Program-made: the position numbers and the translations under genes
Notes under the pieces: model-generated
What the model was told of the DNA's origin: nothing
The model's input: only the letters and a program-made list of their open reading frames with translations
Databases searched by the model: none
Part shown: positions 1-58,689 of the stretch, one piece after another
How positions within the stretch are numbered: the stretch's first letter is position 1
How the letters are laid out: the number at the start of each line of letters is the position of its first letter
Assembly (NCBI GenBank): GCA_030592645.1
Contig: JAUVIR010000010.1
Span: 1 to 58,689 of the forward strand
DNA from: Candidatus Fermentibacterota bacterium
GTDB taxonomy: Bacteria; Fermentibacterota; Fermentibacteria; Fermentibacterales; JCC-6
Direction of reading: 5' to 3'
Length of the DNA: 58,689 nt

Positions 1-713
1 AAATAGAGGATTGTTACTACAGTCAAAGCAAGAAACATGCTGACCGGCAGGTCGCGTCCCGGTCGCTTTACTTCCTCCGATACACTTGTCACCTTTGTCA
101 GTCCTCCGAAGGCTACAAATACAAGGGCCGCTCCGGTAAGTATTCCGTTGAAGCCACCAGGGGCGATGGGTCTGAAGTGACCGGGGGATAGGTTAGTCAA
201 GCCGAATCCTGCAAACAGAGTCAGGGCAATGAGAAGTCCGGCAACAAGTACTATCTGAGTTTTCCCGGCATGTCCGGCACCTCTGAGGTTAAGAGCTGTG
301 AAGATAACGCAGCAAATCATAGCAAAAAGTCTGCCATTGATCTCGGGAGACAGAAACTCCATAAATATTCCAAGTCCGACAAAAGCAAAGGCGGTCTTGA
401 CCGATAGGGAGAACCAGGCCGCCAGCCCGGAGAGTGTACCTGCAAGAGGTCCTAAAGACCTGTCAATGAAGTAGTAGGTTCCCCCTGCCCTTGGCATTGC
501 AGTTGCTAGCTCAGCCTTGCTGAACATGGTCGGAATCACGAGAATTGCAGCTATGAGGTAGGAGAATATCACACCGGGGCCCGCCACTGTGTAAGCCAGT
601 GCAGGAAGGACAAAAAGCCCTGAGCTTATCATTGCACCTGTTGCTATGGAGAAAAGAGAGGGAATACCCAGATCCCTGGAAAGCTTGCCGTATTTTCCGG
701 TCTGGTGATTCAT
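1..713 (-). CDS. APC-family amino acid permease (C-terminus truncated by window edge)
   Basis: Reverse-strand reading from ATG at 713: MNHQTGKYGKLSRDLGIPSLFSIATGAMISSGLFVLPALAYTVAGPGVIFSYLIAAILVIPTMFSKAELATAMPRAGGTYYFIDRSLGP..., typical APC permease N-terminus. Runs off the left edge. Confidence 0.85.
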   Translation of the reverse strand, partial: MNHQTGKYGKLSRDLGIPSLFSIATGAMISSGLFVLPALAYTVAGPGVIFSYLIAAILVIPTMFSKAELATAMPRAGGTYYFIDRSLGPLAGTLSGLAAWFSLSVKTAFAFVGLGIFMEFLSPEINGRLFAMICCVIFTALNLRGAGHAGKTQIVLVAGLLIALTLFAGFGLTNLSPGHFRPIAPGGFNGILTGAALVFVAFGGLTKVTSVSEEVKRPGRDLPVSMFLALTVVTILY

Positions 714-781
714 TCGTTACCCCCTGAAGGCATTATTATCTTTTCCATGCAGTAAGTCCACCTCGTTCGGACGCGCTCCTA

Positions 782-1792
782 GTGGTTCATGTATATTACG
801 CAAAAGGAGGATACGTGAACTTACGGCGATATATCGAGAACACCTTCATTGAAACACTCAAACTCAGGAGCCTGCTCCCGGAAGGCTCGAAAATACTTGC
901 AGCCGTTTCAGGCGGGAGCGACTCTGTTGCGCTGCTGCAGCTTCTTCACCGGTTTGCCAACTATATGAATTGGGAGCTGGCTGTTCTTCATATCGACCAT
1001 CGAGCCAGAACCGAGAGTGGTGAAGATGGCGTTTTTGTAAAGAATCTTGCAGAAGGACTGGGCCTGCATTGTATTATTGAAGAAATATCACCACACGGAT
1101 CCGGATCTGTTGAAGGATATTTCAGTGCCGAAAGGAATAGGATCTACTGTAAAAATTCTTCGGATAACAGTCTTGTCGTCACGGGACATACGGCATCTGA
1201 CAGAGCAGAAACGCTTGTAATGAGACTGCTTGAAGGATCCGGACTCAGGGGTCTGGGGGGGATGGATTACTTCGGGCGGGGACCAGTTCGCAGACCGCTG
1301 CTGGATTTTACACGGAGTGAACTTCGCGATTACCTTAAAACAATCGGACAGAACTGGGTAGAGGATCCGACGAATCAGGAGGATTTCTTTCTCAGGAACA
1401 GGATCCGTCATAGTGTTATACCTGTGCTTGAATCCATATCGCCGGGAAGCACGTATGCAATAGCAAGATCTTCGGCGAATCTGTCCCAGTGGAGGGATGT
1501 TACAGCCGGTATTATCGATGAATCTCTTGACAAGCTTCTTGATGGAGATACATTTAAAGCAGACAAATACTTGAATTTGCCAAAAGCTGTAAGGCTTGGA
1601 ATTCTGTGGGCTGTGAGCGGTCGACCCAGGGGCGGAAAGCTTGAAATAGAAAAAACCGACAGGTGGATTCTTAGTAAGAAAGAAGGATTTCATATTCTTC
1701 CCGGAGGTACGAGGATCACGGTTGAAGGCGGCAGGATTCGTATCCGGAAACCCTTGAGAACAGCTGGAAAGGTAGAAAATGAAGAGCAATGA
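782..1792 (+). CDS. tilS: tRNA(Ile)-lysidine synthase
   Basis: PP-loop SGGSDSVALL, followed by HIDHRAR and GHTASDRAETLVMRLLEGSGLRGLGGM. Adjacent to hpt and ftsH, as in many bacteria. Confidence 0.9.
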   Translation: MVHVYYAKGGYVNLRRYIENTFIETLKLRSLLPEGSKILAAVSGGSDSVALLQLLHRFANYMNWELAVLHIDHRARTESGEDGVFVKNLAEGLGLHCIIEEISPHGSGSVEGYFSAERNRIYCKNSSDNSLVVTGHTASDRAETLVMRLLEGSGLRGLGGMDYFGRGPVRRPLLDFTRSELRDYLKTIGQNWVEDPTNQEDFFLRNRIRHSVIPVLESISPGSTYAIARSSANLSQWRDVTAGIIDESLDKLLDGDTFKADKYLNLPKAVRLGILWAVSGRPRGGKLEIEKTDRWILSKKEGFHILPGGTRITVEGGRIRIRKPLRTAGKVENEEQ

Positions 1793-2306
1793 CTGGGATG
1801 TGCTGATCTCTTCGGTTCAAATTCAGGAAGCTATCAGGAAGCTTGGAGCGGAGCTTACAGAGATTTATTCAGGCAAAAAGATCGTTGTTATACCACTTCT
1901 CAAGGGTGGTTTCATGTTTGCTGCCGATCTTGTCCGCAGCATGGGCATCGATCTGCAGATTGAGTTCCTCGGTGCGGCAAGCTACGGGGAACAGACCAGA
2001 TCATCCGGAGAGGTTCGTCTTACCCTTGATACGACCCTTCCTCTGGCAGACCGCGATGTCCTGCTGGTGGAGGATATTGTAGACACAGGACTTACACTGG
2101 CATATATTCAGCAGCTGATCAGATCAAGAAATCCAGCCTCCCTTCGTACGGTTGTACTGCTTGATAAAAAGACCAGACGGCAGGTTGATGTAGATTTGCA
2201 CGAATGCGTATTCAGTATTCCTGACAGGTTCGTATTCGGATACGGACTGGACAGCCCGGGGGGATTTGGTCGCAATCTTCCCGATATCGTAGCACTTAAA
2301 GATTAA
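1779..2306 (+). CDS. hpt: hypoxanthine phosphoribosyltransferase
   Basis: PRTase signature VLLVEDIVDTGLTL. Overlaps the tilS 3' end by 14 nt. Confidence 0.92.
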   Translation: MKSNDWDVLISSVQIQEAIRKLGAELTEIYSGKKIVVIPLLKGGFMFAADLVRSMGIDLQIEFLGAASYGEQTRSSGEVRLTLDTTLPLADRDVLLVEDIVDTGLTLAYIQQLIRSRNPASLRTVVLLDKKTRRQVDVDLHECVFSIPDRFVFGYGLDSPGGFGRNLPDIVALKD

Positions 2307-2321
2307 AAAACCGGGAGTCTC

Positions 2322-4358
2322 ATGAACCAGGATGATAAACGAAAACCAGGCAAAATACCTTTGCAGCCGTTGACTTCAGGCTGTTCTGTCAAAACTCTTA
2401 CAATGTGGCTGCTGATGGCTCTGATAGCTTTCACAGTATTCCGGCTTTTCGATACCGGTGCTGAGAGAATTGAAATACCCTATTCCGGTGATTCGGGCTT
2501 GATGGACTATATCAGCCGGGATAAAGTGGAATCAGTTGTCATTGAAACCGGCGGATCTATTAATGGTGAATTCACTTTCCCTGTGGTTAAAGATGGTGTC
2601 GAATACAGCGGATTCGTGAGCTTCATTCCTTTTGAGAATACCGGAGTACTCGATTCACTGGCCGCTCATAATGTCCTGGTAACAGCCAAACCGCCAAACG
2701 AACTGCTGGCTCAGATACTCTCCTTCATTCCCTTCCTGCTTCTGATCGGCTTTTTCATCTACTTCATGAGAAAGGCTGGAGGAGGCGGTAAGGCATTCTC
2801 ATTCGGTAAAAGCAGAGCCAGGCTCTTTTCCAGCGATAAACCTCAGGTTACGTTTGAGGATGTGGCCGGAGCGGACGAAGCAAAAGCCGAATTAGTTGAG
2901 GTTATTGAATTCCTTAATAAGCCTGACAAGTTCCGTCGCCTTGGTGGAAAGGTTCCCAAAGGCGTACTGCTTGTCGGAAGACCCGGAACAGGTAAAACCC
3001 TTCTGGCGAAAGCGGTTGCCGGGGAAGCAAAAGTTCCTTTCTATTCAATGAGCGGTTCCGATTTTGTTGAAATGTTCGTAGGAGTAGGTGCCAGCCGGGT
3101 CAGAGATCTTTTTGTACAGGGTAAATCCAAGGCGCCCTGCATTATTTTCATCGATGAGATTGATGCGGTAGGAAGACACAGGGGAGCCGGGCTAGGAGGA
3201 GGACACGATGAGAGGGAACAGACTCTGAACGCCCTTCTTGTAGAGATGGATGGCTTCGAGGAGAATGCCGGAGTTATTGTAATGGCGGCAACAAACCGAC
3301 CCGATGTTCTGGACCCCGCACTTCTGCGGCCTGGCAGATTTGATCGCCGGATTGTCGTGAGCATGCCGGATGTCAAGGGTCGCGAGGCTATCCTGAAAGT
3401 ACACACTCGTAAAATGCCGGTTGGTTCGAAGGTCAGGCTTGAAAAGGTTGCAAGAAGTACTCCCGGTTTCAGCGGTGCCGATCTTGAAAGCCTGGCAAAT
3501 GAGGCTGCTCTGAGGGCTGCAAGACGAGGTGCAAAGAAGGTTGAACAGGAAGATTTCGACTATGCTGTTGATCGCATAATACTCGGGCTGGAGCGAAAGA
3601 GTATCATTATCAGCCCGGATCAGAAAAAGTGTACCGCCTATCACGAGAGCGGACATGCCGTAGTCGGCATTTTCGTCCCCGAAGCCGATCCAATACATAA
3701 AATCACGATCGTCCCCCGGGGAATGGCTATGGGTGTGACCAGTTTTCTTCCATCCGACGATCGATACAACTACACTGAAAAGAAGCTTCTCAGTATGCTC
3801 GCCACATTAATGGGGGGCAGGGCTTCTGAAAATCTCTTCCTTGAAACTCTGAGCACAGGAGCAGGGAACGATCTGGAAAAGGCGACCGAACTTGCGAGAA
3901 AGATGGTCTGTGAATGGGGAATGAGCAAGGAACTTGGCCCTGTAGCGCATGCACAATCGGGAGATATGATCTTTCTCGGAAGGGAATTTAATAAAACCAG
4001 GGATTACAGTGAGCATACAGCCAGGGTGATAGATTCAGAGGTAAAGAGGATCGTTGAGGAAGCGTATAGCGTTGCTCTTGAATTATTGAATGATAACCGG
4101 GACATTGTTGATGAAATAGCTGAGCAGCTTCTGGAAAAAGAAACGATTTCAAGCAGTGAGATAAATGACATATTCGGGGAACTGCGCCCTGATATGGGTC
4201 CTATACCCTCCCTTCCACCCATTTCTGAGATCGGGGAAACGGTCGATTCTTCAAATGATAATCCTGAACAAGAAGAGGAAGTCCACGAAAATGATGGATC
4301 TGAAGAAAATAGAGCAGGGAGTGAAACTGATACTGGAGGGAGTGGGGGAGAATCCTGA
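2322..4358 (+). CDS. ftsH: ATP-dependent zinc metalloprotease FtsH
   Basis: N-terminal TM segments, AAA motifs [18 protein letters not shown] and [12 protein letters not shown], zinc motif HESGH. Acidic low-complexity tail. Confidence 0.97.
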
Positions 4359-4863
4359 CAGAGAAGGTCTGAAGGAGACCCCCTACCGCGTATCCAGGTC
4401 AATGGCCGAACTGTGCCGGGGTCTGAACCCTGAAGAGATCATGCCTGTTAAGACCATGTCCTGTAAAGGTCAGAACGAAATGATCATAGTTAAGGACATC
4501 AGTTTTTCATCTTTGTGCGAGCATCATCTGCTGCCCTTTATCGGCAGGTGTGATGTCGTCTATCTCCCCGCAAACGATCGTATAGCAGGTTTGTCATCAA
4601 TTGTTGAGATGGTTGAAACGATGGCTGCCAGACCGACAATTCAGGAGAGACTTACAACCGAAATAGCGGATAGACTTATGACCGAACTATCTGCCAAGGG
4701 TGTCATGGTCGTGATGGAAGCTGAACATATGTGCCTGGCCATGCGTGGAGTGAAGAAACGTGATTCGAGGATAGTTACATCAGCTATGCGCGGGTATCTG
4801 AAAAAGCTTGAAACAAGGACAGAAGCACTTTCCCTCATCGGAAGAGCGATAAGAGTAACCTGA
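4291..4863 (+). CDS. folE: GTP cyclohydrolase I
   Basis: FolE motifs [12 protein letters not shown] and SLCEHHLLPFIGRCDVVYLP. Likely start ATG 4291 ([26 protein letters not shown]), inside the 3' end of ftsH. Confidence 0.92.
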   Translation: MMDLKKIEQGVKLILEGVGENPDREGLKETPYRVSRSMAELCRGLNPEEIMPVKTMSCKGQNEMIIVKDISFSSLCEHHLLPFIGRCDVVYLPANDRIAGLSSIVEMVETMAARPTIQERLTTEIADRLMTELSAKGVMVVMEAEHMCLAMRGVKKRDSRIVTSAMRGYLKKLETRTEALSLIGRAIRVT

Positions 4864-6059
4864 TGAAAATCAGGAAGCTCCATATTTCCAGCGATGATCA
4901 GTGGCGCAGAGAACTGAATTCTATCGGAGCTGACCCCGGTACCTGGGACAGGCTTTCAATGAAATGCAGAATATGCGTTTTTTCCACGGGACTTCTATCA
5001 TCGACAGCAGCGAATATTCTTAAGCAATGCATGCTATCCGGTGGCGCTGACGCCATAGTTTCAAGACAGACTGTTTCCTGCAACACAAGTGAGACCAGAG
5101 CACTGATCGTAGGGACAATAAAGCAGATATCGCGTGGGTGTGAATCGCTTATCGGACAGCCGTTTGGACTCCCGGAACTTGCAAATGAGCTCAGAGCTGC
5201 GTTGAAAGAATCTCCCTGTCTGCCTGATAAGATACACACATGCGGTAAGGTTCTTGATTTCAGCAGACGACCATTGATAATGGGTATTCTGAATGTAACA
5301 CCAGATTCTTTCAGCGATGGCGGGGATTTTCTTGATCCTGAGACAGCGATCAAGCATGCCAGATCAATGACTGCTTATGGAGCAGATATCTTAGATATAG
5401 GAGCGGAATCCACCAGACCCGGATCACTGCCGGTACCTCCTGCCGTACAGCTTGAACGATTGCTTCCCATAGTGGAATCGCTTTCTGATGACTGCAGGGC
5501 TGTTATCTCAATCGATACTGCCAGCGCGGAGGTGGCGGACACTCTTCTTTCGGCGGGGGCTGAGATGATAAACGATGTAACTGCCATGTCCGACCCTGCA
5601 ATGGCAGAAGTAGTAGCGAAAGCGGATGTTCCTGTAGTTCTTATGCACATGCAGGGAAAACCTGCGACTATGCAGGATAGACCGGAATACACTGATGTTG
5701 TTGAAGAAGTTTACGCGTTTATGGAGAAGAGAATCGCAGCAGCAGTTGAATCGGGGATAGCAAGGGAGCGAATTATCGTTGATCCGGGAATAGGTTTTGG
5801 TAAAAGACTTGAGGATAATATTCAGCTCATCTCAAGACTTGCGGAATTCAAATGGCTTGGCTGCAGAGTTCTCCTTGGACATTCACGAAAGAGTTTTCTC
5901 GGCATGCTGACCGGAATCAGAGAACCCTCTGTACTTGAAACTGGTACGCACGCTGTAACTGCACTATCTTTCAACTGTGCGGATATCGTGAGGGTTCATG
6001 ATGTTGAGGGAACAAAGCAGGTTCTCAGCGTTTCGAGGGAGTTTGGACAGAGAATATGA
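4863..6059 (+). CDS. folP: dihydropteroate synthase with N-terminal extension
   Basis: RPLIMGILNVTPDSFSDGGDF; DIGAESTRPGS; GHSRKSFLG. About 135 aa precede the core domain. Confidence 0.93.
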   Translation: MKIRKLHISSDDQWRRELNSIGADPGTWDRLSMKCRICVFSTGLLSSTAANILKQCMLSGGADAIVSRQTVSCNTSETRALIVGTIKQISRGCESLIGQPFGLPELANELRAALKESPCLPDKIHTCGKVLDFSRRPLIMGILNVTPDSFSDGGDFLDPETAIKHARSMTAYGADILDIGAESTRPGSLPVPPAVQLERLLPIVESLSDDCRAVISIDTASAEVADTLLSAGAEMINDVTAMSDPAMAEVVAKADVPVVLMHMQGKPATMQDRPEYTDVVEEVYAFMEKRIAAAVESGIARERIIVDPGIGFGKRLEDNIQLISRLAEFKWLGCRVLLGHSRKSFLGMLTGIREPSVLETGTHAVTALSFNCADIVRVHDVEGTKQVLSVSREFGQRI

Positions 6060-6868
6060 TGATACAGCCACTGGGACACTCCATCATCAGCGGTTTCTGG
6101 CTAGCGCAGCTGGCAAACATCATCATTATTGCCTTTGTTCTAAGAATGCTGCTGAAGTACCTCTGGAGAACTCCTGCAATGCCTGTAATCCTGATGTTTA
6201 TTATCATTCTGCTGTTCGCAAATATTCTTGGCGGATTGGGATTCTTCACATTCACGTATCTCCTTCAGCTCCTGACACCTATTCTATTCATAGCTGTGGT
6301 GGTTATCTTCCATGAGGAGATAAAAGATTTACTGGGCACAATGGGTCGTAATCTGAGAAGATTCATAGGGCACGCTGATATCATCGAGCGCAGTGAGATC
6401 GAATCACTTGTTGAATCCTGTGTTCTCCTTAGAAAGCTCAGGCTCGGAGGACTCTTCGTGATGGAAAGAGATGAATCTCTTGAAAGCGTTTACGGTGATC
6501 CCGTCATGCTTGATAAACTCAGGATCAATCCTCCTGTAGTTGCTTCGCTTCTGCAGCCTCCGGGACTACTTCATGACGGCGCTATCATTATCAGTAACGG
6601 ACGCATTGTCGGAGCTAGAGCCATACTTCCTCTATCGCGCAGAACTTTTTTTGGAAGATCCAGGGCTAATAGACCCAGACCTGCTCTTGGAACCCGCCAT
6701 AGAGCGGCTATAGGAGTAACCGAAGTATCCGATGCGATAGCTGTTGTCGTAAGTGAGGAAACGGGTAATTTCAGCATCGCTCATGATGGAATTCTCGAGG
6801 AAGCCATTGTACTGGATGAGTTCGGCAAAAGACTTGTAGAGCTTACTTCGGAAAGAGAAAAGAATTAA
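6056..6868 (+). CDS. cdaA: diadenylate cyclase, membrane-bound CdaA type
   Basis: Three N-terminal TM helices; DAC motifs LHDGAIIISNGRI and LGTRHRAAIG. Confidence 0.9.
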   Translation: MMIQPLGHSIISGFWLAQLANIIIIAFVLRMLLKYLWRTPAMPVILMFIIILLFANILGGLGFFTFTYLLQLLTPILFIAVVVIFHEEIKDLLGTMGRNLRRFIGHADIIERSEIESLVESCVLLRKLRLGGLFVMERDESLESVYGDPVMLDKLRINPPVVASLLQPPGLLHDGAIIISNGRIVGARAILPLSRRTFFGRSRANRPRPALGTRHRAAIGVTEVSDAIAVVVSEETGNFSIAHDGILEEAIVLDEFGKRLVELTSEREKN

Positions 6869-6870
6869 CC

Positions 6871-7653
6871 GTGCTGGATAAGCTCAAGCAGGAGCTTGTC
6901 AATACTATTCATTCGGTCATCAGTAAATCCGTACAGAAGATGCCAGCAGCTTATCAGGATGCTTTGCATTCATGTGTCAGGCATAACTTCAATCTTGAAT
7001 TAAGTCTTCTTGCATGTGCCTCTTCAAGGTGGTGCGGTTCTACAGAGCAGAAAGGCATGCCCGCCGCAGTTGCTGCTTTCATGCTACGCGCAGGTATTAC
7101 AGTTCATCTTGAAGTAAGTGATTTCGCCGGAGTATTTGAAGGCTTACCTCAACTGCTTGATGAGAGGGATGACACTCTGGCCATTCTTGTCGGTGACGGA
7201 CTTATTGCGCTCGCTATCGAGTATCTTGCGGGCAACGGAGGGATGCACTCATCAAGGCTGGTTTCGGAGGCTGTTAAGGCTGTTGGAGCCAGTGGGATGC
7301 TTACAGGATTATCCATGGAAGTCGATCGTGCGGATGGAGTGGAAACGGCAGTTCCAGATGGACGGTCACTGTCTGAACTTTACAGCGGTCAGCTGGAAAG
7401 GTTTGCTTCTCATGGCGGGGCGCTTCTCGCAGGGGCATCGGATATGATGCTTGATGATGCGGCGTTGATAGGTGTCCTTACTGGACGGGCGAAGTTCCTT
7501 GTAAGGAAGGCTGAATTCAGTGAAGACAGGAATGAGAAAAAGGATCTTGCATTTCAGGCGGGGACTTTGATTGAACAGGCAGAGACTATAGTAGGTCACA
7601 AGCCAAACGCAGTATTATTCAACTCAATCATGTACTTATCAGACTTTCTCTAG
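6871..7653 (+). CDS. degenerate polyprenyl synthetase-like protein
   Basis: LLDERDDTLAILVGDGLIALAIEYLA, SEAVKAVGASGMLTGLSMEV and LYSGQLERFASHGGALLAGA resemble the isoprenyl diphosphate synthase framework (AILxGDxLLxxAFExLA; GxxGMxxGQxxDL; KTGxLI), but canonical DDxxD motifs are not evident. Confidence 0.55.
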   Translation: MLDKLKQELVNTIHSVISKSVQKMPAAYQDALHSCVRHNFNLELSLLACASSRWCGSTEQKGMPAAVAAFMLRAGITVHLEVSDFAGVFEGLPQLLDERDDTLAILVGDGLIALAIEYLAGNGGMHSSRLVSEAVKAVGASGMLTGLSMEVDRADGVETAVPDGRSLSELYSGQLERFASHGGALLAGASDMMLDDAALIGVLTGRAKFLVRKAEFSEDRNEKKDLAFQAGTLIEQAETIVGHKPNAVLFNSIMYLSDFL

Positions 7654-7678
7654 GGGACGTACCACACTTCTTCAACTT
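7653..7678 (+). repeat. left terminal inverted repeat
   Basis: GGGGACGTACCACACTTCTTCAACTT; perfect inverted match to 8887-8912. Confidence 0.95.
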
Positions 7679-7802
7679 GCTGGACCGTATATCAGCCAAT
7701 ATTTAAATATATGTGATTAAATAATTACTTTATATTGATATTATTCAGTAATGCTTTTCCCCACTTGAAACATTAGAGAAATATGCGTACACTATTAGTA
7801 CT

Positions 7803-8825
7803 ATGGCTAGATCAAGCAGATTGGACTGGAAAAGCGCGTTGCACCATGTCATGGCAAGGGGCATCGAGAAAAGCATTATATTCAAGAATGATAATGACAG
7901 AGCTCAGTTCGTATTCAGGATTGAGAGATGTGTTGTTGAAACAGGAGTGTCCATATATGCTTGGGCTTTGATGCCCAACCATATACACCTGCTTATCCGA
8001 ACGAAGGATATACCACTTTCAAAATTTATGCAGAAGCTTCTTACAGGTCATGCAAACTATTTTAACAAACAGCACGATCGAGTTGGACACCTTTTCCAGA
8101 ACCGCTACAAATCTATTCTTGTCCAGACTGAGAATTATCTTCTTAAACTCGTACGCTACATACATATAAATCCAGTGGAAGCAGGAATAGTAAGCAATTA
8201 TAGAATGCTTAAGATGTATCCCTGGACAGGCCATCCAGGATTGATTCATCCTGGTTACTATCCCTGGCAGGAAACCACTCAGGTACTGAATAGGTTTTCT
8301 GGCAATAAAACGGACAAGACTAAACAATACGGAAAGTTCATCGAAGAATCTGAAGAAATTGCATACCAGGATGGAAGGCTCAATAAAGGGACATTTCTAC
8401 TTGGTGCTAATGGGTTGCTCAGCCTTGATGAATCAGAAGAAGAGGAAATTGGGGGATACTCTCAGTATAGAGTACTTGGAGACGAAGAATTCGCTCGTAA
8501 GATCTATGAAAAGGTTAGTCATAGCAGAAAGGGTCAGCTAAGAGATCGCAGGATTGAACATGATTCAGTGATTAGAATTCTTGAATACGCTGCAAACAAA
8601 TGGAGAATCCCCAGAACTGCAATTACTTCAGGAGGACGTACAAGGACTGTATCCAAAGCACGAGAACTAGTTTGTTATATGCTTATTAATATCATGGGTA
8701 TGAGCCTCGTAGATTCCGGAAGAATACTTAATCTGAGCTGCCAGGGTGTCCGCGCTGCTGCAGATAGATTTCTACCCGATTATGAATTTGATATAGAAAT
8801 TGACAACATTCTATTCAAAGAATAA
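7803..8825 (+). CDS. REP-associated-type (Y1/IS200-like) transposase with DnaA-like C-terminal HTH region
   Basis: ALHHVMARGIEKSIIF, MPNHIHLLIRT (HxH metal motif), RYIHINPVEAGIV. C-terminus DSVIRILEYAANKWRIPRTAITSGGRTRTVSKARELVCYML resembles the DnaA domain IV-like region fused to some Y1 transposases. Confidence 0.9.
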   Translation: MARSSRLDWKSALHHVMARGIEKSIIFKNDNDRAQFVFRIERCVVETGVSIYAWALMPNHIHLLIRTKDIPLSKFMQKLLTGHANYFNKQHDRVGHLFQNRYKSILVQTENYLLKLVRYIHINPVEAGIVSNYRMLKMYPWTGHPGLIHPGYYPWQETTQVLNRFSGNKTDKTKQYGKFIEESEEIAYQDGRLNKGTFLLGANGLLSLDESEEEEIGGYSQYRVLGDEEFARKIYEKVSHSRKGQLRDRRIEHDSVIRILEYAANKWRIPRTAITSGGRTRTVSKARELVCYMLINIMGMSLVDSGRILNLSCQGVRAAADRFLPDYEFDIEIDNILFKE

Positions 8826-8886
8826 AAGCAAATCATATTCTCGTTTGAAGAGATTTAGTGTAATGTGTGGTAATAAATGCATCCAT

Positions 8887-8912
8887 AAGTTGAAGAAGTG
8901 TGGTACGTCCCC
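8887..8912 (-). repeat. right terminal inverted repeat
   Basis: AAGTTGAAGAAGTGTGGTACGTCCCC, exact inverted copy of 7653-7678. Confidence 0.95.
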
Positions 8913-11321
8913 TTAGAGGAGGTGGTAGGGGTCTACATCTATCTCAAGGCGGACGCCTTTATGGAAAGCACTCTCGAACCGTTTCATCACCTCTCGCGAA
9001 ATCCCGGCAAGAGTTTTCCTTGAAGGTGATTTTGCTATAACGCTCCATCTCCATCTTCTGTTAATACGCGGAAACGCCGCTTCAAGAACATCTGATATCG
9101 AAGCATCATTCCGGCTGACACCTCTTACAGAAGCATTTGCCGCCTTGTGAATCCTTCCTTTGTCAAGCCCGCTCCAAACGAACCGAACAAGATAGCCATA
9201 AGGAGGATACCCGAACGTTTTTCTTACTCCGCTCTCCCTTTTCCAGAAATCCGCAAAATCATGGTTTGCCGCTGCTTTTATCAAAGGGTTCTCTGGATTA
9301 TGCGTTTGAATGATCACCTCGCCTGGGATCTTTCCCCTTCCCGCTCTTCCGGCCACCTGGAGAATCAGTTGAAAAGTCCGTTCTGCTGCTCTAAAATCCG
9401 GGAACGCAAGCCCCATGTCAGCTGAGATCACTCCAACAAGTGTAACACCGGGAAAATCATGACCCTTGGCAACCATCTGCGTACCAAGAAGCACATCACC
9501 CTCTCCGTGCGCGAACCTGCTCAGTATATCCCAGTGCGCATCCTTGCCCCTGGTCGTATCGGCATCCATTCTGATCACTCGGGTTTCAGGCAGGAGCTTA
9601 CTAAAATACTCCTCGACTTTCTGTATGCCGGGTCCCATATGAGCGAACTCATCGAACCCGCACTGGGGGCATCTGACCATCGCTGCTTTCCAGTGATTAC
9701 AATAATGGCACCTCAGAACCTGCCCTTTTCTATGATATGTCAGCGTTACTCCGCAGTTGGGGCATTCCTCCCTGTATCCGCAGTTTCTGCACATCTGAGT
9801 CGGAGAGAAACCCCTGCGGTTAATAAGCACTATGCTCTGCTCTCTCTTTGCGGTTCTGCGCCCGATACCTTTGAGGAGTTCATCAGAAATTAGAGGGTGA
9901 TGCATACTTCCCTCATCGACCAGGACAGTCGAAGGCATCGGGATACCATCTATCCTGCTATCAAGCTCAAGAAGACGGTACCTTCCACTGTTCGCGTTTC
10001 CGTAGGACTCCATGGAAGGGCTGGCGGAGCCCAGGATAACCGGTATTCTTTCCATTCTTCCTCTTACCACCGCCACGTCCCTTGAATTGTATCTTGGCAG
10101 TTCGTTCTGCTTATAGCTGCTGTCATGCTCTTCATCCACAACGATGATTCCGAGATCGGGAAGCGGTGCGAAGACAGCGCTTCTGGGACCTATCACTATT
10201 CTCCGTTCTCCAAGTTTAGCCAGATTCCAGCTGTCGAGCCGCTCACCGGCAGTCATCCCGCTGTGAAGAACTGTGACAAGCCCTGGAAACCTCCTGCTGA
10301 AACGGGAAACTGTGAGGGGAGTAAGGGAAATTTCAGGAACCAGAACCAGGGCTGTTCGGCCTTTTGAGATAACTTCGGATATTGCTCTGAGGTAAACTTC
10401 CGTTTTGCCGCTTCCTGTAACACCATGAAGAACGAACACCTCATTTTGATCCAGGCTCTTTGTAATTACTCCGAAGGCATGTTCCTGAGCTTCGGAAAGT
10501 ACAGGAATATTCTTTTCCTTTTCGATATCTGATCTGATCAGAGATTCTCTGTACCTTCTGCGATAGGATTCTTTTACAATTCCTTTTTGTATAAGACCAG
10601 AAAGGGATGATGCTGTTGCGCCTGTGGTTCTTATCAGCTGTCTTCGGGTAACCGGTCCCTCACAGGTAGCCAGGTACAGGAGGATCTCGGCCTGGCGGGG
10701 GGCTGTGCGTTTCAATGCATCAGCTCTCCTGGTAAGCGTTGAATCCTCGACAGCAGCCTCGATTATTCTTTCCATAACCGGCTTCGGACCGGAAACAGGT
10801 TTCCATATCGTCCTGAGAACCCCACTCTTCTCAAGTACAGATAATTCCCGCTCCAGGGGATAGTCACTGCTCATACTGTCCCTGAGCAGTTTCACAGGAA
10901 TGCTCTTGCTGGCTGGAAGGAAAGTGCTGAATGGATGGGCAGGATCGATCTTACCGGTCAGGGTTACAACCCTTTCCGCTTTACCTGAGATTCCCGGAGG
11001 GTGAGCAGCTGCCATCATCATTCCAGGAGGTGCCTGGTAGTAATCTGCCGCCCACCTTGTAAGCTCCAGGACAGATCCGGGAAGAAGAGGATTTGCATCA
11101 AGTCTGCCCAGAACATCTTTCACTTCCAGCGCATTCGTCTTGTCTGCAGTAGTGTATCCCCACACATAACCTATGAGCCGGCCTGTTCCGAGCGGTACCG
11201 CTACTCTGCATCCCACAAGGTTACCGCCATCCAGTCCGGGGGGTATTGAGTATGTGAAGGATTGCCAGAGCGGCCTGTTGAGGACAACTTCTATCAGTCT
11301 GGAGTTCTTCTCAATTGTCAC
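8913..11321 (-). CDS. priA: primosomal protein N' (replication restart helicase PriA)
   Basis: GVTGSGKTEVYLRAI, VVDEEHDSSYKQ, cysteine-rich zinc region CRNCGYREECPNCGVTLTYHRKGQVLRCHYC. Likely start GTG 11321, overlapping the upstream TGA, rather than the ORF-track ATG 11477. Confidence 0.95.
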   Translation of the reverse strand: MTIEKNSRLIEVVLNRPLWQSFTYSIPPGLDGGNLVGCRVAVPLGTGRLIGYVWGYTTADKTNALEVKDVLGRLDANPLLPGSVLELTRWAADYYQAPPGMMMAAAHPPGISGKAERVVTLTGKIDPAHPFSTFLPASKSIPVKLLRDSMSSDYPLERELSVLEKSGVLRTIWKPVSGPKPVMERIIEAAVEDSTLTRRADALKRTAPRQAEILLYLATCEGPVTRRQLIRTTGATASSLSGLIQKGIVKESYRRRYRESLIRSDIEKEKNIPVLSEAQEHAFGVITKSLDQNEVFVLHGVTGSGKTEVYLRAISEVISKGRTALVLVPEISLTPLTVSRFSRRFPGLVTVLHSGMTAGERLDSWNLAKLGERRIVIGPRSAVFAPLPDLGIIVVDEEHDSSYKQNELPRYNSRDVAVVRGRMERIPVILGSASPSMESYGNANSGRYRLLELDSRIDGIPMPSTVLVDEGSMHHPLISDELLKGIGRRTAKREQSIVLINRRGFSPTQMCRNCGYREECPNCGVTLTYHRKGQVLRCHYCNHWKAAMVRCPQCGFDEFAHMGPGIQKVEEYFSKLLPETRVIRMDADTTRGKDAHWDILSRFAHGEGDVLLGTQMVAKGHDFPGVTLVGVISADMGLAFPDFRAAERTFQLILQVAGRAGRGKIPGEVIIQTHNPENPLIKAAANHDFADFWKRESGVRKTFGYPPYGYLVRFVWSGLDKGRIHKAANASVRGVSRNDASISDVLEAAFPRINRRWRWSVIAKSPSRKTLAGISREVMKRFESAFHKGVRLEIDVDPYHLL

Positions 11322-12616
11322 CTGGAAAGAGGGTTTCCCTGAATTCTGCTTGCTCTGTCCAGAATCAGCTGCCTTGCTCCGCTGATCTTCATGGGAAGCG
11401 AAGGCAACGTCGGGAATTCCCCGTTCTGATATACGGTTCTGCCTGCTACCATGGTCAATACGATCCTCTCGGGCCATATAAGCTCAAGAATGTATCTCAC
11501 CGGATCTTCTGAGAGCTCAAGTTCTTCCCATTCCTCATCGGAGGGTTTGATAAGAGTGATATCCGCAGCAAAATTCTCGGCAATCCTTCCCGTATTCTTC
11601 CATCCGAGTGCGCAGGCAGCCGAGCGCGATGCGCTGTTGAACCAGAATTCTGAATCTATTGCAGCAGATGATTTCACAATTGACGCAAGGCCCATTGCAA
11701 GACGAAGATCACCTGCCAGATCCAGCCTGTTGTTGCATGCCGCGCCATCGCTTGCAACAGCCACCCTGATGTTCCCGTTACGCATGGCGGGAATATCCGC
11801 GATACCGCTTCCAAGCCTGAGATTGGTCCAGGGACAATGTACCGCTGTTGTGCCTGATTCACGGAGGATCTGCATTTCCCCATCCTGAAGGTGTATGCAG
11901 TGGGCAAGCAATGTATCCGGACCGGTGAAACCTTTGTTCTGAAGAAAATGCACATTGCCGCGACTCTCCCTCAGGACAGGATGACTGATCTCATCCTGAG
12001 ATTCGGAAGCATGGGTTGTTCTTTTTACACCAGAAGGGATCTCAGCCATCCAGTCCCAGAGACTGTCTGAGCATGAAAGGGCGAACCTGGGTGTATACGC
12101 GTAAGTCACATGATCACCGCAGGATTTCTTGATCCTTTCAGTTTCCTCCACAAGCCAGGAGAGTTCCCCGGTCATCCAGTCTGGTCCAACATCCATAAGA
12201 GAATTCCCGACAAGAGCGCGTGCGCCGGATCTCCTGAGAATATCTACAGTAACTTCTGAATGCCTGAGTACTCCCATATCGAGAAGCCCGGTACACCCTG
12301 ATGAGAATAACTCCCTCAATGACTGGATCACCGATACAGCAAGAGTGTCTGGAGTATGAGATGCCTCGAAGGGCCAGATCCTGTTCTCAAGCCAGGGGAG
12401 AAGAGATTTCCCTTCAGCCATGCCGCGGAACAGTGTCTGTCCAAGATGAACATGCGTCTGTATCAGGCCGGGTACCGCGATACAGTTTTTCCATTCCCCG
12501 GCGGTGTTCTGTCTGGTGATGGATTTAATTGAACCGTTCTCCAGTTCAATTGAAAACCCGCCAGGGATGAATTTCCCGTTATCGATGATTCCAGCTGTAT
12601 CAAGTACTTTTTCCAT
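11318..12616 (-). CDS. amidohydrolase, chlorohydrolase / SAH-guanine deaminase-like (Atz/Trz superfamily)
   Basis: QTHVHLGQTLFRGMAEGKSLLPWLENRIWPFEA; THASES; LAHCIHL; ASDGAACNNRLDL. Likely start ATG 12616. Confidence 0.82.
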   Translation of the reverse strand: MEKVLDTAGIIDNGKFIPGGFSIELENGSIKSITRQNTAGEWKNCIAVPGLIQTHVHLGQTLFRGMAEGKSLLPWLENRIWPFEASHTPDTLAVSVIQSLRELFSSGCTGLLDMGVLRHSEVTVDILRRSGARALVGNSLMDVGPDWMTGELSWLVEETERIKKSCGDHVTYAYTPRFALSCSDSLWDWMAEIPSGVKRTTHASESQDEISHPVLRESRGNVHFLQNKGFTGPDTLLAHCIHLQDGEMQILRESGTTAVHCPWTNLRLGSGIADIPAMRNGNIRVAVASDGAACNNRLDLAGDLRLAMGLASIVKSSAAIDSEFWFNSASRSAACALGWKNTGRIAENFAADITLIKPSDEEWEELELSEDPVRYILELIWPERIVLTMVAGRTVYQNGEFPTLPSLPMKISGARQLILDRASRIQGNPLSR

Positions 12617-12758
12617 AGCAGTATTATGCACCATTCTTATGCTGCTTGAAAAGCACAGCGTAATTTTCGGGACACTTTCATAAAATCTTATTAGATTCAT
12701 TTGATTAATCGAATGATCCACAGCACTCATTTAGATATCTTGCCGGAGGCAGGTTTCC

Positions 12759-14072
12759 ATGAAAGCTTTCACTCTACTGTTATTGCCTTTTGTTATTTCC
12801 CTTTCCGCAGCTGATTTTGAAACAAGACAGCTTGAGAACGGTTTAACTGTTATTGTCAGCCCCGATGATACTTCTCCCGTTGTAACGATCTGTATTGCCG
12901 TGAAGACTGGAGCAACATGCGAGACTCCCGAAACAAATGGACTGGCTCATTTTTACGAGCATATGTTCTTCAAAGGTAACGAAGCTCTGCCGGATCAGAC
13001 CGCCTACAACCGCAGAATGGGAGAGCTTGGAATACTGCAGAACGGTACTACATACCCTGAGAGGGTTCAGTATTTTCTCACCCTGGGAAGCGAGAATTTC
13101 CAGGAGGGGCTCGAGTTCATGTACGATGCAATTACCTCGCCTCTATTCGATATGGAAGAGATGGAGAGGGAACGGGAAGTAATAATGAACGAGCATGACA
13201 GGGGACTTACGCATCCTTTTTACAATCTTTCGCTTGCGAGGGAAGAAGTTATCTACACCGATGCCCCCTGGAGACAGAGCCCCATCGGCGTTCCGGAAGT
13301 AATCCAGGCCGCGGCTCCTCCTGCAATGCATGCTTTTCAGGAGCATTATTACACGCCTGACAATTCAGCTCTGATAATAGCCGGGGACGTCGAGTATGAA
13401 GAAGCTTTCAGACTCGCTGAAGAGCAGTTCGCAGGATGGGAGTATGGAGGCTTGAGCAATTACGACAGTCTCCCGAGGCTTATCAGCATCGAGAGGGATA
13501 CCACTGTTTTTGTTGACAGCCCCTCAGGTGCTGGATACGTGTCTGTTGTGTACGAAGGGCCATCGATTTCCACCAATCCGGGAGACAGTTATCCTGCAGA
13601 CGTATGGGGTTCGTACCTTTCCCTCATGAGCAGGGAATTCTACACTGATCTTGTTACCAACGGACCCTTCATCAATATATACGGTTCGTATTATACGCAG
13701 CGTTTTTCACCTTCGATAACTTTTGCCGGAATGGTGCCGCCGGACAGAGCTGAAGAGGCGCTTGCTCTTCTTCTCGAGGAGATCGAGCAGCTTCAGTCCC
13801 CCGATTATTACGATGAAGAGGGTTTGCTGCTGGCGAAAGAGGATCTTTATCGTCACAGGATTCTGGCTGAGGAGACTTCCAGAGATGTTGCCGTGGAATC
13901 CATGCCTTTCTGGTGGGTAGTTGCAGGCAGCCTGGATTATTACGTTACATACCAGGACAGCCTTGATGTTGTAGAACCGTCCGATATTAGCGAATTTATC
14001 GGAACCTGGATTGTGAATAAACCCCGCGTCGCCTTTGTACTGATGCCTCTTGATGGAGAGGAGAACCGCTGA
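12759..14072 (+). CDS. M16 family zinc peptidase (catalytic subunit)
   Basis: Signal peptide; inverted zinc motif HFYEH in LAHFYEHMFFKGN; ERQxxxxE-like region EREREVIMNEHDR. Confidence 0.9.
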   Translation: MKAFTLLLLPFVISLSAADFETRQLENGLTVIVSPDDTSPVVTICIAVKTGATCETPETNGLAHFYEHMFFKGNEALPDQTAYNRRMGELGILQNGTTYPERVQYFLTLGSENFQEGLEFMYDAITSPLFDMEEMEREREVIMNEHDRGLTHPFYNLSLAREEVIYTDAPWRQSPIGVPEVIQAAAPPAMHAFQEHYYTPDNSALIIAGDVEYEEAFRLAEEQFAGWEYGGLSNYDSLPRLISIERDTTVFVDSPSGAGYVSVVYEGPSISTNPGDSYPADVWGSYLSLMSREFYTDLVTNGPFINIYGSYYTQRFSPSITFAGMVPPDRAEEALALLLEEIEQLQSPDYYDEEGLLLAKEDLYRHRILAEETSRDVAVESMPFWWVVAGSLDYYVTYQDSLDVVEPSDISEFIGTWIVNKPRVAFVLMPLDGEENR

Positions 14073-15376
14073 TGAAGATCATCTTTCTTGCGTTTGCAGT
14101 TCTGCTTGGTTCGCTGAATGCGTCGGTCCCGGGGAATGTGGAGGAATTCACTCTATCCAACGGCATCCCTGTTATCACCAGAACTATTGACAACAATGAA
14201 ATTGAGGGTGTTTCTCTTTTCATAATAGGTGGTTCCAGCGCGTTGACGGAAGAGACTCAGGGTCTTGAAAGATTTTCACTCGAATGCGCCATGATGGGCT
14301 CAGAGGATTATCCCGGACCAGAATGGCGCGAACTGATGGATAGAACGCAGGCTGAATGGACAAGCAGTTTCAATTACGATTACAGCAGGTATCATCTTAG
14401 ATGTATCAGAGAGGACCTGCCGGCCCTCCTTTCCGCCTTCGGAAACTCACTGCTGAACCCGGAGCTTGAGGAGCAGGCATTTGAGCAGGTACGTACAAGT
14501 ACAATTCAGGACCTGCAGGAGAAGTACAGCGACCCGGACAGCTGGATCTGGTTTGTGGCCAACGATGCATTCATGCCCGGACACACATACAGGCGGCTTC
14601 CAGATGGCACTCTCGAGACCATTTCAGGCTTCACAATAGACGATGTCTCAAATATGCTTGAGCAGAGAATACGCTCGGGAAATCTGCTTATTACACACGC
14701 CGGACCAACGCAGCCCCAGGAGCTGCAGAATATACTGGAGCTTGCCTTCGGAGATATTCCGGAAGGCGGACAGGAGTACCCGCAGGTTGAACCCTTTGCG
14801 GTGAACACTGATACGATTGTTGTTCAGCATAGAGAGGTGCCCACAGCCTATGCTGTTGTTAAATTCAACGCTCCCCCGCAGGGCCATGAAGATCTCCTGC
14901 CTTTCCGTACCGCCGTTACAGTTGTTTACGATCTCCTCTGGCAGGTGCTTAGAACCGATTATGCTCTTACATACGCAACATATTCCGGTGCAACTAATTA
15001 TAGAGAAAACTGGGGTTACATGTACGTCAGCTCTCCGCAGCCCGTGCTTGCATGCTCGCTTATGGCAGGAGTACTTGCGGACGTGATAGAGAATCCTGTT
15101 GATGAAGATATAGTCAGGGGAACGATAGAGAAGAGCAGAACACGGGCGAATCTCATGGCTGCGAGCAAGGATGATCAGTGCTGGATGATGGGGAATTTTG
15201 AGATCTGCACTGGAGACTGGCGAAACGCTTATACAGTATTCGATCATATTTCGGAACTGTCATCCGCCGACCTCAGTGCAGTACTGGACAGATGGGTAGA
15301 ATTCGGAGGCTGGGGAATTATAGCTGACACAACAGTTGTTTCTATTGATCACCTTCAGCCCTGGCCACTTAAGTAG
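14072..15376 (+). CDS. M16 family peptidase-like protein (non-catalytic partner)
   Basis: M16-like fold pattern with start/stop overlap to the preceding gene; HxxEH replaced (LERFSLECAMMG). Confidence 0.85.
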   Translation: MKIIFLAFAVLLGSLNASVPGNVEEFTLSNGIPVITRTIDNNEIEGVSLFIIGGSSALTEETQGLERFSLECAMMGSEDYPGPEWRELMDRTQAEWTSSFNYDYSRYHLRCIREDLPALLSAFGNSLLNPELEEQAFEQVRTSTIQDLQEKYSDPDSWIWFVANDAFMPGHTYRRLPDGTLETISGFTIDDVSNMLEQRIRSGNLLITHAGPTQPQELQNILELAFGDIPEGGQEYPQVEPFAVNTDTIVVQHREVPTAYAVVKFNAPPQGHEDLLPFRTAVTVVYDLLWQVLRTDYALTYATYSGATNYRENWGYMYVSSPQPVLACSLMAGVLADVIENPVDEDIVRGTIEKSRTRANLMAASKDDQCWMMGNFEICTGDWRNAYTVFDHISELSSADLSAVLDRWVEFGGWGIIADTTVVSIDHLQPWPLK

Positions 15377-15386
15377 GGGGATTGCT

Positions 15387-15716
15387 ATGAAGTATTGTTT
15401 TGCGATTATCATTGTTTTTATAGTTTCGTGCGGTACAACGCAGCGTATTCAGATCGACTACCTTCAGTATACAGGATCGACTCAGGTTATGGCGGTCGGT
15501 ACACGTTCTGAAACAGTAGTGTTTGAGGATTTCGAGACCGGGGAGCGCTTCGCTCTGGTGGGTGATCTCGCTCGAGAACTTGTTCCGCAGTATGGCCTTC
15601 CAGTTGTAATAACTGTAATTCCGACTGAAGAAGGCTGGTCAATGGATCCTGATCTCCAGAAATTTGAGCTTATTGAATACGTAATGATTGGATCAGAGGT
15701 GGGCACATACGAGTGA
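15387..15716 (+). CDS. small putative lipoprotein
   Basis: MKYCFAIIIVFIVSCGTTQ, lipobox-like; start ATG 15387 preceded by AGGGGG. Confidence 0.6.
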   Translation: MKYCFAIIIVFIVSCGTTQRIQIDYLQYTGSTQVMAVGTRSETVVFEDFETGERFALVGDLARELVPQYGLPVVITVIPTEEGWSMDPDLQKFELIEYVMIGSEVGTYE

Positions 15717-15783
15717 TCATTCCGATCGATACGATCTGCTGATCAGCCCATGAATTCTGAGCACTTGAGCTGAAGGGAAGCTT

Positions 15784-17583
15784 TTGAAGTCAGTATCAAA
15801 TAAAAAAGGTATGAGCAGGTCCAGCCTGAAGCTGCTGTTCAAGAGGGTCCTCAAACATAAGAAGGCTATCGGCCTCGGACTTTGTACTCTCGTAATAGTG
15901 GATGCAATGCAGCTCATTGTTCCAAAGGTATTCCAAAGGGTTATAGACAGTCTTGCCAGTGGAATGGCGACCAACTCCCTTCTTCTTAAGCTGGGACTTG
16001 TAATACTCGGACTTTATCTGGTTATGGGTATCTTCAGGTTCTTCTGGAGATATCTTGTTATCGGTTCGGCTCACAGGATCGACAGGAACATAAGGCAGGA
16101 ACTCTACGATCATCTTCAGACACTGTCCCCGCAGTATTACGATCAGACCAAGGTGGGCGATATCATGGCCCATGCAACAAACGATATCAGCGCCGTACGA
16201 ATGGCAACAGGTATTGCGACAATAGCGTCGTTCGATGCCATATTTCTTTCTCTGTCCAGCATCACCATCATGCTGATCATGAACTGGAAACTTACTCTTA
16301 TCACCATGATACCGCTTCCATTCATCGCTCTGATGATGCTTAAATTCGGCGCTTTGATCCATAAGAGATTTGAATCCGTTCAGAAGGCTTTTTCCACCCT
16401 TACCGAGAAAGCTCAGGAATCCCTTTCAGGGGTGAGGGTTATAAAAGCCTATGGAGATGAGAAATCGGAGGACAGATTCTTCTCCGAGAAAGCGGAGGAG
16501 TGTGTCTTTCAGAATGTGAAGCTTGCCCGTATATGGGGAATGTTCCAGCCTATGATCGGTGCTCTCGCTATGGCGAGCATGGCAATACTGCTTGGCGCAG
16601 GCGGTTCGATGGTTGTGAAGGGCATCATCTCCCTGGGCGAATTCGTCGCTTTTTCCAGTTACCTGATGATGCTTATATGGCCGATGATAGCGATTGGATG
16701 GGTTGTCAATCTGCTTCAGAGAGGTGCTGCGAGCATGGACAGGCTCCAGAAGATATTCACGACTCTGCCTGATATCGTAGATGGCCCCGATGATGTCGAT
16801 CCTGATCCAGCCATATTGGTGAAAAACCTTTCTTTCACCTATTCCGGAACCGAGATAGAGGTTCTCAAGGATATATCCTTCCAGCTGCCGGCTGGCGGGA
16901 CACTTGGTATTGTCGGGCGCACCGGATCGGGCAAAACAACGCTTGTTGAGCTTCTGATGAGACTGTACGACCCTCCTGAAGGTACGGTTTACCTCGGGGG
17001 AGTAGATGTTCATGAAATGAAGCTTGCAAACATACGGGGAATGTTCGGTTACGTTCCTCAGGAGACATTTCTGTTCGCCATGTCCATTGCTGACAATATT
17101 GCCTTCGGCAACAATAGCATATCCCGCGAAATGATAGAGGAACTATCTTCTGTTGTTGATATAGACAGAGAGATACAGGGTTTTACCGATGGATACGACA
17201 CAACTGTGGGAGAGAGGGGGGTTACGCTCTCCGGAGGCCAGAAGCAGAGGGTAGCAATTGCCAGGGCACTTGCTGTGAAACCCAGAATACTGGTTCTGGA
17301 TGATTCTCTTTCCAGTGTCGATACCGAAACAGAAGCCGCCATTCTGAAGCGGCTCAAGAAGGACATAAGCGATCTTACGAGTATTCTCATCGCCCACAGG
17401 ATAAGCACAATTCAGAATGCTGACAATATCATCGTAATGGATGACGGCAGGGTAGTCGAGCATGGAACCCACGATGAACTTCTGGAGCATGACGGATTCT
17501 ATGCTGAGCTTTTCAGAATGCAGCAGCTGGAGGAGGAAGCGAAGAAGGAAGAAACCTCTGATACTGAAGGAGGTGAGGACTGA
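15784..17583 (+). CDS. ABC transporter, exporter half (TMD-NBD), degenerate-site subunit
   Basis: GRTGSGKTTL Walker A, LSGGQKQRVAIARAL signature, Walker B followed by Asp (ILVLDDSLSSVD). Start TTG 15784 or ATG 15811. Confidence 0.93.
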   Translation: MKSVSNKKGMSRSSLKLLFKRVLKHKKAIGLGLCTLVIVDAMQLIVPKVFQRVIDSLASGMATNSLLLKLGLVILGLYLVMGIFRFFWRYLVIGSAHRIDRNIRQELYDHLQTLSPQYYDQTKVGDIMAHATNDISAVRMATGIATIASFDAIFLSLSSITIMLIMNWKLTLITMIPLPFIALMMLKFGALIHKRFESVQKAFSTLTEKAQESLSGVRVIKAYGDEKSEDRFFSEKAEECVFQNVKLARIWGMFQPMIGALAMASMAILLGAGGSMVVKGIISLGEFVAFSSYLMMLIWPMIAIGWVVNLLQRGAASMDRLQKIFTTLPDIVDGPDDVDPDPAILVKNLSFTYSGTEIEVLKDISFQLPAGGTLGIVGRTGSGKTTLVELLMRLYDPPEGTVYLGGVDVHEMKLANIRGMFGYVPQETFLFAMSIADNIAFGNNSISREMIEELSSVVDIDREIQGFTDGYDTTVGERGVTLSGGQKQRVAIARALAVKPRILVLDDSLSSVDTETEAAILKRLKKDISDLTSILIAHRISTIQNADNIIVMDDGRVVEHGTHDELLEHDGFYAELFRMQQLEEEAKKEETSDTEGGED

Positions 17584-19670
17584 TGCACGGTAGTCCATTT
17601 GTAGAAGACGCTGCCGGAGGGAAGCTGTACGACCGCGACCTGATAAGGAGGCTGCTTCGCTATGTGAAGCCGCATCGGCGCCTGATCTTCCTGGCCATGT
17701 TCTTCATGGTGGTAACCGCCGGGATCGAGCTGCTCATCCCATACATTACAAAAGTGGGAATTGATAATTACCTGGCGAAGCTCTATCAGATTTACTCTGC
17801 TCCCGAGGCGGTATGTACGGAATTTGTTGAATCTTCTGTGGATACAACAGACTTCATTCCCGTTTCAGCGGACACACTTCTCCTGGTCCGGAAATCTGCG
17901 CTCGACAGAATGGACCCCGCGCAGCGGGTTGAGATGGAAGAGGAAGGCAACCTCTCAAGGGAGACGTACTACCTCTTTCCGGCGGACAGGTACAACGATC
18001 GTACGGGCTCCGTCATGGACGGATACTGGCTTGTCCCGGAGACGGAACTCTCCAGTGTTTCCATATCTGTGATTGTAGATGTCAGAGGCGATGATATCGC
18101 CGGTGTAAGCAGGCTCGCATGGATACTGGGTTTGCTGATACTCATCAGCCTGGCGGCCGGATACGGTCATGTGATGACCCTGGTTATTGCGGGACAGAGA
18201 TCCATGTTTGATGTTAGAACTGAGCTTTTCAGGCATATTCAGCGATTGTCACTCAGTTTCTATTCACAGAACCCCATAGGCAGGCTTGTTACCAGGGTAA
18301 CCAACGATATAGAAGCTCTCAATGAAATGTTCACCGCAGTTCTTGTGAACCTTGTCAAGGATGTTATTCTGATAGTCGGTACAGCCATTATCCTCTTTCT
18401 GCTGAACTGGAGACTCGCCCTGGTATCCCTTGCAGTTACTCCTGTTTTCATAATCGTTACTGTGATCTTCCGCGTAAAAGCGAGGGGCGCTTATAGAGCT
18501 GTAAGGAAGTTCCTGGCAAAACTTAACTCCCGGCTGTCGGAGGATCTCAGCGGAATCAAGATCGTTCAGGTTTTCAGGCAGGAGAAAAGGCGCAGGGACG
18601 AATATCAGGAGACCAACAGAAACTATTTCAAAGCTAACATGAAGCAGATGGTCATCTTTGGTGTCTTCAGACCGCTGATCGAGATAACAGCGTCCGTCGG
18701 TATCGCTCTTGTGCTGGTTTACGGTGGAGGCAGTGTTCTCAAAGGCGGTCTTACAATAGGTGCGCTTGTTGCCTTCATTAGCTACGTAAGACAGATGTTC
18801 CAGCCACTTGCTGACATAAGCCAGAAATACAACATAATGCAGAGCGCCATGGCTGCAGGGGAGAGGATATTCGGAATACTCGATACCGAGCCCGAGATAG
18901 CCGATAAACCTTCCGCAAAGGAAACAACCATGACAGGCGCTATCGAATTCGATAACGTGACCTTCTCCTACGAAACTGACAAGAATGTACTTCGTCATAT
19001 CAGTTTCAAGGTTGAATCAGGGAAGAGTGTTGCGCTGGTAGGTCCTACAGGAGCAGGTAAGACTTCCATAATCAGCCTTCTATGCAGATTCTACGATGTT
19101 GATTCAGGCAGGATACTCCTGGATGGTATCGATCTCCGGGATCTGCCGATACAGACGTTGAGGGAAAGCATTTCCATAGTCCTGCAGGACGCATTCATAT
19201 TCAGCAGGAGTATAGAGGACAATATACGTCTGGGACAGAATCTTACGAGAGAAGAAGTGCGGGAAGCCGCGGACATGGTTCAGGTCACACCATTCATAGA
19301 GAAACTGCCGGAGGGTTTTGATACCGTAATGGCTGAGCGGGGAGCCACCCTTTCAACCGGACAGAAACAGCTAATCTGTTTCGCCAGAGCTCTTGCTCAC
19401 GATCCGAGGATTCTCGTGCTTGATGAAGCCACGAGTAACGTTGATCCTGCAACTGAACAGCTGATACAGAATGCCATAGATGTGCTTATGAAGAATCGTA
19501 CCAGTATAGTGGTAGCCCACAGGCTCAGCACAATACAGAAGGCTGATCAGATACTGGTAATAGATGACGGAAGAATCCTTGAGCGGGGCAATCATCAGGA
19601 ACTGCTTGCAAGAAGAGGTATCTACTACAATCTCTACCTTCTTCAGTACGCGCCGAACGATAGTTCCTGA
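17583..19670 (+). CDS. ABC transporter, exporter half (TMD-NBD), canonical-site subunit
   Basis: GPTGAGKTSI, LSTGQKQLICFARAL, ILVLDEATSNVD. About 100-aa insertion after the first TM helix. Start overlaps the stop of the partner gene. Confidence 0.93.
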   Translation: MHGSPFVEDAAGGKLYDRDLIRRLLRYVKPHRRLIFLAMFFMVVTAGIELLIPYITKVGIDNYLAKLYQIYSAPEAVCTEFVESSVDTTDFIPVSADTLLLVRKSALDRMDPAQRVEMEEEGNLSRETYYLFPADRYNDRTGSVMDGYWLVPETELSSVSISVIVDVRGDDIAGVSRLAWILGLLILISLAAGYGHVMTLVIAGQRSMFDVRTELFRHIQRLSLSFYSQNPIGRLVTRVTNDIEALNEMFTAVLVNLVKDVILIVGTAIILFLLNWRLALVSLAVTPVFIIVTVIFRVKARGAYRAVRKFLAKLNSRLSEDLSGIKIVQVFRQEKRRRDEYQETNRNYFKANMKQMVIFGVFRPLIEITASVGIALVLVYGGGSVLKGGLTIGALVAFISYVRQMFQPLADISQKYNIMQSAMAAGERIFGILDTEPEIADKPSAKETTMTGAIEFDNVTFSYETDKNVLRHISFKVESGKSVALVGPTGAGKTSIISLLCRFYDVDSGRILLDGIDLRDLPIQTLRESISIVLQDAFIFSRSIEDNIRLGQNLTREEVREAADMVQVTPFIEKLPEGFDTVMAERGATLSTGQKQLICFARALAHDPRILVLDEATSNVDPATEQLIQNAIDVLMKNRTSIVVAHRLSTIQKADQILVIDDGRILERGNHQELLARRGIYYNLYLLQYAPNDSS

Positions 19671-19719
19671 TCCTTGATCGTCAAGCAGCAGGAATTCCAT
19701 CACTGAATCGGGGGCGGGA

Positions 19720-20259
19720 ATGGATGAAATGACAGTCAAAGGTTTTCTGAGAACGTCAGCTATGATCCTGTCACTGTTACTGCTTATCCTATCCGGCTGC
19801 TCACTTTTAACATCACGTATCAGTGTTCACGATCGCTTTCTGGTGTCGAATGATAATATCATCACGGATATAGTAACCGGCCTGCAGTGGAAAATCGGCC
19901 CGGACAGAGATTTCGACTGGTACGAAGCCGGGATATGGGTTGCAAGCCTCGAAGGTAACTGGAGGCTGCCGTACCATTACGAGCTTGATGACCTCTACGA
20001 TGCGGATATTTCAACGCTGAACTGGGGTCCTTTTGACAACGCCGGGTGGCTCGTATGGTCCGTGGATTTCACACGCAGGAATATGTGCTACCGGTTCAGC
20101 TTCGCTCCCTACGATATCTATCGGGGTGCTCACGCAGTAGCATCTGGAGAGCGTGTTTTTGCGGTGCTTTCTCCTCCGGGTTACTGGATAAACGCCCAAC
20201 GTACATTCCGCAGTTTGATCCTATGCGGTTTTCCCTTGTTTCGCCTATACTCAGGATAG
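19720..20259 (+). CDS. DUF1566/Lcl-like lipoprotein
   Basis: Signal peptide LLLLILSGCSLL; DIVTGLQWKIG...DWYEAGIWVASLEGNWRLPYHYELDDLYD. The last ~55 codons overlap the convergent radical SAM gene. Confidence 0.65.
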   Translation: MDEMTVKGFLRTSAMILSLLLLILSGCSLLTSRISVHDRFLVSNDNIITDIVTGLQWKIGPDRDFDWYEAGIWVASLEGNWRLPYHYELDDLYDADISTLNWGPFDNAGWLVWSVDFTRRNMCYRFSFAPYDIYRGAHAVASGERVFAVLSPPGYWINAQRTFRSLILCGFPLFRLYSG

Positions 20260-21076
20260 TATCGAATCCTTCATTCTGGAAACCATCAACAAGTTCATCG
20301 GCAGTCTCCGGGAAATCAGGGTCTATAACACCGACAAGCCCACTACTCACGGAAGAATGCGTCGGATTGACAGGAGTCAGCTTAATCATGAAACACTCCG
20401 GTGAGAAATGATCGGCTATCACTGCCGGGTCCACCGGGTATCCTCTGACAGCCGCGAAGTTCAGGGATATTTTTCTGTCACCCGGACTGAAGAATTCCCC
20501 GCCCCATTTGCTCATTTCAGCGAAGCTCAGTGTACTGCAGGGCACCAGTTCTCTTCTTGCATCTTCAGAAGATGTATGGATGGAGAACTGCATCTGGAAT
20601 TTACCATTGCCGTATAACCTGTTCTTAACTTCTGTCAGTTTTCCCCAGAAATCATCGCAGCCCCTCGGGGCTATGGTTGATATGCTCGGCAGGAGTCCCG
20701 GAGCATCGTAAACGAAGGGCAGTTCGGAAAGAACATCCAGAACAGCTGTGTTGAAAACAGGGTCACCCATTCTTGCGAATTGAATCTTGAATTTGGAAAC
20801 GGGTATTCTGCCGTCACTGTATCTTTTTCGCACCATGTAATCTATCTGCCCGATTATTTCCCCGAACGAGAGTTTTCCAGCGTAGGAGGTTCCGGCATCG
20901 CATATGGGACAGTTAACAGGGCAGCCTTTTAGTGTAGATACGATGAGTACCCATTTCTCGCTCTGAGGTATCGGTGGCTGGACCGATTCCACGAACTCGA
21001 TAAGTTCACCATCTTCAAGCTCGCCTATGTAAACGGTCGCGAGATCTGATTCTCCCCGTTGTCCTACGATTTTCAC
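20096..21076 (-). CDS. RlmN/Cfr-like radical SAM protein lacking the N-terminal domain
   Basis: LIVSTLKGCPVNCPICDAG (CxxxCxxC), FARMGDPVFN (RlmN MGEPLLN), LTPVNPT (RlmN LIPxNP), C-terminal IGSNCGMYVG (RlmN DIDAACGQL). Confidence 0.8.
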   Translation of the reverse strand: MKIVGQRGESDLATVYIGELEDGELIEFVESVQPPIPQSEKWVLIVSTLKGCPVNCPICDAGTSYAGKLSFGEIIGQIDYMVRKRYSDGRIPVSKFKIQFARMGDPVFNTAVLDVLSELPFVYDAPGLLPSISTIAPRGCDDFWGKLTEVKNRLYGNGKFQMQFSIHTSSEDARRELVPCSTLSFAEMSKWGGEFFSPGDRKISLNFAAVRGYPVDPAVIADHFSPECFMIKLTPVNPTHSSVSSGLVGVIDPDFPETADELVDGFQNEGFDTILSIGETRENRIGSNCGMYVGRLSSNPEEKAPQKHALQMLLREHPDRYRRERS

Positions 21077-21960
21077 GACTTGCTGCTTCCTGCTTTCAGA
21101 AATTCAAATGTGTACAATGCCGCCTGGATTCCCTGACCTGATGCTATCGCAGCCTGTCCAAGGCTCCCAAGCGAAGCGTCTCCCGTAATATACAGACCAT
21201 GTATTGATGTTCTGACATTTCCAGTGTTATGGACAAAGTCATTCACTATCCGGGGCAGCCGGGGTTCCCTGCCCACAGCCGCAAGCACAGCATCCGTTTC
21301 CAGGATCATCCTGCTTCCGGATGATTCAACCTCAAGACGGGTGATACCCTCCAGACTGGATGCCGATACGGGAACGGTATTATAAAGAATTTTAACAACA
21401 TTGCGATTTTCTATCTCATCCCTGAGTTTGCCTGAAGCCTTGAGGCGGGAGCCTCTTACAAGCAAGCTGACAGATGATCCCCGATCTGAAAGATTCAGAG
21501 CATAGTCCGCTGCAGCTTCGCCGCCACCTATGATAAGTGTTCTTTTCGGTGGTTCAAGAATCAGATCAAGAACGGAGCGGTGTATTCTGACATTTCCGTC
21601 GTTCTTTACACTGAAATCCTTCGGAACAGTTCCAACCGCGACTATCACCGACCGGGATCTGATGTGTTGCCCGTTTCCGGATATCTCAAAAGCACCTCCG
21701 CTGAGAACTATCGAATCAGCATGAAAACATAGTATTTCCAGATCATTGGCTGATAGAATTGAAATCAGCCGGTCTGCGAATGCAAGCCCTGCAAGAGGTC
21801 TTTCAAGTCCGGGATAGTTTTCGATGAGCCTTGCCTCGCGAATAAGCCCCCCCGCTTTGCCAAGGGTATCGACAAGAGCAACATCCAATCCAAGCCTTCT
21901 GCATTGCACAGCTGCCGCGCAGCCAGCTGGCCCCGCTCCGATAACAGTTATATCGTGCAA
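21073..21960 (-). CDS. thioredoxin reductase-like FAD/NAD(P) oxidoreductase without the CxxC motif
   Basis: VIGAGPAGCAAAVQCRRLGLDVALVD; TLIIGGGEAAADYAL; GLYITGDASLGSLGQAAIASGQGIQAA. No CATCDG-like redox motif. Confidence 0.85.
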   Translation of the reverse strand: MHDITVIGAGPAGCAAAVQCRRLGLDVALVDTLGKAGGLIREARLIENYPGLERPLAGLAFADRLISILSANDLEILCFHADSIVLSGGAFEISGNGQHIRSRSVIVAVGTVPKDFSVKNDGNVRIHRSVLDLILEPPKRTLIIGGGEAAADYALNLSDRGSSVSLLVRGSRLKASGKLRDEIENRNVVKILYNTVPVSASSLEGITRLEVESSGSRMILETDAVLAAVGREPRLPRIVNDFVHNTGNVRTSIHGLYITGDASLGSLGQAAIASGQGIQAALYTFEFLKAGSSKS

Positions 21961-21968
21961 GGTTCTTC

Positions 21969-22628
21969 CTATCCGTCGCTGCAGATAGAAGATGTGCCGG
22001 TGATAACCGCGAAACCGCTGGCGAGGTTCATGAGACTTCCGATGTGAAGTTCTTCCGAACTGGTCGTAAGAGCATCCGCCGGAATGTACACTTCGTACCC
22101 CCTTACAAATGCTGACCTTGCCGTCGTCTCACAGCACATCTGCGTCAGTACTCCTGTAACAAGGACCTGCTCCAAAGATCTGTCTGCAAGAAATTCATCA
22201 AGATCCGTATTGTAGAACGCATCGTACGTATTCTTCCGGAATATCTTCTCACTGGAAAGGGGAGAGAGTTCAGTGATGATCCCGGATTCCTTCTTCCCGC
22301 AGTGGATATAATCGCCGAAGAATCTCCCCAGCATTCCAAGATCCTCAGAATCGCTGTGGCAGTGCCTGGTGAAAACAACGGTTCCTCCGATCATCCTCCA
22401 GTGTTTCAGAAGCAGGGCAATTCGGGGAATGATCGCTTTTGTCGCGGGCAGATACACTCTTCCAGCAGGATCGGCAAAGTAATGCAGCATATCCACAACC
22501 AGCAGTGCGCACTTTTCCGGTTTCAATATCAGTTGCGGCCTGTGATGTGTATACCTTTCTATCCGCGCCAGCCACTCTGAAAGTTTATCATCGATATTAT
22601 CCAGCGTTACAAACGGTTCAGTATACAT
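21969..22628 (-). CDS. isochorismatase-like cysteine hydrolase
   Basis: ALLVVDMLHYF; VVFTRHCH; VLVTGVLTQMCCETTARSAFVRGYEVYIPADA. Confidence 0.87.
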   Translation of the reverse strand: MYTEPFVTLDNIDDKLSEWLARIERYTHHRPQLILKPEKCALLVVDMLHYFADPAGRVYLPATKAIIPRIALLLKHWRMIGGTVVFTRHCHSDSEDLGMLGRFFGDYIHCGKKESGIITELSPLSSEKIFRKNTYDAFYNTDLDEFLADRSLEQVLVTGVLTQMCCETTARSAFVRGYEVYIPADALTTSSEELHIGSLMNLASGFAVITGTSSICSDG

Positions 22629-22640
22629 GATTGCGCAGAA

Positions 22641-23255
22641 TCAGAATTTCTTGATCAGACCCAGGCCCACTCCTGGAGAGGCCCATACATCTCCACCCTC
22701 GATCTCCGCGGCGAGTATCCAGCCCGACCCGCTGCCGAATTCTATCATCGTGCCGAAAGTGTAGCTTACCAGTCCATCAGTGGCCAGGATATCATTATCG
22801 CTGTTGGCATCAAGAAAAGCTGCTACGCCCACACAGGCGTATGGTTCTATTACACCGATTCTTCTGGACAGAAACAGCTTGATCTCACCTGGATAGTATC
22901 CCCATAGATCCACTCCCAGAGCAATATCCGCAATGCTGTTCTGAGGCAGCTGCAGCTTGCCCCCCCAGATTACCAGAACTCCATCGTCATCTGTACCATC
23001 GGTTCCGATGAATGCGGCAACTCTTAGATGAAGGCCGATGCCGAAACGTGACGGACCCGCAGGCCATCCTGTTTCAACGATTATGCCGGGCATACCGTAA
23101 GAATCATCTTCATTTGAATCAACAGTCGTAAAATAGGTAGCACCTACCTTGAAAGGTACCACCCTTGCCGTCTCGAAAGTTCCCATGCAGCCTGCAAAGA
23201 GCAGGAAAACCGCTGCAATCGCAGCTATCAAAAGTAATCTATTCATCAGTAACAT
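22641..23255 (-). CDS. hypothetical lipoprotein / outer-membrane-like protein
   Basis: Signal peptide with lipobox-like LLFAGCMG; glycine-rich beta-strand-like pattern. Confidence 0.6.
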   Translation of the reverse strand: MLLMNRLLLIAAIAAVFLLFAGCMGTFETARVVPFKVGATYFTTVDSNEDDSYGMPGIIVETGWPAGPSRFGIGLHLRVAAFIGTDGTDDDGVLVIWGGKLQLPQNSIADIALGVDLWGYYPGEIKLFLSRRIGVIEPYACVGVAAFLDANSDNDILATDGLVSYTFGTMIEFGSGSGWILAAEIEGGDVWASPGVGLGLIKKF

Positions 23256-23427
23256 TCTGCCTTTCTTGTGACAGTATTATTTTTGACCCCCTCTGAAACT
23301 GGAATAGTATACACCTGATCTGTTCCTGCGGAAACCGGCAGTCTGTAAGTAAAAAAATCTACTGTTTGACATTCTATCAGGAACAGGATAAACTTCTACT
23401 AACAGTTAACCGGATGGAGTTTATGAA

Positions 23428-24093
23428 ATGAATAAAATATTACTACCCTCAGTACTCTTCTTCCTTCTTTTACTTCTGTCCTGCGGAGACTCGGCGGTAA
23501 GCATGATGGACCCTGATGACGGGAATACACTATCTGCACCTGTTGATGACCCCGGACATGTCGAAATCTGTCATGACAACATGAACAGTCTGGCATCTGC
23601 CTGCGCGATGTTCTACGGTATGGAGAATCGATATCCTGAAGAACTCAGTGAACTTGGAACATCCGGAATTTATGAGAACTGGGATGATCCATGTCCCGGC
23701 TGCGGGGAATTGTATCAGTACAGCACAAATGTCATCGGAGATACTTATTCGATTATCTGTCCCATGCTCACCGATCCCAATCACGGATATATTATCGATG
23801 GCATACGCTCCTGGCCTCCCGGTTCCGGAGGAGGCATTGAGGGATGCCGCAGCAACATGATGAGTCTCGGGTCCGGATGCGCAATGTTCTATGGTTCTGA
23901 GAACAGATATCCTATACATCTGAAGGAGCTTGGCATAACGGGTGTTATGGAGAACTGGGATCTTGTATGCCCTGACTGCGGGGAATTGTACTCGTACTAT
24001 TCAGACCCCGCCGGCACCACCTACGTGATTCAATGCCCCCTGCCCTGGGATCCCGGTCATGGTTTCATCGATGATGGTGTCATCAGCTGGTAA
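23428..24093 (+). CDS. lipoprotein with two tandem cysteine-rich modules (pseudopilin C-domain-like)
   Basis: Lipobox LLLSCGD. Duplicated module CHDNMNSLASACAMFYGMENRYP...CPGCGELYQY...HGYIIDGIRSW / CRSNMMSLGSGCAMFYGSENRYP...CPDCGELYSY...HGFIDDGVISW. Confidence 0.7.
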   Translation: MNKILLPSVLFFLLLLLSCGDSAVSMMDPDDGNTLSAPVDDPGHVEICHDNMNSLASACAMFYGMENRYPEELSELGTSGIYENWDDPCPGCGELYQYSTNVIGDTYSIICPMLTDPNHGYIIDGIRSWPPGSGGGIEGCRSNMMSLGSGCAMFYGSENRYPIHLKELGITGVMENWDLVCPDCGELYSYYSDPAGTTYVIQCPLPWDPGHGFIDDGVISW

Positions 24094-24098
24094 TGACT

Positions 24099-24503
24099 TC
24101 ATGTGCTAAGATCATTTGATTCTTCACTTACAAAGGATTTTATTCTATTTATGTCCTCGGTTTCTTTATTACCTTTGTAGTACATTTCTATGAGATACAG
24201 ACGAAGCGTCTTGTTCTTGAATTGATAGACCACTCTAATGCCAGACCTGCTGCCTGTGCCTTTCAGGCTCTTGCATGCGAATTTTTTTCCTACAAAAATC
24301 CCCTCAGCTTCATTGCCCAGACCGCTGATTGGGAAATGACCTTGCGATTCGGGAGTCTGTCCCAGAACATGAACTGCTCTTATTGATGTACTAATGAATG
24401 TTGCTAAATCATTATCAAGCGTTCTGAAACGCTTTCTGAGTTTCTTGAGATCACGCTTGAAACTCTTATGTTCTATTACACTGTTGATCCCATCGAATTT
24501 CAT
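24099..24503 (-). CDS. RelE/HigB-like toxin (putative PanT)
   Basis: Small basic protein ending ...GIRVVYQFKNKTLRLYLIEMYYKGNKETEDINRIKSFV, a pattern of RelE/ParE-superfamily toxins; 18 nt downstream of the DUF4065 antitoxin. Confidence 0.7.
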   Translation of the reverse strand: MKFDGINSVIEHKSFKRDLKKLRKRFRTLDNDLATFISTSIRAVHVLGQTPESQGHFPISGLGNEAEGIFVGKKFACKSLKGTGSRSGIRVVYQFKNKTLRLYLIEMYYKGNKETEDINRIKSFVSEESNDLST

Positions 24504-24521
24504 CTGGTCTTACTCCAGAAC

Positions 24522-25301
24522 TTATGCCTCCCCATGTTCTCCTGATCTCGTCGAGTACTCAGGTGATCTGTAAAAAACCGATTCGTAATCTATCTGAAAT
24601 CCATCCCCGGTTATTATCCATGGGATATCCTTGTGGGAATATTCGCTGATCTGGGTTGCGTTCATCTCTCCGAGGCGGTTGAGAACATCATTGATTGTTT
24701 CAAGTTCAGTTGCAGATAGTATGGAGATATCAGGCTCCCTGCAAGGTAGATATTTAGTTTGCGGATAGTTGTAATACTCCTTTGCGACTCGAACCAGATC
24801 ACCATTTTCCTCCATGGACTCAATGAGTTTACGAAAATGTGTTGGTGTAGGCCCATACTTATTCTTGATATAAGTTGCGCCTATCAGCTGCTCCTCATAC
24901 TTCTCGTAATAGTCGAAATCGATGAAATACAGAATCTTATACAAAACTGTTTCACCTATGTTCGGTCTTGCACCGACCCTCGCAAGGATATAGAGAAGTA
25001 CTTCTTTGAACTTCTGAAAATTGTTCTGTGGTATGCTGATTCTTTCTCGTTGTTTTTGAACTGAAGGTTCTTCAATCGCTGGTTCGATAACCTCCTCCGG
25101 TTTCAAGTCAGGATTGATCAGTTGGTCAACGCCGACATTCATCATATATGCAAACTTGATAAGTTCTTCCACACTTACCTTTCGTTTGCCACGTTCGATC
25201 TGCACCAGGCTGCTTCGGTTCATTCCCAACTTCTTAGCCAGCACTTTCTGCGTCAAACCAAGTTTTCTCCTTAACTGCCTTACATTCTCGCCTATACTCA
25301 T
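24522..25301 (-). CDS. XRE-HTH plus Panacea/DUF4065 (SocA-like) antitoxin
   Basis: HTH MSIGENVRQLRRKLGLTQKVLAKKLGMNRSSLVQIERGKRKVS. C-terminus ETVLYKILYFIDFDYYEKYEEQLIGATYIKNKYGPTPTHF is a typical DUF4065 core. Confidence 0.85.
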   Translation of the reverse strand: MSIGENVRQLRRKLGLTQKVLAKKLGMNRSSLVQIERGKRKVSVEELIKFAYMMNVGVDQLINPDLKPEEVIEPAIEEPSVQKQRERISIPQNNFQKFKEVLLYILARVGARPNIGETVLYKILYFIDFDYYEKYEEQLIGATYIKNKYGPTPTHFRKLIESMEENGDLVRVAKEYYNYPQTKYLPCREPDISILSATELETINDVLNRLGEMNATQISEYSHKDIPWIITGDGFQIDYESVFYRSPEYSTRSGEHGEA

Positions 25302-25329
25302 TCATGCCCGCCTTTCATATTGCATCAAG

Positions 25330-25358
25330 TACATATAGTTGATAATCCAACATGTCAA
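25330..25358 (-). promoter_or_regulatory. sigma70-like promoter of the TA operon
   Basis: Reverse strand TTGACA - 17 nt - TATGTA, ending 28 bp before the antitoxin ATG at 25301. Confidence 0.6.
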
Positions 25359-25400
25359 TGTAAGAAAATAGAACATATTGAATTAGTAGTGTATTCAAGT

Positions 25401-25436
25401 CATAATGTCTATAATACTTGACATTATGTCTATGAT
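25401..25436. repeat. operator-like repeats in the divergent intergenic region
   Basis: CATAATGTCTATAAT (25401-25415) and CATTATGTCTATGAT (25422-25436): 13/15 identical at 21-bp spacing. Also inverted arms CATAATGTC (25401-25409) / GACATTATG (25420-25428). Confidence 0.65.
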
Positions 25437-25465
25437 TAGTTACGTTTATGGAGAAGGGAGTTGAA

Positions 25466-25672
25466 ATGAAACTGAAGAACAGGCTTCGGATCCTCCGCGC
25501 TGAAAAGGAAATCAGTCAGAAAGACCTTGCGGAAGAAGTAGGTCTCAGCAGGCAGACGGTAAACTCAATTGAACGGGGAAAATTCAACCCTTCGATTATT
25601 ACAGCATTGAAAATTGCAGAGTATTTTGCTGTACGTGTCGATGAGGTGTTTCAGCTGGAAGAGGATGAGTAA
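25466..25672 (+). CDS. small XRE-family transcriptional regulator
   Basis: MKLKNRLRILRAEKEISQKDLAEEVGLSRQTVNSIERGKFNPSIITALKIAEYFAVRVDEVFQLEEDE. Start ATG 25466 preceded by GGGAG. Confidence 0.85.
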   Translation: MKLKNRLRILRAEKEISQKDLAEEVGLSRQTVNSIERGKFNPSIITALKIAEYFAVRVDEVFQLEEDE

Positions 25673-25673
25673 C

Positions 25674-26051
25674 ATGAAATCAATTAAAGGCAATTACATT
25701 TTATCCTCCGCACTTTACCTTGGTACTGGAATACTATTCACTGTACTGAGTCTGTTCTGGGATACGAGTATACTTGTAAAAGGTCATTACATTTACATTC
25801 TGGGAATTTCAGCTTTGCCAGTATTAATTTCGATGTTTTTAATCGACAAAGGTTACAAACCTGATGAACGTGAAGATTACTTAGAAAGAAAAGTAGCTAC
25901 ATATTCGTGGAGAGTGATTATTATAGTTCTCTTCGGTATGTACGGGCTGCTGCGCAAATATGACCCAACTGCAAACTGGATCATTGCTCTGGTGTGCGTT
26001 GCTCTGATTTCAAAAGGTGTCTTCGGGCTCTATTTCTTCATTCGGGAGTAG
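25674..26051 (+). CDS. small integral membrane protein paired with XRE regulator
   Basis: Hydrophobic helices (YILSSALYLGTGILFTVLSLF; VIIIVLFGMYGLL; WIIALVCVALISKGVFGLYFF); start 1 nt after the XRE stop. Confidence 0.65.
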   Translation: MKSIKGNYILSSALYLGTGILFTVLSLFWDTSILVKGHYIYILGISALPVLISMFLIDKGYKPDEREDYLERKVATYSWRVIIIVLFGMYGLLRKYDPTANWIIALVCVALISKGVFGLYFFIRE

Positions 26052-26568
26052 TTGATTCCAGCGGAGGGGGGACTATCCTGTCTCCCATTATCAGGAGCCT
26101 GATGCTTTTAAGGAAGTATCTGAGTTTGAAATTGTCGGGTTTATCTCTGAGTTCGGGAAAGTCATCCATTGATCTGGTTTCCATAACTTCCAGATCAGGT
26201 CTCCATTCTATGTTTCCCGGTTTACGGATATCGAACAGGTAGAAGAATCCATTTACATATCCGGAAGAAGCATCCTTCATCTCAACCGTCAGGAGATAAT
26301 CGCACCTGGCATCTGCCATGATATCGAAGGAAACCCGTCGTCTACCCTCTGGCACAACTATCGCTCTTCTTCCGCTCCCGAAAAGGAGGCTGTACCTGGC
26401 TTTGTCGGACGTGCGCTGGGGAGTTCTCCAGCAGGGCACTCCATTACGCAGGAACCACCTTCTCGCTACAGTTTCGGCAAGCAACACTTCAAGGAAATCC
26501 GGGGCGTCCGAACCGCGTGACTCCCTTGTAAGTTTCTTAACAAGCCGCGGTGGGATAAAAGCATTCAT
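26038..26568 (-). CDS. hypothetical protein
   Basis: 176-aa ORF between convergent and divergent neighbours; no family recognised. Confidence 0.5.
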   Translation of the reverse strand: MNAFIPPRLVKKLTRESRGSDAPDFLEVLLAETVARRWFLRNGVPCWRTPQRTSDKARYSLLFGSGRRAIVVPEGRRRVSFDIMADARCDYLLTVEMKDASSGYVNGFFYLFDIRKPGNIEWRPDLEVMETRSMDDFPELRDKPDNFKLRYFLKSIRLLIMGDRIVPPPLESTTPE

Positions 26569-26694
26569 CGAATGTTATTCTTCCTGAAATATGTCCTTGC
26601 GCCATCATTGCATTTCGTCTTCCATTTTGGTAAATTCATACCCGTATATTTCATGAAATAATCCAGGCAACAAGTTAAGTACAGGAGAAAGCGT

Positions 26695-27792
26695 ATGGAC
26701 AAAAAGACAGCCCTGCATGACAAACATGTCGACCTAGGCGGCAGGATGGAATCCTTTGCCGGTTATATCATGCCTATCAAGTACACTTCGGTAAAGGAGG
26801 AGCATAATGCCGTCCGCTCCGGAGTGGGTATTTTCGACCTTTCGCATATGGGTGAGTTCAGAGTGAAGGGGAAAGACGCTTCAAAATTCCTGGATTACCT
26901 CCTGACCAACGATTCGGAAGTGGAACTTGGAAAGGCCTATTATTCAGCAATGTGCTACCCTGATGGCGGTATTGTTGATGATCTTATCGTGTACAGGATT
27001 GCCAACGATGAATACCTTATCATTGTCAACGCATCCAACATCGAGAAAGACTGGGCATGGGTGAACAATCATACGGCAGGTTACAGTATAGACCTGACAA
27101 ACGAGAGTGACGAAACCGCCCTTATTGCCATACAGGGTCCTGATGCCGAAAAAGTGACTCAGAAGCTGACCGATGAGAAGCTTTCGGAGATAGGTTACTA
27201 CGCTCACGCGTCCGGTGTATTTGCCGGAAAGAAAGCCCTGATCGCGAGAACCGGTTATACAGGTGAAGACGGATTCGAGATCTACATAAAATTTGAAGAC
27301 GCGGAAGCCGTGTGGGACGCTATCATGGAAGCCGGTGAAGAGTTCGGGATAAAACCTGTTGGATTGGGTGCCCGGGATACTTTAAGGCTGGAGGTGGGAT
27401 ACCTTCTTTACGGAAACGATATGGATCACACAACCACTCCTATGGAAGCCAGGCTTGGCTGGGTTGTAAAACTGAAGACCGATAAGGAGTTCATAGGCCG
27501 CGAAGTAATGGCCAGACAGAAAGAGGAAAAGCCGGCCAGGTATATCGTCGGGCTGGAGGTTCTGGGGAAGGGATTCCCAAGGCAGGGTGCCGAACTGTTT
27601 GAAGGCAACAGAAAAGTCGGAGTAGTCACAAGCGGTTCCCTGGCGCCGGCCCTCGGGCATGGAGTCTGCCTGGCATTTATTGAAAAGGGTTTTCATAAGA
27701 AGGGAACCGAGCTTGAAGCCGAGGTAAGAGGAAAAAGAATTTCGGTAAAAACCGTCAAACTGCCATTCTACAAAGACGGCAGTAGAAAGTAA
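26695..27792 (+). CDS. gcvT: aminomethyltransferase, glycine cleavage T protein
   Basis: TALHDKHVDLGGRMESFAGYIMPIKY; GARDTLRLEVGYLLYGNDMD. Confidence 0.97.
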   Translation: MDKKTALHDKHVDLGGRMESFAGYIMPIKYTSVKEEHNAVRSGVGIFDLSHMGEFRVKGKDASKFLDYLLTNDSEVELGKAYYSAMCYPDGGIVDDLIVYRIANDEYLIIVNASNIEKDWAWVNNHTAGYSIDLTNESDETALIAIQGPDAEKVTQKLTDEKLSEIGYYAHASGVFAGKKALIARTGYTGEDGFEIYIKFEDAEAVWDAIMEAGEEFGIKPVGLGARDTLRLEVGYLLYGNDMDHTTTPMEARLGWVVKLKTDKEFIGREVMARQKEEKPARYIVGLEVLGKGFPRQGAELFEGNRKVGVVTSGSLAPALGHGVCLAFIEKGFHKKGTELEAEVRGKRISVKTVKLPFYKDGSRK

Positions 27793-27806
27793 CGCTAGGA
27801 GGAGAA

Positions 27807-28190
27807 ATGTCTAATATTCCTGAAGGACTTCGTTATACAGAAACGCACGAGTGGATAAAAGACCTGGGAAACGGCGAATACATGATGGGTCTTACATTCT
27901 ATGCTCAGGAACAGATGGGCGAGATCGTAATGGTTGAATTTCCCGGGATTCAGGATTTTACTTCCGGTGATATTCTGGGCACTCTTGAAGCAGTGAAAAC
28001 TGCCGAAGATTTCTACGCTCCGTTTAACTGTAAGGTTGCACGGGTCAATGATGGTCTTGAGGATGAACCGGCCCTTATCAACGAGAGCTCTTACGAAAAG
28101 GGCTGGCTGATCGTTGTTAAAACTGATGATCCCTCCGGCTTCGCCGGACTTAAGAGTGCCGAAGAGTACTCTGAATTCATCGGTGAGTAG
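27807..28190 (+). CDS. gcvH: glycine cleavage H protein
   Basis: RYTETHEWIKDLG; lipoylation region GTLEAVKTAEDFYAPF. Confidence 0.97.
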   Translation: MSNIPEGLRYTETHEWIKDLGNGEYMMGLTFYAQEQMGEIVMVEFPGIQDFTSGDILGTLEAVKTAEDFYAPFNCKVARVNDGLEDEPALINESSYEKGWLIVVKTDDPSGFAGLKSAEEYSEFIGE

Positions 28191-28193
28191 CAA

Positions 28194-29549
28194 GTGAGCA
28201 GATTCGTACCGAACGGCCCTGCGCAGAGAGAGAAGATGCTCCGCGCTATCGGCGCTGCAAAATTCGAAGACCTGCTCGAACCCGTTCCTGAAAAGTTCAG
28301 GCTGAAAGAGAAACTCCAGCTTCCCGAACCGCTTTCAGAGTTTGAACTGACCTGCGAATTCGAGGAATTTGCCCGAAAAAACACTGGAGCCGATCTGGTC
28401 TGTTTCATGGGAGCCGGAGCCTACGATCATTTCATCCCCGCCGCCGCGGACCATATTCTTCTGAGGAGCGAATTTTACACAGCTTACACGCCCTATCAGG
28501 CTGAGGTTAGCCAGGGCACTCTTCAGGCGATTTTCGAATATCAGACCATGATCGCAAGGCTTACCGGAATGGATATGGCAAACGCTTCCATGTATGACGG
28601 CGCATCTGCAGCCGCCGAAGCATGTCTTATGGCTATGCGGATCACCAGGAAGCAGAAGATACTTGTTGCCGGTTCACTCAATCCAGGATGGCTCGAGGTC
28701 ATCCGAACCTACCTGAAAAGAGACGATTTCGAGATAAGCGAGATCCCTTATCTTGATGACGGCACCCTCGATCTTGCTATTGCATCCGAACTCATTAAAG
28801 ATGGTGCTGCAGCAGCAATACTTGTTCAGTACCCGAACTATTTCGGCCTTATCGAAGACCTGCAGCCTGTTGCGGATCTGATTCATGAACATAAAGGGCT
28901 TTTCATAGTTGCCGCTGACCCCGTAGCCCTGCCCCTTCTCCGGTCACCCGGGGATGCCGGAGCCGATATTGTTGCGGGAGAAGGCCAGAGCATGGGAATA
29001 CCGATGTCCTACGGCGGACCCTATATCGGTTTTATGGCTGCGAGAATGAAACTTGCAAGGAAAATGCCCGGGAGAATAATCGGCAGAACCACTGACCGCG
29101 CAGGTCAGACCGGTTACGTTCTGACCCTCCAAACCCGCGAACAGCATATAAGGAGGAACAAAGCCACAAGCAACATCTGTTCCAATCAGGCGCTTATGGC
29201 CCTCGCTAATGTGATCTACCTGTCACTGATGGGCGAGAAGGGATTCCGGGAAATTTCCAGCCAGTGTTACCACAAGAGCCATTATCTCGAGAAGAAGCTC
29301 CTTGAAATCCCCGGTGTTTCCAGAATTTTCGGGAATACACCGTTCTTCAGAGAATTCGCAATCTCGTTCCCGGTCTCTTCAATTGAACTTCGGGATAGAA
29401 TGATCGAGCATGGTTTTCTTGCCGGTATTCCGGTCGTCGAACTTGGAGAGGGAGCCATGCTTGTTACCGTAACTGAAAAGCGTACCAGGGATGAGATCGA
29501 CAGGTACATCGGAGCTGCGGCCCAGGTTTGCAGGGGAGGTTCAGCATGA
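28194..29549 (+). CDS. gcvPA: glycine dehydrogenase (decarboxylating) subunit 1
   Basis: FMGAGAYDHFIPAAADHILLRSEFYTAYTPYQAEVSQGTLQAIFEYQTMIARLTGMD; GTG start. Confidence 0.97.
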   Translation: MSRFVPNGPAQREKMLRAIGAAKFEDLLEPVPEKFRLKEKLQLPEPLSEFELTCEFEEFARKNTGADLVCFMGAGAYDHFIPAAADHILLRSEFYTAYTPYQAEVSQGTLQAIFEYQTMIARLTGMDMANASMYDGASAAAEACLMAMRITRKQKILVAGSLNPGWLEVIRTYLKRDDFEISEIPYLDDGTLDLAIASELIKDGAAAAILVQYPNYFGLIEDLQPVADLIHEHKGLFIVAADPVALPLLRSPGDAGADIVAGEGQSMGIPMSYGGPYIGFMAARMKLARKMPGRIIGRTTDRAGQTGYVLTLQTREQHIRRNKATSNICSNQALMALANVIYLSLMGEKGFREISSQCYHKSHYLEKKLLEIPGVSRIFGNTPFFREFAISFPVSSIELRDRMIEHGFLAGIPVVELGEGAMLVTVTEKRTRDEIDRYIGAAAQVCRGGSA

Positions 29550-31027
29550 AGACCGTATTTGAACTCAGCAGCCCCGGAAGAATGGGTGTATCGCTGCCTG
29601 AGCTTGATGTACCGGCAGCCCCCGATCTTCCCGCAGGACTCTCGCGCGGAAGCGAAGGTAAAACTGGTCTGCCCGAAGCAACTGAAGGACAGGTCCTGAG
29701 GCATTATGTAAACCTCAGTACCATGAACCATCATGTTGATAAAGGTATGTATCCTCTGGGCTCCTGCACGATGAAGTACAATCCGAAATTACATGAGAAC
29801 CTTGCCAGGATCAGAGGTCTCTCGGGAATTCATCCTCTTGTTCCTCCCGCGCTTGCGGCAGGTTCACTGGAACTGATGTACAGACTTGGTGAATTTCTGT
29901 GTGAAATTACCGGTTTCGAAGGAGTGTCGCTGCAGCCAGCTGCCGGAGCTCAGGGTGAGTTCTGCGGTTTAATGCTTATTAAGAGCTACCACGAAAGCAG
30001 GGGAGAGCCGAACAGGAACGAAATCCTTATGCCGGATTCCGCCCATGGAACCAATCCCGCGACTGCAACCCTTGCCGACTGCATAGTTGTGGGAGTTGAA
30101 TCCAATGAATTCGGTCTGGTCGACCCTGATGATCTCAGACGGAAAGTCGGTCCCAATACGGCTGCCTTCATGCTTACAAACCCTAATACACTTGGTCTCT
30201 TTGAATCCAGGATAGAGGAACTTACTTCTATTGTTCATGAAGCCGGCGGACTGAACTATATGGACGGGGCAAATATGAACGCCCTGCTTGGTATTGCGAA
30301 ACCAGGAGAGATGGGATTCGATGTATGCCACCTTAACCTCCACAAGACTTTTTCAACCCCGCACGGAGGAGGAGGGCCCGGCTCAGGTCCCGTAGCCTGC
30401 ATTGAAGAGCTTGCCGCCTTCCTGCCGGATCCCGCGGTCATACTTGAAGATGACGGTGGCTACAAGCTCTGCAGAAAGCAGAATTCCTTTGGAAGACTGC
30501 TGGCTTTCCATGCTAATACCGGAGTTCTTTACAAGGCCTACGCCTATATCCGGACTCTCGGGGCTGCAGGACTGAGGGAAGTCAGTGAGATCGCTCTGAT
30601 CAACGCGAATTACCTGAAGGCAAAACTCGGAGACTATTTTGATAATCCCTTCGACAACGGTCCCTGCATGCACGAATTCGTGCTTTCGGGAGACAGGCAG
30701 GCAGAACAGGGAGTGAAGACGCTCGATATAGCCAAGAGGCTCCTGGATTATGGTTTCCATGCGCCCACTGTTTACTTCCCGCTTATTGTACACGAAGCGT
30801 TGATGATCGAGCCAACCGAGACGGAGAGCCTGGAAGACCTGGATTCCTTTATTGAAGCCATGATATCCATTGCGGAGGAGGCGGAAGAAAAGCCTTACCT
30901 CGTGACTGATGCTCCCGTCAATACACCTGTTCTGAGGCTTGACGAAGTGAAGGCTGTCAAGGATCTGTGTATTGTGGAACCGGTTAGGAGTGTCGGACAG
31001 GCCCCTGGAGAGGGAGAAAACCTATAG
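29546..31027 (+). CDS. gcvPB: glycine dehydrogenase (decarboxylating) subunit 2
   Basis: YPLGSCTMKYNPK; PDSAHGTNPATA; HLNLHKTFSTPHGGGGPGSGPV (PLP lysine). ATG 29546 overlaps the gcvPA stop. Confidence 0.97.
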   Translation: MKTVFELSSPGRMGVSLPELDVPAAPDLPAGLSRGSEGKTGLPEATEGQVLRHYVNLSTMNHHVDKGMYPLGSCTMKYNPKLHENLARIRGLSGIHPLVPPALAAGSLELMYRLGEFLCEITGFEGVSLQPAAGAQGEFCGLMLIKSYHESRGEPNRNEILMPDSAHGTNPATATLADCIVVGVESNEFGLVDPDDLRRKVGPNTAAFMLTNPNTLGLFESRIEELTSIVHEAGGLNYMDGANMNALLGIAKPGEMGFDVCHLNLHKTFSTPHGGGGPGSGPVACIEELAAFLPDPAVILEDDGGYKLCRKQNSFGRLLAFHANTGVLYKAYAYIRTLGAAGLREVSEIALINANYLKAKLGDYFDNPFDNGPCMHEFVLSGDRQAEQGVKTLDIAKRLLDYGFHAPTVYFPLIVHEALMIEPTETESLEDLDSFIEAMISIAEEAEEKPYLVTDAPVNTPVLRLDEVKAVKDLCIVEPVRSVGQAPGEGENL

Positions 31028-31032
31028 ATGAT

Positions 31033-31452
31033 ATGAACGGGACCGCAGATCACATTCTTGAATGGGTATCCCATCCCGCTGCGGAGAGACCGGGCGCGAC
31101 AGCGGTTTACGTTTTTATCATTCTGCTGTCGGGTGTTATGGCCACAATGGTAATGAACAATAATCCCTGGTGGGGAATGGTGGGAATAGCGGTCCTTTTT
31201 CTGTCGGGGTGGACGTTCTTTCTTCCACTCAGGTTTAGAATGGATAACGAGGGTGTGCAGAAGAAATCTTTATTCGGAAATGAGAAAAAAAAATGGAGCC
31301 AGGTGAAGAGTATTGTAACTGATAAATACGGTGTTCTTCTCAGCCCTTTCCCTCAACCCACCAGACTGGCTAAATTCAGGGGACTGTCTGTTCAGTTCTC
31401 CGGAAACAGAGAGGAAGTACTTGAATTCATCAGGACACATACAGCCGGGTAG
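31033..31452 (+). CDS. hypothetical membrane protein with PH-like cytoplasmic tail
   Basis: Two TM segments, then RFRMDNEGVQKKSLFGNEKKKWSQVKSI, resembling bacterial PH-like membrane proteins. Confidence 0.55.
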   Translation: MNGTADHILEWVSHPAAERPGATAVYVFIILLSGVMATMVMNNNPWWGMVGIAVLFLSGWTFFLPLRFRMDNEGVQKKSLFGNEKKKWSQVKSIVTDKYGVLLSPFPQPTRLAKFRGLSVQFSGNREEVLEFIRTHTAG

Positions 31453-31825
31453 CCGGGATCTTATTGATATCGATGGCGAAGAGGACTTCTCGGAATTCAT
31501 GAGTAAGATCGCAAAGGAGATTGTGCAGCGCCAGCTGACCGTTCCCGCGATAATATTCCTTGAGACCATCAAGCCTCTTTCGTTTCTTGGAAACCAGGCT
31601 CTTATATTCGCGAACCCGATCGTCTCTCTTGTTGTACAGTCGGGTAATTATTACAAGTTCGTTCGAATGCTTGAAGACAGGGAAAATTTAGAGAAACTTA
31701 CAATTGCAATAGAAGAGGAAAACGCTCTTGAAGTCCAGCGCCGGTCGGAGATGAAGGAAACTCGCCGGATGGAGAAAAAGAACAGAAAATCCTTCTGGAG
31801 CAGATTCAGTCGGAAGAGCGACTAA
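31421..31825 (+). CDS. hypothetical protein
   Basis: Candidate TTG start 31421 with GAGG 6 nt upstream (alternative ATG 31499); overlaps the previous gene and is 17 nt upstream of the MutL-like gene. Confidence 0.5.
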   Translation: MNSSGHIQPGSRDLIDIDGEEDFSEFMSKIAKEIVQRQLTVPAIIFLETIKPLSFLGNQALIFANPIVSLVVQSGNYYKFVRMLEDRENLEKLTIAIEEENALEVQRRSEMKETRRMEKKNRKSFWSRFSRKSD

Positions 31826-31842
31826 AAAGAACAAGGAGGGAG

Positions 31843-33717
31843 ATGGCGGTGGCCAGCAAAGAAATCACCAGAATAATGGCGACTGACTGCGGCAGTACCA
31901 CCACAAAAGCCATTCTTATCGAGAAGAAGGATGGCGAATTCCGTCTCATCCGAAGGGGGGAGGCACCGACAACGGTCGAAGCCCCTGCCGAGGATGTTAC
32001 GAAAGGTGTACTGAATGCTGTCGGGGAGATTGAAGATCTGGAGGGGCGCAAATTCCTCAAAGCGGGTGAAGACGGTGTGCAGGTTTCCCCCGACAGCTCC
32101 GATGGAGTGGATATTTACATGTCAACTTCATCTGCCGGAGGCGGTCTTCAGATGACTGTTGCAGGAGTCGTGAAATCCATGACGGGTGAAAGCGCCCAGC
32201 GGGCAGCGCTCGGTGCCGGTGCCATTGTCATGGATATTGTAGCCTCCAACGACGGAAGGCTCCCCCACGAGAAGGTGGCAGACATAAGAAGGCTCAGGCC
32301 GGATATGATCCTTCTTTCCGGCGGTATAGACGGCGGAACGATAGATCATGTCATCGAGCTTGCGGAAGTAATCAAGGCTGCTGATCCGAAACCGAGATTC
32401 GGCGTAGGATACAAGCTTCCGGTTATATACGCCGGTAATAAGGATGCCAGAGAACCGGTAAAGGAAGAACTCGGCGAACAGGTTGAGTTGAAGATAGTGG
32501 ATAACCTCAGACCTGTTCTCGAAAGAGAGAACCTGGGTCCCGCCAGGGATACTATTCATGAACTTTTCATGGAGCATGTCATGGCCCAGGCACCCGGATA
32601 TCCGAACCTCATGAAATGGGCCGGACATTACGTTGATGGCTCCTGGAAACAGGTTCCGATTATGCCCACACCCGGTGCAGTCGGAAAGCTGATCGAGGCT
32701 GTCGCGGAGAAAGAGAACATAGAGGTTATGGGTGTCGATATAGGCGGGGCGACCACCGATGTGTTCAGCGTCTTCACGAGCGGTGAGGAAACCGTATTCA
32801 ATAGAACTGTATCTGCAAATCTGGGCATGAGTTACAGTGTGTCTAACGTATTTGTCAGTGCCGGTTACGACAATGTTATGCGGTGGGTTCCGTTCCACAT
32901 GGACGAGGCTGACCTTCGGAACAGAATAAGAAACAAGATGATACGCCCGACTACTATCCCGCAATTGCTCAAGGAGCTTATTGTAGAACAGGCGATAGCC
33001 AGAGAAGCTCTCCGGCTCGCGCTGGTGCAGCATAAGGATTTGGCAACAGGTCTTAAGGGAGTTGCTCAGGAGAGGACCATTGGAGACGCTTTCGAGCAGA
33101 CCCAGAGCGGCGCGACCCTGGTCAATATGATGAATCTGGATCTGCTTATCGGATCAGGTGGCGTTCTTTCCCACGCTCCAAGGCGAAGCCAGGCTGCCCT
33201 TATGGTAATTGATGCCTTCCTTCCCGAAGGCATTACAATGCTTGCGGTGGATTCCATCTTCATGATGCCTCAGCTCGGTGTGCTTTCAGAGGTTCTTCCC
33301 GAAGCAGCAACCGAGGTTTTCGACAAAGATTGCCTGATCCGCCTCGGTACATGCATAGCGCCTGCGGGGGTTCTCAAGAAAGTTACGGTTCTGGCATCTG
33401 TCACTATGACAAAACAGGACGGATCTTCCATTGATCTGGAAATAGAACTTGGGAAAATGCACGTTGAGCCGCTTGGTGTGGGTGAGAAGGTAAACGCAGT
33501 TATCAAACCTGCCAAAAACCTGGACGTTGGAAACGGTCCCGGCAACGAATGGATCGGCGAACTTGAAGGCGGAGTTATCGGTCTCATCTTCGACGGAAGA
33601 GGAAGACCCTTTTTACTTCCCCAAGATGATTTGCTGCGGATAGATAAACTGCAGGAATGGTCAAAGGCTCTGAATATCTATCCCGAGAGATTCATGGACC
33701 TGGAGGGAGGCGAATAA
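31843..33717 (+). CDS. MutL-like ASKHA-fold protein ('glutamate mutase L' family)
   Basis: Phosphate-1 motif MATDCGSTTTKAILIEK and second motif EVMGVDIGGATTDVFSVF; SD AAGGAGGG before ATG 31843. Confidence 0.85.
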   Translation: MAVASKEITRIMATDCGSTTTKAILIEKKDGEFRLIRRGEAPTTVEAPAEDVTKGVLNAVGEIEDLEGRKFLKAGEDGVQVSPDSSDGVDIYMSTSSAGGGLQMTVAGVVKSMTGESAQRAALGAGAIVMDIVASNDGRLPHEKVADIRRLRPDMILLSGGIDGGTIDHVIELAEVIKAADPKPRFGVGYKLPVIYAGNKDAREPVKEELGEQVELKIVDNLRPVLERENLGPARDTIHELFMEHVMAQAPGYPNLMKWAGHYVDGSWKQVPIMPTPGAVGKLIEAVAEKENIEVMGVDIGGATTDVFSVFTSGEETVFNRTVSANLGMSYSVSNVFVSAGYDNVMRWVPFHMDEADLRNRIRNKMIRPTTIPQLLKELIVEQAIAREALRLALVQHKDLATGLKGVAQERTIGDAFEQTQSGATLVNMMNLDLLIGSGGVLSHAPRRSQAALMVIDAFLPEGITMLAVDSIFMMPQLGVLSEVLPEAATEVFDKDCLIRLGTCIAPAGVLKKVTVLASVTMTKQDGSSIDLEIELGKMHVEPLGVGEKVNAVIKPAKNLDVGNGPGNEWIGELEGGVIGLIFDGRGRPFLLPQDDLLRIDKLQEWSKALNIYPERFMDLEGGE

Positions 33718-34838
33718 TGGCATTTGCATATACACCGGGCCTGAGAGTCGCTGACTGCACATTGGTGCGCAAGGAAAGAAGACTGCCGCTTGCGGGTGAG
33801 ACACTCGTATCAATCGGTGATTCAGTCACCGCTGATACCATTGTTGCAAAGACGCATCTTCCGGGTAATGTGAAGATGCTCAATATCGCGAATGTAATGG
33901 GTCTTCCCCCCGGGGACATTCCCGAACTGCTTTTCGTTAAGGAAGGCGAGAGCATCGAGGAAAACCAGCCGCTCGGGCAGACGAAGGGATTTTTCGGGCT
34001 TTTCAAGAACACGGTGAGATCACCGCTTGAGGGTACGTTCGAAAGCTACAATAAAATTACCGGTCAGGCTGTTCTCCGCGAACCTCCCATCCCTGTTGCG
34101 ATAGACGCCTATCTTCTGGGGAGCGTTACTGAGGTGCTTGCAAACGAAGGTGTAGTAGTTGAAGCTTACGCGACTTTCGTTCAGGGTATCTTCGGTGTTG
34201 GCGGAGAAACCAGGGGAGAGCTCAAGGTACTTACAGACGGACCGGCAGATGAGCTTACAGAGGATCTTATCGATGAATCATGCAGAGGAAAAGTGCTGCT
34301 CGGCGGTTCATTCGTATCTTACACTACTCTTAACAAGGCTATAAAAACCGGGGTGAAAGCGATCATCGTCGGCGGCTTTGACGATAAAGACCTGAAAGAG
34401 TTCCTCGGATACGAGCTTGGAGTTGCCATAACCGGCCATGAGAAGAAGGGGATAACCCTTGTTCTGACGGAAGGTTTCGGAAGGATGACCATGGCCAGCG
34501 AGACTTTCAAACTGCTGAAATCCCGCGAAGGTCTGCTTGCAAGCGTGAACGGCGCCACACAGATAAGAGCCGGTGTCATGCGTCCTGAGGTTGTTATTCC
34601 GCTTGAGGGAACTGAAATGGAAAAGAGTTCAGGTAAGTCTGCAGGCGCTATGGATATAGGCTCTCCCGTGCGATGTATCCGGGCTCCCTACTTCGGAAAG
34701 CTCGGTTCTGTTGAAGCTCTTCCTGCCGAGTTGCAGGTTCTTGATTCCGAAGCTAAGGTAAGGGTTCTTGATGTAAAATTCGATAATGGAGAAATCGTTA
34801 CAGTTCCGCGGGCCAACGTGGAGCTTATAGAGGAATAA
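33717..34838 (+). CDS. barrel-sandwich/KOW-like domain protein of unknown function
   Basis: RnfC/NqrA-like sandwich pattern RRLPLAGETLVSIGDSVTADTIVAKTHLPGNV...FVKEGESIEENQPLGQ...VRSPLEGTFESYNKITGQAVLREPP. ATG overlaps the MutL-like TAA (TAATG). Confidence 0.7.
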   Translation: MAFAYTPGLRVADCTLVRKERRLPLAGETLVSIGDSVTADTIVAKTHLPGNVKMLNIANVMGLPPGDIPELLFVKEGESIEENQPLGQTKGFFGLFKNTVRSPLEGTFESYNKITGQAVLREPPIPVAIDAYLLGSVTEVLANEGVVVEAYATFVQGIFGVGGETRGELKVLTDGPADELTEDLIDESCRGKVLLGGSFVSYTTLNKAIKTGVKAIIVGGFDDKDLKEFLGYELGVAITGHEKKGITLVLTEGFGRMTMASETFKLLKSREGLLASVNGATQIRAGVMRPEVVIPLEGTEMEKSSGKSAGAMDIGSPVRCIRAPYFGKLGSVEALPAELQVLDSEAKVRVLDVKFDNGEIVTVPRANVELIEE

Positions 34839-34873
34839 TATTGTACTTATCAAACTATTAGTGAAAGAAGGAT

Positions 34874-34897
34874 GTGCCCTGGTATCGACCGGGGCAC
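34874..34897 (+). terminator. Rho-independent terminator
   Basis: GTGCCCTGGT-ATCG-ACCGGGGCAC (10-bp stem with one G-U) followed by TTTCTT. Confidence 0.75.
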
Positions 34898-34923
34898 TTT
34901 CTTATCACAGGTAAGGAGGGAGT

Positions 34924-36126
34924 ATGAAGAACCTTTCGGCCTTTATGATTTTCCTGCTGTTATCCGCAGCCGGTACAGCCCTGGCCGATAATGCAGACCC
35001 GCCCGAAAGTGTCGTAACAGAGGCTGCGGAGGAACTGGAAGTTATCAGTGCAGTTGATCTCGAGGCTTCGGATACGCCGGAGGATGCTGGCGGTTCAGTC
35101 AATCTGACATGGCAGATGGAGACCGTTGGTTCCGACCCCGATTCACTCGGGGTCATAAGGAGCGGTCCCGAAGGAGAAGAGCTTATTACCACTCTGCCAG
35201 AGGGAACAGTCATGTACATCGATCAAACGGTGGACAACGGTACTGAATACAGCTACTGGATAGTATCCTATTCCGGAGGTTACGTTCAGGCCAGTTCGGA
35301 AGTTGCTGCAGCAATACCTTCCGCCCAGTGGATATACAGGGGCCGCATCGGTATGCTGATCATTCTCTCCCTGATGGCCGGCGTTATCATTTACTTTATC
35401 GAAAGCGGTAAGAAGGGTAAGGAACTCTTCATTCGCGAAATCGCCGGACTCGCGGCGGTTGATGATGCGGTTGGACGGGCAACCGAAATGGGGAAACCCG
35501 TACTTTACATACCGGGCATTATGGACATGGATGACATCCAGACCATAGCCAGTATGGTGATACTTGGAAGAGTCGCGAGGAAAACAGCCGAGTACGGTTC
35601 TTCTCTTCTTGTTCCCACATGCCGGAGTGTTGTCATGAGTGTTGCCCAGGAAGTGGTAAAGGAGGGATACATCCAGGTTGGAAGGCCGGACGCATATAAT
35701 AAGGAAAACATACAGTACCTTACCGATGATCAATTCGGATATGCGGCTGGAGTGGACGGTATAATGGTCCGGGAGAAGCCCGCGGCAATATTCCTTCTTG
35801 GTACATTCTACGCTGAGAGCCTTATCCTTGCTGAAACAGGCAGGAGTGTGGGTGCCATACAGATCGCAGGAACGGCAATGCCGAGTCAGATACCGTTCTT
35901 TGTAGCTGCCTGCGATTATACATTGATCGGTGAAGAGCTGTTCGCAGCCAGCGCCTACCTGTCCCGGGAGCCAAAGCTTCTCGGAAGCTTGAAAGGACAG
36001 GATGCGGCGAAGCTCTTCTTCATGATACTTATAGTAATCGGTGTTGTCTCTGCCACCATAGGAGATTTCTGGTCTCCGCTCAAGAGCGTCGCGGAATTTC
36101 TCCGCAGGCTCGTAACCGTGAATTAG
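34924..36126 (+). CDS. DUF6754-like membrane protein with signal peptide and FN3-like periplasmic domain
   Basis: Signal peptide; SVNLTWQMETVGSD...YSYWIVSYSGG FN3-like; TM; large soluble domain GKELFIREIAGLAAVDDAVGRATEMGKPVLYIPGIMDMDDIQTIASMVILGRVARKTAEYGSSLLVPTCRSVV; C-terminal TM. Confidence 0.7.
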   Translation: MKNLSAFMIFLLLSAAGTALADNADPPESVVTEAAEELEVISAVDLEASDTPEDAGGSVNLTWQMETVGSDPDSLGVIRSGPEGEELITTLPEGTVMYIDQTVDNGTEYSYWIVSYSGGYVQASSEVAAAIPSAQWIYRGRIGMLIILSLMAGVIIYFIESGKKGKELFIREIAGLAAVDDAVGRATEMGKPVLYIPGIMDMDDIQTIASMVILGRVARKTAEYGSSLLVPTCRSVVMSVAQEVVKEGYIQVGRPDAYNKENIQYLTDDQFGYAAGVDGIMVREKPAAIFLLGTFYAESLILAETGRSVGAIQIAGTAMPSQIPFFVAACDYTLIGEELFAASAYLSREPKLLGSLKGQDAAKLFFMILIVIGVVSATIGDFWSPLKSVAEFLRRLVTVN

Positions 36127-36135
36127 GAGGCTGGA

Positions 36136-36759
36136 ATGAGACTGGTAATACCGCTGGCGATAACATTTACCGCCGGCATGATCATGATCCTGAATTTCTT
36201 CGTACCTCATCAGCCTTTCAAGTTTCTAGGGGAGAACCTTCAGGAATGGTACATGATCGTCGCTTCCGGAGCTATCTTCCTTGGGGTTATGAACCTGATG
36301 CATGTTCATTCCAGAAAGATAAGACTGAAGCAGAAGAACTGGAAATACAGTCCTGTAACCATAATCGGTTTCCTGCTGATGCTTGTTACGGGATTGATTT
36401 ACGGAGTGGCGGAGAACATGCCGTTCGATTACCTTTTCATGAATATGGTCGCGCCTATGAGTGCTACGATGTTCAGCCTGCTTGCGTTCTTCGTGGCCTC
36501 TGCCGCTTTCAGAGCTTTCAGAGCATCCAACTGGAGGGCGACCCTTCTGCTTACATCGGCTTTTCTTGTCATGCTGGGTCAGGTTCCCATCGGAGCGATG
36601 ATCTGGGATAAAATACCCCTTGCCAAGGTCTGGCTTATGTCAATTCCCAATACGGCAGGACAGAGGGCTGTGATGATCGGTGCTGCCATGGGGGTTGTGT
36701 CCACCTCGCTCCGCATGATCTTCGGGATCGAGCGCAGCTGGCTGGGGGGTGCTGACTGA
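36136..36759 (+). CDS. polytopic membrane protein of unknown function
   Basis: Multiple TM helices; contiguous with the DUF6754-like gene. Confidence 0.65.
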   Translation: MRLVIPLAITFTAGMIMILNFFVPHQPFKFLGENLQEWYMIVASGAIFLGVMNLMHVHSRKIRLKQKNWKYSPVTIIGFLLMLVTGLIYGVAENMPFDYLFMNMVAPMSATMFSLLAFFVASAAFRAFRASNWRATLLLTSAFLVMLGQVPIGAMIWDKIPLAKVWLMSIPNTAGQRAVMIGAAMGVVSTSLRMIFGIERSWLGGAD

Positions 36760-37598
36760 TGGCTGATTTTTACGAAAAACTGGGGAATCTCGATAGAAGG
36801 ATAATCTTCGTTCTTATCGCCCTTTCGGTGATGATCCCCATAATATTCAATATGGTTTTTCCCAATCCCGTGGGCGCCGAACCCAGCAGGGATATGTTCG
36901 ATTATGTAGATGCCCTGCCGGAAGGCTCGAATGTGCTTCTAAGTTTCGATTACGATCCTTCAACGATGCCTGAGCTTCAGCCCATGGCAGAAGCGATTGT
37001 ACTGCATCTTTTTAAGAAGAACATAAATATCGTTGGTATGGCTCTCTGGCCGCAGGGTGCCAGCCTTGGACAGGATGCCATGTCAAGTATGGCGGACAGC
37101 CTTGGAAAGGTTCAGTTCGAAGACTGGGTAAACCTGGGTTACAAAACCGGAGGCGGTGTGATGATAGTCCGTCTCGGTTCCAGCATGAGCGCTGTTTTCC
37201 CGACTGACAGAGACAACGTCCCCTGGTCTGAGATCCCGATGCTGAGGAGCATCACCAATCTTGAAAGCTTCTCGCTCATAATTTCGCTGTCCGCCGGCGA
37301 CCCCGGTATCATCCAATGGGTCATGATGGCGGGTGACAGGTTCGGGGTCCCGATAGGAGGCGGCTGTACTGCTGTCAGCGCGCCGACATTGTATACCTAT
37401 CTTCAGACAGGTCAGATGGTGGGGCTTCTCGGCGGTCTCAAAGGAGCAGCCGACTACGAAACTCTTATCGGTATTGTGGGCGGACAGGCTGTCAGGGGGA
37501 TGGCTCCGCAGTCGATAGCCCATGTTGTAATAATGCTGTTCATAATAATAGGTAATGTTGCATACTTCTTGCAGAGGAAGAAAGGAGGGGTGAAATGA
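36759..37598 (+). CDS. membrane-anchored protein of unknown function with extracytoplasmic or soluble domain
   Basis: N-terminal TM (RRIIFVLIALSVMIPIIFNMVFP), large soluble domain, C-terminal TM (IAHVVIMLFIIIGNVAYFLQRKK). Start overlaps the previous stop. Confidence 0.65.
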   Translation: MADFYEKLGNLDRRIIFVLIALSVMIPIIFNMVFPNPVGAEPSRDMFDYVDALPEGSNVLLSFDYDPSTMPELQPMAEAIVLHLFKKNINIVGMALWPQGASLGQDAMSSMADSLGKVQFEDWVNLGYKTGGGVMIVRLGSSMSAVFPTDRDNVPWSEIPMLRSITNLESFSLIISLSAGDPGIIQWVMMAGDRFGVPIGGGCTAVSAPTLYTYLQTGQMVGLLGGLKGAADYETLIGIVGGQAVRGMAPQSIAHVVIMLFIIIGNVAYFLQRKKGGVK

Positions 37599-38248
37599 AT
37601 TGGGAAATACTTGGTATCTGGCTTGGAGCCATAGTAACGCTATGTCTTTACAGCTTCCTCTACCGCGATAACCCCTTCTACAAATTCGTGGAACATCTCT
37701 TTGTCGGCATGAGCGCCGGTTACTGGGTCATCTACAATATAGAGAACGTTCTAATACCCAACTGGTGGCAGAATATGTTCCCACCAGAAGGCGGATTCAA
37801 CGGGATCTGGATAATCCCAGGTGTATTCGCTCTTTTCATGATCGCGCGGATACTTCCGAAAACAGCTAGTCTTTCCAGGCTTTCTCTGGGAATGATTGTC
37901 GGCGTGGGAGCCGGACTGAACATGGTCAGCTTCTTCCAGACAAATGCACTGGCTCAGGTGAAGGGGACCATATTCTCTTTAGCCTCGGGCGGTGTGTGGA
38001 GCATTTTCAGCAGCCTGGTGCTGGTTGTCGGGGTTGTGAGCGGTCTGGTTTACTTCTTCTTCTCAAAGGCACATACCGGTGTGGTGGGAAGGACCGCTAA
38101 TGTTGGAATAACTATACTGATGGTCGCGTTCGGAGCCAGTTTCGGGTACACTATTATGGCACGCCTGAGTTTGCTCATCGGAAGATTCCAGTTCCTGCTT
38201 GAAGACTGGCTTCCGACAATTCCGCGCTTGCTGGGATTGGGCGGCTGA
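37595..38248 (+). CDS. polytopic membrane protein of unknown function
   Basis: Repeated hydrophobic helices; ATGA-type overlap with the previous gene. Confidence 0.65.
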   Translation: MNWEILGIWLGAIVTLCLYSFLYRDNPFYKFVEHLFVGMSAGYWVIYNIENVLIPNWWQNMFPPEGGFNGIWIIPGVFALFMIARILPKTASLSRLSLGMIVGVGAGLNMVSFFQTNALAQVKGTIFSLASGGVWSIFSSLVLVVGVVSGLVYFFFSKAHTGVVGRTANVGITILMVAFGASFGYTIMARLSLLIGRFQFLLEDWLPTIPRLLGLGG

Positions 38249-38257
38249 AATCTGTCG

Positions 38258-38422
38258 TAGGAGGTTGTCCGACAATGGGCATTGAGCAGAAGAGCCTCAT
38301 AGCTGAGATAGAATGGTTTCAGATTTGAGGAGAATACTGGATGTATTTGACGATAATATGTGAGCATTATAGCCAGATATGTGGTTTCTTATGCCGATGC
38401 TGCATTATCGGACAGCCTCCTA
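38258..38422. mobile_element. putative MITE-like element flanked by TA
   Basis: TAGGAGGTTGTCCGACAATG (38258-38277) versus CATTATCGGACAGCCTCCTA (38403-38422): 18/20 inverted match, ending in TA at both sides; ~125 bp non-coding interior. Confidence 0.45.
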
Positions 38423-38451
38423 GATCGGCTTGACGGGGCGCAAAGCCGGTC
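38423..38451 (+). ncRNA. strong stem-loop in the leader of the TonB receptor gene (function unknown)
   Basis: GATCGGCTT-GACGGGGCGCA-AAGCCGGTC, 9-bp stem with one G-U, 11-nt G-rich loop. Confidence 0.35.
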
Positions 38452-38652
38452 TTATGCTTTATTCAGATGGTATGTAACTCACTGAGGAGGTGTATTCTCA
38501 GAACTGTTCTAAGCTGTAATAAATAGCGTAACACCAAAGGTTTGCACAGCTTTTGAAAAAGTAAGAAGGAGGTGTCTCGAAATTGCTTTTTCACAGCTGA
38601 AGAATATTTTATCCGCATCATAGGTTGCGGACAGAAGAAAGGAGCTACAGCG

Positions 38653-41442
38653 GTGCGTAGAAAAGCAATGATAATGTCTTTTGCACTTGTGCTGTTCGTG
38701 GCTCTGTCAGTAACGGCAGGCACCACTGGAAAAATTGCCGGAAGGGTAACCGACATTTCAGGTAACCCACTGATAGGTGCCACCGTTATGGTCGTGGGAA
38801 CTTCCTACGGCGCAATGACGGATGCTAACGGAGAGTATTTCATTATCAACCTTCAGCCCGGTATTTACACTATATCGGCAAGTATGATTGGTATGAGTGA
38901 GAAGATAGCAGATGGACTAGCGGTCGTAGCCGACCAGACTTCTCCAATGAACTTTTCCCTTGATCCCGCTACTGTCGGAATAACATATATGACGGTATCT
39001 GACTCAAGAGGAATGATCGAGATGGGCGCCACAGAGACCTTTCATGTGATTGGGCGCGAAGAGATCAAAACCATGCCGGTTGCGGGTATTGCCGATGTGG
39101 TAAACCGTCAGGCAGGAGCCACTGACCGTGGAGGCCTTCACATGAGGGGCGGTCGCTCCGGTGAGGTCACCTATATGGTTGATGGTGTTGCCCAGATGGA
39201 TCCTACTTTTAACACATTCACCAGCAACATTCCCCTGTCCGGTGTGGCTGAAACCTCCATAATAAGTGGTGGCTTCGGGGCCGAATATGGTAATGCACAG
39301 TCCGGTGTTGTAAACATCATTACGCGCGAAGGCGGGCGCGATTACACCGGTTCTGTAAGCTGGAACGGTAACGACTGGCAGAAGCTTGGTATGGTCAGTG
39401 ACTGGACCTGGGGTGGAACATCCATAGATGACCCTCTGGAATGGAGATGGAGTAACATATCACCATTCTCAGAAGCCAGAACGAATCTTGAAGCTACAGT
39501 TGGAGGTCCCGAGCCCTTCACATCATACCTTCTTCCCGCAATAGGGCTGGATATTCCTGGAGATATGAGAGTATTCTTCTCCGGGGAGTTCCTCGAGACC
39601 GGTGGAGGAATGGATGGAAGGTATGGTTACGGTTTTGATGACTGGCAAACCCAGTGGACCGGTAACCTGAAACTGACATACAAACCTAACCCCAAGACCA
39701 AGATCAACCTTACAGGTTTCTTTATGGACAACACTTTCGGTTACGGAATCGGCAACTGGAGTGCGTATGAAAGCCGTTGGGCTTGGCACCTGTATGAATT
39801 GCCTTATATCGATGAAGATACGCTCTCCGAAACTTACGGAGACACTCTCTCCTGGGGAGAGGACATCCTATGGGGGTGCCCCACATTCTTCAGACAGAAC
39901 TACAGTGTTGGCGCAAGTGTCACCCAGACTCTGAGTGGTGCCACTTTCATGGAGATAAGGCTTAACCAGTTCGAGGCTGCCAGGGATTACAGAATCTATA
40001 ATGATCCCAGTGATACCCTCAACACCACCGAATTTTACGGAGAGGATTTCAGCTGGGAAGACTGGCAGAGTGTTACTCCAACTAGAATTATTGATTTCGA
40101 CGGATTCTACAGAGGCGGAAGAAACCGTTCCGTCTGGGGGGAAAGAAGAAGTACAACTTCTACTTTCAGAACCGACATAACAAGCCAGATTAGCCAGCAA
40201 CATCAATTGAAAGCCGGTTTTGAAGCCCAGTACTTCGATGTATTTGACTACTCTGTTGACCTGGCCTCGGGAGGGAATATCTATGCCCAAAGGTATCATA
40301 TATTCCCTAATTCCGGAGCCGCCTACATCCAGGACAAAATGGAATACAGGGGAATGATAGTCAATGCCGGTCTCCGGTTCGACTACTTTAACTCGAACTT
40401 CGATGACTACCCCGCTGATCTTACCGATCCTATCAATTCGGGAGTAGCTCCTGGAGAACCTGGCTATATTAAAAATCCTATAAGCGTTCCCATCAAATAC
40501 CACCTGAGTCCCAGAATTGGATTCTCTCATCCGATTACCGAACGCGATGTACTGCATTTTACTTATGGTCACTACTTCCAGACGCCACAGTTCGATAGAA
40601 TGTATGGTGGTGCGGATTACAACCTTTCCGGTGCGTATCCTCAGGTAGGAAATCCTGACCTCTCAGCTGAGGAAACGATTTCCTACGAGGTTGGTGTGAA
40701 GCATATGTTCGATGATGTCACAATGATAGATGTCACCGGTTACTACAAAGACATCACAGGCCTTCTGGATATGCAGAAAAACTATTATACAGCGCTTGAA
40801 TCTTACGACCTCTTCATCAATGGTGATTACGGAAACGTAAGAGGAGCCGAGTTCAATTTCATCAGACGTCCCAGTGATTTCTGGTCAGGCAGCATCAACT
40901 ACACGTATTCAGTCGCAATGGGAAAAAGTTCCAACTCAACTCAGAACTACACCTATGCATGGGCTAACTGGATCGTTCCCAAGGTTGAATCTCCTCTTGA
41001 CTGGGATGAGAGACATCGTGTAAATGTGGAATTCGATTTCCGCATTCCCAGGGGTGAAGGACCAAGACTTGGTGACACTCCTTTCCTTGAAGGATTCGGT
41101 GCTCATGTTTCCTGGACGTATGGAAGCGGATTCCCGTACAGCTCAGCCAATCAGGGAACCGCGCAGCCTGTTATCAACAATAGTAGATATCCCTGGACGA
41201 TGATGACAACCCTGAAGGTCAACAAAACTTTCTGGGTAGGTCCTGTAATCCTTGATGCCTACTGCCAGGTTAATAACCTCTTCAACAGGCAGAATATTGA
41301 TACCATCATAGATGCGGGCTGGTACGACGCAGACCAGGACGGTAACGGAGAGCCAGATAATGATCCAACTGGTCAGTATAGCAATCCGTACGTATTCAGC
41401 AGACCCCGTATGATCAGGTTTGGTCTTGGATTTGAATGGTAA
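38653..41442 (+). CDS. TonB-dependent receptor with N-terminal carboxypeptidase-regulatory-like domain
   Basis: Signal peptide; GKIAGRVTDISGNPLIGATVMVVGTSYGAMTDANGEYFI; plug EEIKTMPVAGIADVVNRQAG...GGFGAEYGNAQSGVVNIITREGG; C-terminal FGLGFEW. Likely start GTG 38653 (SD AAAGGAG). Confidence 0.9.
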   Translation: MRRKAMIMSFALVLFVALSVTAGTTGKIAGRVTDISGNPLIGATVMVVGTSYGAMTDANGEYFIINLQPGIYTISASMIGMSEKIADGLAVVADQTSPMNFSLDPATVGITYMTVSDSRGMIEMGATETFHVIGREEIKTMPVAGIADVVNRQAGATDRGGLHMRGGRSGEVTYMVDGVAQMDPTFNTFTSNIPLSGVAETSIISGGFGAEYGNAQSGVVNIITREGGRDYTGSVSWNGNDWQKLGMVSDWTWGGTSIDDPLEWRWSNISPFSEARTNLEATVGGPEPFTSYLLPAIGLDIPGDMRVFFSGEFLETGGGMDGRYGYGFDDWQTQWTGNLKLTYKPNPKTKINLTGFFMDNTFGYGIGNWSAYESRWAWHLYELPYIDEDTLSETYGDTLSWGEDILWGCPTFFRQNYSVGASVTQTLSGATFMEIRLNQFEAARDYRIYNDPSDTLNTTEFYGEDFSWEDWQSVTPTRIIDFDGFYRGGRNRSVWGERRSTTSTFRTDITSQISQQHQLKAGFEAQYFDVFDYSVDLASGGNIYAQRYHIFPNSGAAYIQDKMEYRGMIVNAGLRFDYFNSNFDDYPADLTDPINSGVAPGEPGYIKNPISVPIKYHLSPRIGFSHPITERDVLHFTYGHYFQTPQFDRMYGGADYNLSGAYPQVGNPDLSAEETISYEVGVKHMFDDVTMIDVTGYYKDITGLLDMQKNYYTALESYDLFINGDYGNVRGAEFNFIRRPSDFWSGSINYTYSVAMGKSSNSTQNYTYAWANWIVPKVESPLDWDERHRVNVEFDFRIPRGEGPRLGDTPFLEGFGAHVSWTYGSGFPYSSANQGTAQPVINNSRYPWTMMTTLKVNKTFWVGPVILDAYCQVNNLFNRQNIDTIIDAGWYDADQDGNGEPDNDPTGQYSNPYVFSRPRMIRFGLGFEW

Positions 41443-41457
41443 ACTGAATTCTTCCGC

Positions 41458-41485
41458 TCAGCAGCGGTTGCATAACCGCTGCTGA
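41458..41485 (+). other. intergenic perfect hairpin
   Basis: TCAGCAGCGGTT-GCAT-AACCGCTGCTGA, 12-bp stem, no U-tract, between TonB receptor and exbB-like gene. Confidence 0.7.
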
Positions 41486-41510
41486 ACCAAAGAAGAAGGA
41501 GTGATAATAG

Positions 41511-42353
41511 ATGCGAAAATTCCTGCTACTGTTCCTCGTGCTTTCTGCCGCCTTATGGGCACAGCCCGGGGAACCCGGTTCCGATGCCCCCGCAGGTGAA
41601 GAAACCGCAGAGGTAACGGAAGAGCAGACCGAACCGGCAGAAGAAACCATTGAGGAGACGGTTGTTGAAGAGACAATCGAGGAAACTCAAGAAGGAGAGG
41701 AGGTAGAGCGGGCACAGAGCGCCAGTATGGATCTGAAGGATCTTTTCATATCCGGTGGACCCTTCATGTACCCCCTTCTGCTTGCTCTTCTTATCGGTAT
41801 TGCCGTATCGGTCGAAAGGTTCCTTTCATATAGAAAAGTAAAGATCAATGTAGGCTCCTTCCTTGAAAAAATGGGTGGCTTCATCCGCAAGGGAGATGTT
41901 AAAGGAGCCGAGGAACTGTGCGAGCGCACAAGAGGCCCAGTGGCGGCAATAATGCACGCCGGTCTCCTGCGCCACGATAAAGGGCTTGAAGCCGTTGAGA
42001 AAGCGGTTGAGAGTTCAGGCGGAATCGAGATGGCATACCTTGAGAAGGGTATAGTCGTACTCGCTTCGGTTTCGAGTATCGCTCCGATGCTGGGATTTCT
42101 CGGAACCGTTTCTGGTATGATCAGAGCCTTCGGTGAGATAGCCGCCGCAAAGAACGTTGAAGCAAGTCTGGTCGCCGGTGGTATTCAGGAAGCACTGATA
42201 ACTACCGCTACAGGTCTTGTTATAGCGATCCCGATCCAGATATCGCATAACTACTTCATATCCAGGATCGGTAAGTTCGTTGTTGATATGGAAGAGGCCA
42301 GCATATTCCTTGTGGATACACTGGCTGAAATGGAGCACCTGAAGCAGCTTTAA
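41511..42353 (+). CDS. MotA/TolQ/ExbB proton channel family protein with signal peptide and acidic linker
   Basis: FMYPLLLALLIGIAVSVERFLSY; ASVSSIAPMLGFLGTVSGMIRAF; ATGLVIAIPIQISHNYF. Glu/Thr-rich N-terminal segment after a signal peptide. Confidence 0.92.
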   Translation: MRKFLLLFLVLSAALWAQPGEPGSDAPAGEETAEVTEEQTEPAEETIEETVVEETIEETQEGEEVERAQSASMDLKDLFISGGPFMYPLLLALLIGIAVSVERFLSYRKVKINVGSFLEKMGGFIRKGDVKGAEELCERTRGPVAAIMHAGLLRHDKGLEAVEKAVESSGGIEMAYLEKGIVVLASVSSIAPMLGFLGTVSGMIRAFGEIAAAKNVEASLVAGGIQEALITTATGLVIAIPIQISHNYFISRIGKFVVDMEEASIFLVDTLAEMEHLKQL

Positions 42354-42362
42354 GGAGCATGG

Positions 42363-43112
42363 ATGCGGATACGTAACAGACCGAGAGCAAGCGGGGCCAT
42401 CCCCGACGCCTCAATGTCCGACATTGCATTCCTGCTGCTGTTGTTCTTCCTGGTCACAACGACATTCGAAGTTCAGAAGGGTATCTCCTACAAACTTCCC
42501 AAGAAGCCCGACGAGACAACCGTAGAGGTTGTAATCGACGAGACTAACAGGCTTGTCATGACCATTAAGCAATGGGGAGCCCACGAGTATGTGGTACTGA
42601 TCGATCAGGCACCGCCCGATGGTCCCCTGCAAAGAGCAAGAGCTGGAGAAGATGTAAGTCTCCAGGACACAACTCTGCAGAATGGTATAAGAACACTGGC
42701 TGCGCAGAGGGCTGAGGCCATAGACGCAGTCCAGAGCAGGCTTTTGAATAACCTGGAAGTTGCAAAAGGTCTTCCATCCGGAACTTTCAGTTCCCTGGAA
42801 ACCGCTATTGCCGCGGAAAATCTTGTAGCCATGATACGTCCCGGGATCATAAGGACGTATCTGGGAGCAGCCACCCCGATGGAGACTTCCCAAGTTTTCG
42901 GTGAAGTCGCCTTCGGAGATACACTGGTGCTTTCCGATGCAAGACAGGGAGACATAGCATCTGCGGTAAGAGAAAGCGAGCTCGTAGTAATCCTCAAGTT
43001 CTTCCCTGACTGTGATTACGAGGGCATGGTACATGCTCTTGATGTTCTGCGCATGAACGGTGTAAGCAGAACGGGAATCACAATTCAGCAGCGGATGGGA
43101 GGTGGCGCATAA
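42363..43112 (+). CDS. ExbD/TolR family protein (large, with insertion)
   Basis: IPDASMSDIAFLLLLFFLVTTTFEVQKGISYKLP; C-terminal VILKFFPDCDYEGMVHALDVLRMNGVSRTGI. Confidence 0.88.
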   Translation: MRIRNRPRASGAIPDASMSDIAFLLLLFFLVTTTFEVQKGISYKLPKKPDETTVEVVIDETNRLVMTIKQWGAHEYVVLIDQAPPDGPLQRARAGEDVSLQDTTLQNGIRTLAAQRAEAIDAVQSRLLNNLEVAKGLPSGTFSSLETAIAAENLVAMIRPGIIRTYLGAATPMETSQVFGEVAFGDTLVLSDARQGDIASAVRESELVVILKFFPDCDYEGMVHALDVLRMNGVSRTGITIQQRMGGGA

Positions 43113-43576
43113 TGAAGTTCAAGAGCAGAATGAAAGTTGGAAGTACAATTTTCACGGGAACTATGGCTGATATTGTCTTCCTTCTTCTTGTATTCTTTAT
43201 GGCTACCACCCTTTTCAAGGAAGAAGGCGGATTGAGGGTTCGTTTTCCCCAGGCGCATCCACAGGTAATGAGCGAACTTGGAAAACAGTTCCTTACCGTG
43301 ACTGTCTGGATTAAGCAGAGCGATCCGGGGAACGATAACAGTGAACTTATTGCGAGAATCGGTGATTACGACATGCCTGTCGATCAGGTTGCCGAACAGC
43401 TGAGCCGATTGAGCAGTAAGTTCTGGCGTGAGCAGAATCAGAAGCTAGATGTAGTTGTGCTCAACGTAGATACAAGAGTTCCTATGGAAGATATTGTTGG
43501 TCTTTTTAACGACATGCGGTTCGAGGAAATCTACAGCATTCAGTTCAATGCTGAAGATCTCGGACTGTACAATTGA
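43112..43576 (+). CDS. ExbD/TolR family protein
   Basis: STIFTGTMADIVFLLLVFFMATTLFKEEGGLRVRFP; start/stop overlap with the preceding exbD-like gene. Confidence 0.88.
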   Translation: MKFKSRMKVGSTIFTGTMADIVFLLLVFFMATTLFKEEGGLRVRFPQAHPQVMSELGKQFLTVTVWIKQSDPGNDNSELIARIGDYDMPVDQVAEQLSRLSSKFWREQNQKLDVVVLNVDTRVPMEDIVGLFNDMRFEEIYSIQFNAEDLGLYN

Positions 43577-43586
43577 AGGGGGGAAA

Positions 43587-44252
43587 ATGACTGAGAACAG
43601 ATCGGACTCCAGAAATTCCTCCCTGAACTTTGAACTGGGAGTAGTGATCGGACTTGCCATTCTGTTAGTCTTCTTCGAGCTTATCCCGGCTGGTGAGATG
43701 GGCAGGCTTTCTACCCGTACATCAGATTCCGAAATGGAAGCAGTGGAAACGGATATCGCTTTCGATGACACTGTCGAGGAACAGGAAGAGGAAGTCGAGG
43801 CAGAACAGGAAGAGTTGGAGCAGGAAACCGAAGAAATGGTAGAGGAAATCAGTCAGGACATAACTTTGTCCCTTGATGCCGATACAACAGGACTGTCAAC
43901 GGTTGAAACGATTGAGCAGGGAGAAGAGCTCAATCAGGGTCAGACAGAGGAAATGGGACCGCCGCGGTTCATGCCTGCAGAGGTATTTCCGGTCTGCACC
44001 TACCAGCCTCGTCCGGATTACCCGGCGATGGCTGCACAGGCCGGGGTGGAGGGAACAGTCACCCTCTGGGTGTATGTAGCCTCCAGCGGTTCAGTCTCTG
44101 ATGTAAGGCTGTACAACTCCAGCGGGGTTAACTCACTGGATGATGCGGCACTGTCAGCGGCATGGAATACAAGGTGGACACCAGCTCAGAATAACGGTAT
44201 TCCGGTAGGTGTCTGGACAACGTTTACTGTTAATTTCACTCTTGCGAATTGA
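43587..44252 (+). CDS. TonB-like energy transducer with acidic linker
   Basis: N-terminal TM; Glu-rich linker; TonB C-domain YQPRPDYPAMAAQAGVEGTVTLWVYVASSGSVSDVRLYNSSGVNSLDDAALSAAWNTRWTPA. Confidence 0.9.
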   Translation: MTENRSDSRNSSLNFELGVVIGLAILLVFFELIPAGEMGRLSTRTSDSEMEAVETDIAFDDTVEEQEEEVEAEQEELEQETEEMVEEISQDITLSLDADTTGLSTVETIEQGEELNQGQTEEMGPPRFMPAEVFPVCTYQPRPDYPAMAAQAGVEGTVTLWVYVASSGSVSDVRLYNSSGVNSLDDAALSAAWNTRWTPAQNNGIPVGVWTTFTVNFTLAN

Positions 44253-44369
44253 TGTTAACTTAATGAAGATCGGAATAGTAACTATTACAGTAGATCGCGG
44301 AAACTGTGCGGGGGATCCACGATGGATCTCTCAACAGGCGCGAAATATGAATTGGAGGTGAAAGAGAGT

Positions 44370-46616
44370 ATGAGGAACTCTAGGTACACATACGGGTTCC
44401 TGGTACTCACGGTACTTGCAGTGTTCACACTGACAGGTACCGGCCTTGCGAGGGAATTGGGAGAAGCTGCAATACCAGCGAATACAGGGACGGATCAGTC
44501 CCGGCCGCCGGTGGTGGCTACCCTTATGAACCTCAGCAACGTTTGGAGTGCCTTTTTTAACGTGGGCTTAATGGGTGATCCTGATGCGAACTATCCGTCC
44601 ATGGAATGGCCTGGCGGAGAGGGTAGCGGTTATCTGTACGCAGGCGACTTTTGGAGCGCCTGCTACGGACCCGTATCCGTCTGGGGAGATTCAGTCGGTT
44701 ACTGGGCAAGTCTAAGCGACTTCTCGACCGGTTATGAGTATCGACCCAGTGTCGGCTACCCTGCTGAAAAGCTCAATCCCGGACCGGTAGCCCTTGAGGA
44801 AGTCCATTACGGCTTTGATGACTGGAGTCCATCACACAACTCCGACTCTTACGGACTATTTGTCTATCAGGAAAACTACGACTGGGGAACTCCCGGCTAT
44901 AATAACTTTATAGCCACACAATACGATATACTTCACTTCAGTGATGAAGGAAATCCAGGAGTGCCTCTCGGTGGGTTCGTAATGGCCATAAGAGCTGACT
45001 GCGATGTGGCAACAGCTGATATCACAGAGTGTCATATCGATGATCTTGTATACTATGATGGCCATGCCATCTGGTGCAACGATCCTATCGCGACCTTCGA
45101 ATACGAATTCGATGGCGGTCTGAAAGCCAGTGAGCAGGACGAATACACTTATCAGCAGAACCCTGACAATCCGCTTCCCGAAGACGACCCTCAGAACATC
45201 TACTACCACTACAACTACGCCGGTTCGGATGGGATTATGGATAACGATATCGACGGAAACGGTGTAAGTGATCATTTCACCATTCTGTTCAAGACGATGG
45301 TGGCAACCGGTGATACAGTCTGGCTTCCAGCCAACACTGCAGGGCTTATCCCCTTCGCGGACGGAATGCCATTGAATCACTGGGAGCAGACCGTAGGCGA
45401 TACCATCTATCACGTTGTCCCCAGGAACATGAGCTACATGTGGGACAGCGACCATCTTGCGTCAAGCGCGGATGATAGTGGTGAACCTGCAATTACTCCT
45501 CCCGCCAATGGTTTTATTGGTTGGAGACTGCTTGATTTCTATATCGTTAAGGCTGGCGGAACCATCGAAAGGCCTATCGATGTATACGATTATCCGATTC
45601 CTCTATCTCATTCCTGGTGGAACTGGGAAAGTGATCCGGGTATTGATCAAGAGACTTACAATTACATGTGGGGTCAGAACCCTGATATAAACGGTAGACA
45701 CAGCGGTCCCATGTATCTGTCAGGTTGGATCGGAAACGAATACACACCTGCAGCCTTTGCACCAGAGAATCCAGGACCTTTCCCTGTTGTTCATAACAAT
45801 CCGAAGGCCCTTGGATATCCCGTGTTTGACTACAGGTTCCTGATAACTGCAGGTCCGGTCAACCTTGAGGATGGAGACTCTCTTCATGTATCCGGTGGAT
45901 GGGTTATCGGTCTTGGTCTAGCAGGACTTCGACAGGCATCTGATGACATGCTTGATGCATTCTACCGTGACGGTGGATGGGGTGTACCATCTCTTCCGCC
46001 TACACCTGTCCTGTTCTACAGTGCAGGTGACGGAGAAGTACAGCTCGAGTGGGGTTCGAATGCTGAATCCTACAACCCGCTGGGTGGATACAATGTCTAC
46101 AGAGCAACCTTCGAGCCCTCAGGCTGGACGCTTGTTGCTTCTCTGAACACTGGTAATTTCTCATACACTGACGAATCCGTTACCAACGGTTACCCCTATT
46201 ACTACGTTGTATGCTCATACGATTCCGAAACGGAAGTCGAGAGCACCAAGTCCAACTACAAACAGACGATAGAGGGAACTCCAATCGCTGTAGTACCTGT
46301 AGGCGGGCCAAGTGCCAACTGGATAGAGAACGTCAGTGTTGTTCCTAACCCCTACAGGGGTTCGGCCGCATGGGAGCAGACATATCTTGATAAGATCGCT
46401 TTTATCAATCTGCCGCCCATGTGCAATATTCACATTTACACACTTGCCGGAGATCATGTGATAACCATTGAACACGAAAGCTGGAGCGGAAACGAAGGCA
46501 CAGCATTCTGGGATCTGGTTAGCAGGAACGATCAGGAAGTAACGTCAGGTCTCTACATTTATCGTGTTGAGACAATGACTGATTACGTTATCGGCAAGTT
46601 TGCCATAATCAAGTAG
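44370..46616 (+). CDS. secreted protein with FN3-like domain and FlgD/T9SS-like C-terminal domain
   Basis: Signal peptide; GYNVYRATFEPSGWTLVASLNTGNFSYTDESVTNGYPYYYVV (FN3); C-terminus VVPNPYRGSAAWEQ...ITFWDL-like...TSGLYIYRVE. Start ATG 44370 (ORF track: 44322). Confidence 0.75.
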   Translation: MRNSRYTYGFLVLTVLAVFTLTGTGLARELGEAAIPANTGTDQSRPPVVATLMNLSNVWSAFFNVGLMGDPDANYPSMEWPGGEGSGYLYAGDFWSACYGPVSVWGDSVGYWASLSDFSTGYEYRPSVGYPAEKLNPGPVALEEVHYGFDDWSPSHNSDSYGLFVYQENYDWGTPGYNNFIATQYDILHFSDEGNPGVPLGGFVMAIRADCDVATADITECHIDDLVYYDGHAIWCNDPIATFEYEFDGGLKASEQDEYTYQQNPDNPLPEDDPQNIYYHYNYAGSDGIMDNDIDGNGVSDHFTILFKTMVATGDTVWLPANTAGLIPFADGMPLNHWEQTVGDTIYHVVPRNMSYMWDSDHLASSADDSGEPAITPPANGFIGWRLLDFYIVKAGGTIERPIDVYDYPIPLSHSWWNWESDPGIDQETYNYMWGQNPDINGRHSGPMYLSGWIGNEYTPAAFAPENPGPFPVVHNNPKALGYPVFDYRFLITAGPVNLEDGDSLHVSGGWVIGLGLAGLRQASDDMLDAFYRDGGWGVPSLPPTPVLFYSAGDGEVQLEWGSNAESYNPLGGYNVYRATFEPSGWTLVASLNTGNFSYTDESVTNGYPYYYVVCSYDSETEVESTKSNYKQTIEGTPIAVVPVGGPSANWIENVSVVPNPYRGSAAWEQTYLDKIAFINLPPMCNIHIYTLAGDHVITIEHESWSGNEGTAFWDLVSRNDQEVTSGLYIYRVETMTDYVIGKFAIIK

Positions 46617-46629
46617 GAAAGGAGTGACC

Positions 46630-47613
46630 ATGAAGTTTACAGGAATTGTCCTGACAGCAGCGGTCGCCGTTTTCCTGCTGTTTCCAACTTCTGTTGAAGC
46701 CAGCTCTTTCGCTAAAGTAGGGACTTCCGGTGCGCAGTTCCTGAAGCTGGGACTGGGTGCACGCGGAGCCGCGATGGCTGGTGCTTTCATAGCCACCGCT
46801 GATGATCCTAGCGCCGCATTCTGGAATCCTGCCTGTCTTGTAAGGGTGTCTGGAACACAGGTGCAGTTTACAGGTATGCAGTGGTTTGCGGACGTAATCT
46901 ACGGTGGCGCTATCGTATCCCATGAGTTCGATGGGATAGGAACCTTCGCTGCTCAATTCGCAATGCTGAATTCCGGTGATATGGATGTAACAACTGTTGC
47001 ACAGCCTCAGGGGACGGGAGAAACCTTCACATGTACCGACATGGTAGCAAGTCTCTCTTTCTCCAGAATGCTGACTGACAGGTTCAGTGCTGGAATGACA
47101 GTGAAGTATGTGCGGGAACAGTGGGATGATGTTTCCGCCGCTGGAATCGCTGTTGATATTGGTACTTTGTACGATACGGGCTTCAAAACCCTGCGTATAG
47201 GTATGACAATTCAACACTTCGGGGGAGAGATAACTCCCGATGGAGAATACACAACGTATTACAGCGGTGGTGATTCAACGGAAACATACGAATCATACTC
47301 AATGCCAATGGTTTTCAAGCTTGGTATGGCTATGGATGTTATCAACAGAGGCCCTCATTTTCTGACGGTCGAAGTTGACGGTATCCATCCCAGCGACAAT
47401 GTCGAACAGCTTGCTATCGGTGCTGAGTACTGGTACAACAGCATGTTCGCCCTGCGAGGCGGCTATCGTATAAACACAGACGAAGAGGGTCTTACCGCTG
47501 GAGCCGGATTTAATATTCCGCTTGGTGGAAAGACGATATCACTCGATTATGCTTATGCGGACTGGAACAGGCTGGATATGGTTCACAGAGCCAGCCTGGG
47601 GTTTGCATTTTAG
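46630..47613 (+). CDS. PorV/PorQ family outer-membrane protein
   Basis: GTSGAQFLKLGLGARGAAMAGAFIATADDPSAAFWNPACLVRV, typical PorV/UPF0164 N-terminus; AGAGFNIPLGGKTISLDYAYADW C-terminus. Confidence 0.88.
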   Translation: MKFTGIVLTAAVAVFLLFPTSVEASSFAKVGTSGAQFLKLGLGARGAAMAGAFIATADDPSAAFWNPACLVRVSGTQVQFTGMQWFADVIYGGAIVSHEFDGIGTFAAQFAMLNSGDMDVTTVAQPQGTGETFTCTDMVASLSFSRMLTDRFSAGMTVKYVREQWDDVSAAGIAVDIGTLYDTGFKTLRIGMTIQHFGGEITPDGEYTTYYSGGDSTETYESYSMPMVFKLGMAMDVINRGPHFLTVEVDGIHPSDNVEQLAIGAEYWYNSMFALRGGYRINTDEEGLTAGAGFNIPLGGKTISLDYAYADWNRLDMVHRASLGFAF

Positions 47614-47629
47614 CTGACTTAGCAAAATA

Positions 47630-47654
47630 CGGGGCAGGTAACGATCCTGCCCCG
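47630..47654 (+). other. intergenic hairpin
   Basis: CGGGGCAGG-TAACGAT-CCTGCCCCG, 9-bp perfect stem, no U-tract, between PorV-like and GWxTD genes. Confidence 0.65.
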
Positions 47655-47668
47655 GTCGGAAGGAATGA

Positions 47669-48814
47669 ATGACACTTCTTGCGATGGTACTTGCGGTTAT
47701 CACAGGATTCCAGATCAACTGGAATGTCGAGCCTGCCCGCGGGCAGGAAGGAAGTACTGTACATGTCATTGTACAGTTCACAGAAGAGGACCTTCTCTTT
47801 GTGATGGAAAGCAGCGATGAGATTGCCTTCTGGGAAATCGCCGTTGCTGTAGATGGTGATTATGCCGCACGAAGCAGTGGATCTGTTATCAGAAGCGAGT
47901 TACCGCTGGAGGAGGAAATATCTATTTCCGATGTACAGCCTGGAACTCATCTTCTTACAGTAATGGTTGGAGATCTGGAAACAGGCAGAAGTACCGAATG
48001 GAAAGAAACCATTGAGGTTACTCTGCTGGACAGTGCGTCCTGGTCCTCAGGCAGCCTTCAGATCACAGGAGGACAATACCAGAGAGCTTCAGGAACTACG
48101 GGAGTCATCTGGAACGTTTATCCTCCCTGGAGAGAAGATGAGGAAGCTGACTCTCTTGATGCCGCGTACGTCCTCCGGGATAATAGCGATATCACCAGAA
48201 GAGAGGGCTGGATGGATATGGTGATCTCCGATGGAGTGTACAGAGGAGTGACATCACTTGATATCAGTAATCTCGACGCCGGTGAGTATGAACTGCTCGC
48301 GGTTATCGTTTCTGATGATGAGATAGTTATTGCCTCAAGAACAGATCTGAAGCTGCTCCAGTCATGGGATGTCTGGGGAGAGGATCCTGATCTTACGGCA
48401 AGTCTGATAAGACCCATCGCCAGTTCCTCAGAATTGAGAGAACTGAATGGTGCTGAAGGTCCATCCAGCAGAAAAGCTGTTATGGCTGAATTCTGGCAGG
48501 AAAGAGATCCAACACCTGTTACTGTCCAGAATGAATTCCTGGAAATGTATCTGGCAAGGCTCGACTACATAGAGGAAAACTTCTCAATGCTCAATACAAT
48601 GGGTATCCACACCGATCAGGGCTGGGTTTTCGCTCTGTTCGGAGAACCCGATATGATTGACTCCAGACCCCTCGAAACATCTACTCTGCCGACTCAGGTA
48701 TGGACCTACTTCACACCGCCTTTTGAAGTGTTGTTCATCGATCGAATTGGTTGCGGAACATTTGAGCTCGCAAATGGTTGGGAGGAGGTTATGATTATCC
48801 ATGATAGGCATTAA
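47669..48814 (+). CDS. GWxTD domain-containing protein (degenerate motif)
   Basis: FWQERDPTPVTVQNEFLEMYLARLDYIEENFS...GIHTDQGWVFALFGEPDMIDSRP...QVWTYFTPPFEVLFIDRIGCG. Confidence 0.75.
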   Translation: MTLLAMVLAVITGFQINWNVEPARGQEGSTVHVIVQFTEEDLLFVMESSDEIAFWEIAVAVDGDYAARSSGSVIRSELPLEEEISISDVQPGTHLLTVMVGDLETGRSTEWKETIEVTLLDSASWSSGSLQITGGQYQRASGTTGVIWNVYPPWREDEEADSLDAAYVLRDNSDITRREGWMDMVISDGVYRGVTSLDISNLDAGEYELLAVIVSDDEIVIASRTDLKLLQSWDVWGEDPDLTASLIRPIASSSELRELNGAEGPSSRKAVMAEFWQERDPTPVTVQNEFLEMYLARLDYIEENFSMLNTMGIHTDQGWVFALFGEPDMIDSRPLETSTLPTQVWTYFTPPFEVLFIDRIGCGTFELANGWEEVMIIHDRH

Positions 48815-50102
48815 TCTACTCATCATGTTCGTCTTCTGCGCAGTTCTTGCAGGTTCAGATCTTGCGTCTGTAAGCACTGGGGATATCCGTTTTGGATTAG
48901 ATACCGCATTGTTCAATTACACTGGATGCGAAACTCTGGGTCTTGAGATATATGAGCAGCTGGACCTTGATCAGCTGTCATCAGATCAGGACTCGATTGT
49001 GAACTTTACAACTACCCTTACGATGATCTCCGAGAATGGGGACACGACCGCTTTTGACCAGTGGAATTCCGAAACCCTCTGGGTGCCGGGAAGATCCATT
49101 GTCAACAGCACGGTTCTGCCGGTGATTCCGGGCAATTACTCTCTTGTAGTTACCATTACGGACACGGGAAACGGCAAACAGGGTGTAGTAACCCGGGATC
49201 TGACAGTTGAGCCCGTGGGAGTTATAAGTGAGATTGAACTTGCGCGCGCACTGGTTCCTTCGCCGCCTGAATCGACAAATCCCCTGAGAAAGGGAGAATT
49301 GCTTGTATTCCCGGCAGCTAATGGAAGTTACATTCTTCCAGAGGAACATATGGCGTACTATTACCTTGAGGTATACAACCTTGGTGGTAGTTCTATCCTG
49401 ATGCAGGGACGTCTTGAGAAACCCTCCGGCGAAATCATTTTCGCCAGGCCATGGGTAACTATAGCGATACCTGAGGGAGCGGAAGCTGTTGGACTGGTAG
49501 ACAGCCTTGATCTGCGTGTAGCACGCAATTCGGGTTTGTACACAGTCGTATTCGGAATCGTGACTCAGCAGGACACTCTTGAGGTGTCAAAGCAACTTAT
49601 TGTCGGCAGAAATCTGGAATCAGAGAATGAATTTGTCGTTGATTCAGTTGCTGAACTCGATGAAATACCATTCCCTGACCATTTCAGGCTTATTCTGTCT
49701 CACACCGAGACGGATCTGTATGATAGCCTTGATAATGATGCCAGGATGAGGTTCTATACTGCATACTGGCAGGGAGTTCCAGGCCTGCGCCGGCAATTCG
49801 AGGAACGCTGCGCGGAAAGCAGCAGATATGCGAGTATTCAAAGGGAAAGCTGGAGAACCGACCGGGGACGGGTATACATTATCTACGGCCCGCCTGATGA
49901 TATTGAGTCAGAACTCTTTCAGGGAGAACATGTTCCGTATGAGATCTGGTACTACTATGGAGGCGGGAACGATAATTTTGTTTTTGCTGACAGAAGTGGA
50001 ACCGGAGATTACGTGCAGGTTTACTCCTCAGTTGAAGGAGAAGTCAGTTATACGAATTGGGAGAATATGATTTCGCCTGCCTCAGTTGGAGGCGGCATTT
50101 GA
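48801..50102 (+). CDS. GWxTD domain-containing protein
   Basis: ESWRTDRGRVYIIYGPPDDIESELFQGEHVPYEIWYYYGGGNDNFVFADRSGTGDYVQVYSS. Confidence 0.85.
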   Translation: MIGINLLIMFVFCAVLAGSDLASVSTGDIRFGLDTALFNYTGCETLGLEIYEQLDLDQLSSDQDSIVNFTTTLTMISENGDTTAFDQWNSETLWVPGRSIVNSTVLPVIPGNYSLVVTITDTGNGKQGVVTRDLTVEPVGVISEIELARALVPSPPESTNPLRKGELLVFPAANGSYILPEEHMAYYYLEVYNLGGSSILMQGRLEKPSGEIIFARPWVTIAIPEGAEAVGLVDSLDLRVARNSGLYTVVFGIVTQQDTLEVSKQLIVGRNLESENEFVVDSVAELDEIPFPDHFRLILSHTETDLYDSLDNDARMRFYTAYWQGVPGLRRQFEERCAESSRYASIQRESWRTDRGRVYIIYGPPDDIESELFQGEHVPYEIWYYYGGGNDNFVFADRSGTGDYVQVYSSVEGEVSYTNWENMISPASVGGGI

Positions 50103-50132
50103 AACTCCTTGTAATGAAAGGTGATAGAAGAA

Positions 50133-50169
50133 AAATGCCTGAATACCGAAATGACAGAATAAGGCATTT
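50133..50169 (+). terminator. possible terminator-like inverted repeat
   Basis: AAATGCCT ... AGGCATTT (8 bp, 21-nt loop) followed by GATTTTGTT. Confidence 0.35.
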
Positions 50170-50214
50170 GATTTTGTTCGTGCGGTTTACAGCCGCTGAA
50201 ATAGGAGGTCTAAT

Positions 50215-52647
50215 ATGAGAATCTTTGCGGGACCGCACAGGACCGGTTTTATAACCGTCCTGACAGCGCTCCTGTTACCGGTACTGGGAATCGGTGTGGC
50301 AAGTGCTGATTTAGTTGTCGGGGAAACTGTAATGCTTAAAGTTCCCGATCTTGGTGAGTTCCCCAATCCAGTTGAGGAACATCAGTTCACATGCCGTGCC
50401 GTTACTGCAAATGCCTACTGGCTGGTACAGGATACCTGTTCAGTCGCAGGCACCGGCCCAGGAGTGCTCGATACGATTGTCTGGAACAACCTGATTACAC
50501 AGGGACAACTTGACACTCTGACTCTCGAATTTGAAGGTGGCGGAGTCGATGTATATGGTACCGTCACCGAGTACTATGGTGCCGTACCGGATACAGATAA
50601 CGATCCGAAAGTATGGATTGTAATGGCAACCATACGCGACTTATACCAGAATCCTCCCACAGACAGAAAAGTCATGGCTTACGTGAATCCTGCCGACGTT
50701 GACACAAGCGGCGTCAGCGGTGAATTCAACAATCATGACATTGTCTACATCAATATACATTCGTATACACAGAATACCTCGTCTCTTACAATTGCGAAGC
50801 AACTGAGGAAATTCTATATACCCAACGGGTTGGGGATGCTGATACGTACGGCCGTGCAGCCCACTGAGGAAATGTGGATTGTAAAGGGACTCGGTGCCGT
50901 ATGTCAGTATCTATGCTACGGAATAACAAGAACTGATCCAGGTAACTACGGTCTCGCCTACAATCTGTTAATGTTTGAAAAGAATCCGGACATAGACCTT
51001 ACCTTCTTCCAGTCCATAGACCAGGCTTGGGATTATGGAGTATCAAGAGCACAGGGTTTCCTGTGGTTCATGTACCTTGCCCAGCGCGAAGGTGATGGTA
51101 TACTGGAAACTATCGCTCAGTCGACTGGTACCGGTATGCTCAACATAGCGAGTGCCATCGATCCGTCAGTACCGGAAGATGAAGCCATCCAGACTAATGT
51201 AGTTCCCATCTACAATGACTGGCTTATCTGCAACGTCACAAGCAACCTGAGAGACGGGATGAGCGGCGGAATCTACACCTACGATATTTTCGCGGATTCT
51301 GTCGATGCCTTCTCTCATGCCAAGCAGAACTCTGCCTTCGAAGGAAGATTCTCCGACGGAGACTATCCTCTTCCTGTATGGTTCTCTTCTGGAATGGCTG
51401 CAGCCATCTGGGCTCCGCAGCTCGATAAGTTCACCGGAGACTACACTGCAGATCCAACTGTTTACTTCAATGGAGCATACGCCGATGACATCGGCTCCGG
51501 CACTCTTATCAACGGCAAGTGGATCGCATTTATAGTGTCTGTCGATACTGTAACTGAAACGATAGTATCCGTTGAAGAAGCAACTCTGAATGAGCTGTAC
51601 AACGGATCATTCGAGTTAGCCGGTGATGCTGCTTACCTTGTAGTAACCAACAATAACGAGGGTGGGCAGGCAACTCTCTCGTACGTACTGTCTCAGGACT
51701 CAGATGTTCCCGATGTACTTCTCGCGGTTCATCAGAATTCTGTGAACGACCAGTACATGACCCTCTACACTACTCTCTTTGATAGTATACCCGAGGGATT
51801 CGACTGGTACGGTCCGGTCTTCACCGCTTCAACCACCGACACCAGTAATGTACTTGAAATGGAAGAATTCTACGGTACCCTCTGGGACTGCAGATTCAGC
51901 GCCTGGACAAGTGGAGACTATACACTCCAGATAGCAGGATACGACGCGAGTGGTTTCGCTACCAGTACAAGCACGAACATATCGGTAGGATATGTTTCGT
52001 CTAACACTCTGTCGCTGAATGTAAATGGTATCAATCTTGACGTAATGGCCGGAGCAGCTGCTCCGGGAACCATGGTGAGTCTCTGCGAATCGGGCATCCT
52101 CAATCTCTCGATGAATACGCAGATACCCGTAGCTGATGTAGCGGATATGATGACCGGCATTAATGCCGGCCCTGTAAGTATCCCCGATATCAATGCGACA
52201 CTGTCCTTCCCTGCCGAAACCTCTGAAGGTGCTGTATATCGTTATACGGTAAACGGATGGGAACAGCAGGAGAGTTACTATCAGGGTGGAAGAATGTGCG
52301 CAATCGTTGCTGAAAGCGGAAACTACGTTTACGGAGAGGCTCCAGGTGTTTACTCACCTGAGATCCCCGCTGAATTCCGCTTCGGAGGAACATTCCCCAA
52401 CCCCTTCAGCGCGGAGGCTGCTATAAGCTTCTCTCTGCCCTCTGCAGGACGTGTCGATGTAATTATCTATGACATGAGTGGCCGTGCTGTCAGATCTCTT
52501 TCTGACACTGAGATGCAGGCTGCTGAACATACACTTATGTGGGACGGTCTCGATGAAGCTGGTAATGCGGTAGGTGCGGGAGTTTACTTCTGCCGGCTGC
52601 AGGCATGCGGAGAGACTATCACACAAAAAATGCTCCGGATAGAGTAG
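50215..52647 (+). CDS. secreted metallopeptidase-like pseudoenzyme with FlgD/T9SS-like C-terminal domain
   Basis: NNHDIVYINIHSYTQNTSSLTIAKQLRKFYI...EEMWIVKGLGAVCQYLCYG matches the layout of peptidases with HExxH...WxNEGLxE, but with the zinc and catalytic residues replaced. C-terminus FGGTFPNPFSAEAAISFSLPSAGRVDVIIYDMSGRAVRSL...WDGLDEAGNAVGAGVYFCRL. Confidence 0.7.
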   Translation: MRIFAGPHRTGFITVLTALLLPVLGIGVASADLVVGETVMLKVPDLGEFPNPVEEHQFTCRAVTANAYWLVQDTCSVAGTGPGVLDTIVWNNLITQGQLDTLTLEFEGGGVDVYGTVTEYYGAVPDTDNDPKVWIVMATIRDLYQNPPTDRKVMAYVNPADVDTSGVSGEFNNHDIVYINIHSYTQNTSSLTIAKQLRKFYIPNGLGMLIRTAVQPTEEMWIVKGLGAVCQYLCYGITRTDPGNYGLAYNLLMFEKNPDIDLTFFQSIDQAWDYGVSRAQGFLWFMYLAQREGDGILETIAQSTGTGMLNIASAIDPSVPEDEAIQTNVVPIYNDWLICNVTSNLRDGMSGGIYTYDIFADSVDAFSHAKQNSAFEGRFSDGDYPLPVWFSSGMAAAIWAPQLDKFTGDYTADPTVYFNGAYADDIGSGTLINGKWIAFIVSVDTVTETIVSVEEATLNELYNGSFELAGDAAYLVVTNNNEGGQATLSYVLSQDSDVPDVLLAVHQNSVNDQYMTLYTTLFDSIPEGFDWYGPVFTASTTDTSNVLEMEEFYGTLWDCRFSAWTSGDYTLQIAGYDASGFATSTSTNISVGYVSSNTLSLNVNGINLDVMAGAAAPGTMVSLCESGILNLSMNTQIPVADVADMMTGINAGPVSIPDINATLSFPAETSEGAVYRYTVNGWEQQESYYQGGRMCAIVAESGNYVYGEAPGVYSPEIPAEFRFGGTFPNPFSAEAAISFSLPSAGRVDVIIYDMSGRAVRSLSDTEMQAAEHTLMWDGLDEAGNAVGAGVYFCRLQACGETITQKMLRIE

Positions 52648-52660
52648 GAAGGAGGGAGAA

Positions 52661-53704
52661 ATGAAACAGATACTAGCAATAGCAATCCTGAGCTCCCTCG
52701 TACTGCTTGGTGGTTGTGGAGATCAGCTTCCCACGGATCTTCCTGATGTGATCGGATATCAGGGATTCATTCAGCTGGGATGGGACTCCTACAGCGCCGG
52801 AAACTTCGAGATAGCACTGGATTACTTCCACGATGCAATTGACATAGACCCGACACTGCCTGAAGGCTACGTTGGCGCCGGCTGGTCATCACTGTACCTG
52901 CCTGATTACTGGAGAATTGCAGACGACTACTTCTTCATGGCAATTCAGAACGAGATCGGGTACTATCCTTTAGGCGGATACGCCGAATCACAGGTTCAGG
53001 ATACTATGTGGACAAACTTCGAATGCCTGCATCCTGATCTGCCCGCTTCCGTGCTGGACCCCATACTCGCAGAGACTGCTGACTCCGGTCTTGTATGGGT
53101 AGGGGAACAGATAGAAGGCATAGTCGGCAGTGTTGATATGCCCTTCCGCTTCCAGCCGCTTAACAGCGGTGTGCTGGCCATGTATGTAGCTACCAACAGT
53201 TACACTACGCTTAATTGCGAAGTTGACAGTGTCGCCGGTGGATGGGTCTACATGACCGTTCCTATGGCAGCGATGGACATCGGAGGCGATGATTACTACA
53301 CATGGATCAGCGTAGATGAACAGATCAACTACGAGTATCGCGTGTTCAATCAGACAGGCGCCGCAGATGGACAGATCTTCTGGGACGCTCTTGCCGGATG
53401 CTGCGTGCTGCAGGACATCAGAGGCGAGAATGGTGATCCCCTTCTGGGCTGTGTAACTGCCTGGGTGCTTGACGAACAGGTCAGCCCTTACATCTTCGGC
53501 TACGGTCAGATCTACGAAGGACATGAAGTAGTGTCCAACCTTCAGCTGAAGGGTACAGCCGCTTCGCTGGCCTTCGCTAATCAGTACTTCAAGTTCGCAT
53601 GGTTTATATGCACGAGCGAGGGACTCGGTCTGGATCTTAATCCTGCCGATACCGATTTTGTTACAGGACTCATGTCCGTAATAGAGTTCATGCTGAACAA
53701 CTAG
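52661..53704 (+). CDS. TPR-like lipoprotein
   Basis: Lipobox LLGGCGD; IQLGWDSYSAGNFEIALDYFHDAIDIDPTLPEGYVGAGW TPR-like. Confidence 0.75.
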   Translation: MKQILAIAILSSLVLLGGCGDQLPTDLPDVIGYQGFIQLGWDSYSAGNFEIALDYFHDAIDIDPTLPEGYVGAGWSSLYLPDYWRIADDYFFMAIQNEIGYYPLGGYAESQVQDTMWTNFECLHPDLPASVLDPILAETADSGLVWVGEQIEGIVGSVDMPFRFQPLNSGVLAMYVATNSYTTLNCEVDSVAGGWVYMTVPMAAMDIGGDDYYTWISVDEQINYEYRVFNQTGAADGQIFWDALAGCCVLQDIRGENGDPLLGCVTAWVLDEQVSPYIFGYGQIYEGHEVVSNLQLKGTAASLAFANQYFKFAWFICTSEGLGLDLNPADTDFVTGLMSVIEFMLNN

Positions 53705-53722
53705 ATCGAGCTCGAAAGAGGA

Positions 53723-53749
53723 AGCCCCCCCGGCATTGCCGGGGGGGCT
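53723..53749. terminator. bidirectional transcription terminator between convergent genes
   Basis: AGCCCCCCCGGC-ATT-GCCGGGGGGGCT, 12-bp perfect stem; flanks ACTTGTTT on + and CCTCTTTC on -. Confidence 0.8.
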
Positions 53750-53772
53750 ACTTGTTTGGGCCCCGGCTGACT

Positions 53773-54681
53773 CTAATAGGCGGGAGCCTCTATACTGAAG
53801 ATATCGTAATTTGTATCTCCATTGATCCTGTTTGAAGAGAATACAAACCAGCCTGCTCCGGGGTTCCATGCAGGGTAGATATCATCTTCAGGATCATCAG
53901 TAACCGCAACGATACTGGATCCGTCGAGATTGCTTATCCAGATATCGTAATTACCGGATCTGTTGGAAGAGAAGGCGAACCAGTCATTCTCAGGTCCCCA
54001 GCAGGGATGGATATTATCGTATGAATCCTCTATAACCGCATGAGGATCGGAACCGTCGGGTCTAACAAGCCAGATATCCGAATGACTGCCGTAGGAAACC
54101 TCAAAAAGGATCCATTGGCCATCCGGCGAATAGGAGGGACGCAGGCAGTCGAACTGCGGGGTATAGAACTCAAAGGGAGTAAGAAGAGAATCTTCCTGAT
54201 ACACGGTTTTCCACAGTCCCCAGTAATCATTTTCATAGGTACAGAGAAGAAGGGAATCTTCATCCGCGGTCCAGGTGGGATGCAGGTGGTTCTTTGCATT
54301 GCTGACAACCACAAGCAGAGGACCCAGATTACCCGGTACTGTTCTTACGGTCGAGGTTGAGTCGGTATTGAAGGTTACATATACAATCAATCCCTGTTCA
54401 TTACTCCAGCAGCCATTTGGACCTGCGGACTCATCATCATAGGAACCCGCAACAGCAATGGGCTCTGTTCTACCATCAAAACCTATGATGCATTCGGACG
54501 TTTCGAAATAAGATGTAAAGAGCAGCACGCTTCCTCCAGGAGACCATGAGAGAGCCGTATCAGGGTACAGGCTACCCAGGTAGAGGTAGGCTCCGTCGGG
54601 CCATTGCTCCGGTTCCGCCGGGCTGTCGCATGAAGCCAGTACTAAAAGGGTTATCGCAGATATTGCGAGGAATTTCATCAT
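53773..54681 (-). CDS. TolB-like PD40 beta-propeller lipoprotein
   Basis: Lipobox LVLASCDS; repeated PD40 motifs SYSPDGQWILFEVSYGSHSDIWLVRPDGSD, WGPENDWFAFSSNRSGNYDIWISNLDGSS, WNPGAGWFVFSSNRINGDTNYDIF. Confidence 0.85.
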   Translation of the reverse strand: MMKFLAISAITLLVLASCDSPAEPEQWPDGAYLYLGSLYPDTALSWSPGGSVLLFTSYFETSECIIGFDGRTEPIAVAGSYDDESAGPNGCWSNEQGLIVYVTFNTDSTSTVRTVPGNLGPLLVVVSNAKNHLHPTWTADEDSLLLCTYENDYWGLWKTVYQEDSLLTPFEFYTPQFDCLRPSYSPDGQWILFEVSYGSHSDIWLVRPDGSDPHAVIEDSYDNIHPCWGPENDWFAFSSNRSGNYDIWISNLDGSSIVAVTDDPEDDIYPAWNPGAGWFVFSSNRINGDTNYDIFSIEAPAY

Positions 54682-54743
54682 ATAATGCTCCTGTCACAGG
54701 TTATTAACACAGTTATTGCTATTTGAAAAAGTATCAGCCTATT

Positions 54744-56045
54744 TCAGCAGGATTCTCTTTTTATGCGCGCGCCGAGATTCCGTAATCTTTCTACCAGATT
54801 TTCGTACCCTCGTTCGATCTGGTGGACGTTTCGAATGATACTGGTGCCGTCTGCACAGAGGGCGGCAGTCAGAAGGGCCATTCCAGCCCTTATATCCGGG
54901 CTGATCACATCTGTTCCATGCAGTGCGGATGGTCCGGAGACAACTACTCTGTGAGGGTCGCATTGTATTATTGCCGCACCCATTGCAACCAGTTTATCCA
55001 CGAAGAAGAGCCTGCTCTCGAACATCTTTTCAAAGATCAGCGTTGTTCCTCTTGCCTGGGTAGCAACAACTACGGCTGTACTTGTAAGATCGGGAGAGAA
55101 GCCGGGCCATGGAGCGTCGTATACTGTCGGTATGGAACCGCCGCGATCCGGCTGAACAACAAGTTCAGCCGAGCCGTCGATGATTAGACATTCTGCGTCG
55201 GATTCGACTGAAATACCTAATTTTGAAAAGCCGTTCATTATAGGTTTAAGGATAAACGATGGTACATCCGGTATTCTGATCAATCCGCGGCAGCATGCTG
55301 CCAGTCCGATAAAGCTCCCTATCTCAATATGGTCAGGTGTAATATCATGTTCTGTGCCATGCAGCAGGGTATCCGATCCCGTTATACACAAGCGATTGGT
55401 TCCAATGCCTGTTATCCGGCTTCCCATCGAGATAAGCATATTTGCGAGATCCTGCACATTGGGTTCGCAGGCGGCGTTATAGATTACGGTGTCTCCGTCT
55501 GCCAGGGCTGCTGCCATTATCGCGTTCTCGGTTGCCGTGACCGAAGGTTCATCAAGGAATATAGATTCGCCGGTTAGCCCGTCCGTTGAAAAGGAGAGCA
55601 TGCTGCCCGAGAAACCGACATCCGCTCCCATCTGCTCGAGGGCGAGGAAATGAGTGTCGAGCCTCCGTCTGCCTATGATATCTCCTCCGGGGGGCGGCAG
55701 CTTAGCGCGACCCGTTCTTGCCAGGAGAGGTCCCGCGAGAAGAATTGAAGCTCTTATCTCCTTGCATGCGGATGAATCGATGGTATCCGGGTTGATAGTG
55801 GATGCGTTCAGTCGAATGGAGCTTCCGCCGGGGCGGGTGACTGAAACACCGATACTGACAAGAAGCGCGATCATGGTTCTAACGTCCCGTATATCCGGAA
55901 CGTTGTGCAGCGTAACATCACCGTCAGTCAGGAGGCAGGCCGCCAGAATGGGCAGCGCAGCATTCTTGCTGCCGCTTGGCTGGAGGGTTCCCGAAAGAGG
56001 ATTTCCACCTTCAACTACGTATATATCCTTGGATGGAAGGTTCAT
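54744..56045 (-). CDS. murA: UDP-N-acetylglucosamine 1-carboxyvinyltransferase (Cys-to-Asp active-site variant)
   Basis: GGNPLSGTLQPSGSKNAALPILAACLLTDG; LPPPGGDIIGRRRLDTHFLALEQMGA; VTATENAIMAAALADG. Confidence 0.95.
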   Translation of the reverse strand: MNLPSKDIYVVEGGNPLSGTLQPSGSKNAALPILAACLLTDGDVTLHNVPDIRDVRTMIALLVSIGVSVTRPGGSSIRLNASTINPDTIDSSACKEIRASILLAGPLLARTGRAKLPPPGGDIIGRRRLDTHFLALEQMGADVGFSGSMLSFSTDGLTGESIFLDEPSVTATENAIMAAALADGDTVIYNAACEPNVQDLANMLISMGSRITGIGTNRLCITGSDTLLHGTEHDITPDHIEIGSFIGLAACCRGLIRIPDVPSFILKPIMNGFSKLGISVESDAECLIIDGSAELVVQPDRGGSIPTVYDAPWPGFSPDLTSTAVVVATQARGTTLIFEKMFESRLFFVDKLVAMGAAIIQCDPHRVVVSGPSALHGTDVISPDIRAGMALLTAALCADGTSIIRNVHQIERGYENLVERLRNLGARIKRESC

Positions 56046-56854
56046 TTACTTTTCCCCTTTCCTGCTGCTTTATCAAGGAGAGTATGGTAAAGATCCGGGT
56101 AATCAGCAGGGATCCAATCCTGTCTGAGAAGCCATCTGATGTAATCTGTATCCTGTGCGGCGATATCCTCCACCAGTTTCCCGCGGTACTTTCCAAAGGA
56201 GAATATCTTTACCTCAAGAGCCGATCTGGTAAACTTTACAAGATCTCCCCAGGTATCCTCCGATACAAGACGCATCCTGAGGATGTACTCAATAAGGGAT
56301 CGGACAAGTTCCGTATCGAACATTGCCCTGTGCGCATCACCGCTGATATCTGCATCCAGATCAAAGCGGTATCTCAGGGCCTGGAGGGCATGGGAAGGTA
56401 TGGAGGGCCAGATGTGCCGCGAAAGCCGCAGGGAGTCCAGTTTTGTCTCCTCCGGAATATTACCGAAAATGTCCGGAAGCTGTCTTTTCAATATCGCCAG
56501 ATCGTAGGGCAGATTATGCGCGGAAATATAGTCGGCTTTGCTGACGATATCTCTGAGCTTCTCTGAAATATCCTCCAGAGATGGTTTACCCGTGAGCATG
56601 CCATTGGTAATGTGGTGAATTGCTGAAGCTTCAGGCGGTACGGGTTCCGGCGGGAGTATCAGCTCCTGAATTATGATATCCTTCCGGGGATCTCTTATAA
56701 AACCTTCGTAGGTACTGAGCAGGAATGCCACTTCGCATACATGGGCAGTCCCGGTGTCCACGCCTGTTGTCTCGGTGTCCAGATAGAGAATTCTGCATTC
56801 TTCATCACTGGAGACGGTGCCGGAAAAAAGATCAGGTTCGTTCTTCATAGTCAT
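56042..56854 (-). CDS. DnaQ/ExoX-like 3'-5' exonuclease with C-terminal FGKYRG (DUF3820/ExoX-C-like) region
   Basis: ILYLDTETTGVD; ISAHNLPYDLAILKR; DAHRAMFDTELV; FSFGKYRGKLVEDIAAQDTDYIRWLLRQDW. Stop overlaps the murA start. Confidence 0.85.
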   Translation of the reverse strand: MTMKNEPDLFSGTVSSDEECRILYLDTETTGVDTGTAHVCEVAFLLSTYEGFIRDPRKDIIIQELILPPEPVPPEASAIHHITNGMLTGKPSLEDISEKLRDIVSKADYISAHNLPYDLAILKRQLPDIFGNIPEETKLDSLRLSRHIWPSIPSHALQALRYRFDLDADISGDAHRAMFDTELVRSLIEYILRMRLVSEDTWGDLVKFTRSALEVKIFSFGKYRGKLVEDIAAQDTDYIRWLLRQDWIPADYPDLYHTLLDKAAGKGKSK

Positions 56855-56911
56855 ATTCTAATTGCGCGGGCGGGGTTTGAAAACCCGAAAAAACATGAAC
56901 GCCTTCATTTT

Positions 56912-56939
56912 TTGGCATATTTCAGAAATCATGTATAAT
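56912..56939 (+). promoter_or_regulatory. sigma70-like promoter
   Basis: TTGGCA - 16 nt - TATAAT, 57 bp upstream of ATG 56997. Confidence 0.65.
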
Positions 56940-56996
56940 ATTACCAAGTCAACAGTGCAAGTACATTGTTCGTAATTAGTTCAATTAGGAGGAATT

Positions 56997-58655
56997 ATGA
57001 AATCTATGCAAATACTGGCGGTTTCAATTGCGGCTCTGATAGTCGCATGCGGAGCACAACCGCCGGAGGGGACCGCAGCGTCTTCTCTTGATGTGCTCCC
57101 AGAGGCTTCTCTCTTCTCCATAGCCATAGTCAATCCTGCAGTTATGATCTCATCGCTGGACGGTTACGCCTCAGGTGTTGCCCTTTTGGGCGACACCGCA
57201 GTCTCCGGGTGGCTTCTTACAGCTCTTGATTGTGCAGATATGGCTGAAGTGGAAAGCAGGCTGGGTGTCGATATCGATGGAAGCATGGTGTTCTTCATGG
57301 AGAGCATGATGCCGCAGGGTATAGGAGCGGCTCTGACAGTAACCGATCCAGCCATCTTCTGGGCGAATGTCGGGATCACTCCTGAACCCGGGGAACAGCT
57401 TGAGGGATACGATGTAAGCATGATTTCAGTTGATTTCGGGAATATATATTTCTGCCACACGAACGGACTGCTTCTTGGAGCCGGCAGCAGAGCAGGGCTT
57501 AAGAATATGCTTGAGAACATAGACGGCAGCCTTCCGCAGAATCTGCAGGATATTCCTGACGGAAGCTTCTGCATGCATGCGAATATCGAATCATTCGGTC
57601 CCATGATGGCGGGCCAGCTTGCTATGATGGAACCGCAGATTCTTGCCGGATTAGGCGCCGAGGGTACCATGGATATGGAACTCATGCAGAGGGTCATGGG
57701 TCTCTATTTCGATGCGATCGGTCTTATACTGACTGAAACAAAATCTGTGGATTGTGTTCTCTCGTTTGAGCCGGAGTTCATATTCGGAACCTCTTCCGTT
57801 GAGTTCGTTCAGGGTTCATCACTTGATGAATACATAATTCCTGTCGATATTCAGAATCTCAGTGGTCTTATCCCTGCGGGTAACGTGATGGTCGCAAGGG
57901 TAAGCCTTGATCCGTCAACCAGTACCGCCGCGATGAACGCTGTCTTCAATGCGCTGGGTTTGACTGATCTTCCCCAGAGCATGATCACTTTCTGGGCGGA
58001 AGCTGCAAGTAATACGGCAATGTCCATGACGATCGATCCGGATAATCCGATGCACATAGTAGCTGTCTACGAAATGCCCGAGGGTACGCAGCTCGAAGAT
58101 GTGAAGGAAGCTTACGATATCCAGTTCTCCATGATGTCAGAGTTCATGGATATGCCCGGAGTTACCTTTGCAGACGTTCAGTATGCCGATTATGCAGGCA
58201 TTGAATGGATCACATTCGGTATGAACATGGACATGAGCGCAATGCAGCCTGATTCTCTGGCAGAAAGTGTTCCGATGGATCAAAGTATTGCCTGGACAGC
58301 CTGGATGACAGTTGCGGATGGTATTCTCTATATGGAAATGGCTCCCGAACCGGTGACCGTACCTCTACTGCTGGACGGAACGTATCAGGGCGGGACTGCC
58401 TTGCAAATGCCGGAGATGCAGAACTTCTCCAGCACCTCCGAGATGGCCATGCTTCTCAATATTCCCGAATACGTGAATATGGCATTGGGGATGTCCGGTC
58501 TTGATGTGCCGCCTATCGAAGCAGATCCTGTCTGGATTGAAATGGAAGTCGATTTCACAGGTGGCGGTCTGACTCAGAATTTCAGATTTTCAGGTACGGA
58601 AATGTCCGCATTTATCGGGCAGGCGATAGGAGTGTTCGGAGCGATGGCTCAGTAA
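56997..58655 (+). CDS. methionine-rich lipoprotein, DUF3352-like
   Basis: Lipobox ALIVACGAQ; repeated beta/alpha pattern (DVLPEASLFSIAIVNPAVM...FCHTNGLLLGAGSRAGLKNML) similar to DUF3352-type proteins; SD AGGAGG. Confidence 0.6.
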   Translation: MKSMQILAVSIAALIVACGAQPPEGTAASSLDVLPEASLFSIAIVNPAVMISSLDGYASGVALLGDTAVSGWLLTALDCADMAEVESRLGVDIDGSMVFFMESMMPQGIGAALTVTDPAIFWANVGITPEPGEQLEGYDVSMISVDFGNIYFCHTNGLLLGAGSRAGLKNMLENIDGSLPQNLQDIPDGSFCMHANIESFGPMMAGQLAMMEPQILAGLGAEGTMDMELMQRVMGLYFDAIGLILTETKSVDCVLSFEPEFIFGTSSVEFVQGSSLDEYIIPVDIQNLSGLIPAGNVMVARVSLDPSTSTAAMNAVFNALGLTDLPQSMITFWAEAASNTAMSMTIDPDNPMHIVAVYEMPEGTQLEDVKEAYDIQFSMMSEFMDMPGVTFADVQYADYAGIEWITFGMNMDMSAMQPDSLAESVPMDQSIAWTAWMTVADGILYMEMAPEPVTVPLLLDGTYQGGTALQMPEMQNFSSTSEMAMLLNIPEYVNMALGMSGLDVPPIEADPVWIEMEVDFTGGGLTQNFRFSGTEMSAFIGQAIGVFGAMAQ

Positions 58656-58689
58656 ATAAACTACCGCACTGGAATGGATGCCGGCTGCC

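Follow-up and report, generated by a model that had tools for sequence, protein, structure and literature searches.

Organization of the eight-gene unit

The window, meaning the whole 58,689-nucleotide stretch of Fermentibacterota MAG DNA that was analyzed, contains a unit of eight co-oriented genes at 31033-38248, in the order a_PH, b_small, MutL, BSH, DUF6754, TM1, P279 and TM2. An earlier sequence-only reading had described a locus of six genes, and all six ORFs were recovered, co-oriented, where it had placed them, but the conserved unit comprises eight genes and begins upstream with a_PH and b_small. We assigned these two to the unit because both travel with it in other phyla (24/80 and 53/80 loci, respectively). 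The junctions of the six genes overlap or nearly abut, in agreement with the tight spacing proposed before; of the TAATG overlaps reported, the one at the first junction was confirmed at 33715, but the others were TGATG at 36757 and ATGA at 37595.

The first gene, a_PH (31033..31452, + strand), encodes an accessory member of 139 aa with two TM helices and a soluble part called PH/YcxB-like by resemblance only, its score against YcxB (12.1 bits) lying below the Pfam cut-off of 23.3. It is followed by b_small (31421..31825, +), a short amphipathic protein with the motif PAI.FLE..KPL.F.GSQ and a probable TTG start, placed by reference to a related locus (L052). MutL (31843..33717, +) is a MutL-family ASKHA protein of 624 aa with predicted ATPase activity, distinct from GlmL, and BSH (33717..34838, +) combines an RnfC_N/biotinyl-like barrel-sandwich with a KOW-like C-terminus and a hairpin loop, KGFFGLFK. 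Between BSH and DUF6754, the intercistronic terminator/attenuator-like hairpin that had been noticed at 34874 (34874..34897, +) was substantiated by a 10-bp stem, an MFE of -29.5 and a z-score of -3.8; L052 and L053 also have a hairpin between these two genes, of different sequence. Going by predicted folds and topology, the last four genes encode the DUF6754 protein (34924..36126, +; signal peptide, FN3 domain outside, TM helix, conserved cytosolic alpha/beta domain, TM helix), TM1 (36136..36759, +; ~6 TM helices, motif FSLLAF.IASAAYRAFRARN), P279 (36759..37598, +; an extracytoplasmic Rossmann-like alpha/beta domain between two TM helices) and TM2 (37595..38248, +; ~5 TM helices, motif SFLYKDNPFYK..EH), which closes the cassette in relatives. 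BSH, TM1, P279 and TM2 matched no Pfam family over the cut-off, and Rfam gave no match in the window, whether to a cobalamin riboswitch or to another RNA close to the locus.

Directly upstream of the unit lies a complete-looking glycine cleavage cluster, gcvT-H-PA-PB (26695-31027), and in loci from WOR-3, TA06, Eisenbacteria and Latescibacterota the unit is likewise preceded by gcv genes; a lipoate ligase gene follows it in four loci (L062, L071, L079 and L092). Downstream, positions 38572-43112 of the window encode a TonB-dependent receptor with a CarboxypepD_reg domain, then ExbB and ExbD, and Exb/Tol genes adjoin MutL-BSH in L065, L075, L078 and L081. The flanking genes shared no common pathway: glycine cleavage/lipoate ligase, Tol/Exb, cdsA/dagK, comF and aroKB were all encountered, and because these neighbors (gcv, ExbBD/Tol, cdsA, comF, aroKB) differ by phylum, they were not used to assign function.

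MutL is distinct from GlmL

MutL scored 412 bits against PF13941 (Pfam gathering cut-off 27). The ASKHA phosphate motifs proposed for it are present as DCGSTTTK (residue 15) and DIGGATTD (residue 299), and PHOSPHATE1, PHOSPHATE2 and the adenosine-type GSGG motif were intact in the window MutL and in 74/74 relatives. These features it has in common with the GlmL/MutL family (PF13941; NF040745, NF040744, TIGR01319), but it is ~170 residues longer, falls in a separate clade and has BSH as its partner, at times in a fusion, where GlmL would have a B12-dependent mutase beside it. The protein missed the NCBIfam GlmL equivalog cut-off (218.6 vs 475 bits), the Or-4 cut-off (207 vs 600 bits) and the TIGR01319 cut-off (160 vs 204 bits). 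In the tree, in which several branches are long, four GlmL-type genes split from all other MutL sequences with a support of 100/100. Four genomes (G071, G080, G081 and G085) carry both kinds of gene; the short GlmL-type gene adjoins ORFs that on inspection look OraE/OraS-like or B12-mutase-like, whereas the long MutL stands with BSH. A weak match of MutL to MreB-like_C was also obtained (E=0.001), MreB being a more distant relative of the protein than GlmL and hydantoinase.

The sequence-only reading had noted that no glutamate mutase S/E gene lies near MutL and had called the 'glutamate mutase' label misleading. At the genome level, glutamate mutase E (PF06368) exceeded the cut-off in 0/42 genomes of the window's own phylum and 0/49 genomes of other phyla, with the controls also at 0, so that the sensitivity of this search has no positive control. 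Homologous loci held no adjacent glutamate mutase genes. The failed cut-offs, the lack of glutamate mutase E and the separate clade confirm that the label misleads, and on these grounds, together with the neighboring genes, the GlmL/B12-mutase reading was rejected.

BSH and its fusions with MutL

The RnfC/NqrA-like sandwich domain previously proposed for BSH was found in most relatives, RnfC_N being matched in 34/48 (best E=4.9e-8), but the window protein alone gave no RnfC_N match. Among the same 48 members, NQRA_N was matched in 11 and Biotin_lipoyl in 36. A biotin/lipoyl carrier reading was considered and rejected, since the attachment lysine motif (AMKM or DKA) occurred in 0/59 BSH proteins. 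Despite the RnfC_N-type barrel-sandwich, BSH differs from RnfC/NqrA in lacking the NADH/flavin (FMN) module and the Fe-S cysteines, in its C-terminal half and in the lack of Rnf/Nqr subunits among the recurrent neighbors of its loci. Many members carry a hydrophobic KGFFGLFK-type loop, which may contact the membrane.

MutL and BSH are encoded by a single gene in five loci of the type-B clade (L034, L036, L039, L049 and L195). A separate fusion was found in the type-A clade: in L196, a_PH and b_small are followed by a MutL-BSH gene of 1006 aa, with both partners at full length, and then by DUF6754. That the two genes were joined separately in at least two lineages points to a direct functional connection between MutL and BSH.

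The membrane module

The DUF6754 protein of the window is a full member of PF20539 (403 bits, cut-off 27), a catalogued Pfam family with no assigned function, for whose partners we know of no record. The FN3-TM-soluble-TM layout suggested earlier was upheld, the FN3 domain by profile (titin FN3, E=9e-6) and by predicted fold, and the topology, like that of P279, by charge flanks. AF2 models reached a pLDDT of 88.7 for DUF6754 and 92.4 for P279. In a fold search of the PDB with DUF6754, all of the top 50 matches contained FN3, which leaves the core alpha/beta fold unplaced; P279 gave no PDB match at E<1e-3, and TM1 and TM2 had no PDB or Pfam relatives over the cut-off. Twenty-seven polar positions in the DUF6754 alpha/beta domain were conserved at >=90%, and polar residues were very strongly conserved in that of P279; no conserved Cys or His pair was present in TM1 or TM2.

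The soluble domains of DUF6754 and P279, predicted to face the cytosol and the outside, respectively, have a similar predicted helix-strand order. Homology between them was rejected, hhalign having found no sequence kinship. TM1 and TM2 were likewise rejected as duplicates of each other on comparison.

Distribution and co-occurrence

When GTDB genomes were scanned with an alignment of MutL, at least 558 relatives were obtained, and neighborhoods were read for the best 80 of them (60-87% identical). According to unchecked MAG labels, these 80 came from Zixibacteria, WOR-3, TA06, Calditrichota, Eisenbacteria, Cloacimonadota, Marinimicrobia, Poribacteria, Latescibacterota, Riflebacteria, Coatesbacteria, CSSED10-310, Gemmatimonadetes, Stahlbacteria, Planctomycetota and Bacillota. 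In the 80 loci, where contigs often stop only a few kb from MutL, BSH was near MutL in 63, b_small in 53 (before MutL or after BSH), DUF6754 in 29, TM1 in 28, TM2 in 26, P279 in 25 and a_PH in 24. When loci of other phyla were fetched with DUF6754 alone, TM1 directly followed it in 29/30. Unbiased clustering of ORFs again put these eight families at the top for recurrence, MutL and BSH falling together in a single cluster by way of their fusion genes. Overall, the eight-gene set recurs almost intact, with a conserved gene order, in genomes labelled as >15 little-studied phyla. A search of viral contigs and plasmids found no DUF6754 relatives.

DUF6754 was carried by 46/49 genomes picked only for MutL and by 0/14 control genomes. 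In the phylum of a Marinimicrobia genome, where DUF6754 occurred in 59/100 genomes, system-type MutL was present in 39/39 tested DUF6754-positive vs 3/41 negative genomes (Fisher P = 1e-19, shared ancestry ignored). In the phylum of a Riflebacteria genome, with MutL matches counted at >350 bits and GlmL-type matches lying at about 130 bits or less, the corresponding values were 31/32 and 2/11 (P = 9e-7, shared ancestry ignored). MutL and DUF6754 lay <=10 kb apart in 27/39 and 25/31 genomes of these two phyla, respectively, despite broken contigs. Clustering of MutL-like and DUF6754 genes in other little-studied bacteria had earlier been suggested; the neighborhood search and the co-occurrence bear it out, and the conserved association extends beyond close relatives.

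In the window's phylum, DUF6754 was found in 42/42 examined genomes, usually with two to four matches. Fermentibacterota genomes with long enough contigs carried two sets, that of the window (system A) and another one. The latter comprised a DUF6754-TM1-P279-TM2 cassette close to serA and transketolase, together with a fused MutL-BSH gene of ~920-1046 aa and one additional DUF6754 standing alone. Among the 49 genomes, DUF6754 copies outnumbered MutL copies in 25, and tandem arrays of up to three cassettes were observed (L181, L184 and L074). Genomes often had one MutL-BSH and several DUF6754 cassettes. Because MutL is 60-87% identical across labelled phyla and DUF6754 is present in every sampled genome of one phylum, the system is likely central to its host cells.

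Proposed function and alternatives

It is reasonable to infer that the products of the unit form one ATP-dependent envelope complex, as the sequence-only reading had suggested, because MutL-BSH fusions occur and the ATP motifs are intact. Our main reading, to which we give a probability of roughly 0.4, is that the eight genes constitute one system in which a MutL-BSH ATPase-adaptor drives the membrane module in transport- or assembly-type work. The analysis established the conserved gene unit and its order across labelled phyla, the co-occurrence at genome level, the separate MutL-BSH fusions, the intact ATP motifs, the excess of DUF6754 over MutL copies and the separation from GlmL; the physical complex, the ATP hydrolysis, the division of labor and the kind of work are inferred. 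MutL would be the cytosolic ASKHA ATPase, and BSH the adaptor that is paired with it and anchors it to an inner-membrane module built of DUF6754 (FN3 outside, alpha/beta inside), TM1, P279 (alpha/beta outside) and TM2; b_small and a_PH are putative membrane-associated helpers. By binding and hydrolyzing ATP, MutL would drive conformational work on the module, which would handle a substrate across or at the envelope, and one MutL-BSH pair may serve several interchangeable cassettes. ECF-type transporters, in which a shared ATPase module serves interchangeable membrane units, offer an analogy only, as this system has no ABC ATPase and no S or T component homology. ASKHA proteins are not known to power transport, which counts against a motor; so do the genomes with MutL but no DUF6754, the DUF6754 genes that stand alone and the differing neighbor genes outside the unit. 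That we have here a new class of ATP-driven membrane machine, with a MutL-type ASKHA motor, a BSH adaptor, four membrane proteins without known relatives and several interchangeable units per motor, widespread in FCB-type candidate phyla, is a tentative proposal standing just short of an even chance.

The alternative that fares best, although we consider it unlikely, is that MutL-BSH acts as an ATP-dependent reactivase or chaperone whose client is a membrane-bound enzyme made of DUF6754, TM1, P279 and TM2, so that the cassette performs chemistry and not transport. GlmL is presumed to be a reactivase or chaperone for B12 mutases, and MutL is homologous to GlmL, whose neighbors in the same genomes are aminomutase-like genes. 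The conserved polar residues of the DUF6754 and P279 alpha/beta domains speak for such an enzyme, and one MutL for many cassettes suits a catalytic activase. However, these domains matched no known enzyme fold, no cofactor-binding motif was seen in the search, and, as far as we know, the role of GlmL is itself unproven.

A second alternative, in which MutL polymerizes like its FtsA/MreB relatives into a filament or scaffold that BSH and b_small hold at the membrane and that places envelope complexes, appears improbable. The MreB-like_C match, the amphipathic b_small beside MutL and the PH-like partner a_PH are consistent with it, but the closer kinship of MutL to GlmL and hydantoinase argues otherwise. 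Still less probable is an RNF/NQR-like redox or ion-pumping complex built on the RnfC/NqrA-like protein. The RnfC_N and NQRA_N matches of BSH favor such a complex, but CxxC occurred in 0/74 MutL and 3/59 BSH proteins, TM1 and TM2 lack a conserved Cys or His pair, and Pfam revealed no homology to RNF/NQR membrane subunits; it was rejected because the cofactor ligands are absent. Finally, an ordinary glutamate mutase repair protein GlmL with unrelated neighbors is very improbable, since PF13941 membership and the common database label are outweighed by the missed cut-offs, the separate clade, the zero counts of glutamate mutase E (zero in controls as well) and the co-occurrence with DUF6754.

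The MutL and DUF6754 families themselves were already catalogued. A literature search, whose scope was papers outside subscription and preprint sources, found no mention of DUF6754, PF20539, PF13941 or 'glutamate mutase L' and no description of the system, which annotation pipelines conceal under the name 'glutamate mutase L'. Should the proposed motor role be true, MutL would be, as far as we know, the first example of an ASKHA ATPase that drives a membrane machine; should it be false, the unit still gives those seeking new functions eight defined genes to target and two unknowns at the level of the fold.

Variant loci

Several loci departed from the common arrangement. MutL occurred without DUF6754 in the genome in 3 of the 49 genomes (G052, G067 and G070). 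In G052, labelled Planctomycetota and assembled as a single chromosome, MutL is accompanied by a half-length BSH (L067), possibly representing a reduced or decaying system or another use of MutL. Lone DUF6754 genes, with no TM1, P279 or TM2 beside them, were found in L171 and L185 and may reflect a role of DUF6754 outside the cassette. In the window's own genome, a 70-residue BSH remnant (L034:6848-7078, 48% identical) lies ~1.9 kb after the MutL-BSH fusion gene and looks like a decayed second copy. G080, labelled Bacillota, has six PF13941 matches and two additional, divergent pairs of neighboring MutL and BSH genes (L193 and L194), an expansion of the pair. In nine Zixibacteria/Calditrichota-type loci (L059, L065, L066, L073, L074, L075, L078, L081 and L093), an extra gene between MutL and BSH encodes a secreted product of ~266 aa with a C-terminal TM anchor.
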